From Enterococcus dongliensis (lineage in GTDB: Bacteria; Bacillota; Bacilli; Lactobacillales; Enterococcaceae): a DNA stretch of 64,000 nucleotides. Positions 1 through 64,000 of the stretch are shown piece after piece. Made by a program: the position numbers and the translations under genes. Numbering within the stretch: the stretch's first letter is position 1; each line of letters begins with the position of its first letter. The notes under the pieces were generated by a model that was not told the DNA's origin, ran no database searches, and saw only the letters and a program-made list of their open reading frames with translations. The stretch covers positions 1 to 64,000 of the forward strand of contig NZ_BJDQ01000002.1 of the NCBI RefSeq assembly GCF_005405225.1, given 5' to 3'.

Positions 1-308
1 AAATCCATCCTCTCGTAGATAAGTTTAATTTATTTCTGTCTCTACGAAAAGTTGTCTAAGATTTGATACTAACACCAATAAACCATCACCTTTTTTACTA
101 ATGACTTATAAGAATATAGAGATAAATGATAATTGTCTTAGAGTATACTTATAGAGAACTTTCGTTTACACTAGCCATAGGCTTTCGAGTGGGAAAATTG
201 GAAGCTGTAAGTAAAAGTTGCAATGTTAAATAACGAAAGTAATGTTTATGGTAGAATTTGTAAGGAGTATGAGATATTGCAACGGAAAAGTAAAAAGAGG
301 GATGATAG
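1..308. other. Intergenic left edge
   Basis: No convincing gene is visible here. The stretch is AT-rich and has stop codons in all frames. A short inverted repeat (TCGTAGA near 13-19 and TCTACGA near 40-46) could form a weak hairpin but lacks a clear T-tract. The last 60 bases hold the leader of the permease gene that starts at 309, including a purine-rich GAGGG before the start codon. Confidence 0.5.
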
Positions 309-1358
309 ATGGAAAATGTAAAGAAGAGATCACAAACGGTTAGACATATAGGAATTTTTTTATTGGTTTTACTAGTTGGGCTGTTCTACGTGAAATGGTT
401 CCCGTATTTTCAAAAAGCATTAGCAGCAAGTTCGACACATTCAATCGGGGATGCCATTATTAATGTTGGAAAAGAAGCGCCAATTTTTTCAATAGAATCT
501 GGAATGACATTTACTATTGCTTATTTCAATTCCGTATGGAAAGCAGTCGTTTTAGGATTAATCGTTGGTTCATTGGTTCAAGTATTGATTCCTACACAAT
601 TAATAAAAAAATATTTGGGTGGCAGTAAATTCCGAAATTCCGTGTTTGCTATGGTATTAGGGATGCCAACTATGATGTGCACTTGTTGTACAGCACCAGT
701 GGCCGTGGGATTAAAACGTTCACAAGCATCTGTCAATAGTGTCGTGGCCTTTTTCTTAGCTAATCCATTGTTAAACCCAGCAACTTTAGTATTTATGGGT
801 TTTGTTCTTGGGTGGAAATTCACTTTTCTTCGCCTTATTTTTGGAGTTATTGCCGTTTTAGGAATTGCGACGATCGTTTCAAAAGTTTCTAAGGCAAAAC
901 GTGTTCATGTTCCAGATACTAAAATATTTGATCCAATCGAAGAGACACAACAAGGAGTGATTGTCCGTTGGATCAAGGCTTTTGGACGACTGATTATTGA
1001 AAGTATTCCAGCTTACATCGTCATCGTCTTTATTCTGGGAGCATTTCAAGGCTTGTTATTTCCAGCAGTCAATAGCGGACAATTAAATAGCGGGATCATC
1101 GCAATTGTCTTATTTTCTTTAGTCGGGACCTTATTTGTCATTCCAACAGCAGGTGAGATACCAATTATTCAAGTTTTGTTAGCATTAGGACTTTCTAGTG
1201 GACCAGCAGCGACATTGCTGCTTACTTTACCCGCAGTCAGCATCGTCTCATTAAGTTTGTTGAAACCAGTATTTACTTGGAAAGAACTAGGAATCATTGG
1301 CAGTGGGATAATTTTACTTGGAATTGTTGCCGGTATTTTCGGTAGTTTTATCTTATAA
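309..1358 (+). CDS. ArsP/YraQ-type (DUF318) membrane permease
   Basis: A 349-residue integral membrane protein with about eight hydrophobic segments. It resembles the DUF318/ArsP_1 permease family (YraQ-like), members of which export trivalent organoarsenicals or have unknown substrates. The segment MCTCCTAPVAVGLK near residues 121-134 carries the cysteine cluster and following proline typical of the family. A later loop VIPTAGEIPI near residue 278 is the second conserved half. The ATG at 309 follows a GAGGG Shine-Dalgarno. The gene stands alone and ends at a strong terminator. No ars genes flank it, so arsenic export is not shown and the substrate is unknown. Confidence 0.75.
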   Translation: MENVKKRSQTVRHIGIFLLVLLVGLFYVKWFPYFQKALAASSTHSIGDAIINVGKEAPIFSIESGMTFTIAYFNSVWKAVVLGLIVGSLVQVLIPTQLIKKYLGGSKFRNSVFAMVLGMPTMMCTCCTAPVAVGLKRSQASVNSVVAFFLANPLLNPATLVFMGFVLGWKFTFLRLIFGVIAVLGIATIVSKVSKAKRVHVPDTKIFDPIEETQQGVIVRWIKAFGRLIIESIPAYIVIVFILGAFQGLLFPAVNSGQLNSGIIAIVLFSLVGTLFVIPTAGEIPIIQVLLALGLSSGPAATLLLTLPAVSIVSLSLLKPVFTWKELGIIGSGIILLGIVAGIFGSFIL

Positions 1359-1368
1359 ATTAATCCTA

Positions 1369-1411
1369 AAAAATAGAAGGTTAGATAACTAGTCTAACCT
1401 TCTATTTTTTT
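1369..1411 (+). terminator. Rho-independent terminator after the permease
   Basis: AATAGAAGGTTAGA pairs with TCTAACCTTCTATT across a short loop, and a T-run follows. It closes the DUF318 permease transcript. Confidence 0.85.
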
Positions 1412-1508
1412 ATATAAGCAGCAGTTTTTTCTGATTAAGGCTTGTTATACTACCTATAGAAAACTGATTTTAAAAGAGATATACTGTGTATTACTAGGAG
1501 TGGATACA

Positions 1509-3257
1509 ATGACTAAAGGGTTTCAACCAGAGATTACTATTAAAGAAGCAATTGAAAATATCGATAAGAATAATTTTCTTTTACCGGCGATTCAGCGAAA
1601 GTTTGTTTGGAGTCCAGAACAGATTGAACTATTATTTGATAGTATCATGAGAAAATATCCAATAAACTCATTAATGCTATGGGAGATTACTTCTGATGAC
1701 ATCAAAAATAACTATAAATTTTATTCTTTTTTACGAAAGTACAAACAACGTTTTGGGGAAACAAATGCATACTTCAATTCCAAAGGCAGAAGTGATCACT
1801 TTTTTGCAGTAATTGATGGCCAACAGCGACTGAACAGTCTGTATATCGGCTTGAAAGGAACCTATGCCATGAAATTGAGCCATAAATGGTGGGTCGATAA
1901 TGAGGACACTTTACCGCCGATGAAACTTTATCTGAATATAACAAAGCCTTATGAGCAAAATACAGAGATTGATAAAGAATATGAATTTAAATTTTTACGA
2001 AAAGAAAAAGTGGCGAAAGAGAATGCATTGAAAGAAAAACATTGGTTTGAAGTTGGAGAAATACTGGCTATGGAAAAACCGAAAGATCAGTTTACTTACT
2101 TAAGAAACAATGGTTTGGAAGATAATGACTACGCGCAAGAAACACTCGACCTGCTTTCGATGACAATAAATAAAGATAGAATCTTGAATTACTTTGTAGA
2201 AGATGAGCAAAATCCGGATAAAGTTTTAGACATCTTTATCCGAACTAATGATGGCGGAACCAAACTGACGTTTTCAGATCTGCTGATGTCTTTTTTGACT
2301 GCCTACTGGCCAGATGCAAGAGAGAATTTTGATGAACTGATTAGAGAAGTCAATCAATTTGGCGATTTCTCGATCACTCCTGATTTTATATTAAAGACCA
2401 CTTTGGTTTTGTACTCCAATGATATTAAAAGCAGAGTCAAAAACTTTGATAAAAAGCTTATTATGAATATTCAAGAAAACTGGGATAGGATTCGTAAGTC
2501 TATATTACACACAGTCGAAATGATTTATAGATTAGGTTTTGAAAATCGAACGTTCCCTGCAAAGAATGCGGCGATTCCGATTATTTATTATGTATATATC
2601 AAACACTTAGAAGACGAAGTAGTAAAAACTAGATTTTTGGATACAAAAGATAAGAATGCCGATTCACAGATCATCAAAAAGTGGTTATTATTGGTCTTTT
2701 TGAAACGTCTATTTGGCGGACAGTCTGATAGTGTTTTACAAGATATTCGAAAGGTGATCAAAGCTTCAGCGGCTGAGACGTTTCCTTTATCTGAAATAAT
2801 CGCCAAAGCAAAAAGCAATCCAGTTAAAAATTATTCATTCGATGAAGACATCATAAATGGGCTATTTGAAGTCCAGTTTGGTTCGGAAGATGCTTTTTTT
2901 GTTTTATCCTTATTCTATCCGGATTTGGATTATTTTAATCAGAACTTTCATATTGATCATATTCATCCAAAATCAAAATTTCAAAATAAACAATTTATGA
3001 ACGAACACTTTACTGATGAAGAAATCAAACAAATCGGCGATAATTGGAATAAGCTGGGAAATCTGCAACTACTGAATAATGAAAAAAATATTTCTAAGCA
3101 AGACAAGTCATTGATTGAGTGGGTGAAGATGTATAAGTTAGATTCTTCTTTTCTTTTTGTTGATAAAGAGATTAGTCTAGAAATTACAGACTTTACAACG
3201 TTTTATGCTAACAGAGTCTCTAATATGAAGCAAAAGTTGTTAGAGATCGTTCGCTAG
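1509..3257 (+). CDS. DUF262/DUF1524 (GmrSD-like) protein
   Basis: A 582-residue protein with an N-terminal DUF262 (ParB/sulfiredoxin-like) domain and a C-terminal DUF1524 HNH-like domain in one chain, the architecture of GmrSD-type (type IV restriction) proteins. The DUF262 signatures are IQRKFVW at residues 28-34 and DGQQR at 103-107. The nuclease-like motif H-I-D-H-I-H-P lies at 481-487. The ATG at 1509 is preferred over the in-frame GTG at 1500 because GGAG (1497-1500) sits eight bases before it. Family members cut modified phage DNA or act in other antiphage roles. That role is inferred. No methylase or other restriction gene is adjacent. Confidence 0.8.
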   Translation: MTKGFQPEITIKEAIENIDKNNFLLPAIQRKFVWSPEQIELLFDSIMRKYPINSLMLWEITSDDIKNNYKFYSFLRKYKQRFGETNAYFNSKGRSDHFFAVIDGQQRLNSLYIGLKGTYAMKLSHKWWVDNEDTLPPMKLYLNITKPYEQNTEIDKEYEFKFLRKEKVAKENALKEKHWFEVGEILAMEKPKDQFTYLRNNGLEDNDYAQETLDLLSMTINKDRILNYFVEDEQNPDKVLDIFIRTNDGGTKLTFSDLLMSFLTAYWPDARENFDELIREVNQFGDFSITPDFILKTTLVLYSNDIKSRVKNFDKKLIMNIQENWDRIRKSILHTVEMIYRLGFENRTFPAKNAAIPIIYYVYIKHLEDEVVKTRFLDTKDKNADSQIIKKWLLLVFLKRLFGGQSDSVLQDIRKVIKASAAETFPLSEIIAKAKSNPVKNYSFDEDIINGLFEVQFGSEDAFFVLSLFYPDLDYFNQNFHIDHIHPKSKFQNKQFMNEHFTDEEIKQIGDNWNKLGNLQLLNNEKNISKQDKSLIEWVKMYKLDSSFLFVDKEISLEITDFTTFYANRVSNMKQKLLEIVR

Positions 3258-3292
3258 TTTTTTATAAACAAACTTTTAAAGGGTGTGTTGAC

Positions 3293-3502
3293 TTGGAAGA
3301 ATATGAATTAACCGACTATTTAGCAGCTAAGAAGTCATTAGTTTCAAGGCTGCATAAGATTGAGCAAGCACTTATCTCACTAGAAGAAAAACAAGCCGCT
3401 GGTGGAAATCTGAAAGCACAGATCACGTTATCAAAAGAACGTGTCAAGGCATTGAAACTTTCTTTGGCATTGATTGATCGTGAAATTACAAAGCTATCAT
3501 AA
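3293..3502 (+). CDS. Small coiled-coil protein
   Basis: A 69-residue charged, helical protein of unknown function, with likely heptad repeats over most of its length and no membrane segment. It begins at TTG 3293 behind AAGGGTG and lies 35 bases after the DUF262 gene on the same strand, so the two may be co-transcribed. The stop codon overlaps the start of a terminator hairpin. No family is recognised. The TTG start and small size make it less certain than its neighbours. Confidence 0.55.
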   Translation: MEEYELTDYLAAKKSLVSRLHKIEQALISLEEKQAAGGNLKAQITLSKERVKALKLSLALIDREITKLS

Positions 3503-3543
3503 AAACAGAGCCAAAACATTATACGTGTTTTGGCTCTGTTTTT
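3502..3543. terminator. Bidirectional terminator
   Basis: A 17-base stem, AAAACAGAGCCAAAACA with TGTTTTGGCTCTGTTTT around a seven-base loop, has A/T tracts on both sides. It can end the rightward DUF262 transcript and the leftward gene at 3544-4110. Confidence 0.9.
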
Positions 3544-4110
3544 TCAGAGATTTTTAAAAAGACTTAACAAAGTGATTGTTCTGTTTCTAGTTGGTTCATT
3601 GAGTACAGCTAATTCCTTTTGCTGCTCTTCGACAGAGACATCTTTCAATGAAAGCAACCGATAGATTAAACGCAAATCTTGGCGACGAACTTTTGGCAGA
3701 TGCTGCATTAAAACTTGATTGAAATCAGCATTCATTTGATTGATACCGATTAGAGGGTCTTTTTGGAGGGTATAATTAGTCAAATAATGATTAAAATCTT
3801 GCATCGCAGCAATCGCTTTTTCAGGTAAGAGTCCATTGGCCCAAGTTGCTGTCAATAAGACAAAGCTATCGGTTTCAGCTAGTTCTTGTTGAAAGGCGGT
3901 AATTGTGGCATTTAGTACCTTCTCTTGTATCTCCTCAAACACAGCTGGTTCATTTTTTTTAATCCGCAAAAAATAATTAGTGAAGCCATCGCTATTTAAT
4001 AGATTTAAATCAATTGCTTTGAACCAATTGTAGTGATACGAATTTAAATAAGAATATGTTTTTTCTTGTTTTGTTAAGCGAATCTCTTTTAGTTCATTAG
4101 TTGTTTTCAT
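3544..4110 (-). CDS. Hypothetical protein, 188 aa
   Basis: Not recognised. The product is a soluble-looking, mostly helical protein rich in Leu, Asn and Gln, with no signal peptide, membrane segment, cysteine cluster or nucleotide-binding motif. It is transcribed alone, divergently from the ABC transporter operon and convergently with the gene at 3293. The shared terminator at 3502-3543 ends it. The start ATG (4108-4110) follows AAAGGAC on the minus strand. Confidence 0.6.
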   Translation of the reverse strand: MKTTNELKEIRLTKQEKTYSYLNSYHYNWFKAIDLNLLNSDGFTNYFLRIKKNEPAVFEEIQEKVLNATITAFQQELAETDSFVLLTATWANGLLPEKAIAAMQDFNHYLTNYTLQKDPLIGINQMNADFNQVLMQHLPKVRRQDLRLIYRLLSLKDVSVEEQQKELAVLNEPTRNRTITLLSLFKNL

Positions 4111-4165
4111 ACTTTAAGTCCTTTCTTTTTATGATAGTATACTACTTTTTGGCAAGCCAATCTTT

Positions 4166-4193
4166 TTGTCTCTTATTTTGATTCAGTTATACT
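4166..4193 (+). promoter_or_regulatory. Likely promoter of the thiol/betaine-type ABC operon
   Basis: TTGTCT (4166-4171) and TATACT (4188-4193) are separated by 16 bases, 32 bases before the transporter start codon. The -10 is near-perfect and the -35 is moderate. Confidence 0.55.
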
Positions 4194-4225
4194 GAAAATA
4201 GGTCATAATTTTGAAAGGAAAGTTT

Positions 4226-5761
4226 ATGAATGAATTGATTACTACGTTTACTGAAAGAAAAGATGAACTTTTATCGGCGATCTTTGAACATTTAGCAATT
4301 TCATTGAGTGCGTTGTTGATCGCGATTGTGATTGCGATCCCATTAGCGATCTTACTGAGTCAGCGGAAGAAAACAGCAGAAGTCGTATTACAAATAACGA
4401 GTATTTTGCAGACGATTCCTTCGTTGGCTTTATTGGGATTATTGATTCCTTTTGTCGGTATCGGGACAGTGCCAGCATTGATTGCTCTTGTAGTCTATGC
4501 ATTGTTACCGATTTTTCAAAATACGTACATTGGTTTAGCAGAGATTGACCCATCGATTGAAGAAGCAGCCGATGCCTTTGGGATGTCACGCATGCACAAA
4601 TTGCTGCGCGTCGAATTGCCGATGGCGATGCCAGTAATCATTTCTGGGATTCGTACTGCTTTGGTGCTGATTATTGGGACAGCTACATTAGCTGCTTTAA
4701 TTGGTGCCGGTGGTCTAGGAACATTTATTCTTTTAGGAATCGATCGCAATGATCCTAATCTAACTTTGATTGGTGCAATCAGCTCAGCTTTACTTGCTAT
4801 TATTTTTAGTACACTAATCCGATTTTTACAAAACCGCAGCGGAAAAGTCACCTTGCTTACATTAGGCATTATCTTTTTGAGCATCGGGGGGATTTTCTTC
4901 GCCCAAAATAACCCGATTGGTCATGAAACAGTGACAATCGCCGGTAAACTCGGTGCAGAACCGGATATTTTGATTAATATGTACAAAGAAGTCATCCAAG
5001 AAGAAGATCCTTCAGTTACGGTGGAATTAAAACCCAACTTTGGAAAGACGAGTTTTTTATTTAGTGCCGTAAAAAGTGATCAGATTGATATTTACCCCGA
5101 ATTTACGGGAACGGTGTTAGAAAGTTTAGTGAAAGTACCAAAAAATACTCCAGAAAATCTTTCACCTAAACAAACCTATCAAGAAGCAAATGACTTGTTA
5201 GACACACAATTTGATATTCAGTTATTAAAACCGATGGCTTATGAAAATACTTATGCTTTAGCTATGAAGAAAAGTGAAGCAGAGAAACGAGGAATCACGA
5301 AAATCTCAGAATTACGTGGGCAGCAAGAGCAATTAAAAGCCGGATTTACTTTGGAATTTATCGATCGGCAAGATGGCTATCGTGGAATTCAAGACAAATA
5401 TGATATCAAATTAAGTTCTGTTCAAAGTATGGAGCCAGCATTGCGTTATCAGGCAATCAATAATGGAGATGTCGATGTGATCGATGCTTATTCAACGGAT
5501 AGTGAGCTCAAACAATACGACTTAGTGACCTTAGAAGACGACCAACAGCTTTTTCCGCCGTATCAAGGGGCACCTTTAATGAAGAAAGAATTTGCTGATA
5601 AACACCCCAAAGTCGTGAAAGCTTTAAATCGATTGGCCGGTAAAATCACTGAAGAACAAATGATTGAGATGAATTACCGTGTCAATGTAAAAAAAGAGCA
5701 ACCAGCTAAGGTCGCTCACGACTTCTTGGTGAAAGAAACTATCATTGGGGAGGGAAATTAG
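4226..5761 (+). CDS. egtU: Fused ABC permease/solute-binding protein (OpuC family, EgtU-like)
   Basis: A 511-residue fusion. Residues 1 to about 205 form an OpuCB/ProW-type permease with about five membrane helices and the EAADAFGMS coupling loop. After another transmembrane segment near 215-230, residues 235-511 form an OpuAC-type substrate-binding domain ([17 protein letters not shown], then DIYPEFTGT). This layout was long annotated as glycine betaine/choline transport. The pneumococcal member EgtU and the Listeria homologue import ergothioneine. The neighbouring disulfide reductase-like gene favours a thiol-type substrate, but this is inference and a betaine is not excluded. ATG 4226 is chosen because AAAGGA lies six bases upstream, whereas TTG 4211 has no ribosome site. 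Confidence 0.7.
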
Positions 5762-6715
5762 ATGGAATCGATTATTGAATTTAAAGATGTCAGCAAAGAA
5801 TTTGAAGGCAATCTTGTTTTGAAAGATTTAAATTTAACGGTAAAAAAAGGGGAAATTTTCGTTTTAGTAGGACCTTCTGGGAGCGGAAAGACAACTTCGT
5901 TAAAAATGATCAATGGATTGATTGAACCTACTGATGGTGATCTTTATTTTAAAGAAAAACGCATCAAAGATTATAATCTTCAGAAATTACGTTGGCAGAT
6001 TGGGTATGTTTTACAACAAATCGCACTTTTTCCAACTATGAGTGTGAAGGAAAATATTGAAGTTATTCCAGATATGCTTGGTTGGACGAAGGAACGGCGC
6101 AAGAAAAGAGTCGACGAGTTGCTGCAAGAAGTAGATATGGAACCTGAACAGTTTAGAGATCGAATGCCAAGCGAATTGTCCGGTGGTCAGCAACAAAGGA
6201 TTGGGATCATCCGTGCCTTGGCATCTGAACCGGATATCGTTTTGATGGATGAACCGTTCAGTGCACTTGATCCAATTTCGCGAGCAAGTTTGCAAGATCT
6301 TGTACTGAAATTGCATCAAAAATTAGGGAACACGATTATTTTTGTGACTCATAATATGAAAGAAGCGATGAAGATTGGCAGCCGAATTGCAGTGATGCAT
6401 GAAGGGAAATTAGTCCAATGCGATACCCCAGAAGAGATTCAAAAACATCCTGCAAATCAATTTGTCGAAGAATTTTTTGATGAAACGACCGATGAAGTGT
6501 ACGCTCAAACCCTTGAAGCGTTATATAATGGCGGATTTTATCAAAAAACAACATCGGCTGACACTGCTTTAAAAAATTTATCACTCGATACTAGTTTGAG
6601 TGAAGTTTTTGAATTATTGACTGAACAAGATGCCTTTTTGATCAAACAAGACGAAAAAATTCTAGGATTGATTAATCGAAGTGACGTTTTCTGCTTTTTA
6701 AGCCGGGAGGGATAA
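5762..6715 (+). CDS. egtV: ABC transporter ATPase (OpuCA/EgtV-like)
   Basis: A 317-residue ATPase partner of the preceding permease. It has Walker A GPSGSGKTT near residues 38-46, the signature LSGGQQQR near 138-145 and Walker B IVLMDEP near 159-165. A C-terminal extension after about residue 245 corresponds to the regulatory tail of OpuCA-type ATPases. It looks shorter than a full CBS pair, with one CBS-like stretch at the end. Its ATG directly abuts the TAG of the upstream gene, so translation is coupled. Substrate choice depends on the partner. The EgtV name is inferred from context. Confidence 0.75.
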   Translation: MESIIEFKDVSKEFEGNLVLKDLNLTVKKGEIFVLVGPSGSGKTTSLKMINGLIEPTDGDLYFKEKRIKDYNLQKLRWQIGYVLQQIALFPTMSVKENIEVIPDMLGWTKERRKKRVDELLQEVDMEPEQFRDRMPSELSGGQQQRIGIIRALASEPDIVLMDEPFSALDPISRASLQDLVLKLHQKLGNTIIFVTHNMKEAMKIGSRIAVMHEGKLVQCDTPEEIQKHPANQFVEEFFDETTDEVYAQTLEALYNGGFYQKTTSADTALKNLSLDTSLSEVFELLTEQDAFLIKQDEKILGLINRSDVFCFLSREG

Positions 6716-6717
6716 TG

Positions 6718-8043
6718 ATGGAGAAATATGATGTGATTGTGATTGGCAGCGGACCAGCGGGAAATTCAGCTGCATATGCGTTAAAAGAACAAGGAAAAAA
6801 AGTGGCAATCATTGAATCGGATCTATGGGGCGGTACTTGTCCGAACCGCGGTTGTGATCCTAAAAAGATGTTGATGAGCGGAGTGGAAGCTCATCAACGA
6901 ATTGCAACTATGGTCGGCAAAGGATTTGATCAAACACCAAAAATTATTTGGGAAGAGTTGATGGCTTTTAAGAAAGAATACACCGATTATGTCCCGCAAA
7001 ATACAAAAAAGGGCTTAGATACTACAGGAATCGATTCTTTTGAAGGACAAGCGGAGTTCATTGATGCAAATCATATTAAGATTAACGAGCAAAGACTAGC
7101 AGCAAAACAGTTTTTGATTGCCACTGGGCAACGCCCGACTAGACTGCCGATTAAAGGAAAAGATCTATTACAAACCAGTACGGATTTTTTAGAGTTTGAA
7201 CACTTACCTAAAAAAATAGCATTTATTGGCGCCGGTTACATCGCTTTTGAATTAGCAATCATCGCTAATGCTGCAGGTTCTGAGGTGCACATCATCCATC
7301 ACAATGATCGACCATTGAAAGAATTTGATTACGAATTGGTGATGGATCTTGTTGAGCATATGAAATCTGCAGGCATTCAATTTCATTTCAATATAGAGAC
7401 TACCGCAATTGAATCACTGCATTCACAGTACCAAATTAGCGGAGAGCGCTTTGAATTGATGGTTGATTGTGTGATTGGAGCAACTGGACGTATCCCTAAT
7501 CTCGAAGGATTGAGTCTAGAAAAAGCGGGAGTTGATTACGACAAAAAAGGAATCAAAGTCGATGATCATTTACGTACGACACAACCAAATATCTTTGCTT
7601 GTGGTGATGTTTTAGCTAAAAATCAGCCTAAACTGACACCAGTCGCAAGTTTTGAAGCTGGGTATGTGGCTAAGGCAATGAATGGGGCTAGTGATTCGAT
7701 TGACTACCCATTGATTCCAACAATCGTTTTTGGTGATCAGCGTTTAGCCAGAGTCGGGCTCAGTGAAAAAGAACTTACTGAGCATTCGGCGAATTATCAT
7801 TCTCAGACAATCGATTTGTCTAGTTGGTATACGTATCGCCGAATCAATGATCAAGGTGCAAAAATAAAGTTTGTCTATGATGAGACAGATACAATCGTTG
7901 CAATCAATTGTTTGAGTCAAATCGCTGATGAACTCATCAATTATCTGTTAATCATCTTATCGAAAAAAATGAACCATGAAGAGATTGAAAAGTATATCTT
8001 TGCTTATCCCGGTCCAGCTAGTGATCTTTCATATTTTATTTAA
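6718..8043 (+). CDS. Glutathione-reductase-like pyridine nucleotide-disulfide oxidoreductase
   Basis: A 441-residue flavoprotein. An FAD dinucleotide fold (VIVIGSGPAGNSAA) starts near residue 7. The redox motif CPNRGC has cysteines at 41 and 46. A second Rossmann motif (FIGAGYIAFELA) near 170 binds NAD(P)H, and an FAD-contact motif IFACGDV lies near 300. At the C-terminus the usual His-Pro...Glu pair is replaced by AYPGPASD, so the catalytic-base histidine of true glutathione reductase is missing. The gene is third in the transporter operon, with its start overlapping the previous stop region. GGGAGGGA at 6705-6712 favours ATG 6718 over 6715. Reduction of an imported disulfide is plausible; substrate is unknown. 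Confidence 0.7.
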   Translation: MEKYDVIVIGSGPAGNSAAYALKEQGKKVAIIESDLWGGTCPNRGCDPKKMLMSGVEAHQRIATMVGKGFDQTPKIIWEELMAFKKEYTDYVPQNTKKGLDTTGIDSFEGQAEFIDANHIKINEQRLAAKQFLIATGQRPTRLPIKGKDLLQTSTDFLEFEHLPKKIAFIGAGYIAFELAIIANAAGSEVHIIHHNDRPLKEFDYELVMDLVEHMKSAGIQFHFNIETTAIESLHSQYQISGERFELMVDCVIGATGRIPNLEGLSLEKAGVDYDKKGIKVDDHLRTTQPNIFACGDVLAKNQPKLTPVASFEAGYVAKAMNGASDSIDYPLIPTIVFGDQRLARVGLSEKELTEHSANYHSQTIDLSSWYTYRRINDQGAKIKFVYDETDTIVAINCLSQIADELINYLLIILSKKMNHEEIEKYIFAYPGPASDLSYFI

Positions 8044-8070
8044 AACAGAGGTCGCCCTCTGTTTTTTTTT
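8044..8070 (+). terminator. Terminator of the transporter/oxidoreductase operon
   Basis: AACAGAGG pairs with CCTCTGTT around a four-base loop, and a run of T's follows, directly after the oxidoreductase stop codon. Confidence 0.85.
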
Positions 8071-8117
8071 CGGCAAATATGCTAAAGTTTACGAAAATAC
8101 GTTCCCGTGGTGAGATT

Positions 8118-8807
8118 ATGAAAACAACATTAACACAAGAAATTGAAAAAGCTTTGTACTATTATTGTATTGAACTCGGCGGAATCGTCGTAGAAGAAGT
8201 CACTATGCCCGATGATCAAGGTATTGTTGATACGCTGGCTTGTTTTTTTAAGCCGAATGCTGCGACAGAATGGCGCTGTTATGAGTTGAAAATTACAAAG
8301 GCGGACTTTTTTTCAAAAGCTAAACTTTCTTTCATCGGCCATTACAATTATTTTGTACTGACTGAAGAATTATATGAAAAAGTACAAGAAGACATTCCGC
8401 GCGAGATTGGGGTCTTAGTCTATCGTCCGTATCATCAAGCTGAGGATCTGCCGGCAGCTGGGACTTTTTTCATCGCAAAAAAACCAGTAAAACGCACATT
8501 GCAAGTTGAAGAGTCAGCATTGACGCAACGATTCATGGCTTCATTATTTCGTGAAGTGCAAAAAGCCAAACGAATGTCTTATGGAACCAGCTACTTTTCG
8601 ACCGAGCAACTTTACAAAGAGTTACGCCGACGTTTGGCTGAAAAAGATAGTTTACAAGCAGATAATTATTACCAGCGATTTATTGAAGATGTCCAATTAG
8701 CTCGAATCGAAAGTTTGGAAGAAGAGTTGCGGGCATTAGAACAAGATTATGAATTTCTACGTCAGCAAAGACAACTTCGAAAAAGACCGACAGAACCATT
8801 GGAGTGA
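8118..8807 (+). CDS. PD-(D/E)XK-like protein with coiled-coil tail
   Basis: A 229-residue protein. Its N-terminal half has the pattern of a PD-(D/E)XK nuclease fold: an acidic residue in GIVDTLACFF (about residue 40), then WRCYELKITKADF (about 57-69), followed by FIGHYNYFVL. Similar small proteins occur in Gram-positive phages and near MmcB-type DNA repair proteins. The last 40 residues form a charged coiled coil (LEEELRALEQDYEFLRQQ). ATG 8118 is chosen because an in-frame upstream start lies inside the previous terminator. The sce7725-like gene follows after a four-base gap, so the two are surely co-transcribed. Nuclease activity is inferred. Confidence 0.6.
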   Translation: MKTTLTQEIEKALYYYCIELGGIVVEEVTMPDDQGIVDTLACFFKPNAATEWRCYELKITKADFFSKAKLSFIGHYNYFVLTEELYEKVQEDIPREIGVLVYRPYHQAEDLPAAGTFFIAKKPVKRTLQVEESALTQRFMASLFREVQKAKRMSYGTSYFSTEQLYKELRRRLAEKDSLQADNYYQRFIEDVQLARIESLEEELRALEQDYEFLRQQRQLRKRPTEPLE

Positions 8808-8811
8808 TTTG

Positions 8812-9708
8812 ATGTATTATCCTTATTTGCGGGGAAAGCAGTTTGATTTATTGGCTCTTAATGCGTTGATCAATGAACAGCGCTGGTCAAAGAAAATTCG
8901 ACCAATCATTGAACCCGTTCGTGATTCAGCAACTTTGAAAAAAACACTTGAATTATTCGACAAAAATGAATTTATTTGTTACCTAATTTCGAATCCGCAA
9001 GTTGGAACAGCAAAATTTTTTAATGAACGACGTTTTGACTGGCAACTAAAAGCAGTTTCTAGTGTAAAAAATGCAGAAATCGTAATACAAGAAAATCCAT
9101 TTGAAGCAGGACTTTACGTATTTAATACCCATTCTCCACGAAAATTAGAACAAGCCAATTTCTCACAAGAAGTCCTTTCGGTTATTCCAGATCAAGGTAG
9201 ATTTAGAATTTTAGAAATACCAAATAAAATTTTACTCAGAGAAGCCTTTCAAACACGAAAAAGTGTTGCAGATTATGGGGAAAAAGAAGATGATTTTTAC
9301 AGTGACGAACATCTTTATCTAGAATCTGCTTCCAACGGATTTAGTGATTATACAATCGAAGGCAGCCATTACTTTGATAAGGGTGGTCCTAGTCGTGCTA
9401 TTGCGCTGCACATTAGTTATTTTGATGCGTATCTCAATTTAAGAGTCCGGCATTTTGTGTCTGACAGCAATGAAAATGCACAAGATCAAAAAGGAAAATT
9501 TTTTGAAGCGTTAGAAAAATTAACGACTTGGTATTATCGAAATCAAGATCAGCTGCTATTGACTCTTGGATTAGCTGAATTATTGAATTATCAAGAAACA
9601 CAAAAATTCCCTGGTCTAGGAACAATCAAAAAATGGACATTGGCGCATCATTTAGAATTAATTGGCGCTTTTTTAGAGCAAGGCGATCATTGGCAGAAAG
9701 GGTGGTGA
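8812..9708 (+). CDS. sce7725-like (Beta_protein-type) family protein
   Basis: A 298-residue soluble protein whose N-terminus, MYYPYLRGKQFDLLAL, matches my memory of the sce7725 family, of unknown biochemical function. In that family the gene is normally paired with a small PD-(D/E)XK-like partner (sce7726). Here the preceding gene has a similar fold and the two are four bases apart, though the partner is not a clear sce7726 member. GGAGTGA (8801-8807) overlaps the upstream stop and sets the start at ATG 8812; an in-frame ATG at 8749 lies inside the upstream gene and is less likely. A defence or DNA-repair role is speculation. Confidence 0.65.
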   Translation: MYYPYLRGKQFDLLALNALINEQRWSKKIRPIIEPVRDSATLKKTLELFDKNEFICYLISNPQVGTAKFFNERRFDWQLKAVSSVKNAEIVIQENPFEAGLYVFNTHSPRKLEQANFSQEVLSVIPDQGRFRILEIPNKILLREAFQTRKSVADYGEKEDDFYSDEHLYLESASNGFSDYTIEGSHYFDKGGPSRAIALHISYFDAYLNLRVRHFVSDSNENAQDQKGKFFEALEKLTTWYYRNQDQLLLTLGLAELLNYQETQKFPGLGTIKKWTLAHHLELIGAFLEQGDHWQKGW

Positions 9709-9712
9709 AACA

Positions 9713-10279
9713 ATGGGCTATGGAAAAGAAGCGTTTATGAGCAGAGGAAAAAGAGGCAAGCAAAATGAAGATATAATTGATTTTCGTTTAAGTACATTAG
9801 CCGATATTCCCCAAATCGGCAGTATCATCAACGATGCGAAGCATTATTTGAAAGAACAAGGTTCCCCTCAATGGCAAAATGGGCATGAACCTCATGAAGC
9901 TGTTATTCGTGAGGACATCCGAAAAAAAGCCAGCTATGTGCTGACGCTAAATGATGAAATCGTCGGAACGATTGCGCTGATTGCAGAAAAAGATCCTAGT
10001 TACGAGGCAATCGAAGGCTCCTGGCAAGGTAATGGACCTTATGTCGCACTGCACCACGCTGCTGTCAGCCAAAAATATCGTGGAGCTGGTTTAGGCAAAC
10101 AGTTATTGATGCAGGCGATAAAGCAAGCACAAATTTTAGCTTATCAAGATATCCGGATTGATACGTATCCAAAAAATCAAGCAATGCTCCATTTGATTGA
10201 GCAACTGGGTTTTATTTATCGTGGAATGATTTATTTTCCTTTTGAACATGGCGAGCGCAAGGCTTTTCAGCTAATTTAG
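9713..10279 (+). CDS. GNAT-family N-acetyltransferase
   Basis: A 188-residue acetyltransferase. The acetyl-CoA loop KYRGAGLGKQL near residues 122-132 is the canonical Q/RxxGxG/A motif, followed by the helix and the late motif MLHLIEQLGF typical of RimI-like GNAT proteins. The first 20 residues (GKEAFMSRGKRGKQNED) are basic and look non-globular, so translation might instead start at ATG 9737. The gene follows the sce7725-like gene by four bases behind GGTGGTG and ends convergently, overlapping the guanylate-kinase-like gene by nine bases. The substrate cannot be predicted. Confidence 0.8.
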   Translation: MGYGKEAFMSRGKRGKQNEDIIDFRLSTLADIPQIGSIINDAKHYLKEQGSPQWQNGHEPHEAVIREDIRKKASYVLTLNDEIVGTIALIAEKDPSYEAIEGSWQGNGPYVALHHAAVSQKYRGAGLGKQLLMQAIKQAQILAYQDIRIDTYPKNQAMLHLIEQLGFIYRGMIYFPFEHGERKAFQLI

Positions 10280-10813
10280 TGCCTGGCGTAGCTGGGCTAG
10301 CATATCATCTAAAGATGTTTCTCCGTCAATTTCGATTAGATTAGGAAACTTTCTTAAACAAGCCAAGTTTTCTTGATCTGCTTGAAATATCGCTGTGCGA
10401 CGGGCTAATTCTTCGGCAGTAGCTCGTTTTTTTAGCCGATTAATGATTGTTTCTTTCGAAATGTGAATCCAGATTGGAACCATTTGATCGCCGAAAATGC
10501 GCTGCAAGTTAAGAAAGCCTGTAGTCGTAATCGGGTCGTAACAGTCGCCTGCAGCTAGAGCTTTTCGTAAGGTGGCTTTAGCAATCCCATAAAATTGCTG
10601 GTCATAACAATCATATTCAGCAAATTGTTCCTGTTTTATCATCGTTTCAAATTCTTTTTTTGAGATGAAGAAATAATCACGGCCATGTATTTCACCTTGA
10701 CGTGGTGCTCGTGTTGTATAAGAAATAATTTTTTGTTCGGGAGAGAAAGCTCTCTCAGCCAAGCTTGTTTTACCTGAACCGCTTGGTCCAATAAATAAGT
10801 AGCAATGATTCAT
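10271..10813 (-). CDS. Guanylate-kinase-like protein (second Gmk type)
   Basis: A 180-residue P-loop kinase of the guanylate kinase fold. It has Walker A GPSGSGKTS at 9-17, the GMP-binding segment SYTTRAPRQGEIHGRDYFFIS at about 31-51 (all hallmark residues present) and EYDCYDQQFYGI near 66-77, where Gmk normally has a GMP-contact loop. It is shorter than housekeeping Gmk (about 205 residues) and is not next to rpoZ, so it is probably a paralogue. It could phosphorylate GMP or a related nucleotide. It is transcribed divergently from pbp5, and its end overlaps the GNAT gene. Confidence 0.75.
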   Translation of the reverse strand: MNHCYLFIGPSGSGKTSLAERAFSPEQKIISYTTRAPRQGEIHGRDYFFISKKEFETMIKQEQFAEYDCYDQQFYGIAKATLRKALAAGDCYDPITTTGFLNLQRIFGDQMVPIWIHISKETIINRLKKRATAEELARRTAIFQADQENLACLRKFPNLIEIDGETSLDDMLAQLRQALN

Positions 10814-10879
10814 ATCGTTAACACGTCCTTTTTTATAGTATAAAGAAGACGAACAAAAGATGCTAGGGAGGACCCTATA

Positions 10880-12901
10880 ATGGAAAGAAGTTCACGCAAG
10901 ACAAAAAAGAACAAACTGCCGATTATTATCGGCGGAATCATCATCGTGCTCATCGCTGGTTTTTTTAGTATTCGTACGTATCAAGCCAACCAGATCAAAA
11001 AGCAAGGTGAAAAAACTGTCACAGCTTTTGTTAAAACACTCCAAGATGGTACGTATCAAAAAACAGCAAAAAATTTAACAGCTATTTCTATCAAAAAAAG
11101 CGGCTATACAAAAGAACAAGTCATTGAAAAATATCAATCAGTTTTTTCAGGAATCGGCGCATCAAATATCAAATTAGATGATTTAGTTGTTGATAAAAAG
11201 AATGGCACCTATCATTTTTCTTACAAGTTATCAATAAATACCAGTTTTGGTCAATTAAAAAATCAAGCCTATTCCGGGACATTAAGTGATGACGGCCAGG
11301 CAATCAATTGGAAGCCGAATTTGATTTTCCCTGGAATGACTGGTAAAGACAAGATAAATTATTCTATTGATCCGGCGGTCCGTGGTGAAATTTTAGATCG
11401 TAACAATCAAAAAATAGCAGCCAATGGAACTGTTTATCAGCTAGGTGTTGTCCCTGGAACTCTCGGAACAGCAGAAGAACGGTCAGCAAAAATTGAAACG
11501 ATCGCTAAAAGTCTAGCGATTACTGTTAAAGAAGCAGAAGCGACATTAGCACAAAGCTGGGTGCAAGATGATTTGTTCGTTCCGTTAAAAACAACCGTAG
11601 AAGCGCCAAAAGAGATTCCAGAAGGATTAGAAATCAAAGAAACAACTGGACGGACCTATCCGTTAAAAGAAGCGGTAGCACAATTGATCGGTTATGTAGG
11701 TAAAGTAACCGCAGAAGATTTGAAGAAAAATGCGGATCTTGCTAGTGATAGTCTGATTGGTCGCAGTGGTTTAGAGATGGCTTTAGATAAGCAATTGCGC
11801 GGAAAAGATGGCGGTTCATTAGCGATTACTGACAGTAAAGGCAACGAAAAAAACGTTTTACAAAAAATCGAGAAAAAAGACGGCGAGAATATCCAATTAA
11901 CGATCGATAGCCGTGCGCAGCAGATTGCCTATAACAGTTTAAATGATCAAGCAGGCTCAAGCGTTGCAATGGCGCCAAAAACAGGCGAACTCTTAGTCGC
12001 AACTAGTTCGCCGAGTTTTGACCCTAACAAGATGACCAACGGTATCAGCCAAACCGATTATGAAGCGTATAGCAATAATGAAGACCAACCTTTTATGAGC
12101 CGATTTGCTACAGGCTATGCTCCTGGGTCTACATTTAAATTGATTACTTCAGCGATTGGTTTAGATGCAGGCACTTTAAATCCCGAGGACGCCTTAACTA
12201 TCAACGGTTTAAAATGGCAAAAAGATAGTTCGTGGGGATCATATCAAGTCACGCGAGTTTCAGATGTGAATCCAGTCAATCTGAGAACAGCGTTGATTTA
12301 TTCAGATAATATCTACATGGCACAAGAAACTTTAAAAATGGGTGAAAAAACCTTTCGTGCGGGGTTAGATAAATTTATTTTTGGAAAAGATTTGGATTTG
12401 CCGATTGCGATGGATGCCGCTCAAATCTCTAGTAAAGATCAGTTTGGCTCCGAGATCTTATTAGCTGATACTGGCTACGGCCAAGGTCAATTGTTATTGA
12501 ATCCAATCCAACAGATCACTGCCTATTCTGTCTTTCCTAACAATGGGACAATGGTGTATCCTAAATTACTTGCTAATCAAAAAACAGCAAACAAAAAAGA
12601 AGTGATCCAAGCGAGTTCAGCTAAAAAAATTACTGAAGATATGCAAGCGGTCGTCAGTGATGAAAACGGGACAGCTCATAGTTTGGCAGCATTGAATATC
12701 CCATTAGCAGCTAAAACTGGAACAGCAGAGATTAAACAAAAACAAGATGAAAAAGGACAAGAAAATAGTTTCTTATATGCATTTGATTCAGAAAATCAAG
12801 ACTATTCAGTAGTCGAGTTGTTAGAGAATAAGCCTGAAGGAACTTCTGCTACGGATCTTTCCAAAGACTTACTGACTTATTTGCATCAAACCTATCAATA
12901 A
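10880..12901 (+). CDS. pbp5: Low-affinity class B penicillin-binding protein PBP5
   Basis: A 673-residue D,D-transpeptidase that cross-links peptidoglycan on the outer membrane face. It has an N-terminal membrane anchor (residues 13-31), a MecA_N/NTF2-like domain (about 35-150), a dimerisation domain and a transpeptidase domain. The active-site motifs are STFK at 417-420, SDN at 475-477 and KTG at 612-614. All three sit five residues before their positions in E. faecium PBP5 as I recall it. Positions equal to E. faecium 485 and 629 are Met480 and Glu624, the ampicillin-susceptible state, and I see no Ser insertion after the residue equal to 466. Unlike E. faecium, no psr or ftsW gene precedes it. 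AGGGAGG (10865-10871) sets the start. Confidence 0.92.
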   Translation: MERSSRKTKKNKLPIIIGGIIIVLIAGFFSIRTYQANQIKKQGEKTVTAFVKTLQDGTYQKTAKNLTAISIKKSGYTKEQVIEKYQSVFSGIGASNIKLDDLVVDKKNGTYHFSYKLSINTSFGQLKNQAYSGTLSDDGQAINWKPNLIFPGMTGKDKINYSIDPAVRGEILDRNNQKIAANGTVYQLGVVPGTLGTAEERSAKIETIAKSLAITVKEAEATLAQSWVQDDLFVPLKTTVEAPKEIPEGLEIKETTGRTYPLKEAVAQLIGYVGKVTAEDLKKNADLASDSLIGRSGLEMALDKQLRGKDGGSLAITDSKGNEKNVLQKIEKKDGENIQLTIDSRAQQIAYNSLNDQAGSSVAMAPKTGELLVATSSPSFDPNKMTNGISQTDYEAYSNNEDQPFMSRFATGYAPGSTFKLITSAIGLDAGTLNPEDALTINGLKWQKDSSWGSYQVTRVSDVNPVNLRTALIYSDNIYMAQETLKMGEKTFRAGLDKFIFGKDLDLPIAMDAAQISSKDQFGSEILLADTGYGQGQLLLNPIQQITAYSVFPNNGTMVYPKLLANQKTANKKEVIQASSAKKITEDMQAVVSDENGTAHSLAALNIPLAAKTGTAEIKQKQDEKGQENSFLYAFDSENQDYSVVELLENKPEGTSATDLSKDLLTYLHQTYQ

Positions 12902-12956
12902 AATACTTGTCTGAAATGCGGATGCTTGGTAAGATATCCAAGAAGGACGGTGTCTT

Positions 12957-13139
12957 ATGAACAAACGGCAACGAAAAAAACAAGCATATAAGCAATATAT
13001 TCGTGCAATTTTTGAAGGGTACGAAAACATGTTGGAAGATTCCAGCATCGCTGAATTACAGTTCAGCTATTTAAAAGAAACGACTTACTTGGAACGCGAT
13101 GACCAAGGAAAGATCCATTTTACTACTAAAGAAAAATAA
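12957..13139 (+). CDS. Small conserved-looking protein, 60 aa
   Basis: A 60-residue protein with a very basic N-terminus (MNKRQRKKQAYKQY) and an acidic, aromatic C-terminal half. No signal peptide or membrane segment is present. It starts 55 bases after pbp5 behind AAGGACGG and may be expressed from the pbp5 transcript. The function is unknown. Good coding structure and a ribosome site support it, but there is no family match. Confidence 0.6.
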   Translation: MNKRQRKKQAYKQYIRAIFEGYENMLEDSSIAELQFSYLKETTYLERDDQGKIHFTTKEK

Positions 13140-13145
13140 ATTAAC

Positions 13146-13182
13146 AAGGAGACTGTAGCAATCAATTGCTATAGTCTCCTTA
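13146..13182 (+). terminator. Hairpin after pbp5 and the 60-aa gene
   Basis: AAGGAGACTGTAGCAAT pairs with ATTGCTATAGTCTCCTT with one non-Watson-Crick position. The stem is long, but only a short, broken T-run follows, so termination may be partial. Confidence 0.6.
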
Positions 13183-13363
13183 ACTATAGGTAGCATTTTA
13201 CCTAAGGCATAGCGGAGAAATTTTTACCTCCGACTAAAGGCTGAAAAAATCATTAAGAGATTCTTGACTTAATAAATAATTGTTTAAGGACAGGTGCTTG
13301 ACGCAAGAAAATAGCCATAAATGAGTTAAAATACGTATATCAAGATATACAGGAGGCATTACA

Positions 13364-14398
13364 ATGAAACTTCATAAATCGATTTTAATCGCTGGAGTGG
13401 GTCTTTTTCTAGGCGCTGGCATGATCAGCCAAAAAGTTCACGCAGCCTCAGATGACGGTGCAATTAATGAACGTTGGGGAAAACCAACATTTGTAGCGGG
13501 AGCTGGTTTAAATCAGCAACAACTCAATGAAACGATGAATAAACTAAACATCAATCAAGAAAATGTTAAAATGGAACAAGCGACTGGGGCAGATTTAGTA
13601 AAATATTTAGGTTATGGCAGCGGAGATGACAGTGTCATGCTAAGCTCGGTCGTTGTAAATCGTGAAGATCAAGGAAAAGGAATCAATGTTGAGATTTTAA
13701 CACCAGAAAATATTACGCAAATCACTGCTGACCAATATAAAAATCCATTAGTTACCGCTGGAATCACAGATGCAACCGTCAAAGTTGCTAGTGTCGTAAA
13801 AGTAACAGGGGAAAGTGCTTTGACAGGTGTTTACAAGGCTTTTGAATCAAATGGTGAGACTGTTGATCCTCAACGTGCACAATTGGCACAAACGGAGCTA
13901 GATACAACGTCAGATGTTGCACAATCTGTTGTTGATAATGCGAATGAGCAGCAACAAAATCAAGATTTATCTGATAGTGAAAAAGAACAAGCCGATGAAG
14001 CCTATAAAGCCCAATTAAACCAGGCTTTGGTAGATATCAAGAAAGATCTAGCTGAACTTAAAGAGAAACAAGGGGAACTAGCTACAAAAGAAGATGTCGA
14101 AACGATTGTTAATGATGCGTTAGAAAAAAATAATCTATCGCAATATGTGACAAAAGATGATATCAATAAACTGATTGCTTTAGCTCAACAATATCAAACA
14201 ACCGATGGCGTGTTAGACAAAGAATCGATTGCACAATTGGACAAAATCAGTAGTGACTTTAAAGGAACTGTCAACAAATTATCAGATCAACTTGGTAAAT
14301 TTGGTGACTCGCTTAAAGGGACTCTAGAGGATAATCAAGGATTTTTCGCCAATTTATGGCAACAAATCAAAGATTTCTTTAGCGGATTAACAAATTAA
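13364..14398 (+). CDS. Secreted DUF1002-family protein
   Basis: A 344-residue exported protein. A signal peptide (basic MKLHK, hydrophobic core, cleavage after QKVHA near residue 27) leads into a DUF1002-type domain of about residues 30-170 (SVVVNREDQGKGINVEI, VKVASVVKVTGESALTGVYKA). The second half is long, Gln/Lys/Asp-rich and helical, with coiled-coil character (about 190-300), and ends in an aromatic, hydrophobic tail (FFANLWQQIKDFFSGLTN) that could be amphipathic and membrane-binding. There is no LPXTG or lipobox. The function is unknown in this family. The gene is a single transcription unit closed by a strong terminator. Confidence 0.75.
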   Translation: MKLHKSILIAGVGLFLGAGMISQKVHAASDDGAINERWGKPTFVAGAGLNQQQLNETMNKLNINQENVKMEQATGADLVKYLGYGSGDDSVMLSSVVVNREDQGKGINVEILTPENITQITADQYKNPLVTAGITDATVKVASVVKVTGESALTGVYKAFESNGETVDPQRAQLAQTELDTTSDVAQSVVDNANEQQQNQDLSDSEKEQADEAYKAQLNQALVDIKKDLAELKEKQGELATKEDVETIVNDALEKNNLSQYVTKDDINKLIALAQQYQTTDGVLDKESIAQLDKISSDFKGTVNKLSDQLGKFGDSLKGTLEDNQGFFANLWQQIKDFFSGLTN

Positions 14399-14400
14399 TA

Positions 14401-14442
14401 AAAAGATTGTGTCCTGTTTAAAATAGGTCACAATCTTTTTTT
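14401..14442 (+). terminator. Terminator after the DUF1002 gene
   Basis: AAAAGATTGTG and CACAATCTTTT form the outer stem, an inner CCT/AGG extends it, and seven T's follow. Confidence 0.9.
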
Positions 14443-14599
14443 AGTTACTTTAATAGTTTATGCTTATCATTATAGCTAGGCTAGGGTAAAATAGAGTAGT
14501 GGACTTCAATTCTAGTTAGAAGATTTTTTGATTCTCTCTGCTTTGAAGCAATGAACTTATCGTATTCGAGACAATTAATCAAATAAAGGAGGGTCTTAG

Positions 14600-15448
14600 A
14601 TGGAGACTCCAAGTAAAAAGGAAGAAATCCAAACTGAAACATCCTTTGATTCAGTGAAGGAATCAGCTTCTGATGTGTTAGGTGGGTTGTTAGGAAAGAT
14701 CAGACGGTTAGAAGCAGCAATGAAAGCTGAACACATGGGTGATGTTTATCAAATTTATTGGCAAGAACTGCCTGCTTCGATTCAACAATCTAGTAATACC
14801 AATCATGAGATGGATAATTTCTTGACAAGCAAGTTAGATCAGGAACTTCAAAAGACATTTCCTTTTATGATCATGCGCGAGGTCATCTCACCGATCTTGA
14901 TGAATTATCAAATCGGCAGTTATTATCGTGATCGTGCAGTCTTACAAGTAGATGCGACTCAACCAACGATTGAAATTTTACCTGATATCCGTGAACAATG
15001 GGAAAAAGTAGTAAATGGGGACTATAAAAAACAATTGCTCGAACTAGAAAACCAACAAGACGACTTCGATGCAAAAACTATTGCTGCACGGTCAGAATTA
15101 CAAAAAATCAATGATGAGATTGCTCAACAAGAAAAACAAAAGGCTGAATTGGAAGAAACCAAAAGCTTTATGAATCGTAAGAAAATAGAAGAAGAAATCG
15201 ACGTCATTAATCGTAAATTAAAAGAATTGACACAGCAGCAAAGCCAATGGGCACCGTTTGCTAGTGACCAATTATCAGGAGAATCACAAAAAATCGAATT
15301 AGCCAATAAGATCGATAGTTTAGCGTTAGAACAAGCAATCGCCTTAAAAGAATTGCGGTTGATCAAGAAACGGTTCGGCGGATTAGAAGAGATGGATGCT
15401 GCGCTTGAGAAATTTATCAAGGATTTCTTAGACAAGGGGGCAGAATAA
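14600..15448 (+). CDS. Unknown coiled-coil protein A of a two-gene unit
   Basis: Not recognised. The protein has 282 residues, no signal peptide and no membrane segment. Residues 1-130 are mixed; residues about 145-270 are long coiled coil (NDEIAQQEKQKAELEETKSF, then IDVINRKLKELTQQQSQ). GGAGGG before the ATG gives a strong start. The following gene starts at the base right after this stop codon, so the two products are almost certainly made together and probably interact. A distant link to XpaC/TelA-type envelope-stress pairs was considered because of the arrangement, but no family motif supports it. Confidence 0.65.
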   Translation: METPSKKEEIQTETSFDSVKESASDVLGGLLGKIRRLEAAMKAEHMGDVYQIYWQELPASIQQSSNTNHEMDNFLTSKLDQELQKTFPFMIMREVISPILMNYQIGSYYRDRAVLQVDATQPTIEILPDIREQWEKVVNGDYKKQLLELENQQDDFDAKTIAARSELQKINDEIAQQEKQKAELEETKSFMNRKKIEEEIDVINRKLKELTQQQSQWAPFASDQLSGESQKIELANKIDSLALEQAIALKELRLIKKRFGGLEEMDAALEKFIKDFLDKGAE

Positions 15449-16474
15449 ATGGCGGAAGAAAAGAAAAAAATCAACCAGATTTACGATGCCTTAGTTGACT
15501 CTGAGGAATCTAATTTAAATATTCAGGAAAAAGAAATTCTCCATCCTGAAGATACAGAATCAAAAGAATCGCTTAAAGCGACGCCTTCAACGAAACCGGT
15601 CAGTGATTCTTCGTTGAATTACTATGACAATCGAGAAGAAAATTATCAAGACTTGCTGCTTTTGATCGCTGATGCGGAAAAAGAAATCGCGGATCTTAAA
15701 TTCAGAAAAGTTTTGATGGAATCGGATTTCCCGACATTATTAGATTATTTCAAGCAGATTTTTATCGACGAAAAATTATCCGTCTCTGCTATCGCCAAAG
15801 GGGCGCTACTAGAATATTTCACCTTTGAATTGATCAAACCGTTGCAAAACCAAGAGTTATATCTGTCAACAAATGAATTTTCAACGTGGGAAAGCAAACA
15901 TTTTAATTTAGCCTATCGTTTGACAAGTACAAATGAGATTCTCTTTAGCTTTATGATGCCCACTTCAGATGGAAAATTCCGTAATGAAAAGATCAAATTA
16001 ATGGAAGTTGCTCCTGAAACAATGAGAGTGAAGGTGCTGGACAACGCAGTCTTGACATTATTAAAAGATTGCTACAACAAACACATCTACACGAGCGGCC
16101 AAAACTCTATGTTCAGTCGTGAGATGAATGACGTTATAGCAAATATGAAAGAATTAGGGTTTGAATTTGAAGAGAATTTATTAGACAATAGCAAGCCGTT
16201 AGACTTGTCGGTGGACTTACATCATAAAACGCCTGTAGACGTATTGGATAAGATTTTTATCACTACGATGAACCATGAGGAGTATGATTTTAAAAAGATT
16301 GGCGAAAACAGTTACTTAGTCGCTTTAAACGACCATCAAACTGTTACCATTAAGCAATCTGCTGATCAAACTACTAGCTTAAAACTTGATACAGATCGTA
16401 AAAACAAATCATTGATCGAATTTTTTGGCAGCTACCCGTTTTTAGTGCCATTAACGATCACGGATAACCAATAA
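15449..16474 (+). CDS. Unknown protein B of a two-gene unit
   Basis: Not recognised. The 341-residue protein starts with a highly charged, probably disordered stretch (about 1-65), then a helical segment (about 70-110), then a mixed alpha/beta region to the end. It has no export signal and no obvious catalytic motif. GGGGGCAG precedes its ATG, inside the end of gene A. A strong terminator follows, so the unit has exactly two genes. A paired structural or regulatory role is the only safe inference. Confidence 0.65.
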   Translation: MAEEKKKINQIYDALVDSEESNLNIQEKEILHPEDTESKESLKATPSTKPVSDSSLNYYDNREENYQDLLLLIADAEKEIADLKFRKVLMESDFPTLLDYFKQIFIDEKLSVSAIAKGALLEYFTFELIKPLQNQELYLSTNEFSTWESKHFNLAYRLTSTNEILFSFMMPTSDGKFRNEKIKLMEVAPETMRVKVLDNAVLTLLKDCYNKHIYTSGQNSMFSREMNDVIANMKELGFEFEENLLDNSKPLDLSVDLHHKTPVDVLDKIFITTMNHEEYDFKKIGENSYLVALNDHQTVTIKQSADQTTSLKLDTDRKNKSLIEFFGSYPFLVPLTITDNQ

Positions 16475-16478
16475 GAGG

Positions 16479-16512
16479 AAAAAGCAGTACTCATTTGAGT
16501 GCTGCTTTTTTG
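16479..16512 (+). terminator. Terminator of the unknown two-gene unit
   Basis: AAAGCAG(T)ACTC pairs with GAGT(G)CTGCTTT around a short loop, and T's follow. Confidence 0.85.
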
Positions 16513-16629
16513 GTCGCTGAATTATTTAGAATCAAAAGAAAAAGGAAGATCCTCTTTGAAAAAAATTAATCTTTGGTAGTTTTTTTAGCGGAAATCACGT
16601 TCACTCGTGAAAGTGTAGAAATCCTATGA

Positions 16630-16635
16630 TATACT
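16630..16635 (+). promoter_or_regulatory. Probable -10 box of asnB
   Basis: TATACT lies about 57 bases before the asnB start. The best -35 at 17-base spacing is GTGAAA, inside a short inverted repeat TTCAC-TC-GTGAA (about 16603-16614) that could be an operator. Confidence 0.4.
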
Positions 16636-16691
16636 TTGAAAGTTGATATGAAAGAGTATCAGTTTACCATGTTTGAAAGAGGGTAGAGATT

Positions 16692-18572
16692 GTGTGTGGA
16701 ATAGTAGGATTTATTGACCGTTCAAATACAACGCAAAAAGAACAGATTGTAAAAAATATGATGGATACGATTGTTCACCGCGGTCCAAACAGTGCGGGAC
16801 AATTTATCGATGAAGGTGCTGCATTAGGCTTCCGCCGTTTGAGTATCATTGACCTTGAAGGCGGTACGCAACCGATCAAAAATGAAGATGGCACAAAAAT
16901 CATTACCTTTAATGGAGAAATCTACAACTATCAAAGTATTCGGGAAGATTTGATTGCAAAAGGTCATATTTTTACGACCCATGCCGATACAGAAGTATTA
17001 TTGCATGGCTATGAAGAATACGGTGTAGACTTATTACAAAAAATCCGTGGGATGTTTGCCTTTGTGATTTGGGATACGAAAAAACAAGAATTGTTTGGTG
17101 CTCGGGATCATTTTGGGATTAAACCACTTTATTATGCCTTGATGAACGGGACGTTTATGTACGGCTCAGAGATTAAGAGTTTCTTACAGCATCCAAATTT
17201 TGTAAAAGAATTGAATAAGGAAGCTTTGAAACCATATATGACTTTCCAATATTCAGCACTAGATGAAACGTTCTTTAAAAATGTTTATCGGATTAAAGAA
17301 GGGCACTATTTCACTTACAAAGATGGACAGTTAGATATCCAACAATATTGGGATGTCAAAGAACAAGAAACCAATATGACTTTAGAAGAAACGGTGGATT
17401 TGATCGATGATACTGTCGTGAAATCTATTGAAGCCCATCGGATTGCCGATGTTGAAGTAGGTTCATTCTTATCTTCTGGTGTAGACTCAAGCTATGTAAC
17501 GGCTGTTTTACGACCAGAACATTCTTATTCCATTGGATTTGGCGATAACTCATATAATGAATCTATCGAAGCGAAAAAATTAGCTGAGTTAATCGATCTA
17601 AACAATACTTCCCGAGTGGTTACAGGAGATGAAGCATTTGAATATTTCCCGCTGATTCAGTATCACTTAGATGAGCCTGATTCAAATCCATCTTGTGTCC
17701 CTTTGTATTTCTTAGCAGAACTTGCCAGTCGTGACGTACGTGTGGCGTTAAGTGGTGAAGGAGCAGACGAATTGTTTGCAGGCTACCAAGCGTATGGGAT
17801 GAATACTAAGTCTAAAGCCGTTAAAGTTGTTGCAGAAGGCTTGAAGAAATTGCCTAAAGGAATGCGTTATTCGATTGCCAAAGGCTTAAAAGGAAAATCA
17901 TTCAAAGGTGCCTTGCATCTTTATACATCATTGGCACCGGCAGAAGAATTCTTTATCGGACAAGCAAAAGTCTTTGAAGAAGTTGAAGCAGTTGATTACT
18001 TACAACCAGAATACCAACAAAGCCCAACTATTAAAGAAATCGTCGATGTCCACTACGAAAAAGTTCAAGACATGTCTGAAATCAAAAAAATGCAGTATTT
18101 GGATATGCACCAATGGATGCCAAAAGATATTTTGCTGAAAGCTGATAAATTATCTATGGCTAGCTCGTTAGAAGTTCGAGTACCATTGTTAGATAAAGAA
18201 TTAATGAAGGTGTCAGAAGTCGTACCGACAAAATACCTGATCAATGCTGAAAATACAAAATATGCATTTCGACAAGCAGCAGCACGTCATTTACCAGAAG
18301 AATGGTACAATCGTGAAAAATTAGGTTTCCCAGTACCGATTAAAGACTGGTTGCGTGAAGAAAAGTATTATCAACTTGTCCGCAACGTATTCACTCAAGA
18401 TTTTGTTAAAGAATTCTTTGATCAAGAAAAGATCGTTAAATTATTGGATGATAACTTTGCTGGTACAGTTGATGGACGCCGGAAAATCTGGACAATTTAC
18501 ACGTTTTTAACTTGGTACCAAGTTTATTTCATCAATGAAGGGGTAAAACCCATTCCTACGACGATTGCGTAA
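16692..18572 (+). CDS. asnB: Asparagine synthetase (glutamine-hydrolysing)
   Basis: A 626-residue cytosolic enzyme that converts aspartate, glutamine and ATP to asparagine. The N-terminal class II glutaminase domain begins with the catalytic Cys2 (MCGIVGF), which fixes the start at GTG 16692, since the Cys codon must follow it. RRLSIIDLEGGTQPI and NGEIYN are the other glutaminase motifs. The synthetase domain has the PP-loop SSGVDSSYV near residue 260 and LSGEGADELFAGY near 357. GAGGG lies upstream. The gene is monocistronic. No separate terminator is obvious before the downstream small RNA promoter. Confidence 0.95.
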   Translation: MCGIVGFIDRSNTTQKEQIVKNMMDTIVHRGPNSAGQFIDEGAALGFRRLSIIDLEGGTQPIKNEDGTKIITFNGEIYNYQSIREDLIAKGHIFTTHADTEVLLHGYEEYGVDLLQKIRGMFAFVIWDTKKQELFGARDHFGIKPLYYALMNGTFMYGSEIKSFLQHPNFVKELNKEALKPYMTFQYSALDETFFKNVYRIKEGHYFTYKDGQLDIQQYWDVKEQETNMTLEETVDLIDDTVVKSIEAHRIADVEVGSFLSSGVDSSYVTAVLRPEHSYSIGFGDNSYNESIEAKKLAELIDLNNTSRVVTGDEAFEYFPLIQYHLDEPDSNPSCVPLYFLAELASRDVRVALSGEGADELFAGYQAYGMNTKSKAVKVVAEGLKKLPKGMRYSIAKGLKGKSFKGALHLYTSLAPAEEFFIGQAKVFEEVEAVDYLQPEYQQSPTIKEIVDVHYEKVQDMSEIKKMQYLDMHQWMPKDILLKADKLSMASSLEVRVPLLDKELMKVSEVVPTKYLINAENTKYAFRQAAARHLPEEWYNREKLGFPVPIKDWLREEKYYQLVRNVFTQDFVKEFFDQEKIVKLLDDNFAGTVDGRRKIWTIYTFLTWYQVYFINEGVKPIPTTIA

Positions 18573-18577
18573 GGTGA

Positions 18578-18606
18578 TTGACAAATAACAGCGGCCACGT
18601 TAAACT
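18578..18606 (+). promoter_or_regulatory. Strong promoter between asnB and the mutS2-like gene
   Basis: TTGACA (18578-18583), a 17-base spacer and TAAACT (18601-18606) start six bases after the asnB stop codon. It should start a transcript near 18613. The trpXYZ leader uses the same -35, spacer length and -10. Confidence 0.75.
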
Positions 18607-18612
18607 AAAGGT

Positions 18613-18790
18613 AAGGAAACTTAACAAATTTATGAGGTGTTTTTGGTGAGTGTAGTTATTTAATTTGGAGCAACTTGATAGCGAAAAAAAGACTGTTGAT
18701 ACAGGTTTATTTCGCATGCCAAATTAGATACCTATCAAAGCTGATGAATTGAAATTCAAGCTGTGAAGAGGAATCTTCACAGCTTTTTTG
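18613..18790 (+). ncRNA. Candidate structured small RNA or riboregulator, about 178 nt
   Basis: The transcript is bounded by a strong promoter upstream and an intrinsic terminator at 18758-18789 (12-base-pair stem AAGCTGTGAAGA/TCTTCACAGCTT, GGAA loop, T-run). Inside, TAATTTGG (18661-18668) pairs with CCAAATTA (18719-18726) and encloses GCGAAA (18681-18686) paired with TTTCGC (18710-18715), capped by CTG-TTGATA-CAG. TTGATA occurs twice (about 18675 and 18695), and its complement TATCAA (18733-18738) lies downstream, so a pseudoknot or alternative pairing is possible. No good open reading frame exists. It is either an independent small RNA or a leader of the gene at 18935. No known family is assigned. 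Confidence 0.65.
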
Positions 18791-18828
18791 TCTGTATTTA
18801 TCTCTCAAGATAGCCCCTGAATGATAGA

Positions 18829-18834
18829 TATAAT
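18829..18834 (+). promoter_or_regulatory. Possible -10 box for the mutS2-like gene
   Basis: TATAAT lies about 100 bases before ATG 18935 and downstream of the small RNA terminator. The -35 region is poor. If real, the gene below is transcribed independently of the small RNA. Confidence 0.35.
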
Positions 18835-18934
18835 GTTTTTTTATCTATTAAAAACGATATGCAATCAGCGGCTATTTATATCATTAAGTTTCCTGTAATG
18901 ATAGGTGTCTTTTCAAATTGAAAGGAAAGAGACT

Positions 18935-20824
18935 ATGAATAATCAAACATTCACTAAAACACAATTTAATGAAATCAAACAACGACTTAGCAGTTATGCA
19001 ATCAGCAGTTTTGGCAAAAAACGTATCGCTGAAATGCATCCTCATACAAAACTATCTGTAGTAGAAAAAAGACTGACAGAAACAACTGAAGCCAAAAATC
19101 TGCTTGATAGCAACCTTCATGTGCCTTTTATGGGACTACAAAGTATTGAACATATAACCAATCAATTAGAAAAAGGCTTCATCCTGTCTCCTCAAGAATT
19201 ACTTGAGTATGCTGATTTTTTACGCAGCCTTCGCTTGATTCGGCAATTTTTTGAAAAAAATCAAACAATCGCTCCTTTATTGAATCGCTACGGGCAGGGA
19301 TTAAGTGATTTTTCTGAGATTGAAACAGAGATTTATCAAGTCGTTCGTAACGGAAGAATCATTGATGATGCTAGCCGTGAGTTGCGACGAGCGCGAAGAG
19401 ATATCACAGAGACACAAGATAAGATCCAAGAATTATTGAAGAAATTCATTCGTCAAAATAAAGAAAAACTCCAAGAAGCGATTATAACAAAACGCAACGA
19501 CATTTTCACAGTGCCGATCAAAGCAGCCTATAAAAAGCAGATTTCTGGAATGATTGTTGAGCTTTCGAGCAAAGGGACAACTGCTTATATTGAACCTAGC
19601 AATGTCAGTCGCTGGAACGAACAATTAACCTACCATAAAATGACAGAAGAAGCAGAAGTTTATCAGATCTTAGCCACACTTACTGGATTGTTGGCAGAAG
19701 CTTTTCCGCTGATCCAGCAAAATTTAGAAATCATTGCTGAATTTGATCAGATTTTTGCGCGGGGAAAATTCAGCCGTGAATTAAATGGGATTACGCCCAA
19801 AATAAATGCTGATGGCTATATTCGATTAGTGTCTGCCACACATCCTTTGATCGATAAGGTGGTGCCGCTGGATTTGACCATCGGCGACACTTATCGTGGA
19901 TTGACAATCACCGGCCCAAATGCCGGGGGAAAAACGGTTGTTTTAAAAACTGTCGGATTGCTGACGCTCATGACGATGATCGGTTTGCAGATTCCTGCTA
20001 AAGCAGGTACAGAAATTGCGATTTTTGATCAGATCTTTGTTGATATCGGTGACGCACAGAGTATTGAAAATGCATTGAGTACATTTTCTGGTCATTTAAA
20101 AAATATCTCTGAGATCCTGCGACAAACGCGAAAAAATAGCCTGATTTTATTGGATGAATTAGGCAGCGGTACTGAACCAAATGAAGGAGCCGCTCTAGCA
20201 ATCGCAATCATGGAAGAATTCTATCAGCAAGGGAGTATTTTAATTACGACGACTCATTATGGAGAGATTAAACGTTTTGCTGAACTGCATCCGGATTTTA
20301 TTACTGCAGCTATGGAATTTGATGCACAACATTTAACGCCTAAATATCGCTTATTAATCGGTCAAACCGGTGAAAGCAATGCTTTGTGGATTGCTAAGAA
20401 GATGGCTCTTTCGGATCAAATTATCGCAAAAGCACAAAACTATTTTACGAGTCGACAGTATCAGCTTGAAAAGAAACATTTCAAAACGAAGACGACAAAA
20501 AAACAAGCGCAATCTGCTAAGGAAATCACTTATCACAAAGGAGATAAAGTCTTTTTATTAGAACAACAGAAATCCGCATTGATCTATCAAGAGATTCCAT
20601 TTTCAGATAATGTAACAGTATATCTGGAAAATCAATTTATCGAAGTCCCTAAGCGGCGAATTACTCTTGAGTTTCGTGCAGCAGAGCTTTATCCGGCAGA
20701 TTATGAAGTCGAAAATCTATTTGAGGACTTTAAAGCAAGGAAAGAGCGACGTGATATTGATCGTGGTTCAAAAAAAGCACAACGTAAACTACGAAAAGAA
20801 GCGGCTCAAAGAAAATCAGAATAA
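18935..20824 (+). CDS. MutS2-like ATPase lacking the Smr domain
   Basis: A 629-residue MutS-family ATPase. The core domain is followed by the ATPase site: Walker A GPNAGGKT at 327-334, Walker B LLDELGSGTEPNEGAAL near 406 and the TTHYGEIK segment. The connector/clamp region (about 130-270) is helical. Full MutS2 runs to nearly 800 residues and ends in an Smr nuclease domain. Here the chain ends after a short basic tail (KKAQRKLRKEAAQRKSE), so the nuclease is absent. It is therefore a MutS2 paralogue that may act in ribosome collision sensing or DNA-structure binding without cutting. GAAAGGAAAG sets ATG 18935. Confidence 0.85.
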   Translation: MNNQTFTKTQFNEIKQRLSSYAISSFGKKRIAEMHPHTKLSVVEKRLTETTEAKNLLDSNLHVPFMGLQSIEHITNQLEKGFILSPQELLEYADFLRSLRLIRQFFEKNQTIAPLLNRYGQGLSDFSEIETEIYQVVRNGRIIDDASRELRRARRDITETQDKIQELLKKFIRQNKEKLQEAIITKRNDIFTVPIKAAYKKQISGMIVELSSKGTTAYIEPSNVSRWNEQLTYHKMTEEAEVYQILATLTGLLAEAFPLIQQNLEIIAEFDQIFARGKFSRELNGITPKINADGYIRLVSATHPLIDKVVPLDLTIGDTYRGLTITGPNAGGKTVVLKTVGLLTLMTMIGLQIPAKAGTEIAIFDQIFVDIGDAQSIENALSTFSGHLKNISEILRQTRKNSLILLDELGSGTEPNEGAALAIAIMEEFYQQGSILITTTHYGEIKRFAELHPDFITAAMEFDAQHLTPKYRLLIGQTGESNALWIAKKMALSDQIIAKAQNYFTSRQYQLEKKHFKTKTTKKQAQSAKEITYHKGDKVFLLEQQKSALIYQEIPFSDNVTVYLENQFIEVPKRRITLEFRAAELYPADYEVENLFEDFKARKERRDIDRGSKKAQRKLRKEAAQRKSE

Positions 20825-20825
20825 A

Positions 20826-20853
20826 AAAACTCCAGCTAAGCTGGAGTTTTTTT
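20826..20853. terminator. Bidirectional terminator
   Basis: CTCCAGCT-A-AGCTGGAG is flanked by A's and T's. It ends the mutS2-like gene and the leftward LTA synthase gene. Confidence 0.9.
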
Positions 20854-22951
20854 ATTCGTATTGTTGATAGGTTTTTGTCTTATATAAACCGACCGTGGAT
20901 CGTTGATTGTTTTCACTGTAAAGACTTGAAGACTGTGTCCCTTTTTGGCGTTCGATTTCTTCCATCCGCGCTTTTTGATCATGATAATCAAATGAACTTG
21001 GGTCGATTGATTTTAAGCCGCTATCTTGGTAATATCTTAACAAATCTCCATTAGTGATTTTATCTGAAGTAATCAGTTGTTGATCTACGTCTTGATTCAA
21101 TTCAACAAAGAATTTTTCTTGTTCAGGTGTCGGTTCATCGATTACTTGCTCTGTTTGATTGTCATACATTTTTCCACCATAGAAAGTGTATTCCGGTGTC
21201 ACAAAATCACCGTCACGAAAAGCGACGACTTCCTTGTGTTCAGGTGAGAACAAATCTTGACCTAGTTGTAGATATTTTTTAGAATCAACTCCCAATAAAT
21301 GAAGTAAAGTAGGGAGTGCGTCAACTTGTCCGCCATAAGTATGATTGATTCCGCCAGTCGTTGTTCCAGGGATATGGATCATAAACGGCACACGTTGCAA
21401 CTGAGCATTATCATAATCTGTCCAATTAGAAGAATCTTTTCCTAATAAGGGAGCTAAATCTTTATTTCGCGTATTCGAAATGCCATAGTGGTCACCATAC
21501 AATACAAAAATCGATTTCTCGTATAAACCGCTTGCTTTCATATAATCAAAGAATTCTTTCAATGCAGTATCTAAATAATTTGCCGTTGCAAAATAACCAT
21601 TAATTGTTTCATCTTTTGTATTCGCTAACGGAAAGCCATCTTCATCATTTTTAAACTGAGAATAAGGGTAGTGGTTTGATACCGTAATAAATTTTGCGTA
21701 AAAAGGTTGTTGCAGATGCTCTAAATACTGGACAGACTGATTTAAGAAGGGTTTGTCATGCATTCCATATTGAAAGGAATTATCGTCATTAATATCGTAA
21801 TAAGAAGAATCAAAGAAATAATCAAAACCTAAGTGTTTATAAGTTTTGTCACGATTCCAAAAAGATGCTGAATGCCCATGAAAGACTGCTGAAGTATAAT
21901 CTGCCTTTTGTTTTAAAATATTAGGCGCAGCTTCAAAAGTATTTTTATCGCCCATTTGAGTAAATAGTGCACCTTGATTCAAACCAAATAGCGAGTTTTC
22001 CATCAATGTCTCAGCGTCAGAAGTTTTCCCAGCTTTTACTTGGTGAAAAAAATTATCAAAGCTATACGTGCTTTCTCCATGATACAAACTATTTAAAAAC
22101 GGAGTGACTGTGTGAGGTACACCGTTTTCATCAGGTAACTGATAATCGATTAGAAATTGTTGGAAACTTTCCAAATGAATGTAGACTACATTTTTTCCTT
22201 TGGCAATTCCATACATGGCATCATCAGGTTTTGCATAATGCTCTTTGACATAGCTTTTTACTTCTTTAAGATCATTAGGACTAGCTTCCGCACGAATCTG
22301 GTTGTTTTGATATGTCTGATAGCTATCGTAAAGTGTAAAAGCATTCACACCAAGATATTTTACTAAATATTCACGGGAAAACTGGCGACTCAATAAGCCA
22401 GAGCGATCAATCTCAGCAAAGAGAATATTTCCGCTGCCAATCAACAAAGCAATTGCAGACAAGGCAAAAGCTTGGCGAAAACGTGGATAGCTTTTATCGA
22501 TTTTGATTTTTCTTTTAAAGAATAAAATAGGGAAGACGAATAAATCAAAAATATAAAAAATATCATACCAACGAAATAATCGAACAGCACTTTCGCCTAG
22601 ACCTGTCGAAACCTGACCGGCACCAAGCAGCGTATTGATAGTAATAAAATCGGTAAATTCCCGATAATAAACAGCATTAGAAAAAAGCCAGATCGTCAAT
22701 AATCCATAAATAATAAACAATGTTGCGTAGGCAGCTTTTTCTCGTTTGATAAACAATCCGATACTAAGCAGCAGCATGGAAACACTTAGTGGGTTAATCA
22801 GCAAAATAAATAATTGCATGAAGTTTTGGATTCCTAGATGAAAATCAACTAGATAAGCAAACATATTTTTCGACCAAAGCAAACCGATCAATAAGCTAAA
22901 AAATCCAATTCTAGTCTTAATAAAATCACTATATTTTTTTAAATGAAACAT
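20852..22951 (-). CDS. LTA synthase family sulfatase-fold enzyme
   Basis: A 699-residue membrane enzyme with five N-terminal transmembrane helices (about residues 15-180) and a large extracellular alkaline-phosphatase/sulfatase-type domain. The phosphoglycerol-transferase signatures are VVYIHLESFQ (metal-binding Glu about 261), KAGKTSDAE with the catalytic Thr about 310, VFHGHSASFWNRD, and the metal site YGDHYG. LtaS-type enzymes polymerise glycerol phosphate into lipoteichoic acid. Enterococci usually have more than one copy, so this may be LtaS or a paralogue. The ATG at 22951 is chosen because AAGGAG lies seven bases before it. Two upstream ATGs (22957, 22978) fit worse. Confidence 0.88.
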   Translation of the reverse strand: MFHLKKYSDFIKTRIGFFSLLIGLLWSKNMFAYLVDFHLGIQNFMQLFILLINPLSVSMLLLSIGLFIKREKAAYATLFIIYGLLTIWLFSNAVYYREFTDFITINTLLGAGQVSTGLGESAVRLFRWYDIFYIFDLFVFPILFFKRKIKIDKSYPRFRQAFALSAIALLIGSGNILFAEIDRSGLLSRQFSREYLVKYLGVNAFTLYDSYQTYQNNQIRAEASPNDLKEVKSYVKEHYAKPDDAMYGIAKGKNVVYIHLESFQQFLIDYQLPDENGVPHTVTPFLNSLYHGESTYSFDNFFHQVKAGKTSDAETLMENSLFGLNQGALFTQMGDKNTFEAAPNILKQKADYTSAVFHGHSASFWNRDKTYKHLGFDYFFDSSYYDINDDNSFQYGMHDKPFLNQSVQYLEHLQQPFYAKFITVSNHYPYSQFKNDEDGFPLANTKDETINGYFATANYLDTALKEFFDYMKASGLYEKSIFVLYGDHYGISNTRNKDLAPLLGKDSSNWTDYDNAQLQRVPFMIHIPGTTTGGINHTYGGQVDALPTLLHLLGVDSKKYLQLGQDLFSPEHKEVVAFRDGDFVTPEYTFYGGKMYDNQTEQVIDEPTPEQEKFFVELNQDVDQQLITSDKITNGDLLRYYQDSGLKSIDPSSFDYHDQKARMEEIERQKGTQSSSLYSENNQRSTVGLYKTKTYQQYE

Positions 22952-23702
22952 TCTCATGCTCCTTACAATTATTTTCATTTTCTTAAATAGTTTATCGTTT
23001 TTTTAGCACAAGGTCAAACTAAACCGAGAGAAATCCGTTGATATAACAGCATTTCATTCGATAATTCATTAGAATGTAAGTAATTCTTAACAAACCGATA
23101 GTTAAAATCAATTATCAAGTTGCAACAACTTTACGTTGTAAGTAACGGATAAAGAATGACTAATGATTAAAGTAGCGACAATCATGCTAGAATAAGTCAT
23201 TTCGATATCTTCAAAGTAAAATTTGTAATAAGTTAGTTCCATTAGTTAATAAATAGATAAAACATTGGCAAAGAACAATAAATTTTTATTTTAGTTTACA
23301 TAATATACATTAACAAAAGTTAAATGCTGGGAAATTAATCAATTTTCTATCAGATCAATTGACAACTTGCATTTATCTCTCTTACGTATCTTTCATTAAA
23401 TGATGCTTTATTTAGAGATATTTGCAATAAAAAAGCAATTTTTTTCTTAAAATAATGGTTAAATCAGATTTTATTCTAATTGCTTGCTGGTCAATATAAA
23501 TATTAGCCAAAATAATCTCCATCGTAAAATAATTTTTCTGTCTTTAGCGACGTCAACTAAAGTTTTGTTAACTAGCCAATTATCAGCTATTTAAGAGTAA
23601 AATTGATTGTTTAATGAATTTAATTGATTAAAAAAATTTATATATTTTGTATGCGATATTTTTAGTCCGTAAATTGATGCATTCCACAAGCATTGAAACA
23701 TA
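22952..23702. other. AT-rich stretch of about 0.75 kb with no gene
   Basis: No reading frame of useful length is visible on either strand. The sequence is markedly more AT-rich than its surroundings and has scattered direct TTAA/ATTAA elements. A short inverted repeat TTGCAAC-GTTGTAA lies near 23120-23140. No transposase remnant, tRNA or clear promoter-terminator pair is seen. It holds the upstream region of the LTA synthase gene at its left end. Confidence 0.5.
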
Positions 23703-23746
23703 AAAATAATCACCTAAATTTATCATTTCATCTGGTGATTATTTTC
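23703..23746 (-). terminator. Terminator of the 189-aa membrane protein gene
   Basis: On the minus strand AATAATCACC pairs with GGTGATTATT, and T's follow. The stem begins right at the gene's end. Confidence 0.8.
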
Positions 23747-24308
23747 TACTTTTTAATTTTTCGATTACTTGTGAAAAAAATTTTTTTATTCTTGTCTCAG
23801 GTGTATTTATTGTCTCTGTTGTCTGCTTACGATTTTCTACCAGTTTGATTTCAGGATATTCAGCACGGAATACCTCTCTTTTGATTTCTTCTATACGTAA
23901 TAGTTTTTTTAGTGCTTCTGGATCTTCTTGAAACACCTTATTTATTTTCTTATCGTGGATTTTTTCAGTTATCTTCTCATTTAACAGACTAATTATCGCT
24001 AAATTAATCAACAAAAGGATCAACAGAAAATTATCTGCTACTTGTGCACGACTTAGATAGCCATTTAGAAACAACCAAATAATATAGCAAAACAAAGCGA
24101 TAGAACTAAAAACTTGATACACACGTAAAATTTTTTCATGTTCTGTTCGATCTGCAAACGTCGGTTTTGTATCATTAAACAATGTTAGATAGATTGTCCT
24201 TGCTTCTATAAATTCTGGACGTGTCTTGTCAGCTGTTTTATTTGCGTCGTGTTTAGTAAATCCTTGCTTTTTCATATAGTAGTTTATAATTTTTCTTTTT
24301 CGGATCAT
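23739..24308 (-). CDS. Hypothetical two-helix membrane protein
   Basis: A 189-residue protein with a basic N-terminus (MIRKRKIINYYMKKQG), two hydrophobic segments (about residues 65-85 and 93-110) and a charged, Lys/Glu-rich cytoplasmic tail. No family is recognised. It sits alone next to the AT-rich gap, has its own terminator, and shares that region's AT-rich codon use, which fits recent acquisition or a fast-evolving gene. The start ATG follows GAGGGG on the minus strand. The function is unknown. Confidence 0.65.
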   Translation of the reverse strand: MIRKRKIINYYMKKQGFTKHDANKTADKTRPEFIEARTIYLTLFNDTKPTFADRTEHEKILRVYQVFSSIALFCYIIWLFLNGYLSRAQVADNFLLILLLINLAIISLLNEKITEKIHDKKINKVFQEDPEALKKLLRIEEIKREVFRAEYPEIKLVENRKQTTETINTPETRIKKFFSQVIEKLKSRK

Positions 24309-24475
24309 CTGAACCCCTCTTCACTTTCAAACCATGGAATGATTTAAAGATCCATTAAGTTAACTCATTAACTACAGAATATCTCCTTTTGGTCTCACCT
24401 ATTTTATCATTAAGTTGCATGAAAAACTAAGAAATAGATGATTTTTTTTCTTAGCAAACAACTAAACATTAAAAA

Positions 24476-24508
24476 AGCCATCCAGTAAGAACAAATCACT
24501 GAACAGCT
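24476..24508 (-). terminator. Terminator after the SDR-like gene
   Basis: On the minus strand AGCTGTTCAGT pairs with ACTGGATGGCT, with several G-U pairs, and six T's follow. Confidence 0.65.
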
Positions 24509-24514
24509 TACTTT

Positions 24515-25138
24515 TTAAATCTGTTTGATTGCTTCGGCGATCGGTGTTTCGCCCGATCCCATCAGGATGATCTTTTTGATAGTATTATCATGATCTAGCA
24601 ATTCAGCTAAAACGCTCGCGACATCCTCAATCGAATTTTCTGTTCCTCCAGTGATGTTCGTAGTAATCTTGCCGCTTCCGGGTCTTTCTATTAAACTTCC
24701 TGGTTGTAAAATCGTATAGTCTAATTGGGTTTGTTCTATCAGCCAATTATCTGAAAAGAATTTTGCAATATTGTAATCAGTCAATGATGGATGCCAGTTT
24801 TCTGGCTGCAAAGCAAACAGTGAACTTAAATGGATATAACGTTTGATCTTTTTTTGTTCTACGGCTTGCATCAGTTTTACACCACCAAATAAATCAGTCT
24901 GCAATAAATCTTTTCCACGTGAACCTGCAACAAAATATACTGCTTCGGCATCAGCTAATGTTTCGGCAATTTCTGATACAGAACGATGTAAATCTAGATG
25001 AACTGGCTGGACGAAAGCATTTTTCGTTAACTTCTCCTCATGTCGTGCACCAGCGTAAATGGTATGACCTTGCTCGCTCAATTTTTTGGTCAATTCTTCT
25101 CCTACACGTCCGGTTGCCCCTGCTATAAATATTTTCAT
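24515..25138 (-). CDS. NAD(P)-binding Rossmann oxidoreductase (YwnB/YhfK-like)
   Basis: A 207-residue atypical short-chain dehydrogenase/NmrA-like protein. The N-terminal MKIFIAGATGRVGEEL is the dinucleotide-binding glycine motif, and an Arg at the end of strand two (YAGARHEEK) favours NADP(H). Residues HLSSLFAL and DYNIAKFFSDNWL take the place of the SDR Ser/Tyr-Lys region, with Tyr and Lys spaced Y-x3-K. The family includes NAD(P)H-dependent sugar-epimerase-like and redox-sensing proteins. The substrate is unknown. The gene is monocistronic and divergent from the ThiD-like operon. Confidence 0.8.
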   Translation of the reverse strand: MKIFIAGATGRVGEELTKKLSEQGHTIYAGARHEEKLTKNAFVQPVHLDLHRSVSEIAETLADAEAVYFVAGSRGKDLLQTDLFGGVKLMQAVEQKKIKRYIHLSSLFALQPENWHPSLTDYNIAKFFSDNWLIEQTQLDYTILQPGSLIERPGSGKITTNITGGTENSIEDVASVLAELLDHDNTIKKIILMGSGETPIAEAIKQI

Positions 25139-25222
25139 AAACCTTATCCCCTTTCTTTGATGATTATGCTAACTCATTTTATTAGATGGAACAACTATTT
25201 CTACTTAAAATTGGATGAGTAA

Positions 25223-25246
25223 TAAAACAACCAATTGGCTGTTTTA
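25223..25246. promoter_or_regulatory. Palindromic operator candidate upstream of the thiD-like operon
   Basis: TAAAACAaCCAATTGGcTGTTTTA is a 24-base palindrome with one mismatched pair. It overlaps where a -35 would lie relative to the -10 TATAAT at 25264-25269. Such placement suits a repressor or activator site. The regulator is unknown. Confidence 0.5.
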
Positions 25247-25291
25247 TTTTTTAGTGTACATTTTATAATGAATGCAGTAAGGAGTTTATCT

Positions 25292-26089
25292 ATGACAAAA
25301 ACAGTACTCACGATTGCAGGTTCAGATACATTGGCTGGTGGCGGACTACAATCAGATTTAAAAACATTTGAGAATCATCATTTATTTGGTCTAACGGCGA
25401 TTACTTGTATCGCTGTTATAAAAGACCACCAATTTGAGATCAATGATCTTTCCCCAAGTCTATTACAAGACCAATTAATGTCTATCAAACAAGAAGTAAC
25501 CCTATCAGGTATTAAACTGGGTCTGATTCATGATATTGCGTCACTTTTGATTGTAAAAAAATTTTTAGCTGATTTTATCGGCCCAATCGTGATAGATCCA
25601 GTAATGGCTTTTAAAGAATCTGATCAAATTTACAGCCAAGCTTATCGAAATGGATTAATTGAACTTTTTCCACTTGCTACAATTATTACACCCAACCTGA
25701 AAGAAGCGGAGTTATTAAGTCAGCAAGTAATCACCAATCTAGATCAGATGAAACAAGCGGCTCAGATAATGATTGACTTAGGAGCACCTGCTGTCGTCAT
25801 CAAAGGCGGTGAACGTTTAGCCGGTGACTTGGCTTCTGATTTGTTTTATGATGGCAACACATACCAACTTTTTTCAAAACCAAAACTAGCTAAAACGACG
25901 ATTAATGGAGCTGGATGTACTTTTGCTTCTGCGATTACTTCAAACTTAGTTTTAGGTAAAGATTTACCGACAGCTATCGCAAACAGCAAAGACTTTGTCT
26001 ATCAAAGTATCCAACGCGGTATCATTTTAAACAGCGGCGAAGGCAATGTGTGGTACGGAAAAGATGTAGAAACGGAGGAAAAAGCATGA
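25292..26089 (+). CDS. ThiD/PdxK-family kinase
   Basis: A 265-residue ribokinase-fold kinase of the hydroxymethylpyrimidine/pyridoxine group. TIAGSDTLAGGGLQSDLKTF near residues 6-25 is the substrate-binding motif, differing from the usual GSDPSGGAGIQAD of ThiD. VIDPVM and the anion-hole NGAGCTFASAI near residue 210 complete the fold. It phosphorylates HMP/HMP-P or a pyridoxal-type vitamin. The adjacent ECF S component suggests salvage of the same compound. AAGGAG (25279-25284) sets ATG 25292. ATGA overlap couples it to the next gene. Confidence 0.75.
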   Translation: MTKTVLTIAGSDTLAGGGLQSDLKTFENHHLFGLTAITCIAVIKDHQFEINDLSPSLLQDQLMSIKQEVTLSGIKLGLIHDIASLLIVKKFLADFIGPIVIDPVMAFKESDQIYSQAYRNGLIELFPLATIITPNLKEAELLSQQVITNLDQMKQAAQIMIDLGAPAVVIKGGERLAGDLASDLFYDGNTYQLFSKPKLAKTTINGAGCTFASAITSNLVLGKDLPTAIANSKDFVYQSIQRGIILNSGEGNVWYGKDVETEEKA

Positions 26090-26580
26090 AAACAAAAGAC
26101 ATGACAAAATTAGCTATGATGGTGGCACTGACTGTGACACTATCTATTATGTTCATTATCCCGATACCGGCAACTAAGGGCTTTGTAACGCTCTGTGAAG
26201 TTGGGATCTATGCTTCTGCATTACTTTTTGGTCCTACTGGCGGCTTCTTAGTCGGTGCGTTGAGTGGTGGCTTGATCGATTTGATTTCTGGTTATCCCGA
26301 GTGGGCAATTTTCTCTATTATAATCCACGGTGTTCAGGGATTTCTATTGGGCTATTTGTATAATAAATTTCCCAATCGAAAAGGACTATTTTTAGGATTC
26401 CCACTTGCTAGTCTGTTCATGATGATTGGTTATGCCTTAGCTACCGCACTACTTTATGGTTGGGCTGCGGGACTTGCTTCACTACCTGGTAATGCTGTTC
26501 AAAATATTTTTGGAATTGCTGTTACTTTACCGCTTTTCCAAGCATTGCAAAAAGTTTTACGTCATCCCCAATACAAATAG
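26086..26580 (+). CDS. ECF transporter S component (HMP/pyridoxine type)
   Basis: A 164-residue membrane protein with about five or six helices, the substrate-binding subunit of an energy-coupling factor transporter. MTKLAMMVALTVTLSIMF at the N-terminus contains the AxxxA-type motif that contacts EcfT. The loops FGPTGGFLVGALSGGLIDLISGYPEW resemble HmpT/PdxU2-type subunits. The shared EcfA-EcfA'-EcfT module is not in this window and would be used from elsewhere. Its start overlaps the kinase stop by three bases (ATGA), supporting joint uptake and phosphorylation of a vitamin precursor. Confidence 0.75.
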   Translation: MKTKDMTKLAMMVALTVTLSIMFIIPIPATKGFVTLCEVGIYASALLFGPTGGFLVGALSGGLIDLISGYPEWAIFSIIIHGVQGFLLGYLYNKFPNRKGLFLGFPLASLFMMIGYALATALLYGWAAGLASLPGNAVQNIFGIAVTLPLFQALQKVLRHPQYK

Positions 26581-26595
26581 AAAGAAGTTTTAAAA

Positions 26596-27135
26596 ATGGA
26601 AAAAGAGAAATTACAACAAGAATTAACAATTATCGTTAACGATGTATTAGCTGCAGCGAATTTAAAGGCTGGAGATGTTTTTGTTTTAGGTTGTACCACT
26701 AGCGAGATCGTCGGCGGGACAATTGGGAAAAATTCTAGTCAAGAAACTGGTCAATGGGTCATCGAGACGTTAAAGACAATTCTTGACCCTAAAGATATTT
26801 ATTTAGCTGTTCAAGGTTGTGAACATATCAATCGTGCAGTTGTAGTTGAACGAACACTTGCCGAAAAGAAAAATTGGGAGATCGTTTCTGTCAAACCAGC
26901 ATTACACGCTGGAGGTTCTTGCTCGGTTGCGGCTTTTGAACAATATTCTGATCCAGTTGAAGTGGAACACATCATAGCCCAAGCTGGCATTGATATTGGT
27001 GATACGTCCATTGGAATGCACGTAAAACATGTTCAAGTACCCGTGCGTCCTTCGATTAAGGAATTAGGCAGTGCTCACGTAACAGCTTTACGCAGTCGAC
27101 CAAAATATATTGGTGGCCCACGCGCGACTTATTAA
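26596..27135 (+). CDS. UPF0340 (TIGR01440/YwlG) family protein
   Basis: A 179-residue member of a conserved Firmicutes family of unknown function. It has the typical [34 protein letters not shown] and [14 protein letters not shown] segments. Two cysteines, in LGCTTSE and QGCEHINR, are the obvious candidate functional residues. It lies 15 bases behind the ECF S component on the same strand and is closed by a strong terminator, so it is probably the third gene of that operon. Confidence 0.88.
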
Positions 27136-27138
27136 TCG

Positions 27139-27180
27139 CTAAAAAAGATGTGCTCAGTTTTCCTGAGCACATCTTTTTTT
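27139..27180. terminator. Bidirectional terminator
   Basis: AAAAAGATGTGCTCAG pairs with CTGAGCACATCTTTTT around a five-base loop, with A and T tracts on the two sides. It serves both convergent operons. Confidence 0.92.
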
Positions 27181-29410
27181 AAATAAAACGAGCAATCAAT
27201 CGTAATAACTGTTGTGGTAACGTCGTGATATCCGAGATATCGACAAAATTATTTTCTCCATACAATGTTCTCAATTGTTCTTTATCTTCTCCGATGGCAC
27301 AAGCAATAAACAAAATTCCTTGTCGCTGGTAATCATTTAAAACAGTTTGAATATCTTTCTTTGCTTTTTCTCCAGTATAATCTGGCAAAGCTTTAGGTTG
27401 TCCGTCACTGATTGATAATAACACCTTAGTATCTGCGTTCTGTTGATTGAGTTTTTCTGCCAATAAACGTAAAGGGACCCCGTCGCGATTATTTTGACGC
27501 GGTTTCATTGTCGCAATTTTTGCTGCCATAAAATCATAGGAATCATCAAATTCTTTGTAAGAATAAATCGAAGTTTTCTCTCGTTGACTGAGATCCGCTG
27601 AATCACCGTACAGCATTAAGGGAATCTGTGTCTTTTCGGCAAAAAGACTCAAAGCTACCGCCGCTAATTTTGCCGTTGTCATTCGATCATCTCGTAACAT
27701 CGAACCAGATTCATCGACTCTCACAGCTAATGCCAAAGATGGTTGATCATTTGGTGGATTTTTTTTGTCAAAATTTCGTAAATCCCCATAAGCAACATGG
27801 CTAGAATTAAAACGTGCACCATAATAGCTGCCGTTAGAAAAATCATTACTGATCTCCTTGTCTAGCAAGTCATTAATCACTCGACTCAGACTTTCAACTT
27901 CAGGTAAAACTTTTTGTGTTAAGATCTGTCCTTGTTCTAAATCTGTTTCTGTAATTTTTGGACGATGCAAGATCGTTCCTTCCTTAGCGTGAATCGTCTC
28001 TTTTAATACTTCTCGAACTGCACGATTCAATGCTTTGCGTTTCTCTTTATCCATTTCAGCTAGTTCATCTAAGGACATAGCAGAGCCGATTTTGTCTTCT
28101 TCAGCAAGTGAAGCTGTCGTGCTTTTTGCTTCACTTGCTGAAGTTTTCCCCTCTGTTGGTATATCTAGCGGTTCTTTGTTTTTTTCTTCTGCTGATGCGG
28201 ATTCAATGGTTTCTGTTGCTGCATTTTCCTTTTCTTGGTCCTCAGCAAGCGATTCATTTTTTAATGTAGCTGATTCAGCTTCTTCCACGATGTTTCTTCG
28301 GTCAGCTTCTGCTTGACTGATTTTCCGACCTTGTTGCAGCTTTTGTTGATTTTTAACTTGTTGAAGTTCTCTTAAAAAACCGCTTTGTTCTAACGCTGTT
28401 TGTAAGATTTGTAATTCTGTTTCATCAGTCGTCAATTTGTATAATACTTTAGGAAACATACTTTCTAAAGGATCTTGACCTTGTTTTAAGCTGTTGACCC
28501 AGAAAAAATATGAGCGCATGCCGGCAACACCTTTGATCGCATTTGCTTTTGCAGTCTCATCTAGTAATCGAATTATTTTGGCCATGATCTCTAAATAATC
28601 ACGTGCCATGAAATCAGTTTTGGCGATTGCTCGTTCGATCATCACTTCGATAGATGGCAAATCCATCTTTTCCGCATGTTGTACGCGATCACGCAACGAT
28701 TCATTTAGCGGCCGATTGCCTTGATAATTACGATTAGTAGTGATCACTACGACACAGTCTGAATGACGGCGAATAATACCAGTAGGAATATTTAATAGAC
28801 CATTGGGCTCTAATGCAGAGTTTAAAGCAACTAATACTGAGGCGTCACGAATGACTGTAGGTTCTTGAATCTCAAGTAAATACCCCTTCTGCATAGCGCG
28901 AACGATCTCAGAAGGATAAAATTTATAGTCTATATTGCTGGATTGCTCCCTTTGGTCAATCCGTTCAATTAATTTACTTAATCGTTCCTTCGCTTGATTG
29001 GCATCGATTTGAAAATGAGTTTCGATTAAACTTAAAACACTTTGTAATGAATCGGTCTGATAAATAGCTTCTAAAAGTTCTTGATCTTCATTCTCATCTG
29101 TGGTTACAACTGGTAATAATGCACCAAAGACATCGGTTTTATCCATATCAGCAAAACAAGTTACTTTTGTGTAAGGAAGGTGTAAATCAGCTGAAAGTGC
29201 ACGTGCTAATTGCGTTTTCCCTGAACCGGCATCACCTTCTAACAGAATATTCATGATCTTCATCTCAGGATCTAGCCAATTGTTTTTGATCTCAGTAGCA
29301 ATCCGTAATTCTTCTTGACTTGTTTTATGACTTGCTGGTTTCTGCCAAATCATTTGTTCTTCTACTTTAGTAAAACGCCGATCTTCTGTAACTACAAAAG
29401 ATTTATCCAT
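27179..29410 (-). CDS. MoxR-type AAA ATPase fused to a VWA domain
   Basis: A 743-residue fusion. An N-terminal AAA_5/MoxR ATPase has Walker A GDAGSGKT near residues 59-66, Walker B VVVITTNRN-type strand and sensor region. It is followed by a long Glu/Ser/Ala-rich linker (about 350-450), likely disordered. The C-terminal von Willebrand A domain carries a MIDAS DESGS near residue 566 and a second metal loop SISDGQP. MoxR and CoxE-like VWA proteins are normally two separate subunits that remodel or metallate target proteins. ATG 29410 fits GAGGTGA better than the upstream GTG. It forms an operon with the upstream 159-residue gene. Confidence 0.85.
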   Translation of the reverse strand: MDKSFVVTEDRRFTKVEEQMIWQKPASHKTSQEELRIATEIKNNWLDPEMKIMNILLEGDAGSGKTQLARALSADLHLPYTKVTCFADMDKTDVFGALLPVVTTDENEDQELLEAIYQTDSLQSVLSLIETHFQIDANQAKERLSKLIERIDQREQSSNIDYKFYPSEIVRAMQKGYLLEIQEPTVIRDASVLVALNSALEPNGLLNIPTGIIRRHSDCVVVITTNRNYQGNRPLNESLRDRVQHAEKMDLPSIEVMIERAIAKTDFMARDYLEIMAKIIRLLDETAKANAIKGVAGMRSYFFWVNSLKQGQDPLESMFPKVLYKLTTDETELQILQTALEQSGFLRELQQVKNQQKLQQGRKISQAEADRRNIVEEAESATLKNESLAEDQEKENAATETIESASAEEKNKEPLDIPTEGKTSASEAKSTTASLAEEDKIGSAMSLDELAEMDKEKRKALNRAVREVLKETIHAKEGTILHRPKITETDLEQGQILTQKVLPEVESLSRVINDLLDKEISNDFSNGSYYGARFNSSHVAYGDLRNFDKKNPPNDQPSLALAVRVDESGSMLRDDRMTTAKLAAVALSLFAEKTQIPLMLYGDSADLSQREKTSIYSYKEFDDSYDFMAAKIATMKPRQNNRDGVPLRLLAEKLNQQNADTKVLLSISDGQPKALPDYTGEKAKKDIQTVLNDYQRQGILFIACAIGEDKEQLRTLYGENNFVDISDITTLPQQLLRLIARFI

Positions 29411-29436
29411 CTTCACTCACCTCGTACGTTGAAAAT

Positions 29437-29916
29437 TTAATACCCTAATTCATCTAACAAACGTTTTAGGGTTCGATAACGTTGGGCGATCAAATCGCCA
29501 TCTTTATTCATTGTATCATTGAATAAAATAATGTCCTCGTCAATTTTAGGATTTTCAGTATCAACTGTTACTTCCATCCGACCGCCTTGTAATCCAATAA
29601 TCTCTACTTTTGGATCTTCTGGATTATAAAATTTTTCATAGCGGTAAGCATCTTGTAGATAAATACTTGATTGCGCCACTAAAATCGCTAAATCTAAAAT
29701 TCGGGTGATAGGCAGTTCTTCTGACTGACGCGACCATTTTTCTCCTGTATGGCGCCAAACTTTCCCTGAGATGTCGACTCGACCACGATCATTCCATTGA
29801 GCTAAACCAAGCGTTAAACCTTTGGCATCACTATCCCACGCATTATGACCATCGATTTTATCGTAATCCTCTACTAAAAAAACTGGCTTGTGTTTCAGAT
29901 TTGTTGGTATTTTCAT
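29437..29916 (-). CDS. DUF6530-like small protein paired with MoxR-VWA
   Basis: A 159-residue soluble protein (NLKHKPVFLVEDYDKIDG, then SDAKGLTLGLAQWNDRG and KVWRHTGEKWSRQSEELP) that I tentatively place in the DUF6530 family, of unknown function. It is the first gene after a large palindrome and is followed, 26 bases later, by the MoxR-VWA gene. Its constant pairing, if confirmed elsewhere, would make it a client or adaptor of the ATPase. Family name is from memory and moderately sure. Confidence 0.65.
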   Translation of the reverse strand: MKIPTNLKHKPVFLVEDYDKIDGHNAWDSDAKGLTLGLAQWNDRGRVDISGKVWRHTGEKWSRQSEELPITRILDLAILVAQSSIYLQDAYRYEKFYNPEDPKVEIIGLQGGRMEVTVDTENPKIDEDIILFNDTMNKDGDLIAQRYRTLKRLLDELGY

Positions 29917-29947
29917 CAGTAACTTCCTCCCTGAACAATTCTTTTAT

Positions 29948-29984
29948 CCGTTAGTCGTTTACTAAATTAGTAAAGTACTAACGG
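29948..29984. promoter_or_regulatory. Large interrupted palindrome upstream of the MoxR-VWA operon
   Basis: CCGTTAGT and ACTAACGG flank the perfect core TTTACTAA-A-TTAGTAAA, giving a 37-base dyad centred at 29966, about 30 bases before the first gene's start. It is an operator candidate for a dimeric or tetrameric regulator. It has no T-tract and so is not a terminator. Confidence 0.6.
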
Positions 29985-30043
29985 ACTAATGAAGAAAGAA
30001 TACGCAATTCTTACAATTTTTGCAACTAACTTCTATCAACGAC

Positions 30044-30073
30044 AAAAAAACTCACTAGAATTAGTGAGTTTTA
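30044..30073 (-). terminator. Terminator after the degV gene
   Basis: On the minus strand AAAACTCACTA pairs with TAGTGAGTTTT around ATTC, followed by T's. Confidence 0.88.
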
Positions 30074-30075
30074 CT

Positions 30076-30918
30076 TTATTTTGCAACACCTAAAGCGATG
30101 GCTTTATCTCCTAAATGTGTTCCGATGACTGGACCAAATGTGCCGATGTCAATCGTTGCTTCAGGGTATTTTTGACTCAATTTTTCATACTCTTGTTGGG
30201 CCAACTCGGGATTGTTCCCATGGATGACAAAAATACGCAGATCTTGATCGTTTTTATGCCGTTCTTCAATGATTTCTTCCGTGCGTTGTAAGGCCTTCTT
30301 CAGTGAACGAATTTTTTCAGCTAAAACAATCTTTCCTTCATCAAAAGTTAGAATCGGTTTGATTTTCAATAAACCACCGATAATCGCTGCACCGTTAGTC
30401 AAGCGGCCGCCGCGAACAAGATTATCTAAATCATCGACAATAATGTAAGCATTTGTTGTATCGCGGATCAAATCAATCGCAAGCAAAATATCGTTTAATG
30501 ATTTTCCTTCGTCGCTCATTTCAAGTGCTTTTTCCACCATATACCCCATTGGAACGCTGGTGATCTTTGAATCATAAGGAATGACTTGTAATCCGTCGAT
30601 GTCTGCTTTAATTGCCGTTAAAGTCCGTACAAAGCCGGAGATTCCTTCAGATAGATGGATACTGATGACGGTATCGTAGCCTTGCTCTTTGATCGAGCGA
30701 TATAAGTCATATACTTCACCAAGAACCGGTTGAGAGGTTTTTGGGAAATCTTTGCTGTTTTTCAACTTTTGATAAAATTCTTCATAACCGATATCGACTC
30801 CTTCTTCAAAAGGCTGATCATCAATAATAACCGGGATCGGAATAACAAATAAATCTTTATGATTGCGCGTGCGTCCATTCAGATAAGCGGTACTATCTGT
30901 CACGATCGCTAATTTCAT
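30076..30918 (-). CDS. DegV/FakB-family fatty-acid-binding protein
   Basis: A 280-residue cytosolic protein of the DegV family. Members bind a fatty acid between two domains and, with FakA kinase, feed acyl-phosphate to phospholipid synthesis. Family motifs are IVTDSTAYL at the N-terminus, the lipid-contact KTSQP near residue 60 and VRGGRLTNGAAIIGGLLKIKP near residue 165. No fakA lies nearby, as is usual. It is a single gene with its own terminator. Which fatty acid it prefers cannot be told. Confidence 0.88.
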   Translation of the reverse strand: MKLAIVTDSTAYLNGRTRNHKDLFVIPIPVIIDDQPFEEGVDIGYEEFYQKLKNSKDFPKTSQPVLGEVYDLYRSIKEQGYDTVISIHLSEGISGFVRTLTAIKADIDGLQVIPYDSKITSVPMGYMVEKALEMSDEGKSLNDILLAIDLIRDTTNAYIIVDDLDNLVRGGRLTNGAAIIGGLLKIKPILTFDEGKIVLAEKIRSLKKALQRTEEIIEERHKNDQDLRIFVIHGNNPELAQQEYEKLSQKYPEATIDIGTFGPVIGTHLGDKAIALGVAK

Positions 30919-30997
30919 ACTCGCTTCCTCGTTTCAATCAAAATTTACAATAGTTATAATATAGCACACTCGTAGTTTCATGGGAATCAAAATTCTA

Positions 30998-32176
30998 CTA
31001 CTCCCCTAAAAATTCTTGCACTGCTTGCGCATTTTGATTGGTATCAACAGCTAATGCGCTACCTGCATTGGCGGTATCGATGTACGTCCATGAACCATCA
31101 ACTGGCAAAGTCAACCGTTCGATTCCTCCAATAGCTTTAGCAAAGTTAAACAAATTTCCTAGTAGAAAGATAGTTGGCATATCTGTTGATAAATACCCCC
31201 AGATTTTTCCAGCAGCATAAGGTCCGCGTAATAATACAAGCGGATTTTTTAATTGGCCAAAAACTGTCTGCATCACTTGTTGTTGGCGACGAACACGACC
31301 AAAATCGCCTTCTTCATCCATCCGAAAACGCGCATAATTTAACAAAGTATGCCCGTTCATTCGTTGTGGCCCTTTTGTTATCGGTTCATCAATATAGGCA
31401 CTCATATCCTTTTCTGCATCGATCTGTACACCACGAGGAAAAAGTGTATCTACCCCTTTTTCGAAGGTTTGAAAATCGACCATTGCATAGTAACGACAAT
31501 CAATCCCAAAATTAGTTTTTAACGTTTGACGAACAAGATCTGCGCCACCATAGGCGTAGGCTGCATTTAATTTATTCTGTCCAACACCAGGGATATCGAC
31601 ATACATGTCACGCATGAAAGAAATCAATTTAGGTTTTCCATGTCCGTCAACTTGCAATACCATCATAGAATCCGACCGGCCGCTAATATTGTCACGAGTA
31701 TCGCTTCCTAAGAGTAAAATATTTTTAGTGCCATTTTCTGATGCCGCACCATTGAACTCTTGTTTTTCCATTTTAGCCATGGAAGAATCATGTTTGGCAA
31801 CAAAATTTCCAATACCAAACGCAACTATGGAGTAACCGAAGAGTAAAATCAATACTAGAAATAACGTTTTTCGCCAACTGCGCTTTTTTTTCGGTTTTTG
31901 TTCATAAGGATTTTTTGCTGATCGTTTAAATGGATTCTTTATAGGGATACGATTGAATCGAAAGCGTTTCTTTTTCGGTTCTTGATAATGATCCTCATAA
32001 TAATGTTCATTTTGTGGTTTTTGATATATTCTTTGTTTTTCGTAACTAGTCTCGTCAAAATAAGATCTCTCGTCCTCTTTTGGTTTTTTCTTTGCTTCAC
32101 GTCGAAAGGCAGAAGATTTCTTATCTTCTTTTTGACTTTCCTCGTGGATTTTTTTATATTTGTCCATTCGACTCAT
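30998..32176 (-). CDS. LCP (LytR-CpsA-Psr) family glycopolymer transferase
   Basis: A 392-residue membrane-anchored enzyme that attaches wall polymers to peptidoglycan. A long, very charged cytoplasmic segment (residues 1 to about 100, rich in Lys/Glu/Tyr) precedes one membrane helix (about 104-124). The extracellular LCP domain has LLGSDTRDNISGRSDSMMV, SFMRDMYVDIPG and KLNAAYAYGG, with the Arg/Asp residues that bind the polyprenyl pyrophosphate. ATG 32176 follows AGAGGTG. An earlier in-frame ATG lacks a ribosome site. It may be Psr, but is not next to pbp5 as in some enterococci. Confidence 0.88.
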   Translation of the reverse strand: MSRMDKYKKIHEESQKEDKKSSAFRREAKKKPKEDERSYFDETSYEKQRIYQKPQNEHYYEDHYQEPKKKRFRFNRIPIKNPFKRSAKNPYEQKPKKKRSWRKTLFLVLILLFGYSIVAFGIGNFVAKHDSSMAKMEKQEFNGAASENGTKNILLLGSDTRDNISGRSDSMMVLQVDGHGKPKLISFMRDMYVDIPGVGQNKLNAAYAYGGADLVRQTLKTNFGIDCRYYAMVDFQTFEKGVDTLFPRGVQIDAEKDMSAYIDEPITKGPQRMNGHTLLNYARFRMDEEGDFGRVRRQQQVMQTVFGQLKNPLVLLRGPYAAGKIWGYLSTDMPTIFLLGNLFNFAKAIGGIERLTLPVDGSWTYIDTANAGSALAVDTNQNAQAVQEFLGE

Positions 32177-32244
32177 AGCGCACCTCTTCATCTCTTTGCT
32201 ATCACTAATAAAATAGCAAATCATTTGACCTTTGTCTTATTTTT

Positions 32245-32284
32245 CCAAAAAAAAATTAGAAAACCTTAACTAAGATTTTCTAAT
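32245..32284 (-). terminator. Terminator of the aro operon
   Basis: On the minus strand ATTAGAAAATCTT pairs with AAGGTTTTCTAAT, and nine T's follow. The pheA stop codon (32270-32272) lies inside the stem. Confidence 0.88.
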
Positions 32285-33118
32285 CTTTGGTATATAAGTG
32301 GGATAATTACCGATCAATGTTACCGTGAATCTCTGCTCTTTTAACCGTTGCAGCACTTTTTGCAGTTTTTCCTCTTCAGGAGTTTCAAGATCGATAATAA
32401 AAAAGTATTCTCCCAGTTTCGTTTTTTGAGTTCGCGATTCAATTTTGGTTAAGTTGATTTTTTCAGCTGAAAAGATAGCCAGACATTTGTACAGTGCTCC
32501 AGGATGATCTGAATCTAAATCAAACAAAATAGTTGCTTTCTTTTTTTTCTGAGGCAATGCTTTTGTTAATGGTTGTGTTCCTAAGACCCAAAAACGTGTC
32601 TCATTTTCTTTGACTGACTGGATATTTTCTTTCACAATCGTTAAGCCAAATTGTTTGGCCGCAGTTTTTGAACCGATTGCAGCATATTTTTTTTCGGGAT
32701 GATCGGCTACTTTTTTGGCGCCTTGTGCAGTGGAACCGATTTGTTCTATATCGACAGTTGGAAAATGATTCAATAAAAAGACTTGTGATTGTGCCAGTGC
32801 CTGAGGATGACTACAGATCAATTCAATCTCTTTCCAAGAATCAGCATGATCAGGATGGACCATCAGTTGTTGTTGAATCGGTAGGACGATTTCAGCTTGG
32901 ATCGTTGGCAATGTTTGGAAAATCAAATCCAATGTCGGCAAGACCGAACCTTCAATCGTATTTTCAATCGGTACAATACAATAATCCAACGTACCTTTTC
33001 TCTGTTCTTCAAGCAATGCTGTCAAAGACTCATACGGAAACAATTCACGCTCTTTGAAAAAATTCACCGCAGCGCTATAGGTAAATGACCCTTTTGGTCC
33101 TAAATAACCCACTTTCAT
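32270..33118 (-). CDS. pheA: Prephenate dehydratase
   Basis: A 282-residue enzyme turning prephenate to phenylpyruvate, the Phe branch. Catalytic-domain motifs are VGYLGPKGSFTYSAA at the start, VPIENTIEGSV near residue 50 and the C-terminal ETRFWVLG. An ACT domain follows (HPGALYKCLAIFSAEKINLT, then KIESRT), so feedback by phenylalanine is expected. It is the last gene of the operon, its ATG sharing one base with the aroK stop (TAATG). No chorismate mutase domain is fused, and none is seen in this window. Confidence 0.94.
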   Translation of the reverse strand: MKVGYLGPKGSFTYSAAVNFFKERELFPYESLTALLEEQRKGTLDYCIVPIENTIEGSVLPTLDLIFQTLPTIQAEIVLPIQQQLMVHPDHADSWKEIELICSHPQALAQSQVFLLNHFPTVDIEQIGSTAQGAKKVADHPEKKYAAIGSKTAAKQFGLTIVKENIQSVKENETRFWVLGTQPLTKALPQKKKKATILFDLDSDHPGALYKCLAIFSAEKINLTKIESRTQKTKLGEYFFIIDLETPEEEKLQKVLQRLKEQRFTVTLIGNYPTYIPKIRKS

Positions 33119-33621
33119 TAAGAAGCGACCTGTTGTATGATTTCAGCGACGATCTCTTGTGGGGATTTTCCCGAAGTATCCACCGTGATCTTTGCTAATT
33201 TTTCGTAGAGTTTCTCTCTTGAAAAGAATAACCGTTTCAAATCCCCATCGTCATTTTTGATTGCTAGGGGGCGAATATTTACTTTATCTTCCCGAATTCG
33301 TTGGACTAAGATATTTGCATGAGCTTTCAAATAAACGACTAATTTATCTGATAATTCTTTTTGATTTTCCGGTTGTAAAATCACACCGCCGCCTGTGGCA
33401 ATGATGGAATCTTCATTTAATGCTTCTTTTAAAAGATTTGTCTCATGTTCACGAAATGAGGCTTCGCCATGTTCTTCAAAATATTCACTAATTGGTTGAC
33501 CGATTCGTTCAACTAAAACATCATCCATATCCACTACACGGGTATTTAATGCTGCGGCAAGTTCTTTACTGACAGTAGTTTTTCCGGCTCCCATAAAACC
33601 GATTAAGACGATTGATTCCAT
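33118..33621 (-). CDS. aroK: Shikimate kinase
   Basis: A 167-residue P-loop kinase phosphorylating shikimate at O3. It has Walker A GFMGAGKTT at 8-16, the shikimate-binding Asp in VVDMDD near residue 32, an Arg in SFREHE near 58 and the GGG loop IATGGGVIL near 76-84. Length is normal. It is translationally coupled on both sides: one shared base with aroA upstream and with pheA downstream. Confidence 0.94.
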   Translation of the reverse strand: MESIVLIGFMGAGKTTVSKELAAALNTRVVDMDDVLVERIGQPISEYFEEHGEASFREHETNLLKEALNEDSIIATGGGVILQPENQKELSDKLVVYLKAHANILVQRIREDKVNIRPLAIKNDDGDLKRLFFSREKLYEKLAKITVDTSGKSPQEIVAEIIQQVAS

Positions 33622-34904
33622 TAAGCATCCTCCTTTATTAATAAGCTTAAATCACTGAAAAAGTTTGGATAAGAAATATTGATAGCCTCAGGTTTATGTA
33701 GCTCAACTGTTTCTTCCGTTAACAATGCCGCAATCTGCAGCATCATTCCGATTCGATGATCACCATGACTGTTGACAACACCACCATGCAAAGGTGTCGG
33801 CCCATGAATAATCAATCCATCCTCTGTTGTTTCAATCTTAGCCCCTAGCTTATTCAATTCCTGTGCTGTCGCATCGATGCGATTTGTTTCTTTTACTTTT
33901 AATTCTTGGGCATTAGAGATAACCGTTGTCCCGTTCGCTTGGGTCGCGGCTAATGCAACGATCGGCAGCTCATCGATTAAGCGTGGAATAATTTCTCCTC
34001 CAATTGTTGTTGCCTTCAACACAGCTGATTGGATCAATAAATCTGCTGCTTGGTTTTGTGGATCATAAGCTAACTGTTGGATGTTTGCGCCCATTTCAGT
34101 CAATACATCCAAAATACCTGTACGTGTTGGATTGACACCGACATGATTTAAGCGCAGATTACTATTTGGCAATAAACTGGCAGCTACAAGATAAAAAGCA
34201 GCAGAAGAAATATCGCCAGGAACTGTCACTTCTTGTCCAATGAGTTGTTGCCTTCCAGGTACGGTGATTTTTTTATCTTCTACAACGATCTTTCCACCAA
34301 ATTGCTTGATCATCTCTTCTGTATGGTTGCGTGAGTTTTCTTTTTCAATAATCGTTGTTTCACCCTCTGCTTGCAAAGCGGCAAAAAGAATCGCTGATTT
34401 CACTTGTGCACTTGCAATCGGCATTTCGTAGGTGATTGCTGATAAATGACTGCCTTGCACTTCAATCGGTGGAAATTCACTGCCATCACTTCCGCTCAGC
34501 TTTCCTCCCATCTCTCGCAATGGTCCCATGACTCTTTCCATTGGTCGGCGATTTAATGAGGTATCTCCTGCTATTTTTGAAGAAAAAGATTGCCCTGCTA
34601 AAATTCCTAATATTAGACGCAATGTCGTCCCAGAATTTCCAGCATCTAAACGTTCCTTAGGTGCTTGCAACTGGTTGAACCCTGCTCCTTCGACGATAAT
34701 ATCTTGTCCATCTTCGTTAATCGTCACACCTAGTGCCTTAAAGACCGCAATCGTACTCAAACAATCTTCCGCTCTTAAAAAATTGTGAATCGTTGTTCTT
34801 CCCTGACTGATTGCACCAAACATAATGCTGCGATGCGAAATCGATTTATCTGCCGGTACAGTGAGTGCACCATTGACCCCTGAATTTGTTTTCAATAGTT
34901 TCAT
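33621..34904 (-). CDS. aroA: 5-enolpyruvylshikimate-3-phosphate synthase
   Basis: A 427-residue enzyme joining shikimate-3-phosphate and PEP. Motifs are [15 protein letters not shown] near the N-terminus, [12 protein letters not shown] near 87, [13 protein letters not shown] near 117 and [13 protein letters not shown] near 164. The RPMxRV and SAQVK pattern resembles class II enzymes of Gram-positive bacteria, which tolerate glyphosate better than class I; that property is inferred. It follows tyrA after three bases, with AAGGAG upstream of its ATG. Confidence 0.94.
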
Positions 34905-34907
34905 TTG

Positions 34908-35981
34908 TTAACTCCTTCTACAACAATGGAATTCTGCTTCTTCAATTACTAATTGCCCTTTTTCCAAGTCTGCTTGATTCTTAAATGAGAGTTCCAAGAC
35001 TCCAAAAATATCTTCACGTGTTTCCTGGATCTTTAAGTTAATAATAGAAATCCCCGCTTGGCTTAACAGTGTCATAACAGTTGCGATAGCTCCCGCAGTA
35101 TCCGGGATGTTGACATAAAGATCATAAAAAGCTGGAATAACTCCCCGATCTTTTATCGGCAGGTGATCCCGAGAATGTTTCGCCTGACTAAAAAAATCAT
35201 AGATTGCTGATTGATCTTGCTCCAATAAATTTTCACAGATAGTTGAAATCTCTTTTTGCCATTTACCCAATAGGTCTAATAAAATTGAACGATTGGTCAA
35301 TAAAATATCTGTCCACATCTGCGGATCCGATGAGGCGATTCGTGTAATATCTCGGAATCCTCCTGCTGCTAGTTGTGTTGCGCGAGGATATTCCTCCGTT
35401 AAATGATCGCTCATTCTAACTAGTCCAGATGCTACAATATGAGGTAAGTGACTCAATACGCCCACAATCTCATCATGAGACTCAGGTTCAAGAACGACAA
35501 ATTTTGCCCGAGTCGGTGCCAATAATTCGATTAATGGTGTCACTTCGACTCCTTCTGGCGGTGTCAAAATATAATAAGCTTCTTCAAAAAGATTAGGATT
35601 TTCTGCTTTGACACCCGATTTATGGGATCCCGCCATTGGGTGACCTCCAATAAATGTAAAAGGGAAATCTTGCGCTTGTTTCATGACTTCATTTTTAGTA
35701 CTGCCAGTATCTGTAACAATCACAGTTTTTTTCAATGGAAGTTGTGCTAATTCATGTAAGTAGTGCAACGTAGAACGAACGGGTACGGCTAAAATAATAA
35801 CATCCATCTCAGGTGCTCTTTCAATAGAAGTAATTTGATCAACCAGTTTGACTTCGTGAGCAATCTTCCGGGTTTCCAATGAATGATCCCAACCAAACAA
35901 CTCAATTGCTGGATTTTTGATGGCTCTACAAAGTGACGCACCGATTAGACCAATTCCTAAGACGAACACTCGCTTTTTCAT
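34908..35981 (-). CDS. tyrA: Prephenate dehydrogenase
   Basis: A 357-residue enzyme converting prephenate to 4-hydroxyphenylpyruvate, the Tyr branch. It has the dinucleotide motif VLGIGLIGASL at 7-17, an acidic residue after strand two (GWDHSLE) favouring NAD, and HPMAGSHKSG near residue 117 with the active-site His. A C-terminal ACT domain (LYVNIPDTAGAIATVMTLLS onward, about 288-357) suggests tyrosine feedback. GAGAGAGGG precedes the start, and the gap to aroC is 16 bases. Confidence 0.94.
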   Translation of the reverse strand: MKKRVFVLGIGLIGASLCRAIKNPAIELFGWDHSLETRKIAHEVKLVDQITSIERAPEMDVIILAVPVRSTLHYLHELAQLPLKKTVIVTDTGSTKNEVMKQAQDFPFTFIGGHPMAGSHKSGVKAENPNLFEEAYYILTPPEGVEVTPLIELLAPTRAKFVVLEPESHDEIVGVLSHLPHIVASGLVRMSDHLTEEYPRATQLAAGGFRDITRIASSDPQMWTDILLTNRSILLDLLGKWQKEISTICENLLEQDQSAIYDFFSQAKHSRDHLPIKDRGVIPAFYDLYVNIPDTAGAIATVMTLLSQAGISIINLKIQETREDIFGVLELSFKNQADLEKGQLVIEEAEFHCCRRS

Positions 35982-35997
35982 AGACGTACCCTCTCTC

Positions 35998-37158
35998 TTA
36001 AAAATTCCTGATTGCTTCCCGATATGCTTTTACTGCTTGTTGTAACTCATCCATCGTATCTGACGAGAATTTTTCTAAAACTTCTTCTGCTAATACTGTT
36101 GCAACGACATTTTCTGCAACGACAGAAGCTGCTGGAACAGCTGTACTATCAGAACGCTCAACGCTTGCCTTGTAGGGTTCTTTTGTATCGATATCAACAC
36201 TCATAAGTGGTTTATATAAGGTCGGGATTGGCTTCATTACACCACGCACGATGATTTGCTCTCCATTTGTCATGCCGCCTTCAAAGCCGCCAAGATGATT
36301 ACTTGTCCGTTTATATCCATCATCCCAAATGATTTCATCCATGACTTTTGAACCTGGTTGACGAGCTGCTTCAAAACCGATTCCAAATTCAACTCCCTTA
36401 AAGGCGTTTATACTCAATATGCTTTGTGCAATCTTCCCATCAAGCTTATGATCCCATTGGACATAACTGCCAAGACCTGCAGGGATGTTGTCTGTTCGGA
36501 CTTCTACGACTCCTCCAATTGTATCGCCTGCTTTTTTCGTTTGATCGATCAGTTTTTTGACAGACTCTTCAACTGATCCATCCACCATATTGACTTCTGA
36601 AATAGCTGTTTTAGCTTGGATATCCTTAACACTTAATTTTTCTGGAATACTTGCTTCGATGCCGCCCAGTATCACCACGTGGCTAGCAATCTCAATTTCT
36701 ACAGCAGCTAAAATCTGCTTAGCAATCGCTCCGACAGCTACTCGCATCGTCGTTTCACGAGCAGAAGAACGTTCTAAAACATTTCTTAAGTCACTATGAT
36801 GATATTTCATTCCGCCAACTAAATCGGCATGTCCTGGACGTGGTTTTGCCACTCGGCGTAATTTTTGTTCCTTTTCAGAAACAGCTTCAACAGACATAAC
36901 TTTCTGCCAATTTTTCCAATCACGATTTTCGACAATCATAGTGATTGGCGAGCCCAATGTCTGACCGTGACGTACGCCAGAAGTGATGCGCACTTGATCT
37001 TTTTCGATCTTCATGCGGCCGCCACGACCATAGCCGCCCTGTCTTCTCGCCAACTCATGATTAATCGCTTCAACAGACAGTGTCAATCCTGCTGGAATTC
37101 CTTCAATGATCGTCGTTAGTTCTGGCCCATGTGATTCGCCAGCTGTTAAGTAACGCAT
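35998..37158 (-). CDS. aroC: Chorismate synthase
   Basis: A 386-residue FMN-dependent enzyme making chorismate. The family signatures are GESHGPELT at 7-15, [30 protein letters not shown] near 105-134 (signature with the catalytic His) and [11 protein letters not shown] near 288-298. Full length. The start lies three bases after aroB, with GGGAAG upstream. Confidence 0.95.
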
Positions 37159-37161
37159 AAG

Positions 37162-38220
37162 CTACTTCCCTTCTATTAAATAGTCTTTGATTTCTGTCAA
37201 TTTGATTTTTTGAATAAATGCTTTTCCGATCTCTTTTAATAAGACGATATTCAGACTTTCTCCTCGTGCCTTTTTATCGTGTGTGATCGCAGCATAGAAT
37301 TTTTCAGCTTCCCAAGGTTGATAGTCGATCGGCAATTGGTACTTTTGATTCATCGCGATGATTTCTTGTGTGATACCAACCGGAGAAAGGTGTTTTTTTT
37401 CGGCTGTTTGCGATATTTTTATCATGCCGATTGCTACTGCTTCGCCATGGCTGATCTTGCCGTATCCGGCGGTATTTTCAATCGCATGTCCAATAGTATG
37501 TCCGAAATTTAATAGTAAACGTGCGCCGTTATCAAATTCATCTTCTTCGACAGCTGCTTTTTTTACTTGTAAGGCTTTTAAGATTATCGCTTCACTGTGA
37601 GCTAAAAGGTCTTGAACCCCGGTTAATTTTTCAAGATCTTGCCATAATGAAGAATCACTGATAGCACCGCATTTGATGATTTCTGCAATACCTTCACGAA
37701 TTCGAAGTTCAGGTAAGGTATTTAATGTTTCCGGATCAATCAAAACTCCGTCAGGCTGAGCGAATGTACCAATCATATTTTTTGCTTTACTTGAATTTAC
37801 CGCTGTTTTTCCACCTATACTTGAATCAACTTGTGCTAATAAAGAAGTCGGGATTTGAACAAACGCGATGCCTCGCATATAGGTAGAGGCGACAAAACTA
37901 GCTAGGTCGCCAACGACACCACCGCCTAAGGCAATGACCGCGTCACTGCGGGTAAAATGCTGATCCGCCAAAAAATCATAAAGAGTATTTGCCATATCTA
38001 GCGATTTGCTGTTCTCACCTGCTGGAATAACGTAATGAGCAACCTCATAATCAGTTAATTGTTGACAAATCTTCTCGCCATAAATAGGAAATACATGATC
38101 ATCACTAATAATAGCGATTTTTTTATTTTGCCACAGTGAAGCAATCCATTCACCTACAGATTCTAATGCATGACGCTTTACAACGATTTCGTAACTTTTT
38201 TCTGATAAAACAATTTCCAT
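37162..38220 (-). CDS. aroB: 3-dehydroquinate synthase
   Basis: A 352-residue NAD- and metal-dependent enzyme. It has the cofactor loop GGGVVGDLASFVASTYMRGI near residue 97 and the Zn-ligand motifs RLLLNFGHTIGHAIE near 233 and the later HGEAVAIGM near 255. It is the third enzyme gene of the operon. The 92-base gap to aroF upstream contains a strong hairpin, the only sizeable gap inside the aro operon. Confidence 0.95.
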   Translation of the reverse strand: MEIVLSEKSYEIVVKRHALESVGEWIASLWQNKKIAIISDDHVFPIYGEKICQQLTDYEVAHYVIPAGENSKSLDMANTLYDFLADQHFTRSDAVIALGGGVVGDLASFVASTYMRGIAFVQIPTSLLAQVDSSIGGKTAVNSSKAKNMIGTFAQPDGVLIDPETLNTLPELRIREGIAEIIKCGAISDSSLWQDLEKLTGVQDLLAHSEAIILKALQVKKAAVEEDEFDNGARLLLNFGHTIGHAIENTAGYGKISHGEAVAIGMIKISQTAEKKHLSPVGITQEIIAMNQKYQLPIDYQPWEAEKFYAAITHDKKARGESLNIVLLKEIGKAFIQKIKLTEIKDYLIEGK

Positions 38221-38253
38221 GACAGTCTCCTACGGTCTCTATCCATCCTTTTA

Positions 38254-38294
38254 TTTCTGCCATCCCGATTTTTCCAAATCGAAAATGGCAGAAA
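38254..38294 (-). other. Hairpin in the aroF-aroB gap
   Basis: TTTCTGCCAT pairs with ATGGCAGAAA, and an inner GATTT/AAATC extends the stem. No T-tract follows on the minus strand, so it is more likely an mRNA-processing or stability element than a terminator. Confidence 0.55.
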
Positions 38295-38312
38295 ATCGTG
38301 TCGCGCTTCTGA

Positions 38313-39353
38313 TTAGATAAGTGACGGTTCTTTTGTTAGTTCGTTGATTTTTTTCATTGCTTCAACCATGATTTCGACTTCACTCATCATTTTCAAGTAA
38401 TTTTTTTCATTTAATGATTGTTCCCCATCAGACCAAGCATGTAATGGATCAGGATGGATCTCAACGATCATTCCATCAGCACCACTGGCAACTCCTGAAC
38501 GAGCCATTGGTCCTACTAGATCCCAAACACCTGTACCATGGCTTGGATCAACAATAATTGGGAAATGACTTAATTTTTTGATTAACGGTACAGCACTTAA
38601 ATCAAATGTATTCCGTGTGGCAGTTTCGTAAGTCCGAATTCCTCGTTCGATGAAAATAATGTTTGAATTGCCTTGTACCGCGATGTATTCAGCAGCATTC
38701 AACCATTCTTGGATTGTTCCAGAAATCCCACGTTTTAATCCAATTGGTTTGCCTGTTTTACCTACAGCTTCCAATAAACGGAAGTTTTGCATATTTCGTG
38801 CACCAATTTGAATAATATCTGCGTATTGACAAACAACATCGATATGCGCTTCATCCATTACTTCAGTAATTACTTTTAAGCCATGTGCATCTGCTGCTTT
38901 GCGCATGATTTTCAGACCTTCTTCACCTAATCCTTGGAAAGCGTATGGTGACGTACGTGGTTTGTAAGCTCCGCCACGCAAGATTTTTGCGCCGCCGGCT
39001 TTAGCCATACGTGCCGTCTCCATAATTTGTTCTTCCCCTTCGACAGAACAAGGACCAGCCATTGTAACAAAACTACCATCACCGATTTTTACCCCTTCAA
39101 CATCAACAACAGTATCTTGAGGATGAAATTCTCTGGATGTCAATTTGTAAGTATTTGAAATAGCGACTGCTCGTTCGACTACGCTGTATGCTTGGAATGG
39201 GACATTTTGGATGATTTTTGGATCGCCCAATAGACCAAGAACTAAACGGTCTTTTCCACGATTAATTTGAACACCTAATCCTTCTTCTTTGATTCTTGAT
39301 AAAATAGGTGATAACTCTGATTCTTGGATTCCTTTTTTTATAATTAAGATCAT
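38313..39353 (-). CDS. aroF: DAHP synthase, class I-beta
   Basis: A 346-residue enzyme condensing PEP and erythrose-4-phosphate, the entry step of the pathway. An N-terminal ferredoxin-like regulatory domain (about residues 1-75) precedes the barrel, as in Thermotoga DAHP synthase, where it binds Tyr/Phe. Barrel motifs are [13 protein letters not shown] near 105, [16 protein letters not shown] near 132 and DPSHGTG near 270. AAGGAAG eight bases before ATG 39353 outweighs the upstream in-frame GTG at 39371. Name aroF follows lactic acid bacterial use. Confidence 0.93.
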
Positions 39354-39375
39354 AATAATAACTTCCTTCACTTTT

Positions 39376-40251
39376 TTATTTTTTAATTTCTTTTTCTAAT
39401 AACGGTTGAATCAATGCTACTGGCATTTCTTTTCCTGTCCATAATTTAAATGCGGCAGCACCTTGATAAAGCAACATATCCAAGCCATTAACTGCGGTTG
39501 CGCCGATTGCTTTAGCAGCTGTTAATAGTTTTGTTTCACCAGGGTGATAAATCACATCAAAAACTGGCAAGTCTTTTCTTAACAATGCTTCAGACAAAGG
39601 CATTTGATCAGTTTTTGGTGCCATCCCGATTCTTGTGGCATTGATCAATAGACTGCTGGTTGCTAGAGCATCCGATAATTGTTGTTCCTTCGCTAAATCG
39701 TGCAACTGGATTTGACAATTAGTCTCTTCTGCAATCTCAGCAAGTTTTGGTTTGATTTTTTGATAAAACTCATCTTTGATGTTAAATACATCAATGGCTT
39801 TTACACCGTCAATCGCAGCTTGTGTGATAATCGCTGTTGCTGCACCGCCTGCACCAAGAATCGTCATTCTTTTGCCGATGATGTCAATCCCGTTTTGTTT
39901 TAAACTTTCCATACAGCCGATACCATCCGTATTATGTCCAATCAGTTTACCGTCATGATTTACGATTGTGTTGATTGCTCCAATCAATCGAGCGGCTTGA
40001 CTTAACTCATCGACATATTTGATAGCTTCCATCTTGTGAGGCATTGATAAATTGATTCCCAACATTTCAAGGTCACGAACGGCTTGGATACTTTCGCCAA
40101 GTCTTTTTGGCGGAACATCAAAACTTAGATAGACTGCATCGACCCCTGTTTCTTTAAATGATGTCGTATGCATCATCGGTGAAAAGCTGTGTCTTGCTGG
40201 CAATGCATACAATCCAGCTAATCGTGTCTTTCCTGAAATTTCATTTTCCAT
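39376..40251 (-). CDS. aroE: Shikimate dehydrogenase
   Basis: A 291-residue enzyme reducing 3-dehydroshikimate. The substrate-site motif LPARHSFSPMMH lies near residue 17, NLSMPHKMEAI near 67 holds the catalytic Lys, and NTDGIGCMESL near 109 and the NADP fold LGAGGAATAII near 132 follow. It could also use quinate (YdiB-like), but its place as first gene of a complete aro operon supports AroE. GGAGTGAGGG precedes the start. The attenuator described at 40312-40602 lies directly upstream. Confidence 0.93.
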   Translation of the reverse strand: MENEISGKTRLAGLYALPARHSFSPMMHTTSFKETGVDAVYLSFDVPPKRLGESIQAVRDLEMLGINLSMPHKMEAIKYVDELSQAARLIGAINTIVNHDGKLIGHNTDGIGCMESLKQNGIDIIGKRMTILGAGGAATAIITQAAIDGVKAIDVFNIKDEFYQKIKPKLAEIAEETNCQIQLHDLAKEQQLSDALATSSLLINATRIGMAPKTDQMPLSEALLRKDLPVFDVIYHPGETKLLTAAKAIGATAVNGLDMLLYQGAAAFKLWTGKEMPVALIQPLLEKEIKK

Positions 40252-40311
40252 CTTCCCTCACTCCTTCTTATAAAAATCGTCAACCTTCAATCAACACGTT
40301 AAATATGAAAA

Positions 40312-40342
40312 AGGCCCATTGTAGAAAATCTACAATGAGCCT
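40312..40342 (-). terminator. Second terminator (T2) of the aro leader
   Basis: On the minus strand AGGCTCATTGTAGA pairs with TCTACAATGGGCCT (one G-U pair), followed by T's, about 60 bases before aroE. Confidence 0.9.
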
Positions 40343-40359
40343 AGTCTCTCAAAAAATCC

Positions 40360-40396
40360 TAAAGAAAAAGCCACTATAGATTTTCATCTATGTGGC
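40360..40396 (-). terminator. First terminator (T1) of the aro leader
   Basis: On the minus strand GCCACATAGAT pairs with ATCTATAGTGGC (one bulged A) around GAAA, then TTTTTCTTT. Its 5' arm can instead pair with the upstream antiterminator segment 40421-40437. Confidence 0.88.
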
Positions 40397-40474
40397 ATTA
40401 AGTCATACTTAATATCTCTAGCCATCATAGATACAAACTGGTATCGTCTGCATCCATGAAACATGAATACAAAC
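40397..40474 (-). promoter_or_regulatory. Switching region of the aro attenuator
   Basis: Segment A (40462-40474) begins right after the leader-peptide stop codon. Segment B contains GATACC (40440-40445). Segment C (40421-40437, TTTGTATCTATGATGGC) can pair with B through GTATC/GATAC, or with the 5' arm of terminator T1 as an antiterminator (TCTATGaTGGC with GCCACATAGA, one bulge). A:B pairing here is only about five pairs. I infer that ribosome position on the leader peptide selects between these states. No T-box sequence is present. Confidence 0.75.
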
Positions 40475-40537
40475 CTATCTAAAATAGCTAAAGTAATAAT
40501 TATTCAGTTGTGTGTGCGTACTCTTATTCTTATTCAT
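40475..40537 (-). CDS. Aromatic leader peptide of the aro operon
   Basis: A 20-residue open reading frame with ATG at 40537 behind GGAG (eight-base spacing) and stop TAG at 40475-40477. The peptide ends NNYYFSYFR, so five of seven residues before the Arg are Tyr or Phe and there is no Trp. Such a run of codons for pathway end products just before an attenuator is the hallmark of ribosome-mediated attenuation. It should sense charged tRNA-Tyr and tRNA-Phe. Confidence 0.85.
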   Translation of the reverse strand: MNKNKSTHTQLNNYYFSYFR

Positions 40538-40573
40538 AAAGATCGCTCCAAACTGTGATTTAAGATTGAACTT

Positions 40574-40602
40574 AGTATAGTTTTGTTTCTGTAATAAGTC
40601 AA
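40574..40602 (-). promoter_or_regulatory. Promoter of the aro operon
   Basis: On the minus strand TTGACT (40602-40597), a 17-base spacer and TATACT (40579-40574). Transcription should start about 30 bases before the leader peptide's start codon. Confidence 0.82.
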
Positions 40603-40636
40603 CCTATTTTTTAATCTTTCTGTAAATATTTTTTAT

Positions 40637-41419
40637 TTACATCTCATTTACTGTTGTTTCACTTTCTTCAAAAAGCAAAAATAGATCGGTCAATGATAAC
40701 TGTTTCTTCGCTTCACCACGGATGTCTTTGATGATCTCTCCTTTTTCCATAACGATTACGCGATCACCATAATGCAAGGCATCTTCCATCTTATGGGTGA
40801 CCATCAAACAAGTCAGATTCTCTTCTTTGATTCGCTGGTCCGTTAATTTCATCAATTGTTTTGCCGTTTTAGGATCAAGTGCAGCTGTATGTTCATCCAA
40901 TAATAATAAATCTGGTTGGGTAATGGTCGCCATCAGCAAACTCAACGCCTGTCTTTGTCCTCCAGAAAGAAATCCAGTAGGCGTATCTAAATGATTTTCT
41001 AAGCCGTTGCCAGTTAGACGACACAATTCGCGATACAGTTCTTTTTTTTGATTGAGCTGACGTTGACGCAATCGCCGTTTTTGTCCGCGTTTTTCAGCCA
41101 AGCCCAAATTCTCAGCCACTGTTAAACGAGGAGCAGTCCCCATTTTAGGATCTTGAAAGACACGAGCGATTGAAGACGCGCGTTGCTCTTCAGAAAGCTT
41201 CGTTAGATCCTTTCCCATTACTGAGACAATTCCGCTATCTAATTGTAAATTACCAGAAATACTATTAAAAAGTGTACTTTTCCCTGCACCATTCCCGCCT
41301 AAAATTGTGACAAATTCTCCAGGGGCAATCGTCAGATCTACTTGATTTAAGATCTTGCGTTTATCGTTGATTCCATTGCTGATTGTCTTACTAGCCTGTT
41401 TTACTTCTAAGGCATTCAT
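40637..41419 (-). CDS. trpZ: Tryptophan-type ABC transporter ATPase
   Basis: A 260-residue ATPase. Walker A GGNGAGKST lies near residues 39-47, signature FLSGGQRQAL near 154, Walker B LLLLDEH near 175 (His follows the catalytic Glu, as in this subfamily) and the switch His in MVTHKM near 208. It energises the TrpY permease encoded just upstream. It ends 35 bases before the aro promoter. A small stem without a T-tract lies between, so some read-through into the aro leader is possible. Confidence 0.82.
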   Translation of the reverse strand: MNALEVKQASKTISNGINDKRKILNQVDLTIAPGEFVTILGGNGAGKSTLFNSISGNLQLDSGIVSVMGKDLTKLSEEQRASSIARVFQDPKMGTAPRLTVAENLGLAEKRGQKRRLRQRQLNQKKELYRELCRLTGNGLENHLDTPTGFLSGGQRQALSLLMATITQPDLLLLDEHTAALDPKTAKQLMKLTDQRIKEENLTCLMVTHKMEDALHYGDRVIVMEKGEIIKDIRGEAKKQLSLTDLFLLFEESETTVNEM

Positions 41420-41473
41420 TGACTCACTCCTTACTAATAACTTAAGTCATTTCCAAGATTTTTTTCATGTCAT

Positions 41474-42370
41474 TTAACGAGAAGTAGTATCGTTCTTTTT
41501 TTCTAAACCCGTCTTCAAGTTCAATGCTTCTTTTAAACGAGGGATCATCAAACATAAAGCTAAGATGATTGAGGAGAAGATCTTCAAATATGTCGTATCC
41601 AAACCAACTTTGATAATGATCAAGATCAAGAGTTGATAAATGATACTACCTAAAACGATCGCGACTAAGCGTTCGACAAACGTAACTTCACCATATAACA
41701 CTTCACCGATGATGATCGAGGCTAACCCAATAACGATTACACCGACTCCTTTACCAATATCAGCATACCCATCATTTTGTGCAATCAAGGCACCTGATAA
41801 AGCAATCACTCCATTAGATAACGTTAGACCGATCACTTTCATTCGATCGGTATTGATACCAATTGAACGAGCCATATTTTCATTGTCCCCTGTTGCAATA
41901 TACGCTTGACCAAAATCAGTGAAAAAGAAAAACAACAACAAGGCGATAATAATCAAAATAGCGATTAATCCTAACAAAACGATATCAAAATGATCAGGTA
42001 GTTTTAACTTAGTAAAAAAATCCTGAATCTTAGGCTGATTCAATAAAGAAAGGTTCGGCGTCTGCATAATAAAGAGCATCACCGAATTTAATCCCGACAT
42101 AACGAGAATCCCTGCTAAGATGACGGGAATCTTTCCTTTAGTATAAAGAATCCCGGTAATGAAGCCTGCACACATTCCTGCAAAGATCCCTAAAAGAGTC
42201 GCAAGAATTGGTGACACCCCATTTGTAATAGCCGTCACACAGACCGCACCGCCTAATGGAAACGATCCTTCTGTTGTCATATCAGGGAAATTCAAAATTC
42301 GATAGGTCATAAAAATCCCTAAGCCTAAAATTCCCCATAAAAATCCTTGTCCAATTGCTGAGATTACCAT
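41474..42370 (-). CDS. trpY: Tryptophan-type ABC transporter permease
   Basis: A 298-residue permease with about eight membrane helices, of the branched-chain/ABC_sub_bind-associated type. FPDMTTEGSFPLGGAV near residue 28 is the family's periplasmic-side motif, and NGVIALSGALIAQNDGYADIGKG near 190 holds the ATPase-coupling loop. It lies between trpX and trpZ: four bases after trpX and 54 before trpZ. The substrate is inferred as Trp from the Trp-rich leader peptide of the same transcript. Confidence 0.82.
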   Translation of the reverse strand: MVISAIGQGFLWGILGLGIFMTYRILNFPDMTTEGSFPLGGAVCVTAITNGVSPILATLLGIFAGMCAGFITGILYTKGKIPVILAGILVMSGLNSVMLFIMQTPNLSLLNQPKIQDFFTKLKLPDHFDIVLLGLIAILIIIALLLFFFFTDFGQAYIATGDNENMARSIGINTDRMKVIGLTLSNGVIALSGALIAQNDGYADIGKGVGVIVIGLASIIIGEVLYGEVTFVERLVAIVLGSIIYQLLILIIIKVGLDTTYLKIFSSIILALCLMIPRLKEALNLKTGLEKKNDTTSR

Positions 42371-42374
42371 TTGT

Positions 42375-43388
42375 TTATTCTCCTTTAACTACTTCGGCTT
42401 CTTCTTTGATGTTTGCTGGAATCGTAATACCTAACTCTTTTGCTTTTTCTTCATTGATAATCATGTCGCCATAATCGATTACATTTACTGGTGTATCGGC
42501 TGGCGTTGATTTTCCACTTAAAACAGCAGCTGCCATTTTTCCAGTCTCAACTCCTAGATCAAATTGATTTTGTCCGACTGTTGCAATCCCACCTTCTTTG
42601 ACCATGTTGTCAACAGAAACAAAGACTGGTTTTTTTGCTTTATCAGATTCACTGATTAATGTTTGGAATGCACTAGCGATAGTGTTGTCTTGCGGGATAT
42701 ATAAGAAATCTGTTTCTTTACAAGCTTGCTGTGTAATCGTCGCAATTTCATTACTTGAAGAGATTGCATATTTTTTTACAGTATAGCCTACTGCAGCTGC
42801 TTTCTTTTCTGCTCGTTCAATCTGTGATTTCGAATTTTCTTCAGATGATGAATAGATCATCCCAACTGTTTTTGCCTTTGGAAAGAGTTCTTTTGCCATA
42901 TCGATTTGTTGATCAACTGGTGTCAAATTATTTACCCCAGTGACGTTTCCAGCTGGTTTTTTCAAATTCTTAACTAAGCCGGCGCTGACAGGGTCACTGA
43001 TTGCTCCCATGATGATCGGCGTATCATTTGTTGCATTTGCTAAAGCTTTTGCTGCTGGTGTTGCGATTCCGACTAATACATCTGATTTTTTTTCTAATAA
43101 TTGCTGACTCATACTATTTAATTTGCTTTGATCACCTTGACCATTTAAAAATTCAACTTTGATATTTTTCCCATCTTCGTAACCTTCTTTTTTTAGTCCT
43201 TCAATCACACCGTCTTTAATCTGATCTAATGATGGGTGGCTGATGAATTGTAAAATCCCGACTGTTTTTACTTCTGTCTTTTTATCTGTAGCAGCATCGG
43301 TTTGACGCGACCCCATTTGATAAGCGAATACTCCAATTAAAACAACTGCTAATGCGATGATTGAACCAATAATCCCTTTATTTTTCAT
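42375..43388 (-). CDS. trpX: Tryptophan-type ABC solute-binding protein
   Basis: A 337-residue extracytoplasmic binding protein of the ABC_sub_bind (PF04392) family. A hydrophobic N-terminal segment (residues 5-24) anchors or exports it; there is no Cys lipobox, so it is probably membrane-tethered by an uncleaved signal. VKTVGILQFISHPSLD, VGIATPAAKALAN, MGAISDPVSAGLV and YIPQDNTIASA are family motifs. The trpXYZ assignment rests on family, gene order and the Trp leader peptide upstream. Tyr could also be carried, as this family is annotated as Trp/Tyr. Confidence 0.82.
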   Translation of the reverse strand: MKNKGIIGSIIALAVVLIGVFAYQMGSRQTDAATDKKTEVKTVGILQFISHPSLDQIKDGVIEGLKKEGYEDGKNIKVEFLNGQGDQSKLNSMSQQLLEKKSDVLVGIATPAAKALANATNDTPIIMGAISDPVSAGLVKNLKKPAGNVTGVNNLTPVDQQIDMAKELFPKAKTVGMIYSSSEENSKSQIERAEKKAAAVGYTVKKYAISSSNEIATITQQACKETDFLYIPQDNTIASAFQTLISESDKAKKPVFVSVDNMVKEGGIATVGQNQFDLGVETGKMAAAVLSGKSTPADTPVNVIDYGDMIINEEKAKELGITIPANIKEEAEVVKGE

Positions 43389-43428
43389 AATTTATTCCTC
43401 CAAGTTTTTTTATTTTTGTGTATAAAAA

Positions 43429-43462
43429 AGACAACTACCTAAAAATTCTACGGTAGTTGTCT
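43429..43462 (-). terminator. Second terminator (T2) of the trpX leader
   Basis: On the minus strand AGACAACTACC pairs with GGTAGTTGTCT, followed by six T's, about 40 bases before trpX. Confidence 0.88.
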
Positions 43463-43463
43463 A

Positions 43464-43498
43464 AAAAAACAAAAACCGCATAGATAGTCTCTATGCGG
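43464..43498 (-). terminator. First terminator (T1) of the trpX leader
   Basis: On the minus strand CCGCATAGA pairs with TCTATGCGG around GACTA, then TTTTTGTTTTTTT. Its 5' arm can instead pair with segment C at 43522-43533. Confidence 0.9.
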
Positions 43499-43521
43499 GA
43501 ATAAGCATGAAAAAATATCCA

Positions 43522-43585
43522 GCATAGATACAAAATTTAGAAGTTGTCTAAACGTTGTATCTATGAGTGAATCCATAAATACAAC
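43522..43585 (-). promoter_or_regulatory. Switching region of the trpX attenuator
   Basis: Segment A GTTGTAT (43579-43585) directly follows the leader-peptide stop codon. Segment B GATACAAC (43554-43561) pairs with A (seven pairs) or with C. Segment C TTGTATCTATGC (43522-43533) pairs with B or with the 5' arm of T1. A ribosome stalled at either Trp codon should leave A free, allowing A:B and the antiterminator C:T1 arm. A ribosome at the stop codon covers A, so B:C and T1 form. This is the classical attenuation logic, inferred from pairing only. Confidence 0.8.
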
Positions 43586-43642
43586 TTATCTACGCCAGTT
43601 TTGCCAGCTATTCAATTGATCAGATAAGTTTGCATGTCTCAT
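43586..43642 (-). CDS. Tryptophan leader peptide of trpXYZ
   Basis: An 18-residue open reading frame, ATG at 43642 behind AAGGAG, stop TAA at 43586-43588. It ends NSWQNWRR, with two Trp codons at positions 13 and 16. Trp is rare in proteins, so two in an 18-codon frame directly before an attenuator is strong evidence for Trp sensing. The stop codon abuts the first pairing segment. Confidence 0.87.
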   Translation of the reverse strand: MRHANLSDQLNSWQNWRR

Positions 43643-43678
43643 GAATGTCACTCCTTCTTGGTTTTTGATGTTGACGTT

Positions 43679-43707
43679 AGTTTAGCGAAAAAGAAAACAG
43701 CTGTCAA
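43679..43707 (-). promoter_or_regulatory. Promoter of trpXYZ
   Basis: On the minus strand TTGACA (43707-43702), a 17-base spacer and TAAACT (43684-43679). It lies about 37 bases before the leader-peptide start. Confidence 0.85.
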
Positions 43708-43752
43708 TACTTTTTATTAAAAAAAACTCATTTATTTTTTTGAACTCTCATT

Positions 43753-44313
43753 TTATTTCTTTAAGTTCCACATCGGCAACCGGTTTAGTTCAGGGATGAA
43801 AGCTTCGTTTAAATCGTCTAATCCTTCAACTACGAAACGATTTTTTTCTTTACCATTGTGAAAGAAAATGAACGTTACTTGACGTGGGTCAAGCCGATAT
43901 TTTTTTGCGATAGCTTCACTATCATAAACTATGGGATAATAATAAAACCTGCGATTCAGCATTCTTTCTTGCGCTGGATCATCAAGGAGTGTCATCACAT
44001 TTTCAAAGGATGTCCCTCTTGGCTGACTGAACATGATTGAAATAGCCTTTGTATCCTTTACTTTTTGATCCACTGTTTGATAATCCAGCGGAATTAAATG
44101 ATCTGACTTCAATGAACGAAAAACCAATTCATCTAATTGATCCTGACGAATCGTCTTTTGTGCAAAGAGTACAGAAACAGAGAAAATGAGCGCAACAAGT
44201 ACTAAGCTTGCTGTAATCATCAGAGAGCGTCGTTCATTCTCTGATACGATGTTAATAAATCTCTCCCAGAGATCCAGACTTTTTTCTTTTATTAATGTTA
44301 AATATCTTTTCAC
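43753..44313 (-). CDS. Membrane-anchored hypothetical protein
   Basis: A 186-residue protein with a cytoplasmic N-terminus, one hydrophobic helix (about residues 32-52) and an extracellular domain of about 130 residues. The domain has a SIMFSQPRGTSFENVMTLLDD segment that loosely recalls a thioredoxin fold but contains no Cys pair, so no redox role is claimed. It lies upstream of, and on the same strand as, the trpX leader and is divergent from pckA. No clear terminator separates it from the trpX promoter. Function unknown. Confidence 0.65.
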   Translation of the reverse strand: MKRYLTLIKEKSLDLWERFINIVSENERRSLMITASLVLVALIFSVSVLFAQKTIRQDQLDELVFRSLKSDHLIPLDYQTVDQKVKDTKAISIMFSQPRGTSFENVMTLLDDPAQERMLNRRFYYYPIVYDSEAIAKKYRLDPRQVTFIFFHNGKEKNRFVVEGLDDLNEAFIPELNRLPMWNLKK

Positions 44314-44354
44314 GATAAACGGCCCTCCTCTTTTTCATTATATTGTTTTTCACT

Positions 44355-44368
44355 TAAAAGCGCTACCA
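44355..44368 (+). promoter_or_regulatory. Possible CcpA (cre) site upstream of pckA
   Basis: TAAAAGCGCTACCA matches TGAAAGCGCTTTCA at 11 of 14 positions, with the central GCGC intact. It lies about 100 bases before the PEP carboxykinase start, where catabolite repression would make sense. Confidence 0.4.
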
Positions 44369-44467
44369 GCTCGCTGGACTTCATTTTGCGAGATTGCTCC
44401 TATTTTATTGTTGGCGCTTTATTTAAATGATACGATACATTTGAGAACTTATTGAGGAGGTTTTAAG

Positions 44468-46132
44468 ATGAGTAGTATTGAACACTTTTCACGTAAAAAT
44501 ATAACCAAGGATAATCCACTTTTTTCTAGTATTCGCAGCGTAATTGAAACGGCTTTTTATGGAAATAATGTTTCAAAAATCCGACATTTAACAGATGCCT
44601 ATGCTTTAGCAAAGGCTAGTCCAGGTACGATCACAACAGATCTGGATGTTGCTTTTACAAATGAATTACAGCTACCCACCGATGCAAAAGTACTAGTGAC
44701 TAATGACGGTGAGATTGTGGGCCGAACTGCTGCTGCTCGACGAATCATCGGTCAGCAAGGAATCGATGCTGCTTTTTATAGTGAACTTTTACGAGAAGCT
44801 GTCTTTAAAGCCCGAACAAAACAATTCTATTCGGGAGAAGTTATCGTGGGGCTGAATCAAGAGTTTACTATCAAATCACATTTGATGCTGCCAGCTGATT
44901 ATAGCCCGAATCTTTACTCTTATTTACTAAACTTTCAAATCGGGGATGCCAAACACCTTTTTTATCAGCAATCTGTGAAAATCAATACTGGCGATATTTT
45001 TATTTTTGCTGATCCCGATTGGACACATCCTGATTTTCCTGAAGGAGTTGTAGTAATTGATCCACTTCACAATTGTGCCGGGATTTTAGGTTTGCGGTAT
45101 TTCGGCGAATTAAAAAAAGCCACTTTGACACTAGCTTGGTCGACGGCTCATCGCAATGGTTTTATTGCTTGTCACGGCGGAATGAAACAATACTTACTGG
45201 AAGATAAAAAATATACATTAGCTGCTTTTGGTCTTTCGGGTTCAGGAAAATCTACGATTACTTTGGCGAAACCTAAAAATAAAGGCAGTGTCCACGTCCT
45301 TCATGACGATGCTTTTGTCATCTCAAAAGAGAAAGGTTCCACTACTGCACTAGAACCTGCTTATTTCGATAAAACACAAGATTATCCTATGACCAGTGAA
45401 CAGATTAATTATATCGTCACCGCTCAAAATATCGGTGTTACCTTAGATGAACAAAACAAAAAAGTTTTAGTTACAGAAGATATTCGTAACGGCAATGGAC
45501 GCAGTATTAAAAGTCGATTTGCAACACCTAATCGTGTGGATCATATCGCAGAAAAAGTCGATGGGCTTTATTGGATTATGAAAGATAACAGTCTGCCGCC
45601 ATTAATCAAAGTAGATGATCCTTCTCTTGCCGCAATTTTTGGAGCGACCCTTGCAACAAAACGTTCGACAGCTGAGAATATCCGCAATCAAACTGCAAAG
45701 CAGTTAGTCATTGAACCTTTTGCCAATCCTTTTCGCTGTTATCCGCTGCAAGAAGACTACCAAGATTTCAAAGAATTGTTTCAACAACAAACTGCTTGTT
45801 TTCTTTTGAACACAGGAGATTTTCAAGGACGCAATATCACGCCTGAAGAAACGCTGGATAGCATTGAAAAAGTCATTACAGGAACAGCAACATTTCAACC
45901 TTTTGGCCCACTTAAAAAATTGCAGTATCTACCTGTTGAAAATCATGTGCCTGATTTCAATAACCGTACTTACTTGAGTCATTTATTGACACGTTTAGAA
46001 ACTAGATTGGCTTTTGTCCAAACGCGTAAAACTTATCAAGCAGGTTATGACCGCTTACCAGACGAAGCAGAGCAACTACTTTTACAACTGCTTGATGAGC
46101 TTCATCGGTATTCTGAGTCTCTACACAACTAG
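44468..46132 (+). CDS. pckA: Phosphoenolpyruvate carboxykinase (ATP type)
   Basis: A 554-residue enzyme interconverting oxaloacetate + ATP and PEP + CO2. The P-loop AFGLSGSGKST lies near residues 257-267 and the metal-site HDDAF (usually GDDE-like) near 281. The adenine-contact region FGATLATKRSTAEN lies near 390. An N-terminal substrate-binding domain with ARTKQFYSGEVIVG precedes. Several motif residues differ from E. coli Pck (Ser for Thr after the Gly pair; HDDAF), so it is a divergent member; enzymatic role is likely but not certain. GAGGAGG precedes ATG 44468. Single gene. Confidence 0.82.
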   Translation: MSSIEHFSRKNITKDNPLFSSIRSVIETAFYGNNVSKIRHLTDAYALAKASPGTITTDLDVAFTNELQLPTDAKVLVTNDGEIVGRTAAARRIIGQQGIDAAFYSELLREAVFKARTKQFYSGEVIVGLNQEFTIKSHLMLPADYSPNLYSYLLNFQIGDAKHLFYQQSVKINTGDIFIFADPDWTHPDFPEGVVVIDPLHNCAGILGLRYFGELKKATLTLAWSTAHRNGFIACHGGMKQYLLEDKKYTLAAFGLSGSGKSTITLAKPKNKGSVHVLHDDAFVISKEKGSTTALEPAYFDKTQDYPMTSEQINYIVTAQNIGVTLDEQNKKVLVTEDIRNGNGRSIKSRFATPNRVDHIAEKVDGLYWIMKDNSLPPLIKVDDPSLAAIFGATLATKRSTAENIRNQTAKQLVIEPFANPFRCYPLQEDYQDFKELFQQQTACFLLNTGDFQGRNITPEETLDSIEKVITGTATFQPFGPLKKLQYLPVENHVPDFNNRTYLSHLLTRLETRLAFVQTRKTYQAGYDRLPDEAEQLLLQLLDELHRYSESLHN

Positions 46133-46221
46133 AGAATAGCCAACTTCTTGATGAGTTAGTTGGTCATTGACACTTTTTTGTTTATAATGAATGTATTATA
46201 AATAGAAATGAGGGATAAAAA

Positions 46222-47925
46222 ATGTCCTTTGATGGAGTTTTTACCCATGCAATGGTACAAGAATTACACAGTCAACTTGTTACCGGAAGAATAGCTAAGA
46301 TTCATCAGCCTTACGAAAATGAAATAGTATTAGTAATCCGTGCCAAAGGAAAAAATCAGCGGCTGCTGCTTTCAGCTCATCCTAGTTATGCTCGTATCCA
46401 ACTAACTGAGATTGCCTATACAAATCCTGATAATCCACCTAATTTTGTCATGATGCTGCGAAAACATTTAGATGGTGCGATTTTAGAAGATATTCAACAA
46501 ATCGAAAATGACCGAGTTGTTCATTTTACTTTCAGCAAACGCGATGAACTAGGAGACTTGCAAAACATCGTTTTAATCGTAGAATTGATGGGGCGTCACT
46601 CAACAATCGTCTTACTAAATAAACAGACAGGAAAAATTCTAGACGCGATCAAGCATATCGGCCATTCTCAAAATACGTACCGTTCCATCTTGCCCGGCAG
46701 TCAATATATTGAACCGCCAAAACAAGCGCAATTAAATCCTTTTCATGCTGAAAAAGAATATGTCTTCAAGATCCTTTCCACTGCTGAAACGCTAGATGGC
46801 AAGTATTTGCAGCAGCATTTTCAAGGATTGGGACGAGATACAGCTGCTGAATTGGCTTTTCGTCTATTAGAAAGTCCCAATGAAAAAATGACTGTTTGGA
46901 CTAATTTTTGGCAAGATATTCAGAAAAACCTTACTCCTACTCTTGGTTTGAAAAATAAAAAAGAATTCTTCGCACCGCTTATTTTTAAAACCTTTGAACA
47001 ATCAACGGCTTATCCGAATCTGAGTGCCTTGCTGGATGCATTTTATGGAGAAAAAGCCGAGAAAGATCGGGTCAAACAGTTAGGCAATGACCTGATTCGA
47101 AAGGTCGATAATGAGATCAAGCGCAACCAAACAAAACTTGAAAAACGGGAAAAAACTTTACGTGATTCTGAAAATGCGGAAGAATTTCGTCGTGATGGTG
47201 AGCTATTGACGACTTTCATGGCACAAGTGCCGCGTGGTGCCAAAACGGTTGAATTGCAAAATTATTATGAAGACAATGCGCCGATTACAATCAAATTGAA
47301 TCCTGCATTGACTCCCAATCAAAACGCACAGAAATATTTTCAAAAATATCAAAAGCTAAAAAATGCGGTCAAATTAATCTATGATCAAATTGCTGAAGCA
47401 AAAGATGAGATCGCCTATCTTGAATCAATCTTAGCGCAATTAGAAATTGCCGGTCCAATGGATATCGAAGTCATCAAAGAAGAACTTGTCGCTAGTGGTT
47501 ACTTAAAGCAAAAACGCAGTAAAAAAAATCGAAGACAAGCTGCTTCCAAATCAGAACATTTTATTGCAAGTGACGGGACTGAGATCTTAGTTGGAAAGAA
47601 CAATCTCCAAAATGATCAACTAACCTTAAAACAAGCTCGTAAAACAGATATTTGGTTACATGCAAAAAATATTCCCGGTTCTCATGTAATCATAAAAAAT
47701 GATCAGCCTAGTGAAGAAACCTTAACAGAGGCTGCTGAACTAGCTGCCTATTTCTCTAAGTTTCGTCAATCAGCACAAGTACCTGTGGATTATGTCGCCG
47801 TTAAACACGTTCATAAACCAAATGGTGCTAAGCCAGGATTTGTTATTTATGAGAATCAGAAGACCCTATTCGTGACGCCAGAAGAAGAGTCTATTGAACG
47901 ATTACGCAAAAACGGAACAGCTTAG
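46222..47925 (+). CDS. rqcH: RqcH (NFACT) ribosome quality-control factor / fibronectin-binding-type protein
   Basis: A 567-residue NFACT protein. The N-terminal domain (MSFDGVFTHAMVQEL) has Asp97-Arg98 (ENDRVV), the exact pair needed for Ala-tailing in B. subtilis RqcH as I recall. The middle is helical coiled coil (about 285-430). The C-terminal NFACT-R domain contains ARKTDIWLHAKNIPGSHVII near 472. RqcH binds stalled 50S subunits and adds C-terminal alanine tails. Homologues in streptococci and E. faecalis (EfbA) were first described as surface fibronectin-binding proteins despite lacking a signal peptide, as here. Confidence 0.92.
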   Translation: MSFDGVFTHAMVQELHSQLVTGRIAKIHQPYENEIVLVIRAKGKNQRLLLSAHPSYARIQLTEIAYTNPDNPPNFVMMLRKHLDGAILEDIQQIENDRVVHFTFSKRDELGDLQNIVLIVELMGRHSTIVLLNKQTGKILDAIKHIGHSQNTYRSILPGSQYIEPPKQAQLNPFHAEKEYVFKILSTAETLDGKYLQQHFQGLGRDTAAELAFRLLESPNEKMTVWTNFWQDIQKNLTPTLGLKNKKEFFAPLIFKTFEQSTAYPNLSALLDAFYGEKAEKDRVKQLGNDLIRKVDNEIKRNQTKLEKREKTLRDSENAEEFRRDGELLTTFMAQVPRGAKTVELQNYYEDNAPITIKLNPALTPNQNAQKYFQKYQKLKNAVKLIYDQIAEAKDEIAYLESILAQLEIAGPMDIEVIKEELVASGYLKQKRSKKNRRQAASKSEHFIASDGTEILVGKNNLQNDQLTLKQARKTDIWLHAKNIPGSHVIIKNDQPSEETLTEAAELAAYFSKFRQSAQVPVDYVAVKHVHKPNGAKPGFVIYENQKTLFVTPEEESIERLRKNGTA

Positions 47926-47940
47926 GCTGTTCCGTTTTTC
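47909..47940. terminator. Bidirectional terminator
   Basis: AAAACGGAACAGC pairs with GCTGTTCCGTTTT around TTAG. The rqcH stop TAG is in the loop. Flanking A and T tracts let it serve the pyr operon as well. Confidence 0.9.
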
Positions 47941-47969
47941 TGATAGAAATAGATTGGTGAAAAACTTGT

Positions 47970-48596
47970 TTAATTCAACCAATTTTCAGGATCTTGACGC
48001 CATTTCTTTAACAAGGTGAGTTGTTCCTGTGTAACATGGTTTTCTTGTAGCGCACTTTCAATTAAAGTAGAATAATTTGTCAGTGTAACTAGCGGTAAAT
48101 CAGCTGCTTTAAAATTATGTTTTCCTTGGGCAAGTTCGTAGGTGAAAATTGCTGCTACGCCTAATACATCAGCACCTTCTCTGTTAGCAGCCGCAGCAGC
48201 TTCTAACACACTGCCGCCTGTAGAGATTAAATCTTCGATGATGACCATCTTTTGTCCATTTGTAATGCGGCCTTCAATTTGATTGCCACGACCATGATCT
48301 TTGGCTTTGCTGCGAATATAAACCATCGGTAAATCTAAAATCTCTGCCACCCAAGCAGCATGCGGAATCCCAGCCGTCGCAGTTCCAGCAATTACTTCAA
48401 CTTCTGGAAAAGTCTCTTTGATTTTTTCTGCTAATCCTTTGGCGATTGCGCGGCGAACTTTTGGGTAGCTCATCGTTACACGATTATCGCAATAAATGGG
48501 CGATTTTAACCCACTGGCCCAAGTAAAAGGTTCATCTGGGCTTAAAGCGACTGCTTCGATTGATAATAAGTCTTTAGCGATTTGTTCTGCGATCAT
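47970..48596 (-). CDS. pyrE: Orotate phosphoribosyltransferase
   Basis: A 208-residue enzyme making OMP from orotate and PRPP. The PRPP loop [21 protein letters not shown] lies near residue 117, and an early [14 protein letters not shown] near 36 and the loop [15 protein letters not shown] near 94 mark the family. It is the last gene of the operon; its ATG follows directly on the pyrF stop codon (TAA-ATG). Confidence 0.95.
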
Positions 48597-49312
48597 TTAT
48601 GCGTCACCGTTCCATTCTTTTTTTATTTGCAAATAACTTTGATAAGGATCTTCAGCTTGTGTGATTGGTCGGCCGATCACGATATAATTCGAACCAATCT
48701 CACGAGCTTTAGCAGGTGTCATCACCCGTTTTTGATCACCGATACTAGCACCTTGCGGACGAATACCTGGTGTTAAACAGATGAATGCATTATTGGTCGT
48801 TTGATGGATTTGTTCTACTTCGTGAGCAGAACAAACAACACCGTCTAATCCAGCTTTTTCTGTGATCTTTGCATAATGCAAGACACTTTCTTTTAAACTG
48901 ACAGTGATCAATTGATCTTCATGCATTTGTTTTTCGCTAGTAGAAGTTAATTGAGTCACCGCAATTAATTCAGGGATTGCTTGTTTATCCTCAGTTCCTT
49001 CAATCAATCCGCGCTTTGCAACCTGCATCATTTCTATTCCGCCAGCCGCATGCACATTTGTGATCTTGACTCCCAATTTCGCGATACCACGCATCGCTTT
49101 TTGAACGGTGTTAGGAATATCATGAAGTTTTAAATCCAGAAAAATATCGTGTCCTTGCTCTCGCAAAAAAGTCACGATTGCAGGGCCTTCTTGATAAAAA
49201 AGTTCCATTCCGATTTTGACGAATAATTTTTCTTCATTTGGAAAATAGGTCAAAAATTTTTCAATCGCTTGTTTTGAAGCAAAATCAAAAGCGATAATCG
49301 GTCGTTTTTCCA

Positions 49313-49313
<1 letters not shown>
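48597..49313 (-). CDS. pyrF: Orotidine-5'-phosphate decarboxylase
   Basis: A 238-residue barrel enzyme converting OMP to UMP. The catalytic [10 protein letters not shown] near residues 60-69 holds the Asp-Lys-x-x-Asp triad, and the phosphate loop LTPGIRPQG near 180 follows. Its ATG shares one base with the pyrD stop (TAATG). Normal length. Confidence 0.95.
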
Positions 49314-51000
<1,687 letters not shown>

Positions 51001-51020
51001 AACGGCCTCCCTATAAATCG

Positions 51021-51046
51021 ACAGAGTGAAGCATGCTCCACTCTGT
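51021..51046 (-). other. Hairpin in the carB-pyrK gap
   Basis: ACAGAGTG pairs with CACTCTGT around a GCATGC-containing loop. There is no T-tract, so it is probably an mRNA stability or processing element. Confidence 0.5.
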
Positions 51047-51050
51047 AAAG

Positions 51051-54000
51051 TTAAATTTTTTGAATTGAAAATGCGCGTGATTCCATTACTTGCAAAATAG
51101 CATCTGCAGTATCTAAAGATGTGAACAATGGTACACCATGTTCTACCGCTTCACGCCGGATGATAAAACCATCCTCTGAAACATTTTGTCGATTTTTATC
51201 CATTGTATTGATAACAACTTGTGCTTCTCCATTACGGATGAAATCAATGACATTATGATTGTCTGATTCAGAGATCTTAGCGATTTTCTTCGCACTCAAC
51301 CCATTTTTTTCAAAGAATTCAGCAGTTCCTGCCGTTGCGATCAAACTATAGCCAACATCTTTGAAACGTCTAGCTAAATCCAATGCTTCTTCTTTCGTCT
51401 CATCTGCGACTGTAAACAAGACTGCACCAAATTCTGGCAGATGGAGTCCTGCCGCAGCAAAAGCCTTGTACAAAGCTTTTGCCAAATTTCGATCTGTTCC
51501 CATTACTTCACCAGTTGATTTCATTTCAGGCCCTAAATAAGTATCAACTTTTTGTAACTTCGTGAAGCTGAACACTGGTGCTTTGACGTGGACCAGCTCA
51601 CTTTCTGGATACAGTCCATCTTGGTAGCCCAATTCTTTTAGACTTTGGCCTAAAATTGCTTTTGTGGCGATTTGAGCCATTGGAATATTTGTGATTTTAC
51701 TTAAAAATGGAACTGTCCGACTAGCTCGCGGATTAACTTCGATAACGAATACTTCATTATTATGGATGACAAATTGGATGTTCATCATACCGATACAGTT
51801 CATCCCAAGCGCTAAACGACGTGTATAGTCTTCAATCGTCGCTTTTAGTTCCGCTGAGAAAGTTTGTGGTGGATAAACAGCCATTGAATCACCAGAGTGA
51901 ACCCCAGCTCGTTCAATATGTTCCATAATCCCTGGTATCAAAACAGTTTCTCCATCGCAAATCGCATCTACTTCACATTCTTTACCAATCAAGTAGCGGT
52001 CAACTAGAACAGGATGTTCTGGCGAAGCCTTGACTGCATTTGCCATATAATCTTCTAAATCCGATTGATTTTCAACGATTTCCATCGCGCGTCCTCCTAG
52101 CACATAACTTGGACGAACTAAGACTGGATAACCAATTTTTTCAGCGATTTTTACTGCTTCTTTGGCACTTGTTGCTGTATCACCAGGTGGTTGCGGGATT
52201 GATAATTGTTGTAAAACTTGTTCGAATTGATCGCGATCTTCTGCTCGATCCAAATCTTCAATAGCTGTTCCCAATATTTTGACTCCATTATTTACCAAAG
52301 GTTCTGCTAAATTAATCGCAGTCTGGCCACCGAATTGGACGATTACACCAATTGGTTGCTCCAATTCGATTACATTCATCACATCTTCTAGGGTCAATGG
52401 TTCAAAGTATAATTTATCAGAGACCGAAAAATCAGTAGAAACTGTTTCTGGATTGCTGTTCATGATGATTGCTTCATAGCCGGCAGCTTGAATGGCTTTG
52501 ACTGAATGTACCGTCGCATAATCAAATTCCACGCCTTGTCCAATCCGGATCGGACCCGAACCTAAGACTAAGACCGATTCTTTATCGGAACGAACACTTT
52601 CATTCTCAAATTCATACGTGCTGTAAAAATACGGTGTCTGTGATTCAAATTCTGCCGCACAAGTATCAACCATTTTATAGACTGGGAGAATTTTTTCAGC
52701 AATTCTAAATTCACGTACTTCGTTTGCGGTCATCTCCCAAAGTTGGGCGATTTTCACATCAGCAAATCCATTTTGTTTGGCTTGTTTTAAGCTAACACTA
52801 TCTTTTTTGTTTTGTGATAAGCTCACTTCTAGTTCGACGATATGAAGTAATTTATCTAAGAAAAACAAATCAACTTTTGTCAATTTATTGATTTCTTGGA
52901 TTGAATATCCGCGACGAATCGCTTCTGTCAGATAAAACAACCGATCATCTTGTGCTTTGACCATCTTTTCAGTTAATTCATCATCAGTAACTTCGTGTAA
53001 TTCTGGTAATTCCGCATGATATGTCCCGATTTCTAATGAACGAACCGCTTTTAGCAATGACTCTTCGATATTTCGTCCGATCGCCATAACTTCGCCTGTT
53101 GCTTTCATCTGTGTTCCTAATATCCGTTCACCATTCTCAAATTTATCAAAGGGCCAACGAGGAATTTTCGCTACGACATAATCTAACGCTGGTTCAAATT
53201 CAGCGTAAGTTGTTTCTGTGACTGGATTTTTCATTTCATCTAAGGTAAGTCCTACTGCGATTTTTGCTGCTAGTTTAGCGATTGGATAACCTGTCGCTTT
53301 ACTTGCTAAAGCAGATGAGCGAGAGACCCGTGGATTGACTTCAATGACATAGTAATTAAAACTATGCGGATCAAGTGCCAACTGAACATTGCATCCGCCC
53401 TCGATTTTCAACGCTCGAATGATTGACAGAGAAGCATCTCGTAACATTTGGTATTCATAATCCGATAAAGTTTGACTTGGAGCAAAAACAATCGAGTCTC
53501 CTGTATGAATGCCGACTGGATCAAAATTTTCCATATTACATACAACAATGGCATTATCTGCCGAATCACGCATCACTTCATATTCGATTTCTTTAAAACC
53601 TGCGATTGATTTTTCAATTAGACATTGGGTTGCTGGGGAAAGTTTCAGGCCGTTTTCTGCGACGGTTCGAAGCTCTTCTTCATTGTCGCACATCCCGCCG
53701 CCGGTTCCACCGAGTGTAAACGCTGGGCGAACAATGATTGGATACCCGATTGTATTGGCAAAAGCGACTGCTTCTTCCACAGTATTGACGATCTCAGACT
53801 GAGGAATCGGCTGATCCAATTCTTCCATTAATTGTTTGAATAAGTCACGATCTTCAGCTCGATCAATGGCTGATAATTTTGTCCCGAGCAATTCGATTTT
53901 TAATTCATCTAAAATTCCTGAGTCAGCTAGTTCGATTGCCATATTTAAACCCGTTTGTCCACCAAGTGTCGGTAAGATTGCATCTGGCAATTCTTTGCGT

Positions 54001-54233
54001 AAAATACGGGAAACAAACTCTAAAGTAATTGGTTCAATGTAGACAGTATCTGCGATTTCTTGATCGGTCATGATCGTTGCTGGATTTGAATTGACTAGAA
54101 CGACTTCGTACCCTTCTTCTTTCAATGCTAAGCAAGCTTGAGTGCCGGCATAATCAAATTCTGCAGCTTGTCCAATCACGATCGGTCCTGAACCGATAAC
54201 GAGAATTTTTTTTATATCTGTACGTTTTGGCAT
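51051..54233 (-). CDS. carB: Carbamoyl-phosphate synthase, large subunit
   Basis: A 1060-residue synthase of full length. Two homologous ATP-grasp halves are visible: [19 protein letters not shown] at the N-terminus and [19 protein letters not shown] near residue 560, with paired [20 protein letters not shown] and [22 protein letters not shown]-terminal MGS-like allosteric domain (about 930-1060) is where UMP and PRPP act in relatives. It follows the carA stop codon directly (TAA-ATG). With only one carAB in view, it may serve both pyrimidine and arginine synthesis. Confidence 0.96.
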
Positions 54234-55313
54234 TTATGCTTGCTCCTTCCATGCATCCATCATTTCCATAAATTCATCAAATAAATGAACCCCATCATGT
54301 GGCCCTGGTGCAGCATCTGGGTGATATTGCACACTAAATGCAGGATAATTTCGATGACGAATACCTTCAACTGTGCCATCATTGACTTCTACATGTGTGA
54401 TCATCAAATTTTCAGAATCAATCGTTTTTTCATCAACAGCATAGCCGTGATTTTGAGAAGTAAAATCAATTCGTCCTGTGGCAATCTCACGAACAGGATG
54501 ATTTAATCCCCGATGGCCAAATTTCATTTTGTAAGTATCTGCACCATTAGCTAATGCGAATAACTGATGGCCAAGACAGATTCCAAAAATCGGTACTTTC
54601 CCTTGGATTTGTTTGATCATTTCAATTGCTTCTGGAACATCTTTCGGATCTCCCGGTCCATTAGTCAGCATGACGCCATCGGGGCAAAGATCAAGAATCA
54701 TTTGAGCATCCGTATTATACGGCATTACCGTCAGATTACATTCTCGGCGGGATAATTCCCGTAAAATACTGTGTTTCAGACCAAAGTCGATCACTACTAC
54801 ATTTCGACCTACACCTGGACTTGGATAAGGCGTCACCGTAGAAACTTGAGCAACTTGATTGGTCGGTAAAACCGTTGCTTTCAACTGGTCAAAAGAATGT
54901 TCCAACTGATCAGCAGGATCAACGATGCTGCCTTTCATCGTCCCTACGCTGCGTAATTTTTTCGTAAGTGCTCGTGTATCAATTCCAGCGATTCCTGGAA
55001 TTCCTTTTCGTTTCAAAAATTCATCTAGCGTCATTTGATTACGCCAGTTACTGGCTAGACGCGCATGTTCTTTAACGATTACACCTTTACATGTTGGCGC
55101 GATTGATTCATAATCATCACGGTTCACACCATAATTTCCTACCATCGGATAGGTGAAGGTGATGATCTGTCCGTTGAAACTTTGGTCAGTGATGGTTTCT
55201 TGGTACCCTGTCATACTGGTAGTAAAAACGACCTCACCAGCTACCGTTGCTTCACCTCCAAATCCTTCGCCTTCAAATACTGTGCCGTCTTCTAAAATTA
55301 AAAGTCTTTTCAA
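54234..55313 (-). CDS. carA: Carbamoyl-phosphate synthase, small subunit
   Basis: A 359-residue glutaminase subunit. The N-terminal [15 protein letters not shown] domain is followed by a class I amidotransferase with [13 protein letters not shown] (nucleophile Cys) near residue 242 and [12 protein letters not shown] near 327, carrying the catalytic His. It delivers ammonia to CarB. It lies four bases after pyrC. Confidence 0.95.
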
Positions 55314-55316
55314 CGT

Positions 55317-56597
55317 CTAGTCCTCCTTGTTGTATACCAACTGACCATCCACAAAGGTCATCAGTGTTGCACCTTTAACCGGCCAGCCAGTAAATGGTGT
55401 GTTCACTCCTAGTGATGCAAATTTTTTATCATCAATTTTTTCTTCATGATCTAGATCAAATACCGCAAGATCTGCTGGTTGACCGATCGTTAAAGTACCT
55501 ACAGTTAGACCAAAGATCTCTGCCGGTTTGACTGCCATCCAATCGATCACTTGTTCTAAAGTAAAGCGTCCTGTTTCAACAAAGTGTGTGTAAATCAATT
55601 GGAAAGCTGTCTCGCTGCCGACTATACCGAATGGTGCTTTCAAAAAGCTTTGATTTTTTTCTTCAAATCCATGAGGAGCATGATCTGTTGCGATACAGTC
55701 AATCGTCCCATCAAGCAGTCCTTCGATTAATGCTGCCTGATCTTCAGATCCTCTCAATGGAGGATTCATTTTCCAGTAACCGTGATCTTCTGGAATATTT
55801 TCATCAACCAAGATTAAATGATGAGGAGAAACTTCAGCTGTTACGTGAACCCCAGCGGCTTTTGCCTCACGAATGATTCGAACACTTTCTTTAGTGGATA
55901 CATGACAGACATGATAATGAACACCTGTTTCTTCAGCTAAGATCAAATCTCTTGCAATCTGGGAAGATTCTGTAGCACTTAAAATTCCTGGAAGATTTAA
56001 TTTTTCACTAACAGTTCCTTTATGCATGACGCCGCCGAATAATAATGATTCATCTTCAGTATGAGCGACTAAGGCCATTTTATTTTTTGCGGCTTCTTTC
56101 ATTGCTAAGTACATCGTGCCAGCAGTTTGGACTCCTACACCATCATTAGTAAAAGCAAATGCTCCAGCGGCCTTTAAGCCTTTTTGATCAGTTAAGACCT
56201 CACTGCGAAGTGCTTCAGTAATTGGCGCATATTGATGGACTTTTACCACTGCATTATTTGCAATCAAGGCTTTTACCTCATTGAATTTTTCTACTGTGTC
56301 AGGGACTGGATCCAAATTTGGCATTGCACAGACTGTCGTGTATCCGCCATGAGCAGCAGCTTTCGAACCATCTTTGATTGTTTCTTTATAAGTAAAACCC
56401 GGTTCTCGTAAATGAACATGAACATCGACTAAGCCTGGTGTGATCAACTGATTATTCGCTTGATATTCCTGATCAAATGCTATGTCTGAAAAATCCTTTC
56501 CAATCCCAGCGATAATGCCATCTTCTATCCAAAGATCGCACGTAGTTGTTTGATTACCTTTTGTCACGATTTTTCCATTTTTAATCAATGTTTTCAT
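55317..56597 (-). CDS. pyrC: Dihydroorotase
   Basis: A 426-residue class I dihydroorotase of the amidohydrolase fold. The metal ligands are in DVHVHLREPGFTYKET near residue 59; further metal or substrate residues lie in HTEDE and CHVSTKESVR. The catalytic Asp sits in CIATDHAPHG near 302. It cyclises carbamoyl-aspartate. It lies 13 bases after pyrB. Confidence 0.95.
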   Translation of the reverse strand: MKTLIKNGKIVTKGNQTTTCDLWIEDGIIAGIGKDFSDIAFDQEYQANNQLITPGLVDVHVHLREPGFTYKETIKDGSKAAAHGGYTTVCAMPNLDPVPDTVEKFNEVKALIANNAVVKVHQYAPITEALRSEVLTDQKGLKAAGAFAFTNDGVGVQTAGTMYLAMKEAAKNKMALVAHTEDESLLFGGVMHKGTVSEKLNLPGILSATESSQIARDLILAEETGVHYHVCHVSTKESVRIIREAKAAGVHVTAEVSPHHLILVDENIPEDHGYWKMNPPLRGSEDQAALIEGLLDGTIDCIATDHAPHGFEEKNQSFLKAPFGIVGSETAFQLIYTHFVETGRFTLEQVIDWMAVKPAEIFGLTVGTLTIGQPADLAVFDLDHEEKIDDKKFASLGVNTPFTGWPVKGATLMTFVDGQLVYNKED

Positions 56598-56610
56598 TTT
56601 ATCTGCCCCT

Positions 56611-57537
56611 TTACGCTTTTCCTCTGAGTACTGCTTCTAAAATAGCCATCCGAATATAGACGCCATTTGTCATTTGTGAAACGATGCGAGACTGTAAACT
56701 TTCAACTAAACTATCGGCAATTTCAACATCGCGATTAACTGGTGCCGGATGCATGATGATCGCTCGATCTTTTAGTTGTCGGCCTCGTTCAAGTGTTAAG
56801 CCATATCTTTTATGGTAGTCTTCTTTTGAAAAACTTTCTTGACCGTCATGTCGTTCATGTTGGACTCTTAAAAGCATCATGACATCCACTTGTGATACTA
56901 ATTCATCCAATGGTCGGTAAGTTCCGTAAACATCAAAACTTGTGTCGTACCATTCTTCCGGACCGGAAAAGTAAACTTCTGCTCCAAGTCGTTTTAACAT
57001 TTGCATATTTGATTTGGCGACTCGCGAGTGAGTGATATCACCAACGATTGCAACCTTTAAGCGTTGAAAATGATCAAATTCTTGATAGATTGTCATGAGG
57101 TCCAATAAACATTGAGAAGGATGCTGACCACTGCCGTCCCCACCATTTACAATAGAACATTGAATCGTTTTACTTTGGATCAGCTCATCATAATAATTCT
57201 CATTTCCATGGCGAATCACAGCTACATCTGCGCCTAATGCTGACATGGTCAAAACGGTATCGTATAACGTCTCACCTTTTTGAACAGAGCTGGTCTTGGC
57301 ATCGAAATCAATCACATCTAATCCGAGTTTCTTTTCTGCAACCTCAAAACTTTTATGCGTTCGGGTGCTGTTTTCAAAGAAAAGATTCGCAACAAAGGTT
57401 TGATCTTTGTGCGGTGTCCAACGTGCACCTTGTTTGAATTGCTGTGCCCGACGAATCAACCCCATCACCTCTTGATCGGTCAAAGCCTCGATTGTCAGTA
57501 AATGTTTCAGACTGATTTCCTCAGACTGGATGATCAT
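56611..57537 (-). CDS. pyrB: Aspartate carbamoyltransferase, catalytic chain
   Basis: A 308-residue enzyme making carbamoyl-aspartate. The carbamoyl-phosphate motif [13 protein letters not shown] lies near residue 53, the lid Lys in [12 protein letters not shown] near 83, and [11 protein letters not shown] near 264. There is no regulatory pyrI gene, as usual in Gram-positives. GAGGAGGAG precedes the ATG. No separate PyrR attenuator is seen in the 47-base gap to pyrP. Confidence 0.95.
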
Positions 57538-57584
57538 GAAATCTCCTCCTCATACATGAATCTTTCTACCTAGCATGCTTGTAA

Positions 57585-58856
57585 TCATTTCTCGCTACGT
57601 GCTTGTTCTGGCAAAATCAGATTCAAAATAATTCCTAAAACTGTCGCTAAAGCCATTGCAGATAAAGTGAACGTGCCTGCTTCAAAAACTAGACCTCCGA
57701 TGCCGATGACTAAAATAGTTGAAGCAATCAACAAGTTTTTCTTACGATCAAAATCAATCTTGTTTTCAATCAAGATTTTTAATCCACTTGCTGCGATAAC
57801 ACCGAACAAGATAAAGCTGATACCAGAGATGACCGGTCCTGGGATACTTAGGATCAATGCGCTAAGTTTCCCGACAAAACCTAAAAGTACTGCAAACATC
57901 GCTGCTCCACCGATGACATACACACTGTGAACACGTGTGATAGCGAGAACGCCGATATTTTCACCATAACTCGTTACTGGTGGTCCGCCAACAAATCCTG
58001 CGACGATTTGTGCTAATCCATCCCCCATCAATGTCCGATCCAAACCAGGATCATCAAAGAAATTTCGTTTGGTCAATTTATTTAATACCATCAAGTGGCC
58101 GATATGTTCTGTCATTGTGACAAAAGCGATTGGCGCCATTGTTGTTATTGCGTTAATGTACAATTTTGGTTGATAGCTGACAAAAGGAACATTGAAAGCT
58201 GGCATGGCTAACCACTTAGCTTCGATAATCGGTTGATAATCAATGATTCCAAAGATCATCGCTGTGATGTACCCGCCGATGATACCTAACAAGATTGGAA
58301 TCAATCCTAAAAAACCAGTGAAAAACATGTTGAAGAAAATAGTCAATGCTAATGTGATCAAAGCGACTAATACATATTTGAAACTGTACACACCGTCATG
58401 ATACATCGCATTTTGTGCGGCGTTGCTGGCTAAACCTAAACCGATGACCATTACGACTGGTCCGACAACGATTGGCGGTAAAATTTTATCCAACCAGCTA
58501 GATCCAATCTTTCGGATGATAAAAGAGACAATCAAGTAGACCAGACCACAAGTTAATGCCCCTTGAGCAATCGCTGGATAACCGTCAGTTTTCATCAATA
58601 ATTTCATCGCTGCGATAAAAGCGAAGCTGCTCCCTAGATAAGCAGGGATTTTTCCTTTTGTTACAGTCAAGTAAACTAGCGTTCCTAAACCCGAACTTAC
58701 AAGTGCGATACTAGGATTGATACCGACTAAGATGGGGACTAAAACAGTCGCACCAAACATCGTGAACAAATGCTGGATACTTAATCCGACCCAATGACCA
58801 GCACTCGGGCGGTCATGAATATCTAAAACAACATCATCATTGTGAAACTTTTGCAT
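57585..58856 (-). CDS. pyrP: Uracil permease
   Basis: A 423-residue nucleobase/ascorbate transporter with about 12-14 helices. LSIQHLFTMFGATVLVPILVG near residue 26, the central QIVAGFVGGPPVTSYGENIGV near 300 with the uracil-site Glu, and the helices around it identify the UraA/PyrP group. It imports uracil by proton symport and lies between pyrR and pyrB, as in other Firmicutes pyr operons. Confidence 0.94.
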   Translation of the reverse strand: MQKFHNDDVVLDIHDRPSAGHWVGLSIQHLFTMFGATVLVPILVGINPSIALVSSGLGTLVYLTVTKGKIPAYLGSSFAFIAAMKLLMKTDGYPAIAQGALTCGLVYLIVSFIIRKIGSSWLDKILPPIVVGPVVMVIGLGLASNAAQNAMYHDGVYSFKYVLVALITLALTIFFNMFFTGFLGLIPILLGIIGGYITAMIFGIIDYQPIIEAKWLAMPAFNVPFVSYQPKLYINAITTMAPIAFVTMTEHIGHLMVLNKLTKRNFFDDPGLDRTLMGDGLAQIVAGFVGGPPVTSYGENIGVLAITRVHSVYVIGGAAMFAVLLGFVGKLSALILSIPGPVISGISFILFGVIAASGLKILIENKIDFDRKKNLLIASTILVIGIGGLVFEAGTFTLSAMALATVLGIILNLILPEQARSEK

Positions 58857-58892
58857 GAAGCTCCCTCTTTCTAGTTACTACACGTTCATTAT

Positions 58893-59441
<549 letters not shown>

Positions 59442-59448
59442 TTAATTT

Positions 59449-59486
59449 TTGCAATAAAAAAACTCCTACCCGTAGTTAGGTAGGAG
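59449..59486 (-). terminator. Attenuator terminator of the pyr leader
   Basis: On the minus strand CTCCTACC pairs with GGTAGGAG, followed by seven T's, about 30 bases before pyrR. Confidence 0.9.
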
Positions 59487-59612
59487 GAATGTTATCAACT
59501 TCGTCAAAATGATAGTGTTCTTCTAGGCGCACCTAGTCTAAATCACTATCGACTTCCTTCTTAGCCTCACGGGACTACTCTTAAAGGATCTTATTCAGTT
59601 ATTCTTGCTACG
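59487..59612 (-). promoter_or_regulatory. PyrR-binding leader (anti-antiterminator)
   Basis: The minus-strand RNA contains GTCCCGTGAGGCTAAGAAGG near 59555-59575, a close match to the conserved PyrR-binding loop (GUCC...GAGGCU). GATAGTG and CACTATC downstream allow alternative antiterminator pairing before the terminator at 59449-59486. Confidence 0.78.
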
Positions 59613-59615
59613 AAC

Positions 59616-59644
59616 ACTATACTATTCCTTGGTGAAGAAATCAA
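59616..59644 (-). promoter_or_regulatory. Promoter of the pyr operon
   Basis: On the minus strand TTGATT (59644-59639), a 17-base spacer and TATAGT (59621-59616). The -35 overlaps the stop codon of the pseudouridine synthase gene upstream. Confidence 0.75.
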
Positions 59645-60549
59645 TCTTTTTCTTTCAACTGTTTTAAAGTTTTCTTGAAAATCTCAGGCAGCGGTGCTTC
59701 AAAAACCATCATTTCACCTGTTGTAGGATGTTCAAAACCTAATAATTTAGCATGGAGAAATTGGCCATTGCCCTTTAATGTCTTTTTCGGTCCATATAAC
59801 GGGTCGCCAGCTACCGGATAGCCAATGTATTGCATATGAACTCTGATTTGATGCGTACGTCCTGTTTCTAGTTGCAGTTCGATCAATGTGTACCCTTCAA
59901 AACGTTGTAAGACTTCAAAATGCGTCACTGCTGATTTACCTTCTTCAGTAACAGCTTGCATCTTGCGATTGACTTTTGAACGCCCAATTGGCGCTTCGAT
60001 TCGACCTTTTTCATGAGGAATCTCTCCATGAACTAAGGCGATGTACTTGCGTAAAGAGGTCTTATCTTTTAACTGTTTAGCCAGTACTTCGTGGGCATGA
60101 TCATTTTTAGCTACCATTAATAAGCCTGATGTGTCTTTATCGATTCGATGCACGATGCCCGGACGCACGACGTCATTAATCGTTGATAGATTTTTGATTT
60201 GATACAATAAGCCGTTGACCAACGTCCCATTAGGATGCCCTGCTGATGGATGTACGACCATCCCTTGAGGTTTGTTGACTACTACCACATCTTCATCTTC
60301 ATAGACGATTGTTAAGTCAAGATTTTCTGGAACTAAGTCTAACACTTCTGGTTCAGGAGTCGTAATGATGATTTTTTCTCCGTTATGGACTTTATAATTG
60401 GCTTTAATTGGTTTCCCATCGATAGAAACATGCCCATCTTTGATCCATTGTTGAAGTTGAGAACGAGAATACTCCGCCAAACGATCATTTAAAACTTTAT
60501 CAATCCTACCTGTTTCATCTTTTATAATTACTTCAATCTGGTTATCCAT
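59641..60549 (-). CDS. rluD: RluD-type 23S rRNA pseudouridine synthase
   Basis: A 302-residue enzyme converting uridines to pseudouridine in large rRNA. An N-terminal S4 domain (RIDKVLNDRLAEYSRSQLQQWIKDG, about 14-38) precedes the catalytic domain with GIVHRIDKDTSGLLMVAKND near residue 134, holding the catalytic Asp in RIDKDTSG. LETGRTHQIRVHM near 220 is the second motif. ATG 60549 is preferred because GAGAGAGA lies before it. It overlaps the lspA end by eight bases. RluA/B/C specificity cannot be told apart with certainty. Confidence 0.9.
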   Translation of the reverse strand: MDNQIEVIIKDETGRIDKVLNDRLAEYSRSQLQQWIKDGHVSIDGKPIKANYKVHNGEKIIITTPEPEVLDLVPENLDLTIVYEDEDVVVVNKPQGMVVHPSAGHPNGTLVNGLLYQIKNLSTINDVVRPGIVHRIDKDTSGLLMVAKNDHAHEVLAKQLKDKTSLRKYIALVHGEIPHEKGRIEAPIGRSKVNRKMQAVTEEGKSAVTHFEVLQRFEGYTLIELQLETGRTHQIRVHMQYIGYPVAGDPLYGPKKTLKGNGQFLHAKLLGFEHPTTGEMMVFEAPLPEIFKKTLKQLKEKD

Positions 60550-61003
60550 TTTTTTTATCTCTCTCATCTAATAAAATATAAATAAATATCATGATCACTC
60601 CAGCAACTAAGGCCATATCGGCAACATTAAAAATCGGAAAATTAATAAAATCCAATCGGAACATATCCACTACATAGCCTAAACGAAAACGATCAATGAA
60701 ATTACCTAGTGCACCGGCTAAGAAAAAACTCAATCCGATCGTCAGCCACTTGCTTTCATGCAAATGTTTGACTAAATAAAAAATTACTGCGGCAACTGCC
60801 ACAACGGTGATCACGATAAAAAAGATCCGTTGACCTTCAAATAAACTAAATGCGCCCCCCGTATTGCGAATATGAGTCAACGACAATACGTTGGGAACGA
60901 CTGTCTGACTATCGCCAAAATTATATTCATTGACGATCCACCATTTAAACCATTGATCTAAACCAACGATTCCTGCACTTACTAATAAATAAATGATTAA
61001 CAA
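60542..61003 (-). CDS. lspA: Lipoprotein signal peptidase (SPase II)
   Basis: A 153-residue membrane aspartyl protease with four helices that removes lipoprotein signal peptides. The two catalytic aspartates lie in GALGNFIDRFRLGYVVDM (about residue 104) and FNVADMALVAG (about residue 129). It is coupled to the rluD-type gene downstream by an overlap, the common Firmicutes order. Confidence 0.95.
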   Translation of the reverse strand: MLIIYLLVSAGIVGLDQWFKWWIVNEYNFGDSQTVVPNVLSLTHIRNTGGAFSLFEGQRIFFIVITVVAVAAVIFYLVKHLHESKWLTIGLSFFLAGALGNFIDRFRLGYVVDMFRLDFINFPIFNVADMALVAGVIMIFIYILLDERDKKNG

Positions 61004-61006
61004 TCC

Positions 61007-61708
61007 TTACTGCTCCTTTTCTTGACCATAGATATCTCGAGGTCGAATAATCCCTAACAAATTTCCGTTAGAATTCCCATCTTTAGTAATCAGGATTGCT
61101 TCTAAGGTTCCTTCTGTTTGGAACATTTTTTTTGCTTCTGAAACTTTTGTGTTCGCTGAAACAAATTTAAAGTTCACTCGCTTGCTATTTGTCAGCAGCA
61201 GATCTTCTGCTACCAGCCCCTTAAGATTGATTGTTCCAGTCAAACTGACTTGAGCAAAATAAAACCCAATCGTACGTAACGTAATCAATCCCATAAACTT
61301 CCCTGAATGGTAGACTGGAAACTGTGAAAAATGCTTTTCTGTAATAATCTTCATGATCTCCACCACTGGCAAATCTCGTTCAAATCCAGTCACTTTTTTT
61401 CCAAAACGCGGCAATACTTTTTCCGGTCTCAGCAAATTTTCTTCGATTTTTTTGATCCGTTCAACCGCCCATTCATTAGGTTCTGCGATTACAAAATCAT
61501 CTGCTACTTGATCATGGACAATCGCATTGCGCAACTGAGCTAATTGCAATAAGTCGTTTTCGTTTCCGCCGATCAAATTGTCTCGGCGTCTTGACAGTCG
61601 GCGCACGGATTCACTAAAACTCATATTTTCTGGATTGCCTAACTGTCGTTTCAACTCTTTTTCGATTCGATTAAATGTACTTAAAAAAATATCTGCCCGT
61701 TCTCCCAC
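61007..61708 (-). CDS. CBS-pair protein with a HEPN-like N-terminal segment
   Basis: A 233-residue protein. The N-terminal third is helical and contains LAQLRNAIVHD near residues 78-88, an RX4H pattern typical of HEPN domains. The rest is a CBS-domain pair (EIMKIITEKHFSQFPVYHSGKFMGLIT, then VSEAKKMFQTEGTLEAILIT...LGIIRPRDI) that may bind an adenosine nucleotide. It is three bases upstream of lspA in the same operon. The function is unknown; RNase activity is speculative since RNAIVHD motifs also occur in non-catalytic HEPN proteins. Confidence 0.75.
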   Translation of the reverse strand: MGERADIFLSTFNRIEKELKRQLGNPENMSFSESVRRLSRRRDNLIGGNENDLLQLAQLRNAIVHDQVADDFVIAEPNEWAVERIKKIEENLLRPEKVLPRFGKKVTGFERDLPVVEIMKIITEKHFSQFPVYHSGKFMGLITLRTIGFYFAQVSLTGTINLKGLVAEDLLLTNSKRVNFKFVSANTKVSEAKKMFQTEGTLEAILITKDGNSNGNLLGIIRPRDIYGQEKEQ

Positions 61709-61972
61709 TAGCTTGCTCCTTTATAGTTACTTAGTGACGTCTTATTATCTAATAAGAAATTGTCCTGCTTGCGATTGATTTTTCAAAAAAACGGCGAATG
61801 TTTTAATAATAAAAACATATTTTCACTACATTCATTTTCGGATTTTCTCTACTTACAATAATAAACTAGAATAAACGCCAGCATCCTTCAAATTGATACC
61901 TTCAGTATAAGTGAAAAAAAGCGCTAAGGAAAGCCTGAGACATTAAAAAGCTGATGAGAACGTCTACCCACA

Positions 61973-62004
61973 AAAAAAGTTGTACCAATTTTGGCACAAC
62001 CTCA
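61973..62004 (-). terminator. Terminator of the arginine genes
   Basis: On the minus strand GTTGTGCC pairs with GGTACAAC around AAAATT (one G-U pair), followed by seven T's, right after argD. Confidence 0.82.
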
Positions 62005-63144
62005 ATTTAAAAGAACTTGTTGAATGATTTTTAAGCCTTGCATAAGTTCTGCTTGACTGATTGTTAAAGGCGGTAATAAACGTAAAACAGTTTGTCCTGC
62101 TTTAAGTGCTAGTAATTGCTGCTGTTTCAATTCAACGAGCACTTTTTGCAAGGTCTCAGGTGAATCAAGTTCAACACCGATCATCAACCCACTTCCTCGT
62201 ACAGCGGTTACTTTAGCGGTTTGGTCGATCAGTTGTGTTAACCCCTCTTTTAAATCGTTTCCCTTTGCAGCTACTGCTGAAAGAAAAGCTGGTTGATTGA
62301 TTTCAGTGACGACAGTTTTGGCAACTTGCATCGCCAAATTATTTCCGCCGAATGTCGTTCCGTGTGTTCCCGGTCCAAAAGCTTCAGCTAATTCAACTTT
62401 TCCTAACATCGCTCCAGCTGGAATCCCATTTGCTAAAGCTTTGGCAAGTGTAATAATATCTGGTTTGATTTCATATGCTTCAAAAGCGAAAAAGTTTCCT
62501 GTTCTTCCCATCCCACTTTGGATTTCATCGACGATCAGCAGGCTATTGTTTTCATGACATAATCGTGCGACAGTTTGTAACCATTGTTTTTCAGCCGGAA
62601 TAATCCCGCCTTCTCCTTGGATCACCTCTAAAATCACAGCTGCGACATCATCTGTTAATTTTTCTTTCAAAGGTTTTAATTGATTGTAAGGAAGATAGTC
62701 AAAGCCTGCCACAATCGGATAAAACCCTGTTTGCAGTGCTGGCTGACCAGTAGCACTTAACGCGCCATAAGTTCGACCATGAAAAGATTGGGTAAAGCTT
62801 AAAATCTTGGTACGACCTGTCGCTTTTCTTGCTAATTTAATGGCTGCTTCATTTGCCTCTGTGCCACTATTACAAAAGAAAGTTAGATAGTCTTTTCCCA
62901 TCGTCAACTTTTGCGCAACTTGTTCTTGTAAATGATTGGTATATAAATTGGAACTATGCCAAATCTTAGTTGTTTGATCAGTCAATGCTTGCAACACTTT
63001 AGGATGTTTATGTCCTAAATTAGTTACACCGATTCCACTAGTAAAATCTAAATACCGTCTCTGATCTTGATCATAAACGTAACAGCCATCTCCATCGACT
63101 AGATCAATGCTATCTCGTGTATAGTTTGGAAATAAATAACTCAT
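62002..63144 (-). CDS. argD: Acetylornithine aminotransferase
   Basis: A 380-residue PLP enzyme of class III aminotransferases, converting N-acetylglutamate semialdehyde to N-acetylornithine. SGIGVTNLGHKHPKV near residue 35, NSGTEANEAAIKLARKATG near 92, the PLP-Asp in LLIVDEIQSGMGRTG near 203 and TLAKALANGIPAGAMLG near 232 with the Schiff-base Lys are all present. Its ATG overlaps the argB end by four bases. Confidence 0.93.
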   Translation of the reverse strand: MSYLFPNYTRDSIDLVDGDGCYVYDQDQRRYLDFTSGIGVTNLGHKHPKVLQALTDQTTKIWHSSNLYTNHLQEQVAQKLTMGKDYLTFFCNSGTEANEAAIKLARKATGRTKILSFTQSFHGRTYGALSATGQPALQTGFYPIVAGFDYLPYNQLKPLKEKLTDDVAAVILEVIQGEGGIIPAEKQWLQTVARLCHENNSLLIVDEIQSGMGRTGNFFAFEAYEIKPDIITLAKALANGIPAGAMLGKVELAEAFGPGTHGTTFGGNNLAMQVAKTVVTEINQPAFLSAVAAKGNDLKEGLTQLIDQTAKVTAVRGSGLMIGVELDSPETLQKVLVELKQQQLLALKAGQTVLRLLPPLTISQAELMQGLKIIQQVLLN

Positions 63145-63890
63145 ACAAAAGTCTCCTCTTTTTTTATAACCGTCCCTGGACGCTCAATTCCATCAGTGAT
63201 ATGAATCTCCGAGACACCGTTGTTCAACGCTTGAATCGCACTAGTTAGTTTAGGAATCATACCACCTGTGATTACTTTTTCAGATATTAACTTTTCAACT
63301 TCAACACTTGAAAGTTCTTTTAACCATGCGCCTGCTTTTTTTACTCCAGGAACATCCGTTAATAAGTATAAGGCGTCAGCACCAATTGTTTCAGCGATTT
63401 TACATGCGGCGACATCTGCATTGATATTCAGCCATTGATCAGTTACAGTCATTCCTAAAGGAGCGATAATCGGAATATAGTTTTTATACAACATATTTTC
63501 AATCGGTCCTGCATTGATAGCAGTAATCTTACCGACAAGCCCAAATTTTTCTTCATCAAGAACTTTTCCTTGAATCAAGTTATCGCAAGAAGCATTAAGT
63601 CCAATCGCCGCAAAGTCATGCTGTTTAAATAGTGTCGTGATTGCTGGCTGAACTTGACCGAGCAAGACCATTTGTGTAACTTTTAAAGCTTGTGGCGTGG
63701 TAATTCGCAGGCCATCTTGTATCGCTACCGGGATGTTCAAACGCTCCATCATTTCAGTAATATAATACCCTCCTCCATGGATGATAATAATTTCCTGTCC
63801 CTGTGAACGCCAATGCTTGATTTGTTCGAAAAATTTTTTGGTCAGATTATCGCTAGCTACGCCGCCGATCTTTACAACAATTCGCCCCAT
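63141..63890 (-). CDS. argB: Acetylglutamate kinase
   Basis: A 249-residue kinase phosphorylating N-acetylglutamate. VVKIGG at 5-10, IIIHGGGYYITEMMERLN near 36, GLNASCDNLIQGK near 98, NINADVAACKIAETIGADALYLLTDVPGV near 153 and GGMIPKL near 191 mark the family. ATG 63890 is preferred over the GTG six bases earlier because AGGAG lies nine bases before it. A 63-base gap with a small stem separates it from argJ. Confidence 0.93.
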   Translation of the reverse strand: MGRIVVKIGGVASDNLTKKFFEQIKHWRSQGQEIIIIHGGGYYITEMMERLNIPVAIQDGLRITTPQALKVTQMVLLGQVQPAITTLFKQHDFAAIGLNASCDNLIQGKVLDEEKFGLVGKITAINAGPIENMLYKNYIPIIAPLGMTVTDQWLNINADVAACKIAETIGADALYLLTDVPGVKKAGAWLKELSSVEVEKLISEKVITGGMIPKLTSAIQALNNGVSEIHITDGIERPGTVIKKEETFV

Positions 63891-63953
63891 GATCACTCAC
63901 TCCTATTTCTGATGACTTTTGGATAAAACGCTATTTTAGTGATTAGAATAGCT

Positions 63954-64000
63954 TTATGTGTGGTATAACGCATTTACTTCAATATATTTATAAGTCAGAT
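63954..64000 (-). CDS. argJ: ArgJ C-terminus, partial at the window edge
   Basis: Only the last 14 codons are in the window. Read leftward they give LTYKYIEVNALYHT and a TAA stop, matching the usual ArgJ ending (a D/L-T-Y-x-Y-(V/I)-x-(I/V)-N-A-x-Y-x-T pattern as I remember it). ArgJ is ornithine acetyltransferase. Its position just upstream of argB fits an argC-J-B-D order. The short fragment limits confidence. Confidence 0.72.
   Translation of the reverse strand, partial: LTYKYIEVNALYHT

Follow-up and report, generated by a model that had tools for sequence, protein, structure and literature searches.

A predicted Tyr/Phe leader-peptide attenuator upstream of an enterococcal aro operon and its likely place in a re-targetable Lactobacillales family

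Proteobacterial trp, phe and his attenuators carry a short leader open reading frame (ORF) with codons for the end product, and the position of the ribosome chooses between terminator and antiterminator. For the aromatic amino acid genes of Gram-positive bacteria, the mechanisms usually named are T-boxes, TRAP and repressors. The element described here lies in front of an aro operon in a 64,000 nt stretch of DNA (‘the window’, meaning the whole stretch analyzed) and shares the six-segment logic of the proteobacterial his-type attenuators (B:C and D:E against C:D and E:F); we know of no sequence likeness to the proteobacterial trp, phe and his attenuators. It differs from them in a longer chain (segments 0–7), in an untranslated state that would be kept off because the codons pair with segment 3, and in an additional relay hairpin or second terminator.

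Leader-peptide attenuation has likewise been described in Gram-positive bacteria for the Firmicutes His attenuators (Naville and Gautheret 2010, PMC2965389; Rodionov et al. 2022, PMC9413887), but these concern histidine genes and Bacillus, Eubacteriales and Erysipelotrichales; no Tyr/Phe/Trp case in Lactobacillales is named in the available portions of the two articles. The F/Y uORFs of Stav et al. 2019 (PMC6429828) are predicted, as is the element here, to control shikimate genes through Phe/Tyr codons. That study covered five genomes, none of them from Lactobacillales, and its Clostridium novyi motifs also occur in Bacilli; an overlap of the present family with its two shikimate uORFs is possible. 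Control by a uORF was also predicted for uORFC-13-1 upstream of Acholeplasma aroF (Brewer et al. 2021, PMC8632094), a motif described as occurring only in Acholeplasma and environmental sequences. The RNA family of our element has been catalogued as a small RNA, RF02863 or sRNA_2410, on the basis of an E. faecium Aus0004 transcript of 195 nt by RNA-seq with two transcripts on Northern blots (Sinel et al. 2017, PMC5593968); in a word search of the main text of that article ‘aroE’, ‘leader’ and ‘attenuat’ were absent. The trpB motif RF04312 (Narunsky et al. 2024, PMC11109978) has the part formed by helix 2:3 and the terminator in common with the RF02863 element, but it differs in its Trp instead of Tyr/Phe codons and its shorter chain, and it was published as a strong riboswitch candidate, with a protein factor or a classic attenuator left possible; it is also reported from Fusobacteria. 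In the literature on leader peptides, attenuation, aromatic genes of enterococci and their relatives, sRNA_2410 and the trpB motif, supplements aside, we found no description of the Lactobacillales family as an attenuator, of RF02863 or RF04312 as attenuators, of the 5:6 relay or of the codon helix 0:3. Two details look new: the domino relay via a hairpin, which is a non-terminator in the transporter copies, and the helix between leader codons and antiterminator.

The element upstream of aroE is in all probability a transcription attenuator in which a translating ribosome senses the supply of charged tRNA-Tyr and tRNA-Phe, an interpretation supported by computation. We computed the elements of the locus, their conservation and covariation, their association with aromatic genes and the fit of the modelled read-through window to the codons. 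An earlier note, made from the letters alone, had claimed such an attenuator with a promoter TTGACT-N17-TATACT, a GGAG, a 20-codon frame ending NNYYFSYFR and a stop codon, an antiterminator strand at 40421–40437 and an alternative terminator. The promoter is present at 40602–40597 and 40579–40574 on the minus strand, GGAG was found inside the Shine-Dalgarno sequence at 40549–40544, and the frame is the ATG...TAG ORF at 40537–40475; the antiterminator strand, at 40421–40438, can pair with the 5' arm of T1, and a second terminator was located at 40342–40312. Beyond these claims, the element belongs to RF02863, a known RNA that Rfam labels as an sRNA, a Trp sibling (RF04312) lies in the same window, and the architecture is longer, with eight segments and a relay helix between both hairpins. 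The features of the locus are listed below with their basis; gene names are those of the matched NCBIfam families.

40597..40602, minus strand: -35 hexamer TTGACT (pattern scan)
40574..40579, minus strand: -10 hexamer TATACT, spacer 17 nt (pattern scan)
40544..40549, minus strand: Shine-Dalgarno sequence GGAGCG of the leader ORF (sequence)
40475..40537, minus strand: leader ORF MNKNKSTHTQLNNYYFSYFR, ATG...TAG, 20 codons and stop (sequence and relatives)
40481..40498, minus strand: regulatory codons Tyr-Tyr-Phe-Ser-Tyr-Phe (TAT TAC TTT AGC TAT TTT; codon table and modelled read-through window)
40298..40491, minus strand: Rfam RF02863 sRNA_2410 match, 71.6 bits (gathering score 61)
40475..40492, minus strand: segment 0, codons TTTAGCTATTTTAGATAG; can pair with segment 3 if free of ribosomes
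40462..40474, minus strand: segment 1 (GTTTGTATTCATG), immediately 3' of the stop codon
40446..40458, minus strand: segment 2 (CATGGATGCAGAC), partner 1 or 3
40421..40438, minus strand: segment 3 (GTTTGTATCTATGATGGC), partner 0, 2 or 4; antiterminator strand
40386..40396, minus strand: segment 4, 5' arm of the first hairpin or terminator T1
40370..40384, minus strand: segment 5, 3' arm of T1 and loop-side bases, partner 4 or 6; U-run from 40369
40329..40342, minus strand: segment 6, 5' arm of the second terminator T2; 5:6 pairing may reach 40325
40312..40325, minus strand: segment 7, 3' arm of T2, then U-run
40342–40312, minus strand: second terminator T2 (pattern scan and segmentation)
39376..40251, minus strand: aroE (shikimate dehydrogenase), with which the presumed operon begins
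38313–39371, minus strand: aroF (DAHP synthase)
37162–38220, minus strand: aroB (352 aa)
35998–37158, minus strand: aroC
34908–35981, minus strand: tyrA
33621–34904, minus strand: aroA
33118–33621, minus strand: aroK
32270–33118, minus strand: pheA

By pattern scan alone promoter-like sites (4 versus 3.8 in shuffles) and terminators (1 versus 0.5) occur at chance level; T1, the stem of which has a bulge, is absent from the terminator scan. The elements become significant through comparison with relatives. A promoter-like site (at least 10/12) lies 5' of 105 of the 114 distinct Tyr/Phe leaders, against 5.5% in mononucleotide shuffles, and TATACT occurs at most 80 nt upstream in 80 of 115 Tyr/Phe leaders. 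In the proposed mechanism transcription would start at this promoter and the leader would be translated. A ribosome at the stop codon would cover segment 1; 2:3, 4:5 and 6:7 would form and transcription would end at T1 or T2. A ribosome held at a Tyr or Phe codon would cover segment 0 and leave segment 1 free, and 1:2, 3:4 and 5:6 would form; 3:4 and 5:6 would then occupy the 5' arms of both terminators and RNA polymerase would enter aroE-pheA. When there is no translation, 1:2 would form and the bare codons of segment 0 would take segment 3, giving 4:5 and the terminators, with the operon off. As the physiological response, we infer that starvation for Tyr or Phe opens the operon.

Next, we analyzed the helices in one alignment of 67 sequences, using as control the partner slid by 1–3 columns. 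The helices 1:2, 2:3, 3:4 and 4:5, each of which excludes its neighbour, were paired in 95.6, 93.6, 94.2 and 93.0% of the cells, respectively, compared to 23–59% in the slid control. Compensatory changes had been named in the earlier note as a check, and pairs changed on both sides were observed in all four helices (9 in 1:2, 6 in 2:3, 2 in 3:4 and 5 in 4:5). For 3:4 the covariation is small, the two double-change pairs being equalled in 104 of 500 shuffles because the helix is nearly invariant, and its cognate and swapped energies are nearly equal (z -1.6). The hairpin 6:7 with a U-run was found in 112 of the 113 segmented loci; seven of these 113 have no 1:2 hairpin adjoining the stop codon, and 2 of 115 loci could not be segmented. 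For the swap and scan counts, identical sequences were counted once and some RF02863 loci were left out: L205 (no leader ORF), L166 and L185 (unsegmented), the seven with a displaced 1:2 hairpin and one without 6:7.

The helix 5:6 carries the relay, and here a simpler attenuator has to be weighed in which T1 and T2 act as two independent hairpins and 5:6, without a role of its own, is a by-product of T2 having copied T1. The arms of T1 and T2 are alike, so that a duplication would supply the complementarity for free, and in the window both 4:5 and 6:7 carry a U-run, which makes this copy one with two terminators in series. Counted after the 4:5 core (the longest stem hides or adds runs and gives 34 of 113), a U-run occurs in 31 of 111 loci, with L150 and L151 unplaced, and in 28 of the 38 copies before AroE (22 of 32), AroF (4 of 4) and AroC (2 of 2). 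However, it occurs in only 1 of the 67 copies before a substrate-binding protein. By this criterion 4:5 is not an intrinsic terminator in the transporter copies; the recognized terminator is 6:7, and without a U-run at 4:5 the leader can reach it only via 5:6. The energies also stand against a by-product. Over 95 distinct pairs, 5:6 has a mean of -11.1 kcal/mol, with 87% at -9 or better, compared to -5.0 and 6.5% with 119 unrelated terminators. Within the family, cognate partners reach -11.2 versus -8.1 for swapped ones (z -11), and swaps within the two gene classes, with relatedness left in, give z -7.1 and -4.4; related sequences inflate such z-scores, and we therefore place weight on the effect sizes and the within-class tests. 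Anchored on the core, 5:6 shows both-sided changes at four of five positions (of 93: A-U to U-A in 4, G-C to A-U in 18, U-A to C-G in 4 and G-C to A-U in 2). Taken together, we regard two independent hairpins as unlikely, and the relay through 5:6 is kept in the attenuator reading.

Segment 3 has a third partner. Helix 0:3 is the outer helix of the Rfam consensus, in which the codons before and at the stop face the antiterminator strand. Swapping partners gives z -5.0 overall, -3.8 in the transporter class and -1.8, which is weak, in the aro class. The pairing reads TTATGGCTATTATAGATA opposite TATCTATGATGGCTATAA in L132, CTACGGCTA opposite TGGCTGTAG in L273, CTACAGCTA opposite TAGCTGTGG in L276 and AATAACCAT opposite ATGGTTATT in L357; judged from these sequences, the predicted helix changes together with the codons. 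It also offers a reason why the Ser, Arg and stop codons are kept although they are not end-product codons.

A leader ORF was found at 115 of the 116 fetched RF02863 loci, in all cases with ATG and in 109 with a Shine-Dalgarno match of at least 4, where the choice among candidate ORFs favoured ATG and aromatic residues. RF02863 itself contains 17 nt of the leader, its match in the window starting within the ORF, and for this reason we built a leaderless model, R1, on 67 loci from the sequence 3' of the stop codon only. R1 is blind to the letters of the leader but not to relatedness, because it was trained on loci found with RF02863. At E ≤ 0.01 it matched 182 of 295 Lactobacillales genomes. 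Among the matches listed we fetched 70 R1 loci, 30 of which include many that coincide with RF02863 loci, while 40 were chosen as new (at least 3 of them are also RF02863 matches). In 38 of the 40 new loci the match follows an ATG ORF that has a Shine-Dalgarno sequence and Tyr/Phe at 3 or more of the last 9 codons (shuffles 0.2%), and 23 of the 40 have at least 5 (shuffles 0.03%). For L215, L238 and L272 no Shine-Dalgarno-preceded leader was found by the script. In the codon table of the Tyr/Phe leaders the aromatic codons stand mostly at -7, -6, -5, -3 and -2. All 45 distinct leaders before AroE, AroF or AroC have both Tyr and Phe, whereas Phe without Tyr in the last 12 residues is found in eight distinct leaders before a substrate-binding protein (L142, L167, L172, L176, L201, L254, L271 and L274) and in one before an unassigned ORF. 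Such Phe-only leaders suggest, as far as the sequence goes, Phe-specific transporters.

We then modelled the effect of ribosome position by stepwise folding, in which the RNA folds as it emerges, formed helices are kept and a ribosome covering 30 nt is placed at each codon. This is a crude stand-in for kinetics and is blind to codon identity; it was used because equilibrium folding without transcription order gave only a partial switch for the group, with a clear one for the window copy. Read-through was defined as 3:4 and 5:6 both formed, ‘terminated’ in the scan as merely 3:4 unformed. For A-site positions -7 to -2 the model gave read-through in 65, 75, 90, 92, 92 and 92 of 99 distinct loci, respectively; the counts were 0–5 at -16 to -8, 49 at -1, 17 at the stop and 1 without translation. 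The predicted read-through window thus roughly coincides with the Tyr/Phe codons, in line with the attenuator that the earlier note had proposed. In 33 of the 99 loci we varied the leading edge between 10 and 16 nt, which shifts the read-through window by roughly one codon; at 10 nt, the shortest footprint, 17 of these 33 loci are predicted to read through even at the stop. In a stricter run of 105 loci, a stall at any of the last three aromatic codons gave read-through in 94–98 and at the fourth-last in 79 (18 unclear, 8 terminated); the stop state gave 67 terminated, 17 read-through and 21 unclear, and the untranslated state 75, 1 and 29, respectively. For the window copy the predicted read-through window, -9 to -1, is broader than the aromatic codons and takes in two Asn codons and an Arg codon (-9, -8 and -1). 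Before segment 7 emerges, 5:6 competes here with 4:5 (6.5 versus 4.5 pairs in the stop state, 6.8 versus 4.2 untranslated), so that the off-states of this copy would rest on the earlier-acting T1.

We also observed a possible pairing at the start of the leader. In the window, 40549–40555 in the Shine-Dalgarno stretch can pair with 40505–40510 in the QLN codons (CAGTTTG with CAACTG), and the equivalent at L003 is TTAGTT with AACTAA. QLN codons are frequent in Tyr/Phe and Trp leaders alike, and their duplex with the Shine-Dalgarno stretch has a mean of -6.2, where other stretches of the leader give -3.2 to -5.7; swapping the partners weakens the energy from -6.19 to -4.97. The preservation of QLN in many leaders of both kinds, despite its having no end-product codon, would suit a nascent-peptide sensor of the TnaC type, in which QLNNxYFSYFR arrests in the exit tunnel on free Tyr or Phe. 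However, Ser, Arg and stop are explained by 0:3 and QLN in part by the Shine-Dalgarno pairing, and the model window fits the codons without any peptide effect. Moreover, Tyr and Phe interchange at -7, -6 and -3, and FFFSFF and YFYGYF versions occur; in the f3 family the leaders of three loci end in TYFYGYFR or TYFYSYF, so that the exact peptide varies while the aromatic codons stay. We thus consider a nascent-peptide sensor very improbable and return to codon-dependent stalling.

The distribution of the element was analyzed next. Twelve Enterococcus records were compared with AroE of the window. Identity is 82–90% for 11 of them, including E. viikkiensis, E. avium, E. raffinosus, E. pingfangensis, E. 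xiangfangensis and E. hermanniensis, and 58% for the other one, which by sequence places the organism near the E. avium group; on this basis we take its family and order to be Enterococcaceae and Lactobacillales. Of the 80 AroE loci listed, all 12 from Enterococcus have core and leader (11 leaders by script, that of E. malodoratus read by eye), as had been asked of relatives in the earlier note; no core was found upstream of AroE in the 68 others, which come from clostridia, lactobacilli, streptococci and others at 40–51% identity. At E ≤ 0.001, RF02863 was found in 101 of 105 Enterococcaceae genomes (16 of 17 genera, 95 genomes above the gathering score) and in 215 of 395 Lactobacillales genomes (52 of 80 genera, 99 above the gathering score), but in none of 14 control genomes. 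Frame, helices and Tyr/Phe codons are kept far beyond the genus for which the note had claimed an attenuator. The genome of the window has three copies, the second before a substrate-binding protein with the leader MLNTTNTQLNNRYYFSYFR and the third before a short AroB-like protein with the leader MTQLISRQLNNYYFSYFR. At L003 (1713–2453) the product encoded behind a Tyr/Phe attenuator has 246 aa, far fewer than the operon AroB (352 aa), and matches the 3-dehydroquinate synthase N-terminal family PF01761. At L237 and L238 (genome G209, contig C17) the Tyr/Phe chassis occurs twice about 1.3 kb apart, each before a substrate-binding protein; L238 is one of the loci where the script found no leader.

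RF02863 copies precede aro genes or an ABC substrate-binding protein. We clustered the downstream proteins of 242 loci with an ORF, drawn from the 116 RF02863, 90 RF04312 and 70 R1 loci fetched among the matches listed. Comparing the Tyr/Phe models with RF04312, the clusters are substrate-binding protein (98 versus 77), AroE (43 versus 0), AroF (4 versus 0), AroC (2 versus 0) and TrpB-like (0 versus 6), and 12 singletons include PheA- and AroK-like proteins behind Tyr/Phe leaders. Pfam supported DAHP synthase, chorismate synthase, prephenate dehydratase and shikimate kinase with one member each, and four TrpB-like members matched the PLP-enzyme family that includes TrpB. At L138 (523–2700) a Tyr/Phe leader stands before a 726-aa protein with three matched SBP_bac_3 (family-3 solute-binding) stretches, which sets it apart from the typical substrate-binding protein. 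We sampled 90 substrate-binding proteins for diversity, 45 from 73 and 45 from 93, and in their tree a single branch with support 100/99 separates the two leader types (1 change versus about 30 in shuffles), each of which occurs in seven families; the labels follow the model that found the locus, and what the tree shows is therefore a match of RNA type to protein clade. Two tested proteins of the Tyr/Phe clade scored 335 and 340 against a TrpX cut-off of 390, compared to 459 for TrpX of the window.

The location of the copies bears on the Rfam name. A trans-acting small RNA would agree with the detection by RNA-seq and the two Northern transcripts in E. faecium Aus0004 (PMC5593968), but the genes behind the loci read belong, with few exceptions, to the aromatic pathway or encode transporters, the RNA itself contains a conserved ORF and terminators, and attenuators release short RNAs as well; we give the small-RNA reading hardly any credence. 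Table 2 of PMC5593968 has sRNA_2410 up 2.3-fold under daptomycin by RNA-seq and 4.1-fold by qPCR (adjusted P 0.0335), while the text describes its level as mostly uniform. If sRNA_2410 is an attenuated leader, this rise would report promoter or termination rather than an sRNA response.

The Trp sibling lies about 3 kb from the Tyr/Phe attenuator in the window:

43586..43642, minus strand: Trp leader ORF MRHANLSDQLNSWQNWRR with its stop codon (sequence)
43464..43567, minus strand: Trp attenuator core, Rfam RF04312 trpB motif, 63.2 bits (gathering score 59)
42375..43388, minus strand: trpX, tryptophan ABC transporter substrate-binding protein, 459 bits (cut-off 390)

Trp attenuator (43464–43642), trpX and transporter genes stand directly before the Tyr/Phe attenuator (40298–40602) and the aro operon, and both families are about 3 kb apart in other genomes as well, e.g. 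on contig C2 of G019 and contig C1 of G043. The Tyr/Phe leader of the window scores 39.6 bits with RF04312, under its gathering score of 59. Since the RF04312 model starts 3' of the leader ORF, it provides a blind test of the codons. A Shine-Dalgarno-preceded ATG ORF is present at the expected place in 87 of 90 RF04312 loci (dinucleotide shuffles 11.7%), and 83 of 90 have Trp within the last 9 codons (dinucleotide shuffles 1.0%), 46 with two or more Trp. The seven failing loci include L081, L102 and L114, where Trp is more than 9 codons from the stop, L058 with a GTG start and L106, which has a Trp ORF but no clear Shine-Dalgarno sequence; L110 and L117 have no such Trp leader. The automatic segmentation of the Trp loci is poor, and the scan built on it (84 of 88 loci run), with read-through predicted at 61 of 135 Trp codons versus 384 of 1144 others, is therefore not relied on; a match as tight as in the Tyr/Phe loci was not seen. 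With hand-set segments, the window Trp copy is predicted to read through at -4 and -3 (Trp at -3) but not at Trp -6. RF04312 was found in 211 of 395 Lactobacillales genomes, 60 of them above the gathering score, with a weak match in Lactococcus lactis among the 14 controls. We give a riboswitch or T-box, in which the RNA itself binds the amino acid or tRNA, a negligible chance. In its favour, the core is strongly conserved and Narunsky et al. (PMC11109978) put the related trpB motif forward as a strong riboswitch candidate. Against it, the T-box covariance model gave no match up to E = 5 in 40240–40640 nor at the gathering score in the window, in agreement with the earlier note, pairing with segments 0, 2 and 4 accounts for the core TATCTATGATGGCTA, and leader ORFs with fitting codons occur at 38 of the 40 Tyr/Phe loci and 83 of the 90 Trp loci.

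Across the phylum, RF04312 occurred in 5 of 398 genomes drawn, two of them in the order (one being that of the window) and three in others. Of the three loci outside the order the leader of L357 is convincing, those of L358 and L359 are not. L357, the genome of which is from the phylum but from a different family, combines this chassis with a Phe leader, MNYINNFNLKIQIFFNNHFR, and its codons and segment 3 are altered together; the gene behind it (1400–2997) encodes a sodium:neurotransmitter symporter (SNF) family protein (PF00209). NSS transporters have been described under Trp and Phe T-boxes (Wels et al. 2008, PMC2494555).

We also consider a wider reading likely: RF02863 and RF04312 would be two specificities of one re-targetable attenuator family of the Lactobacillales, with an occasional copy outside. 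In this family the RNA chassis would be kept and the codons switched between Tyr and Phe, Phe only, and Trp to suit the gene behind; the domino chain would run via a hairpin that is often not a terminator, and the codons would double as a strand of the off-switch helix and predict the ABC transporter substrate, Tyr/Phe for the sister clade of TrpX and Phe alone for some. A leader-peptide family present throughout the Lactobacillales would add a mechanism for Gram-positive aromatic genes, and two Rfam families, one listed as an sRNA and one as a riboswitch candidate, would be reassigned to one mechanism. For RNA regulation, the relay is an idea that can be put to the test, and the leader codons would become a substrate prediction for a transporter family.
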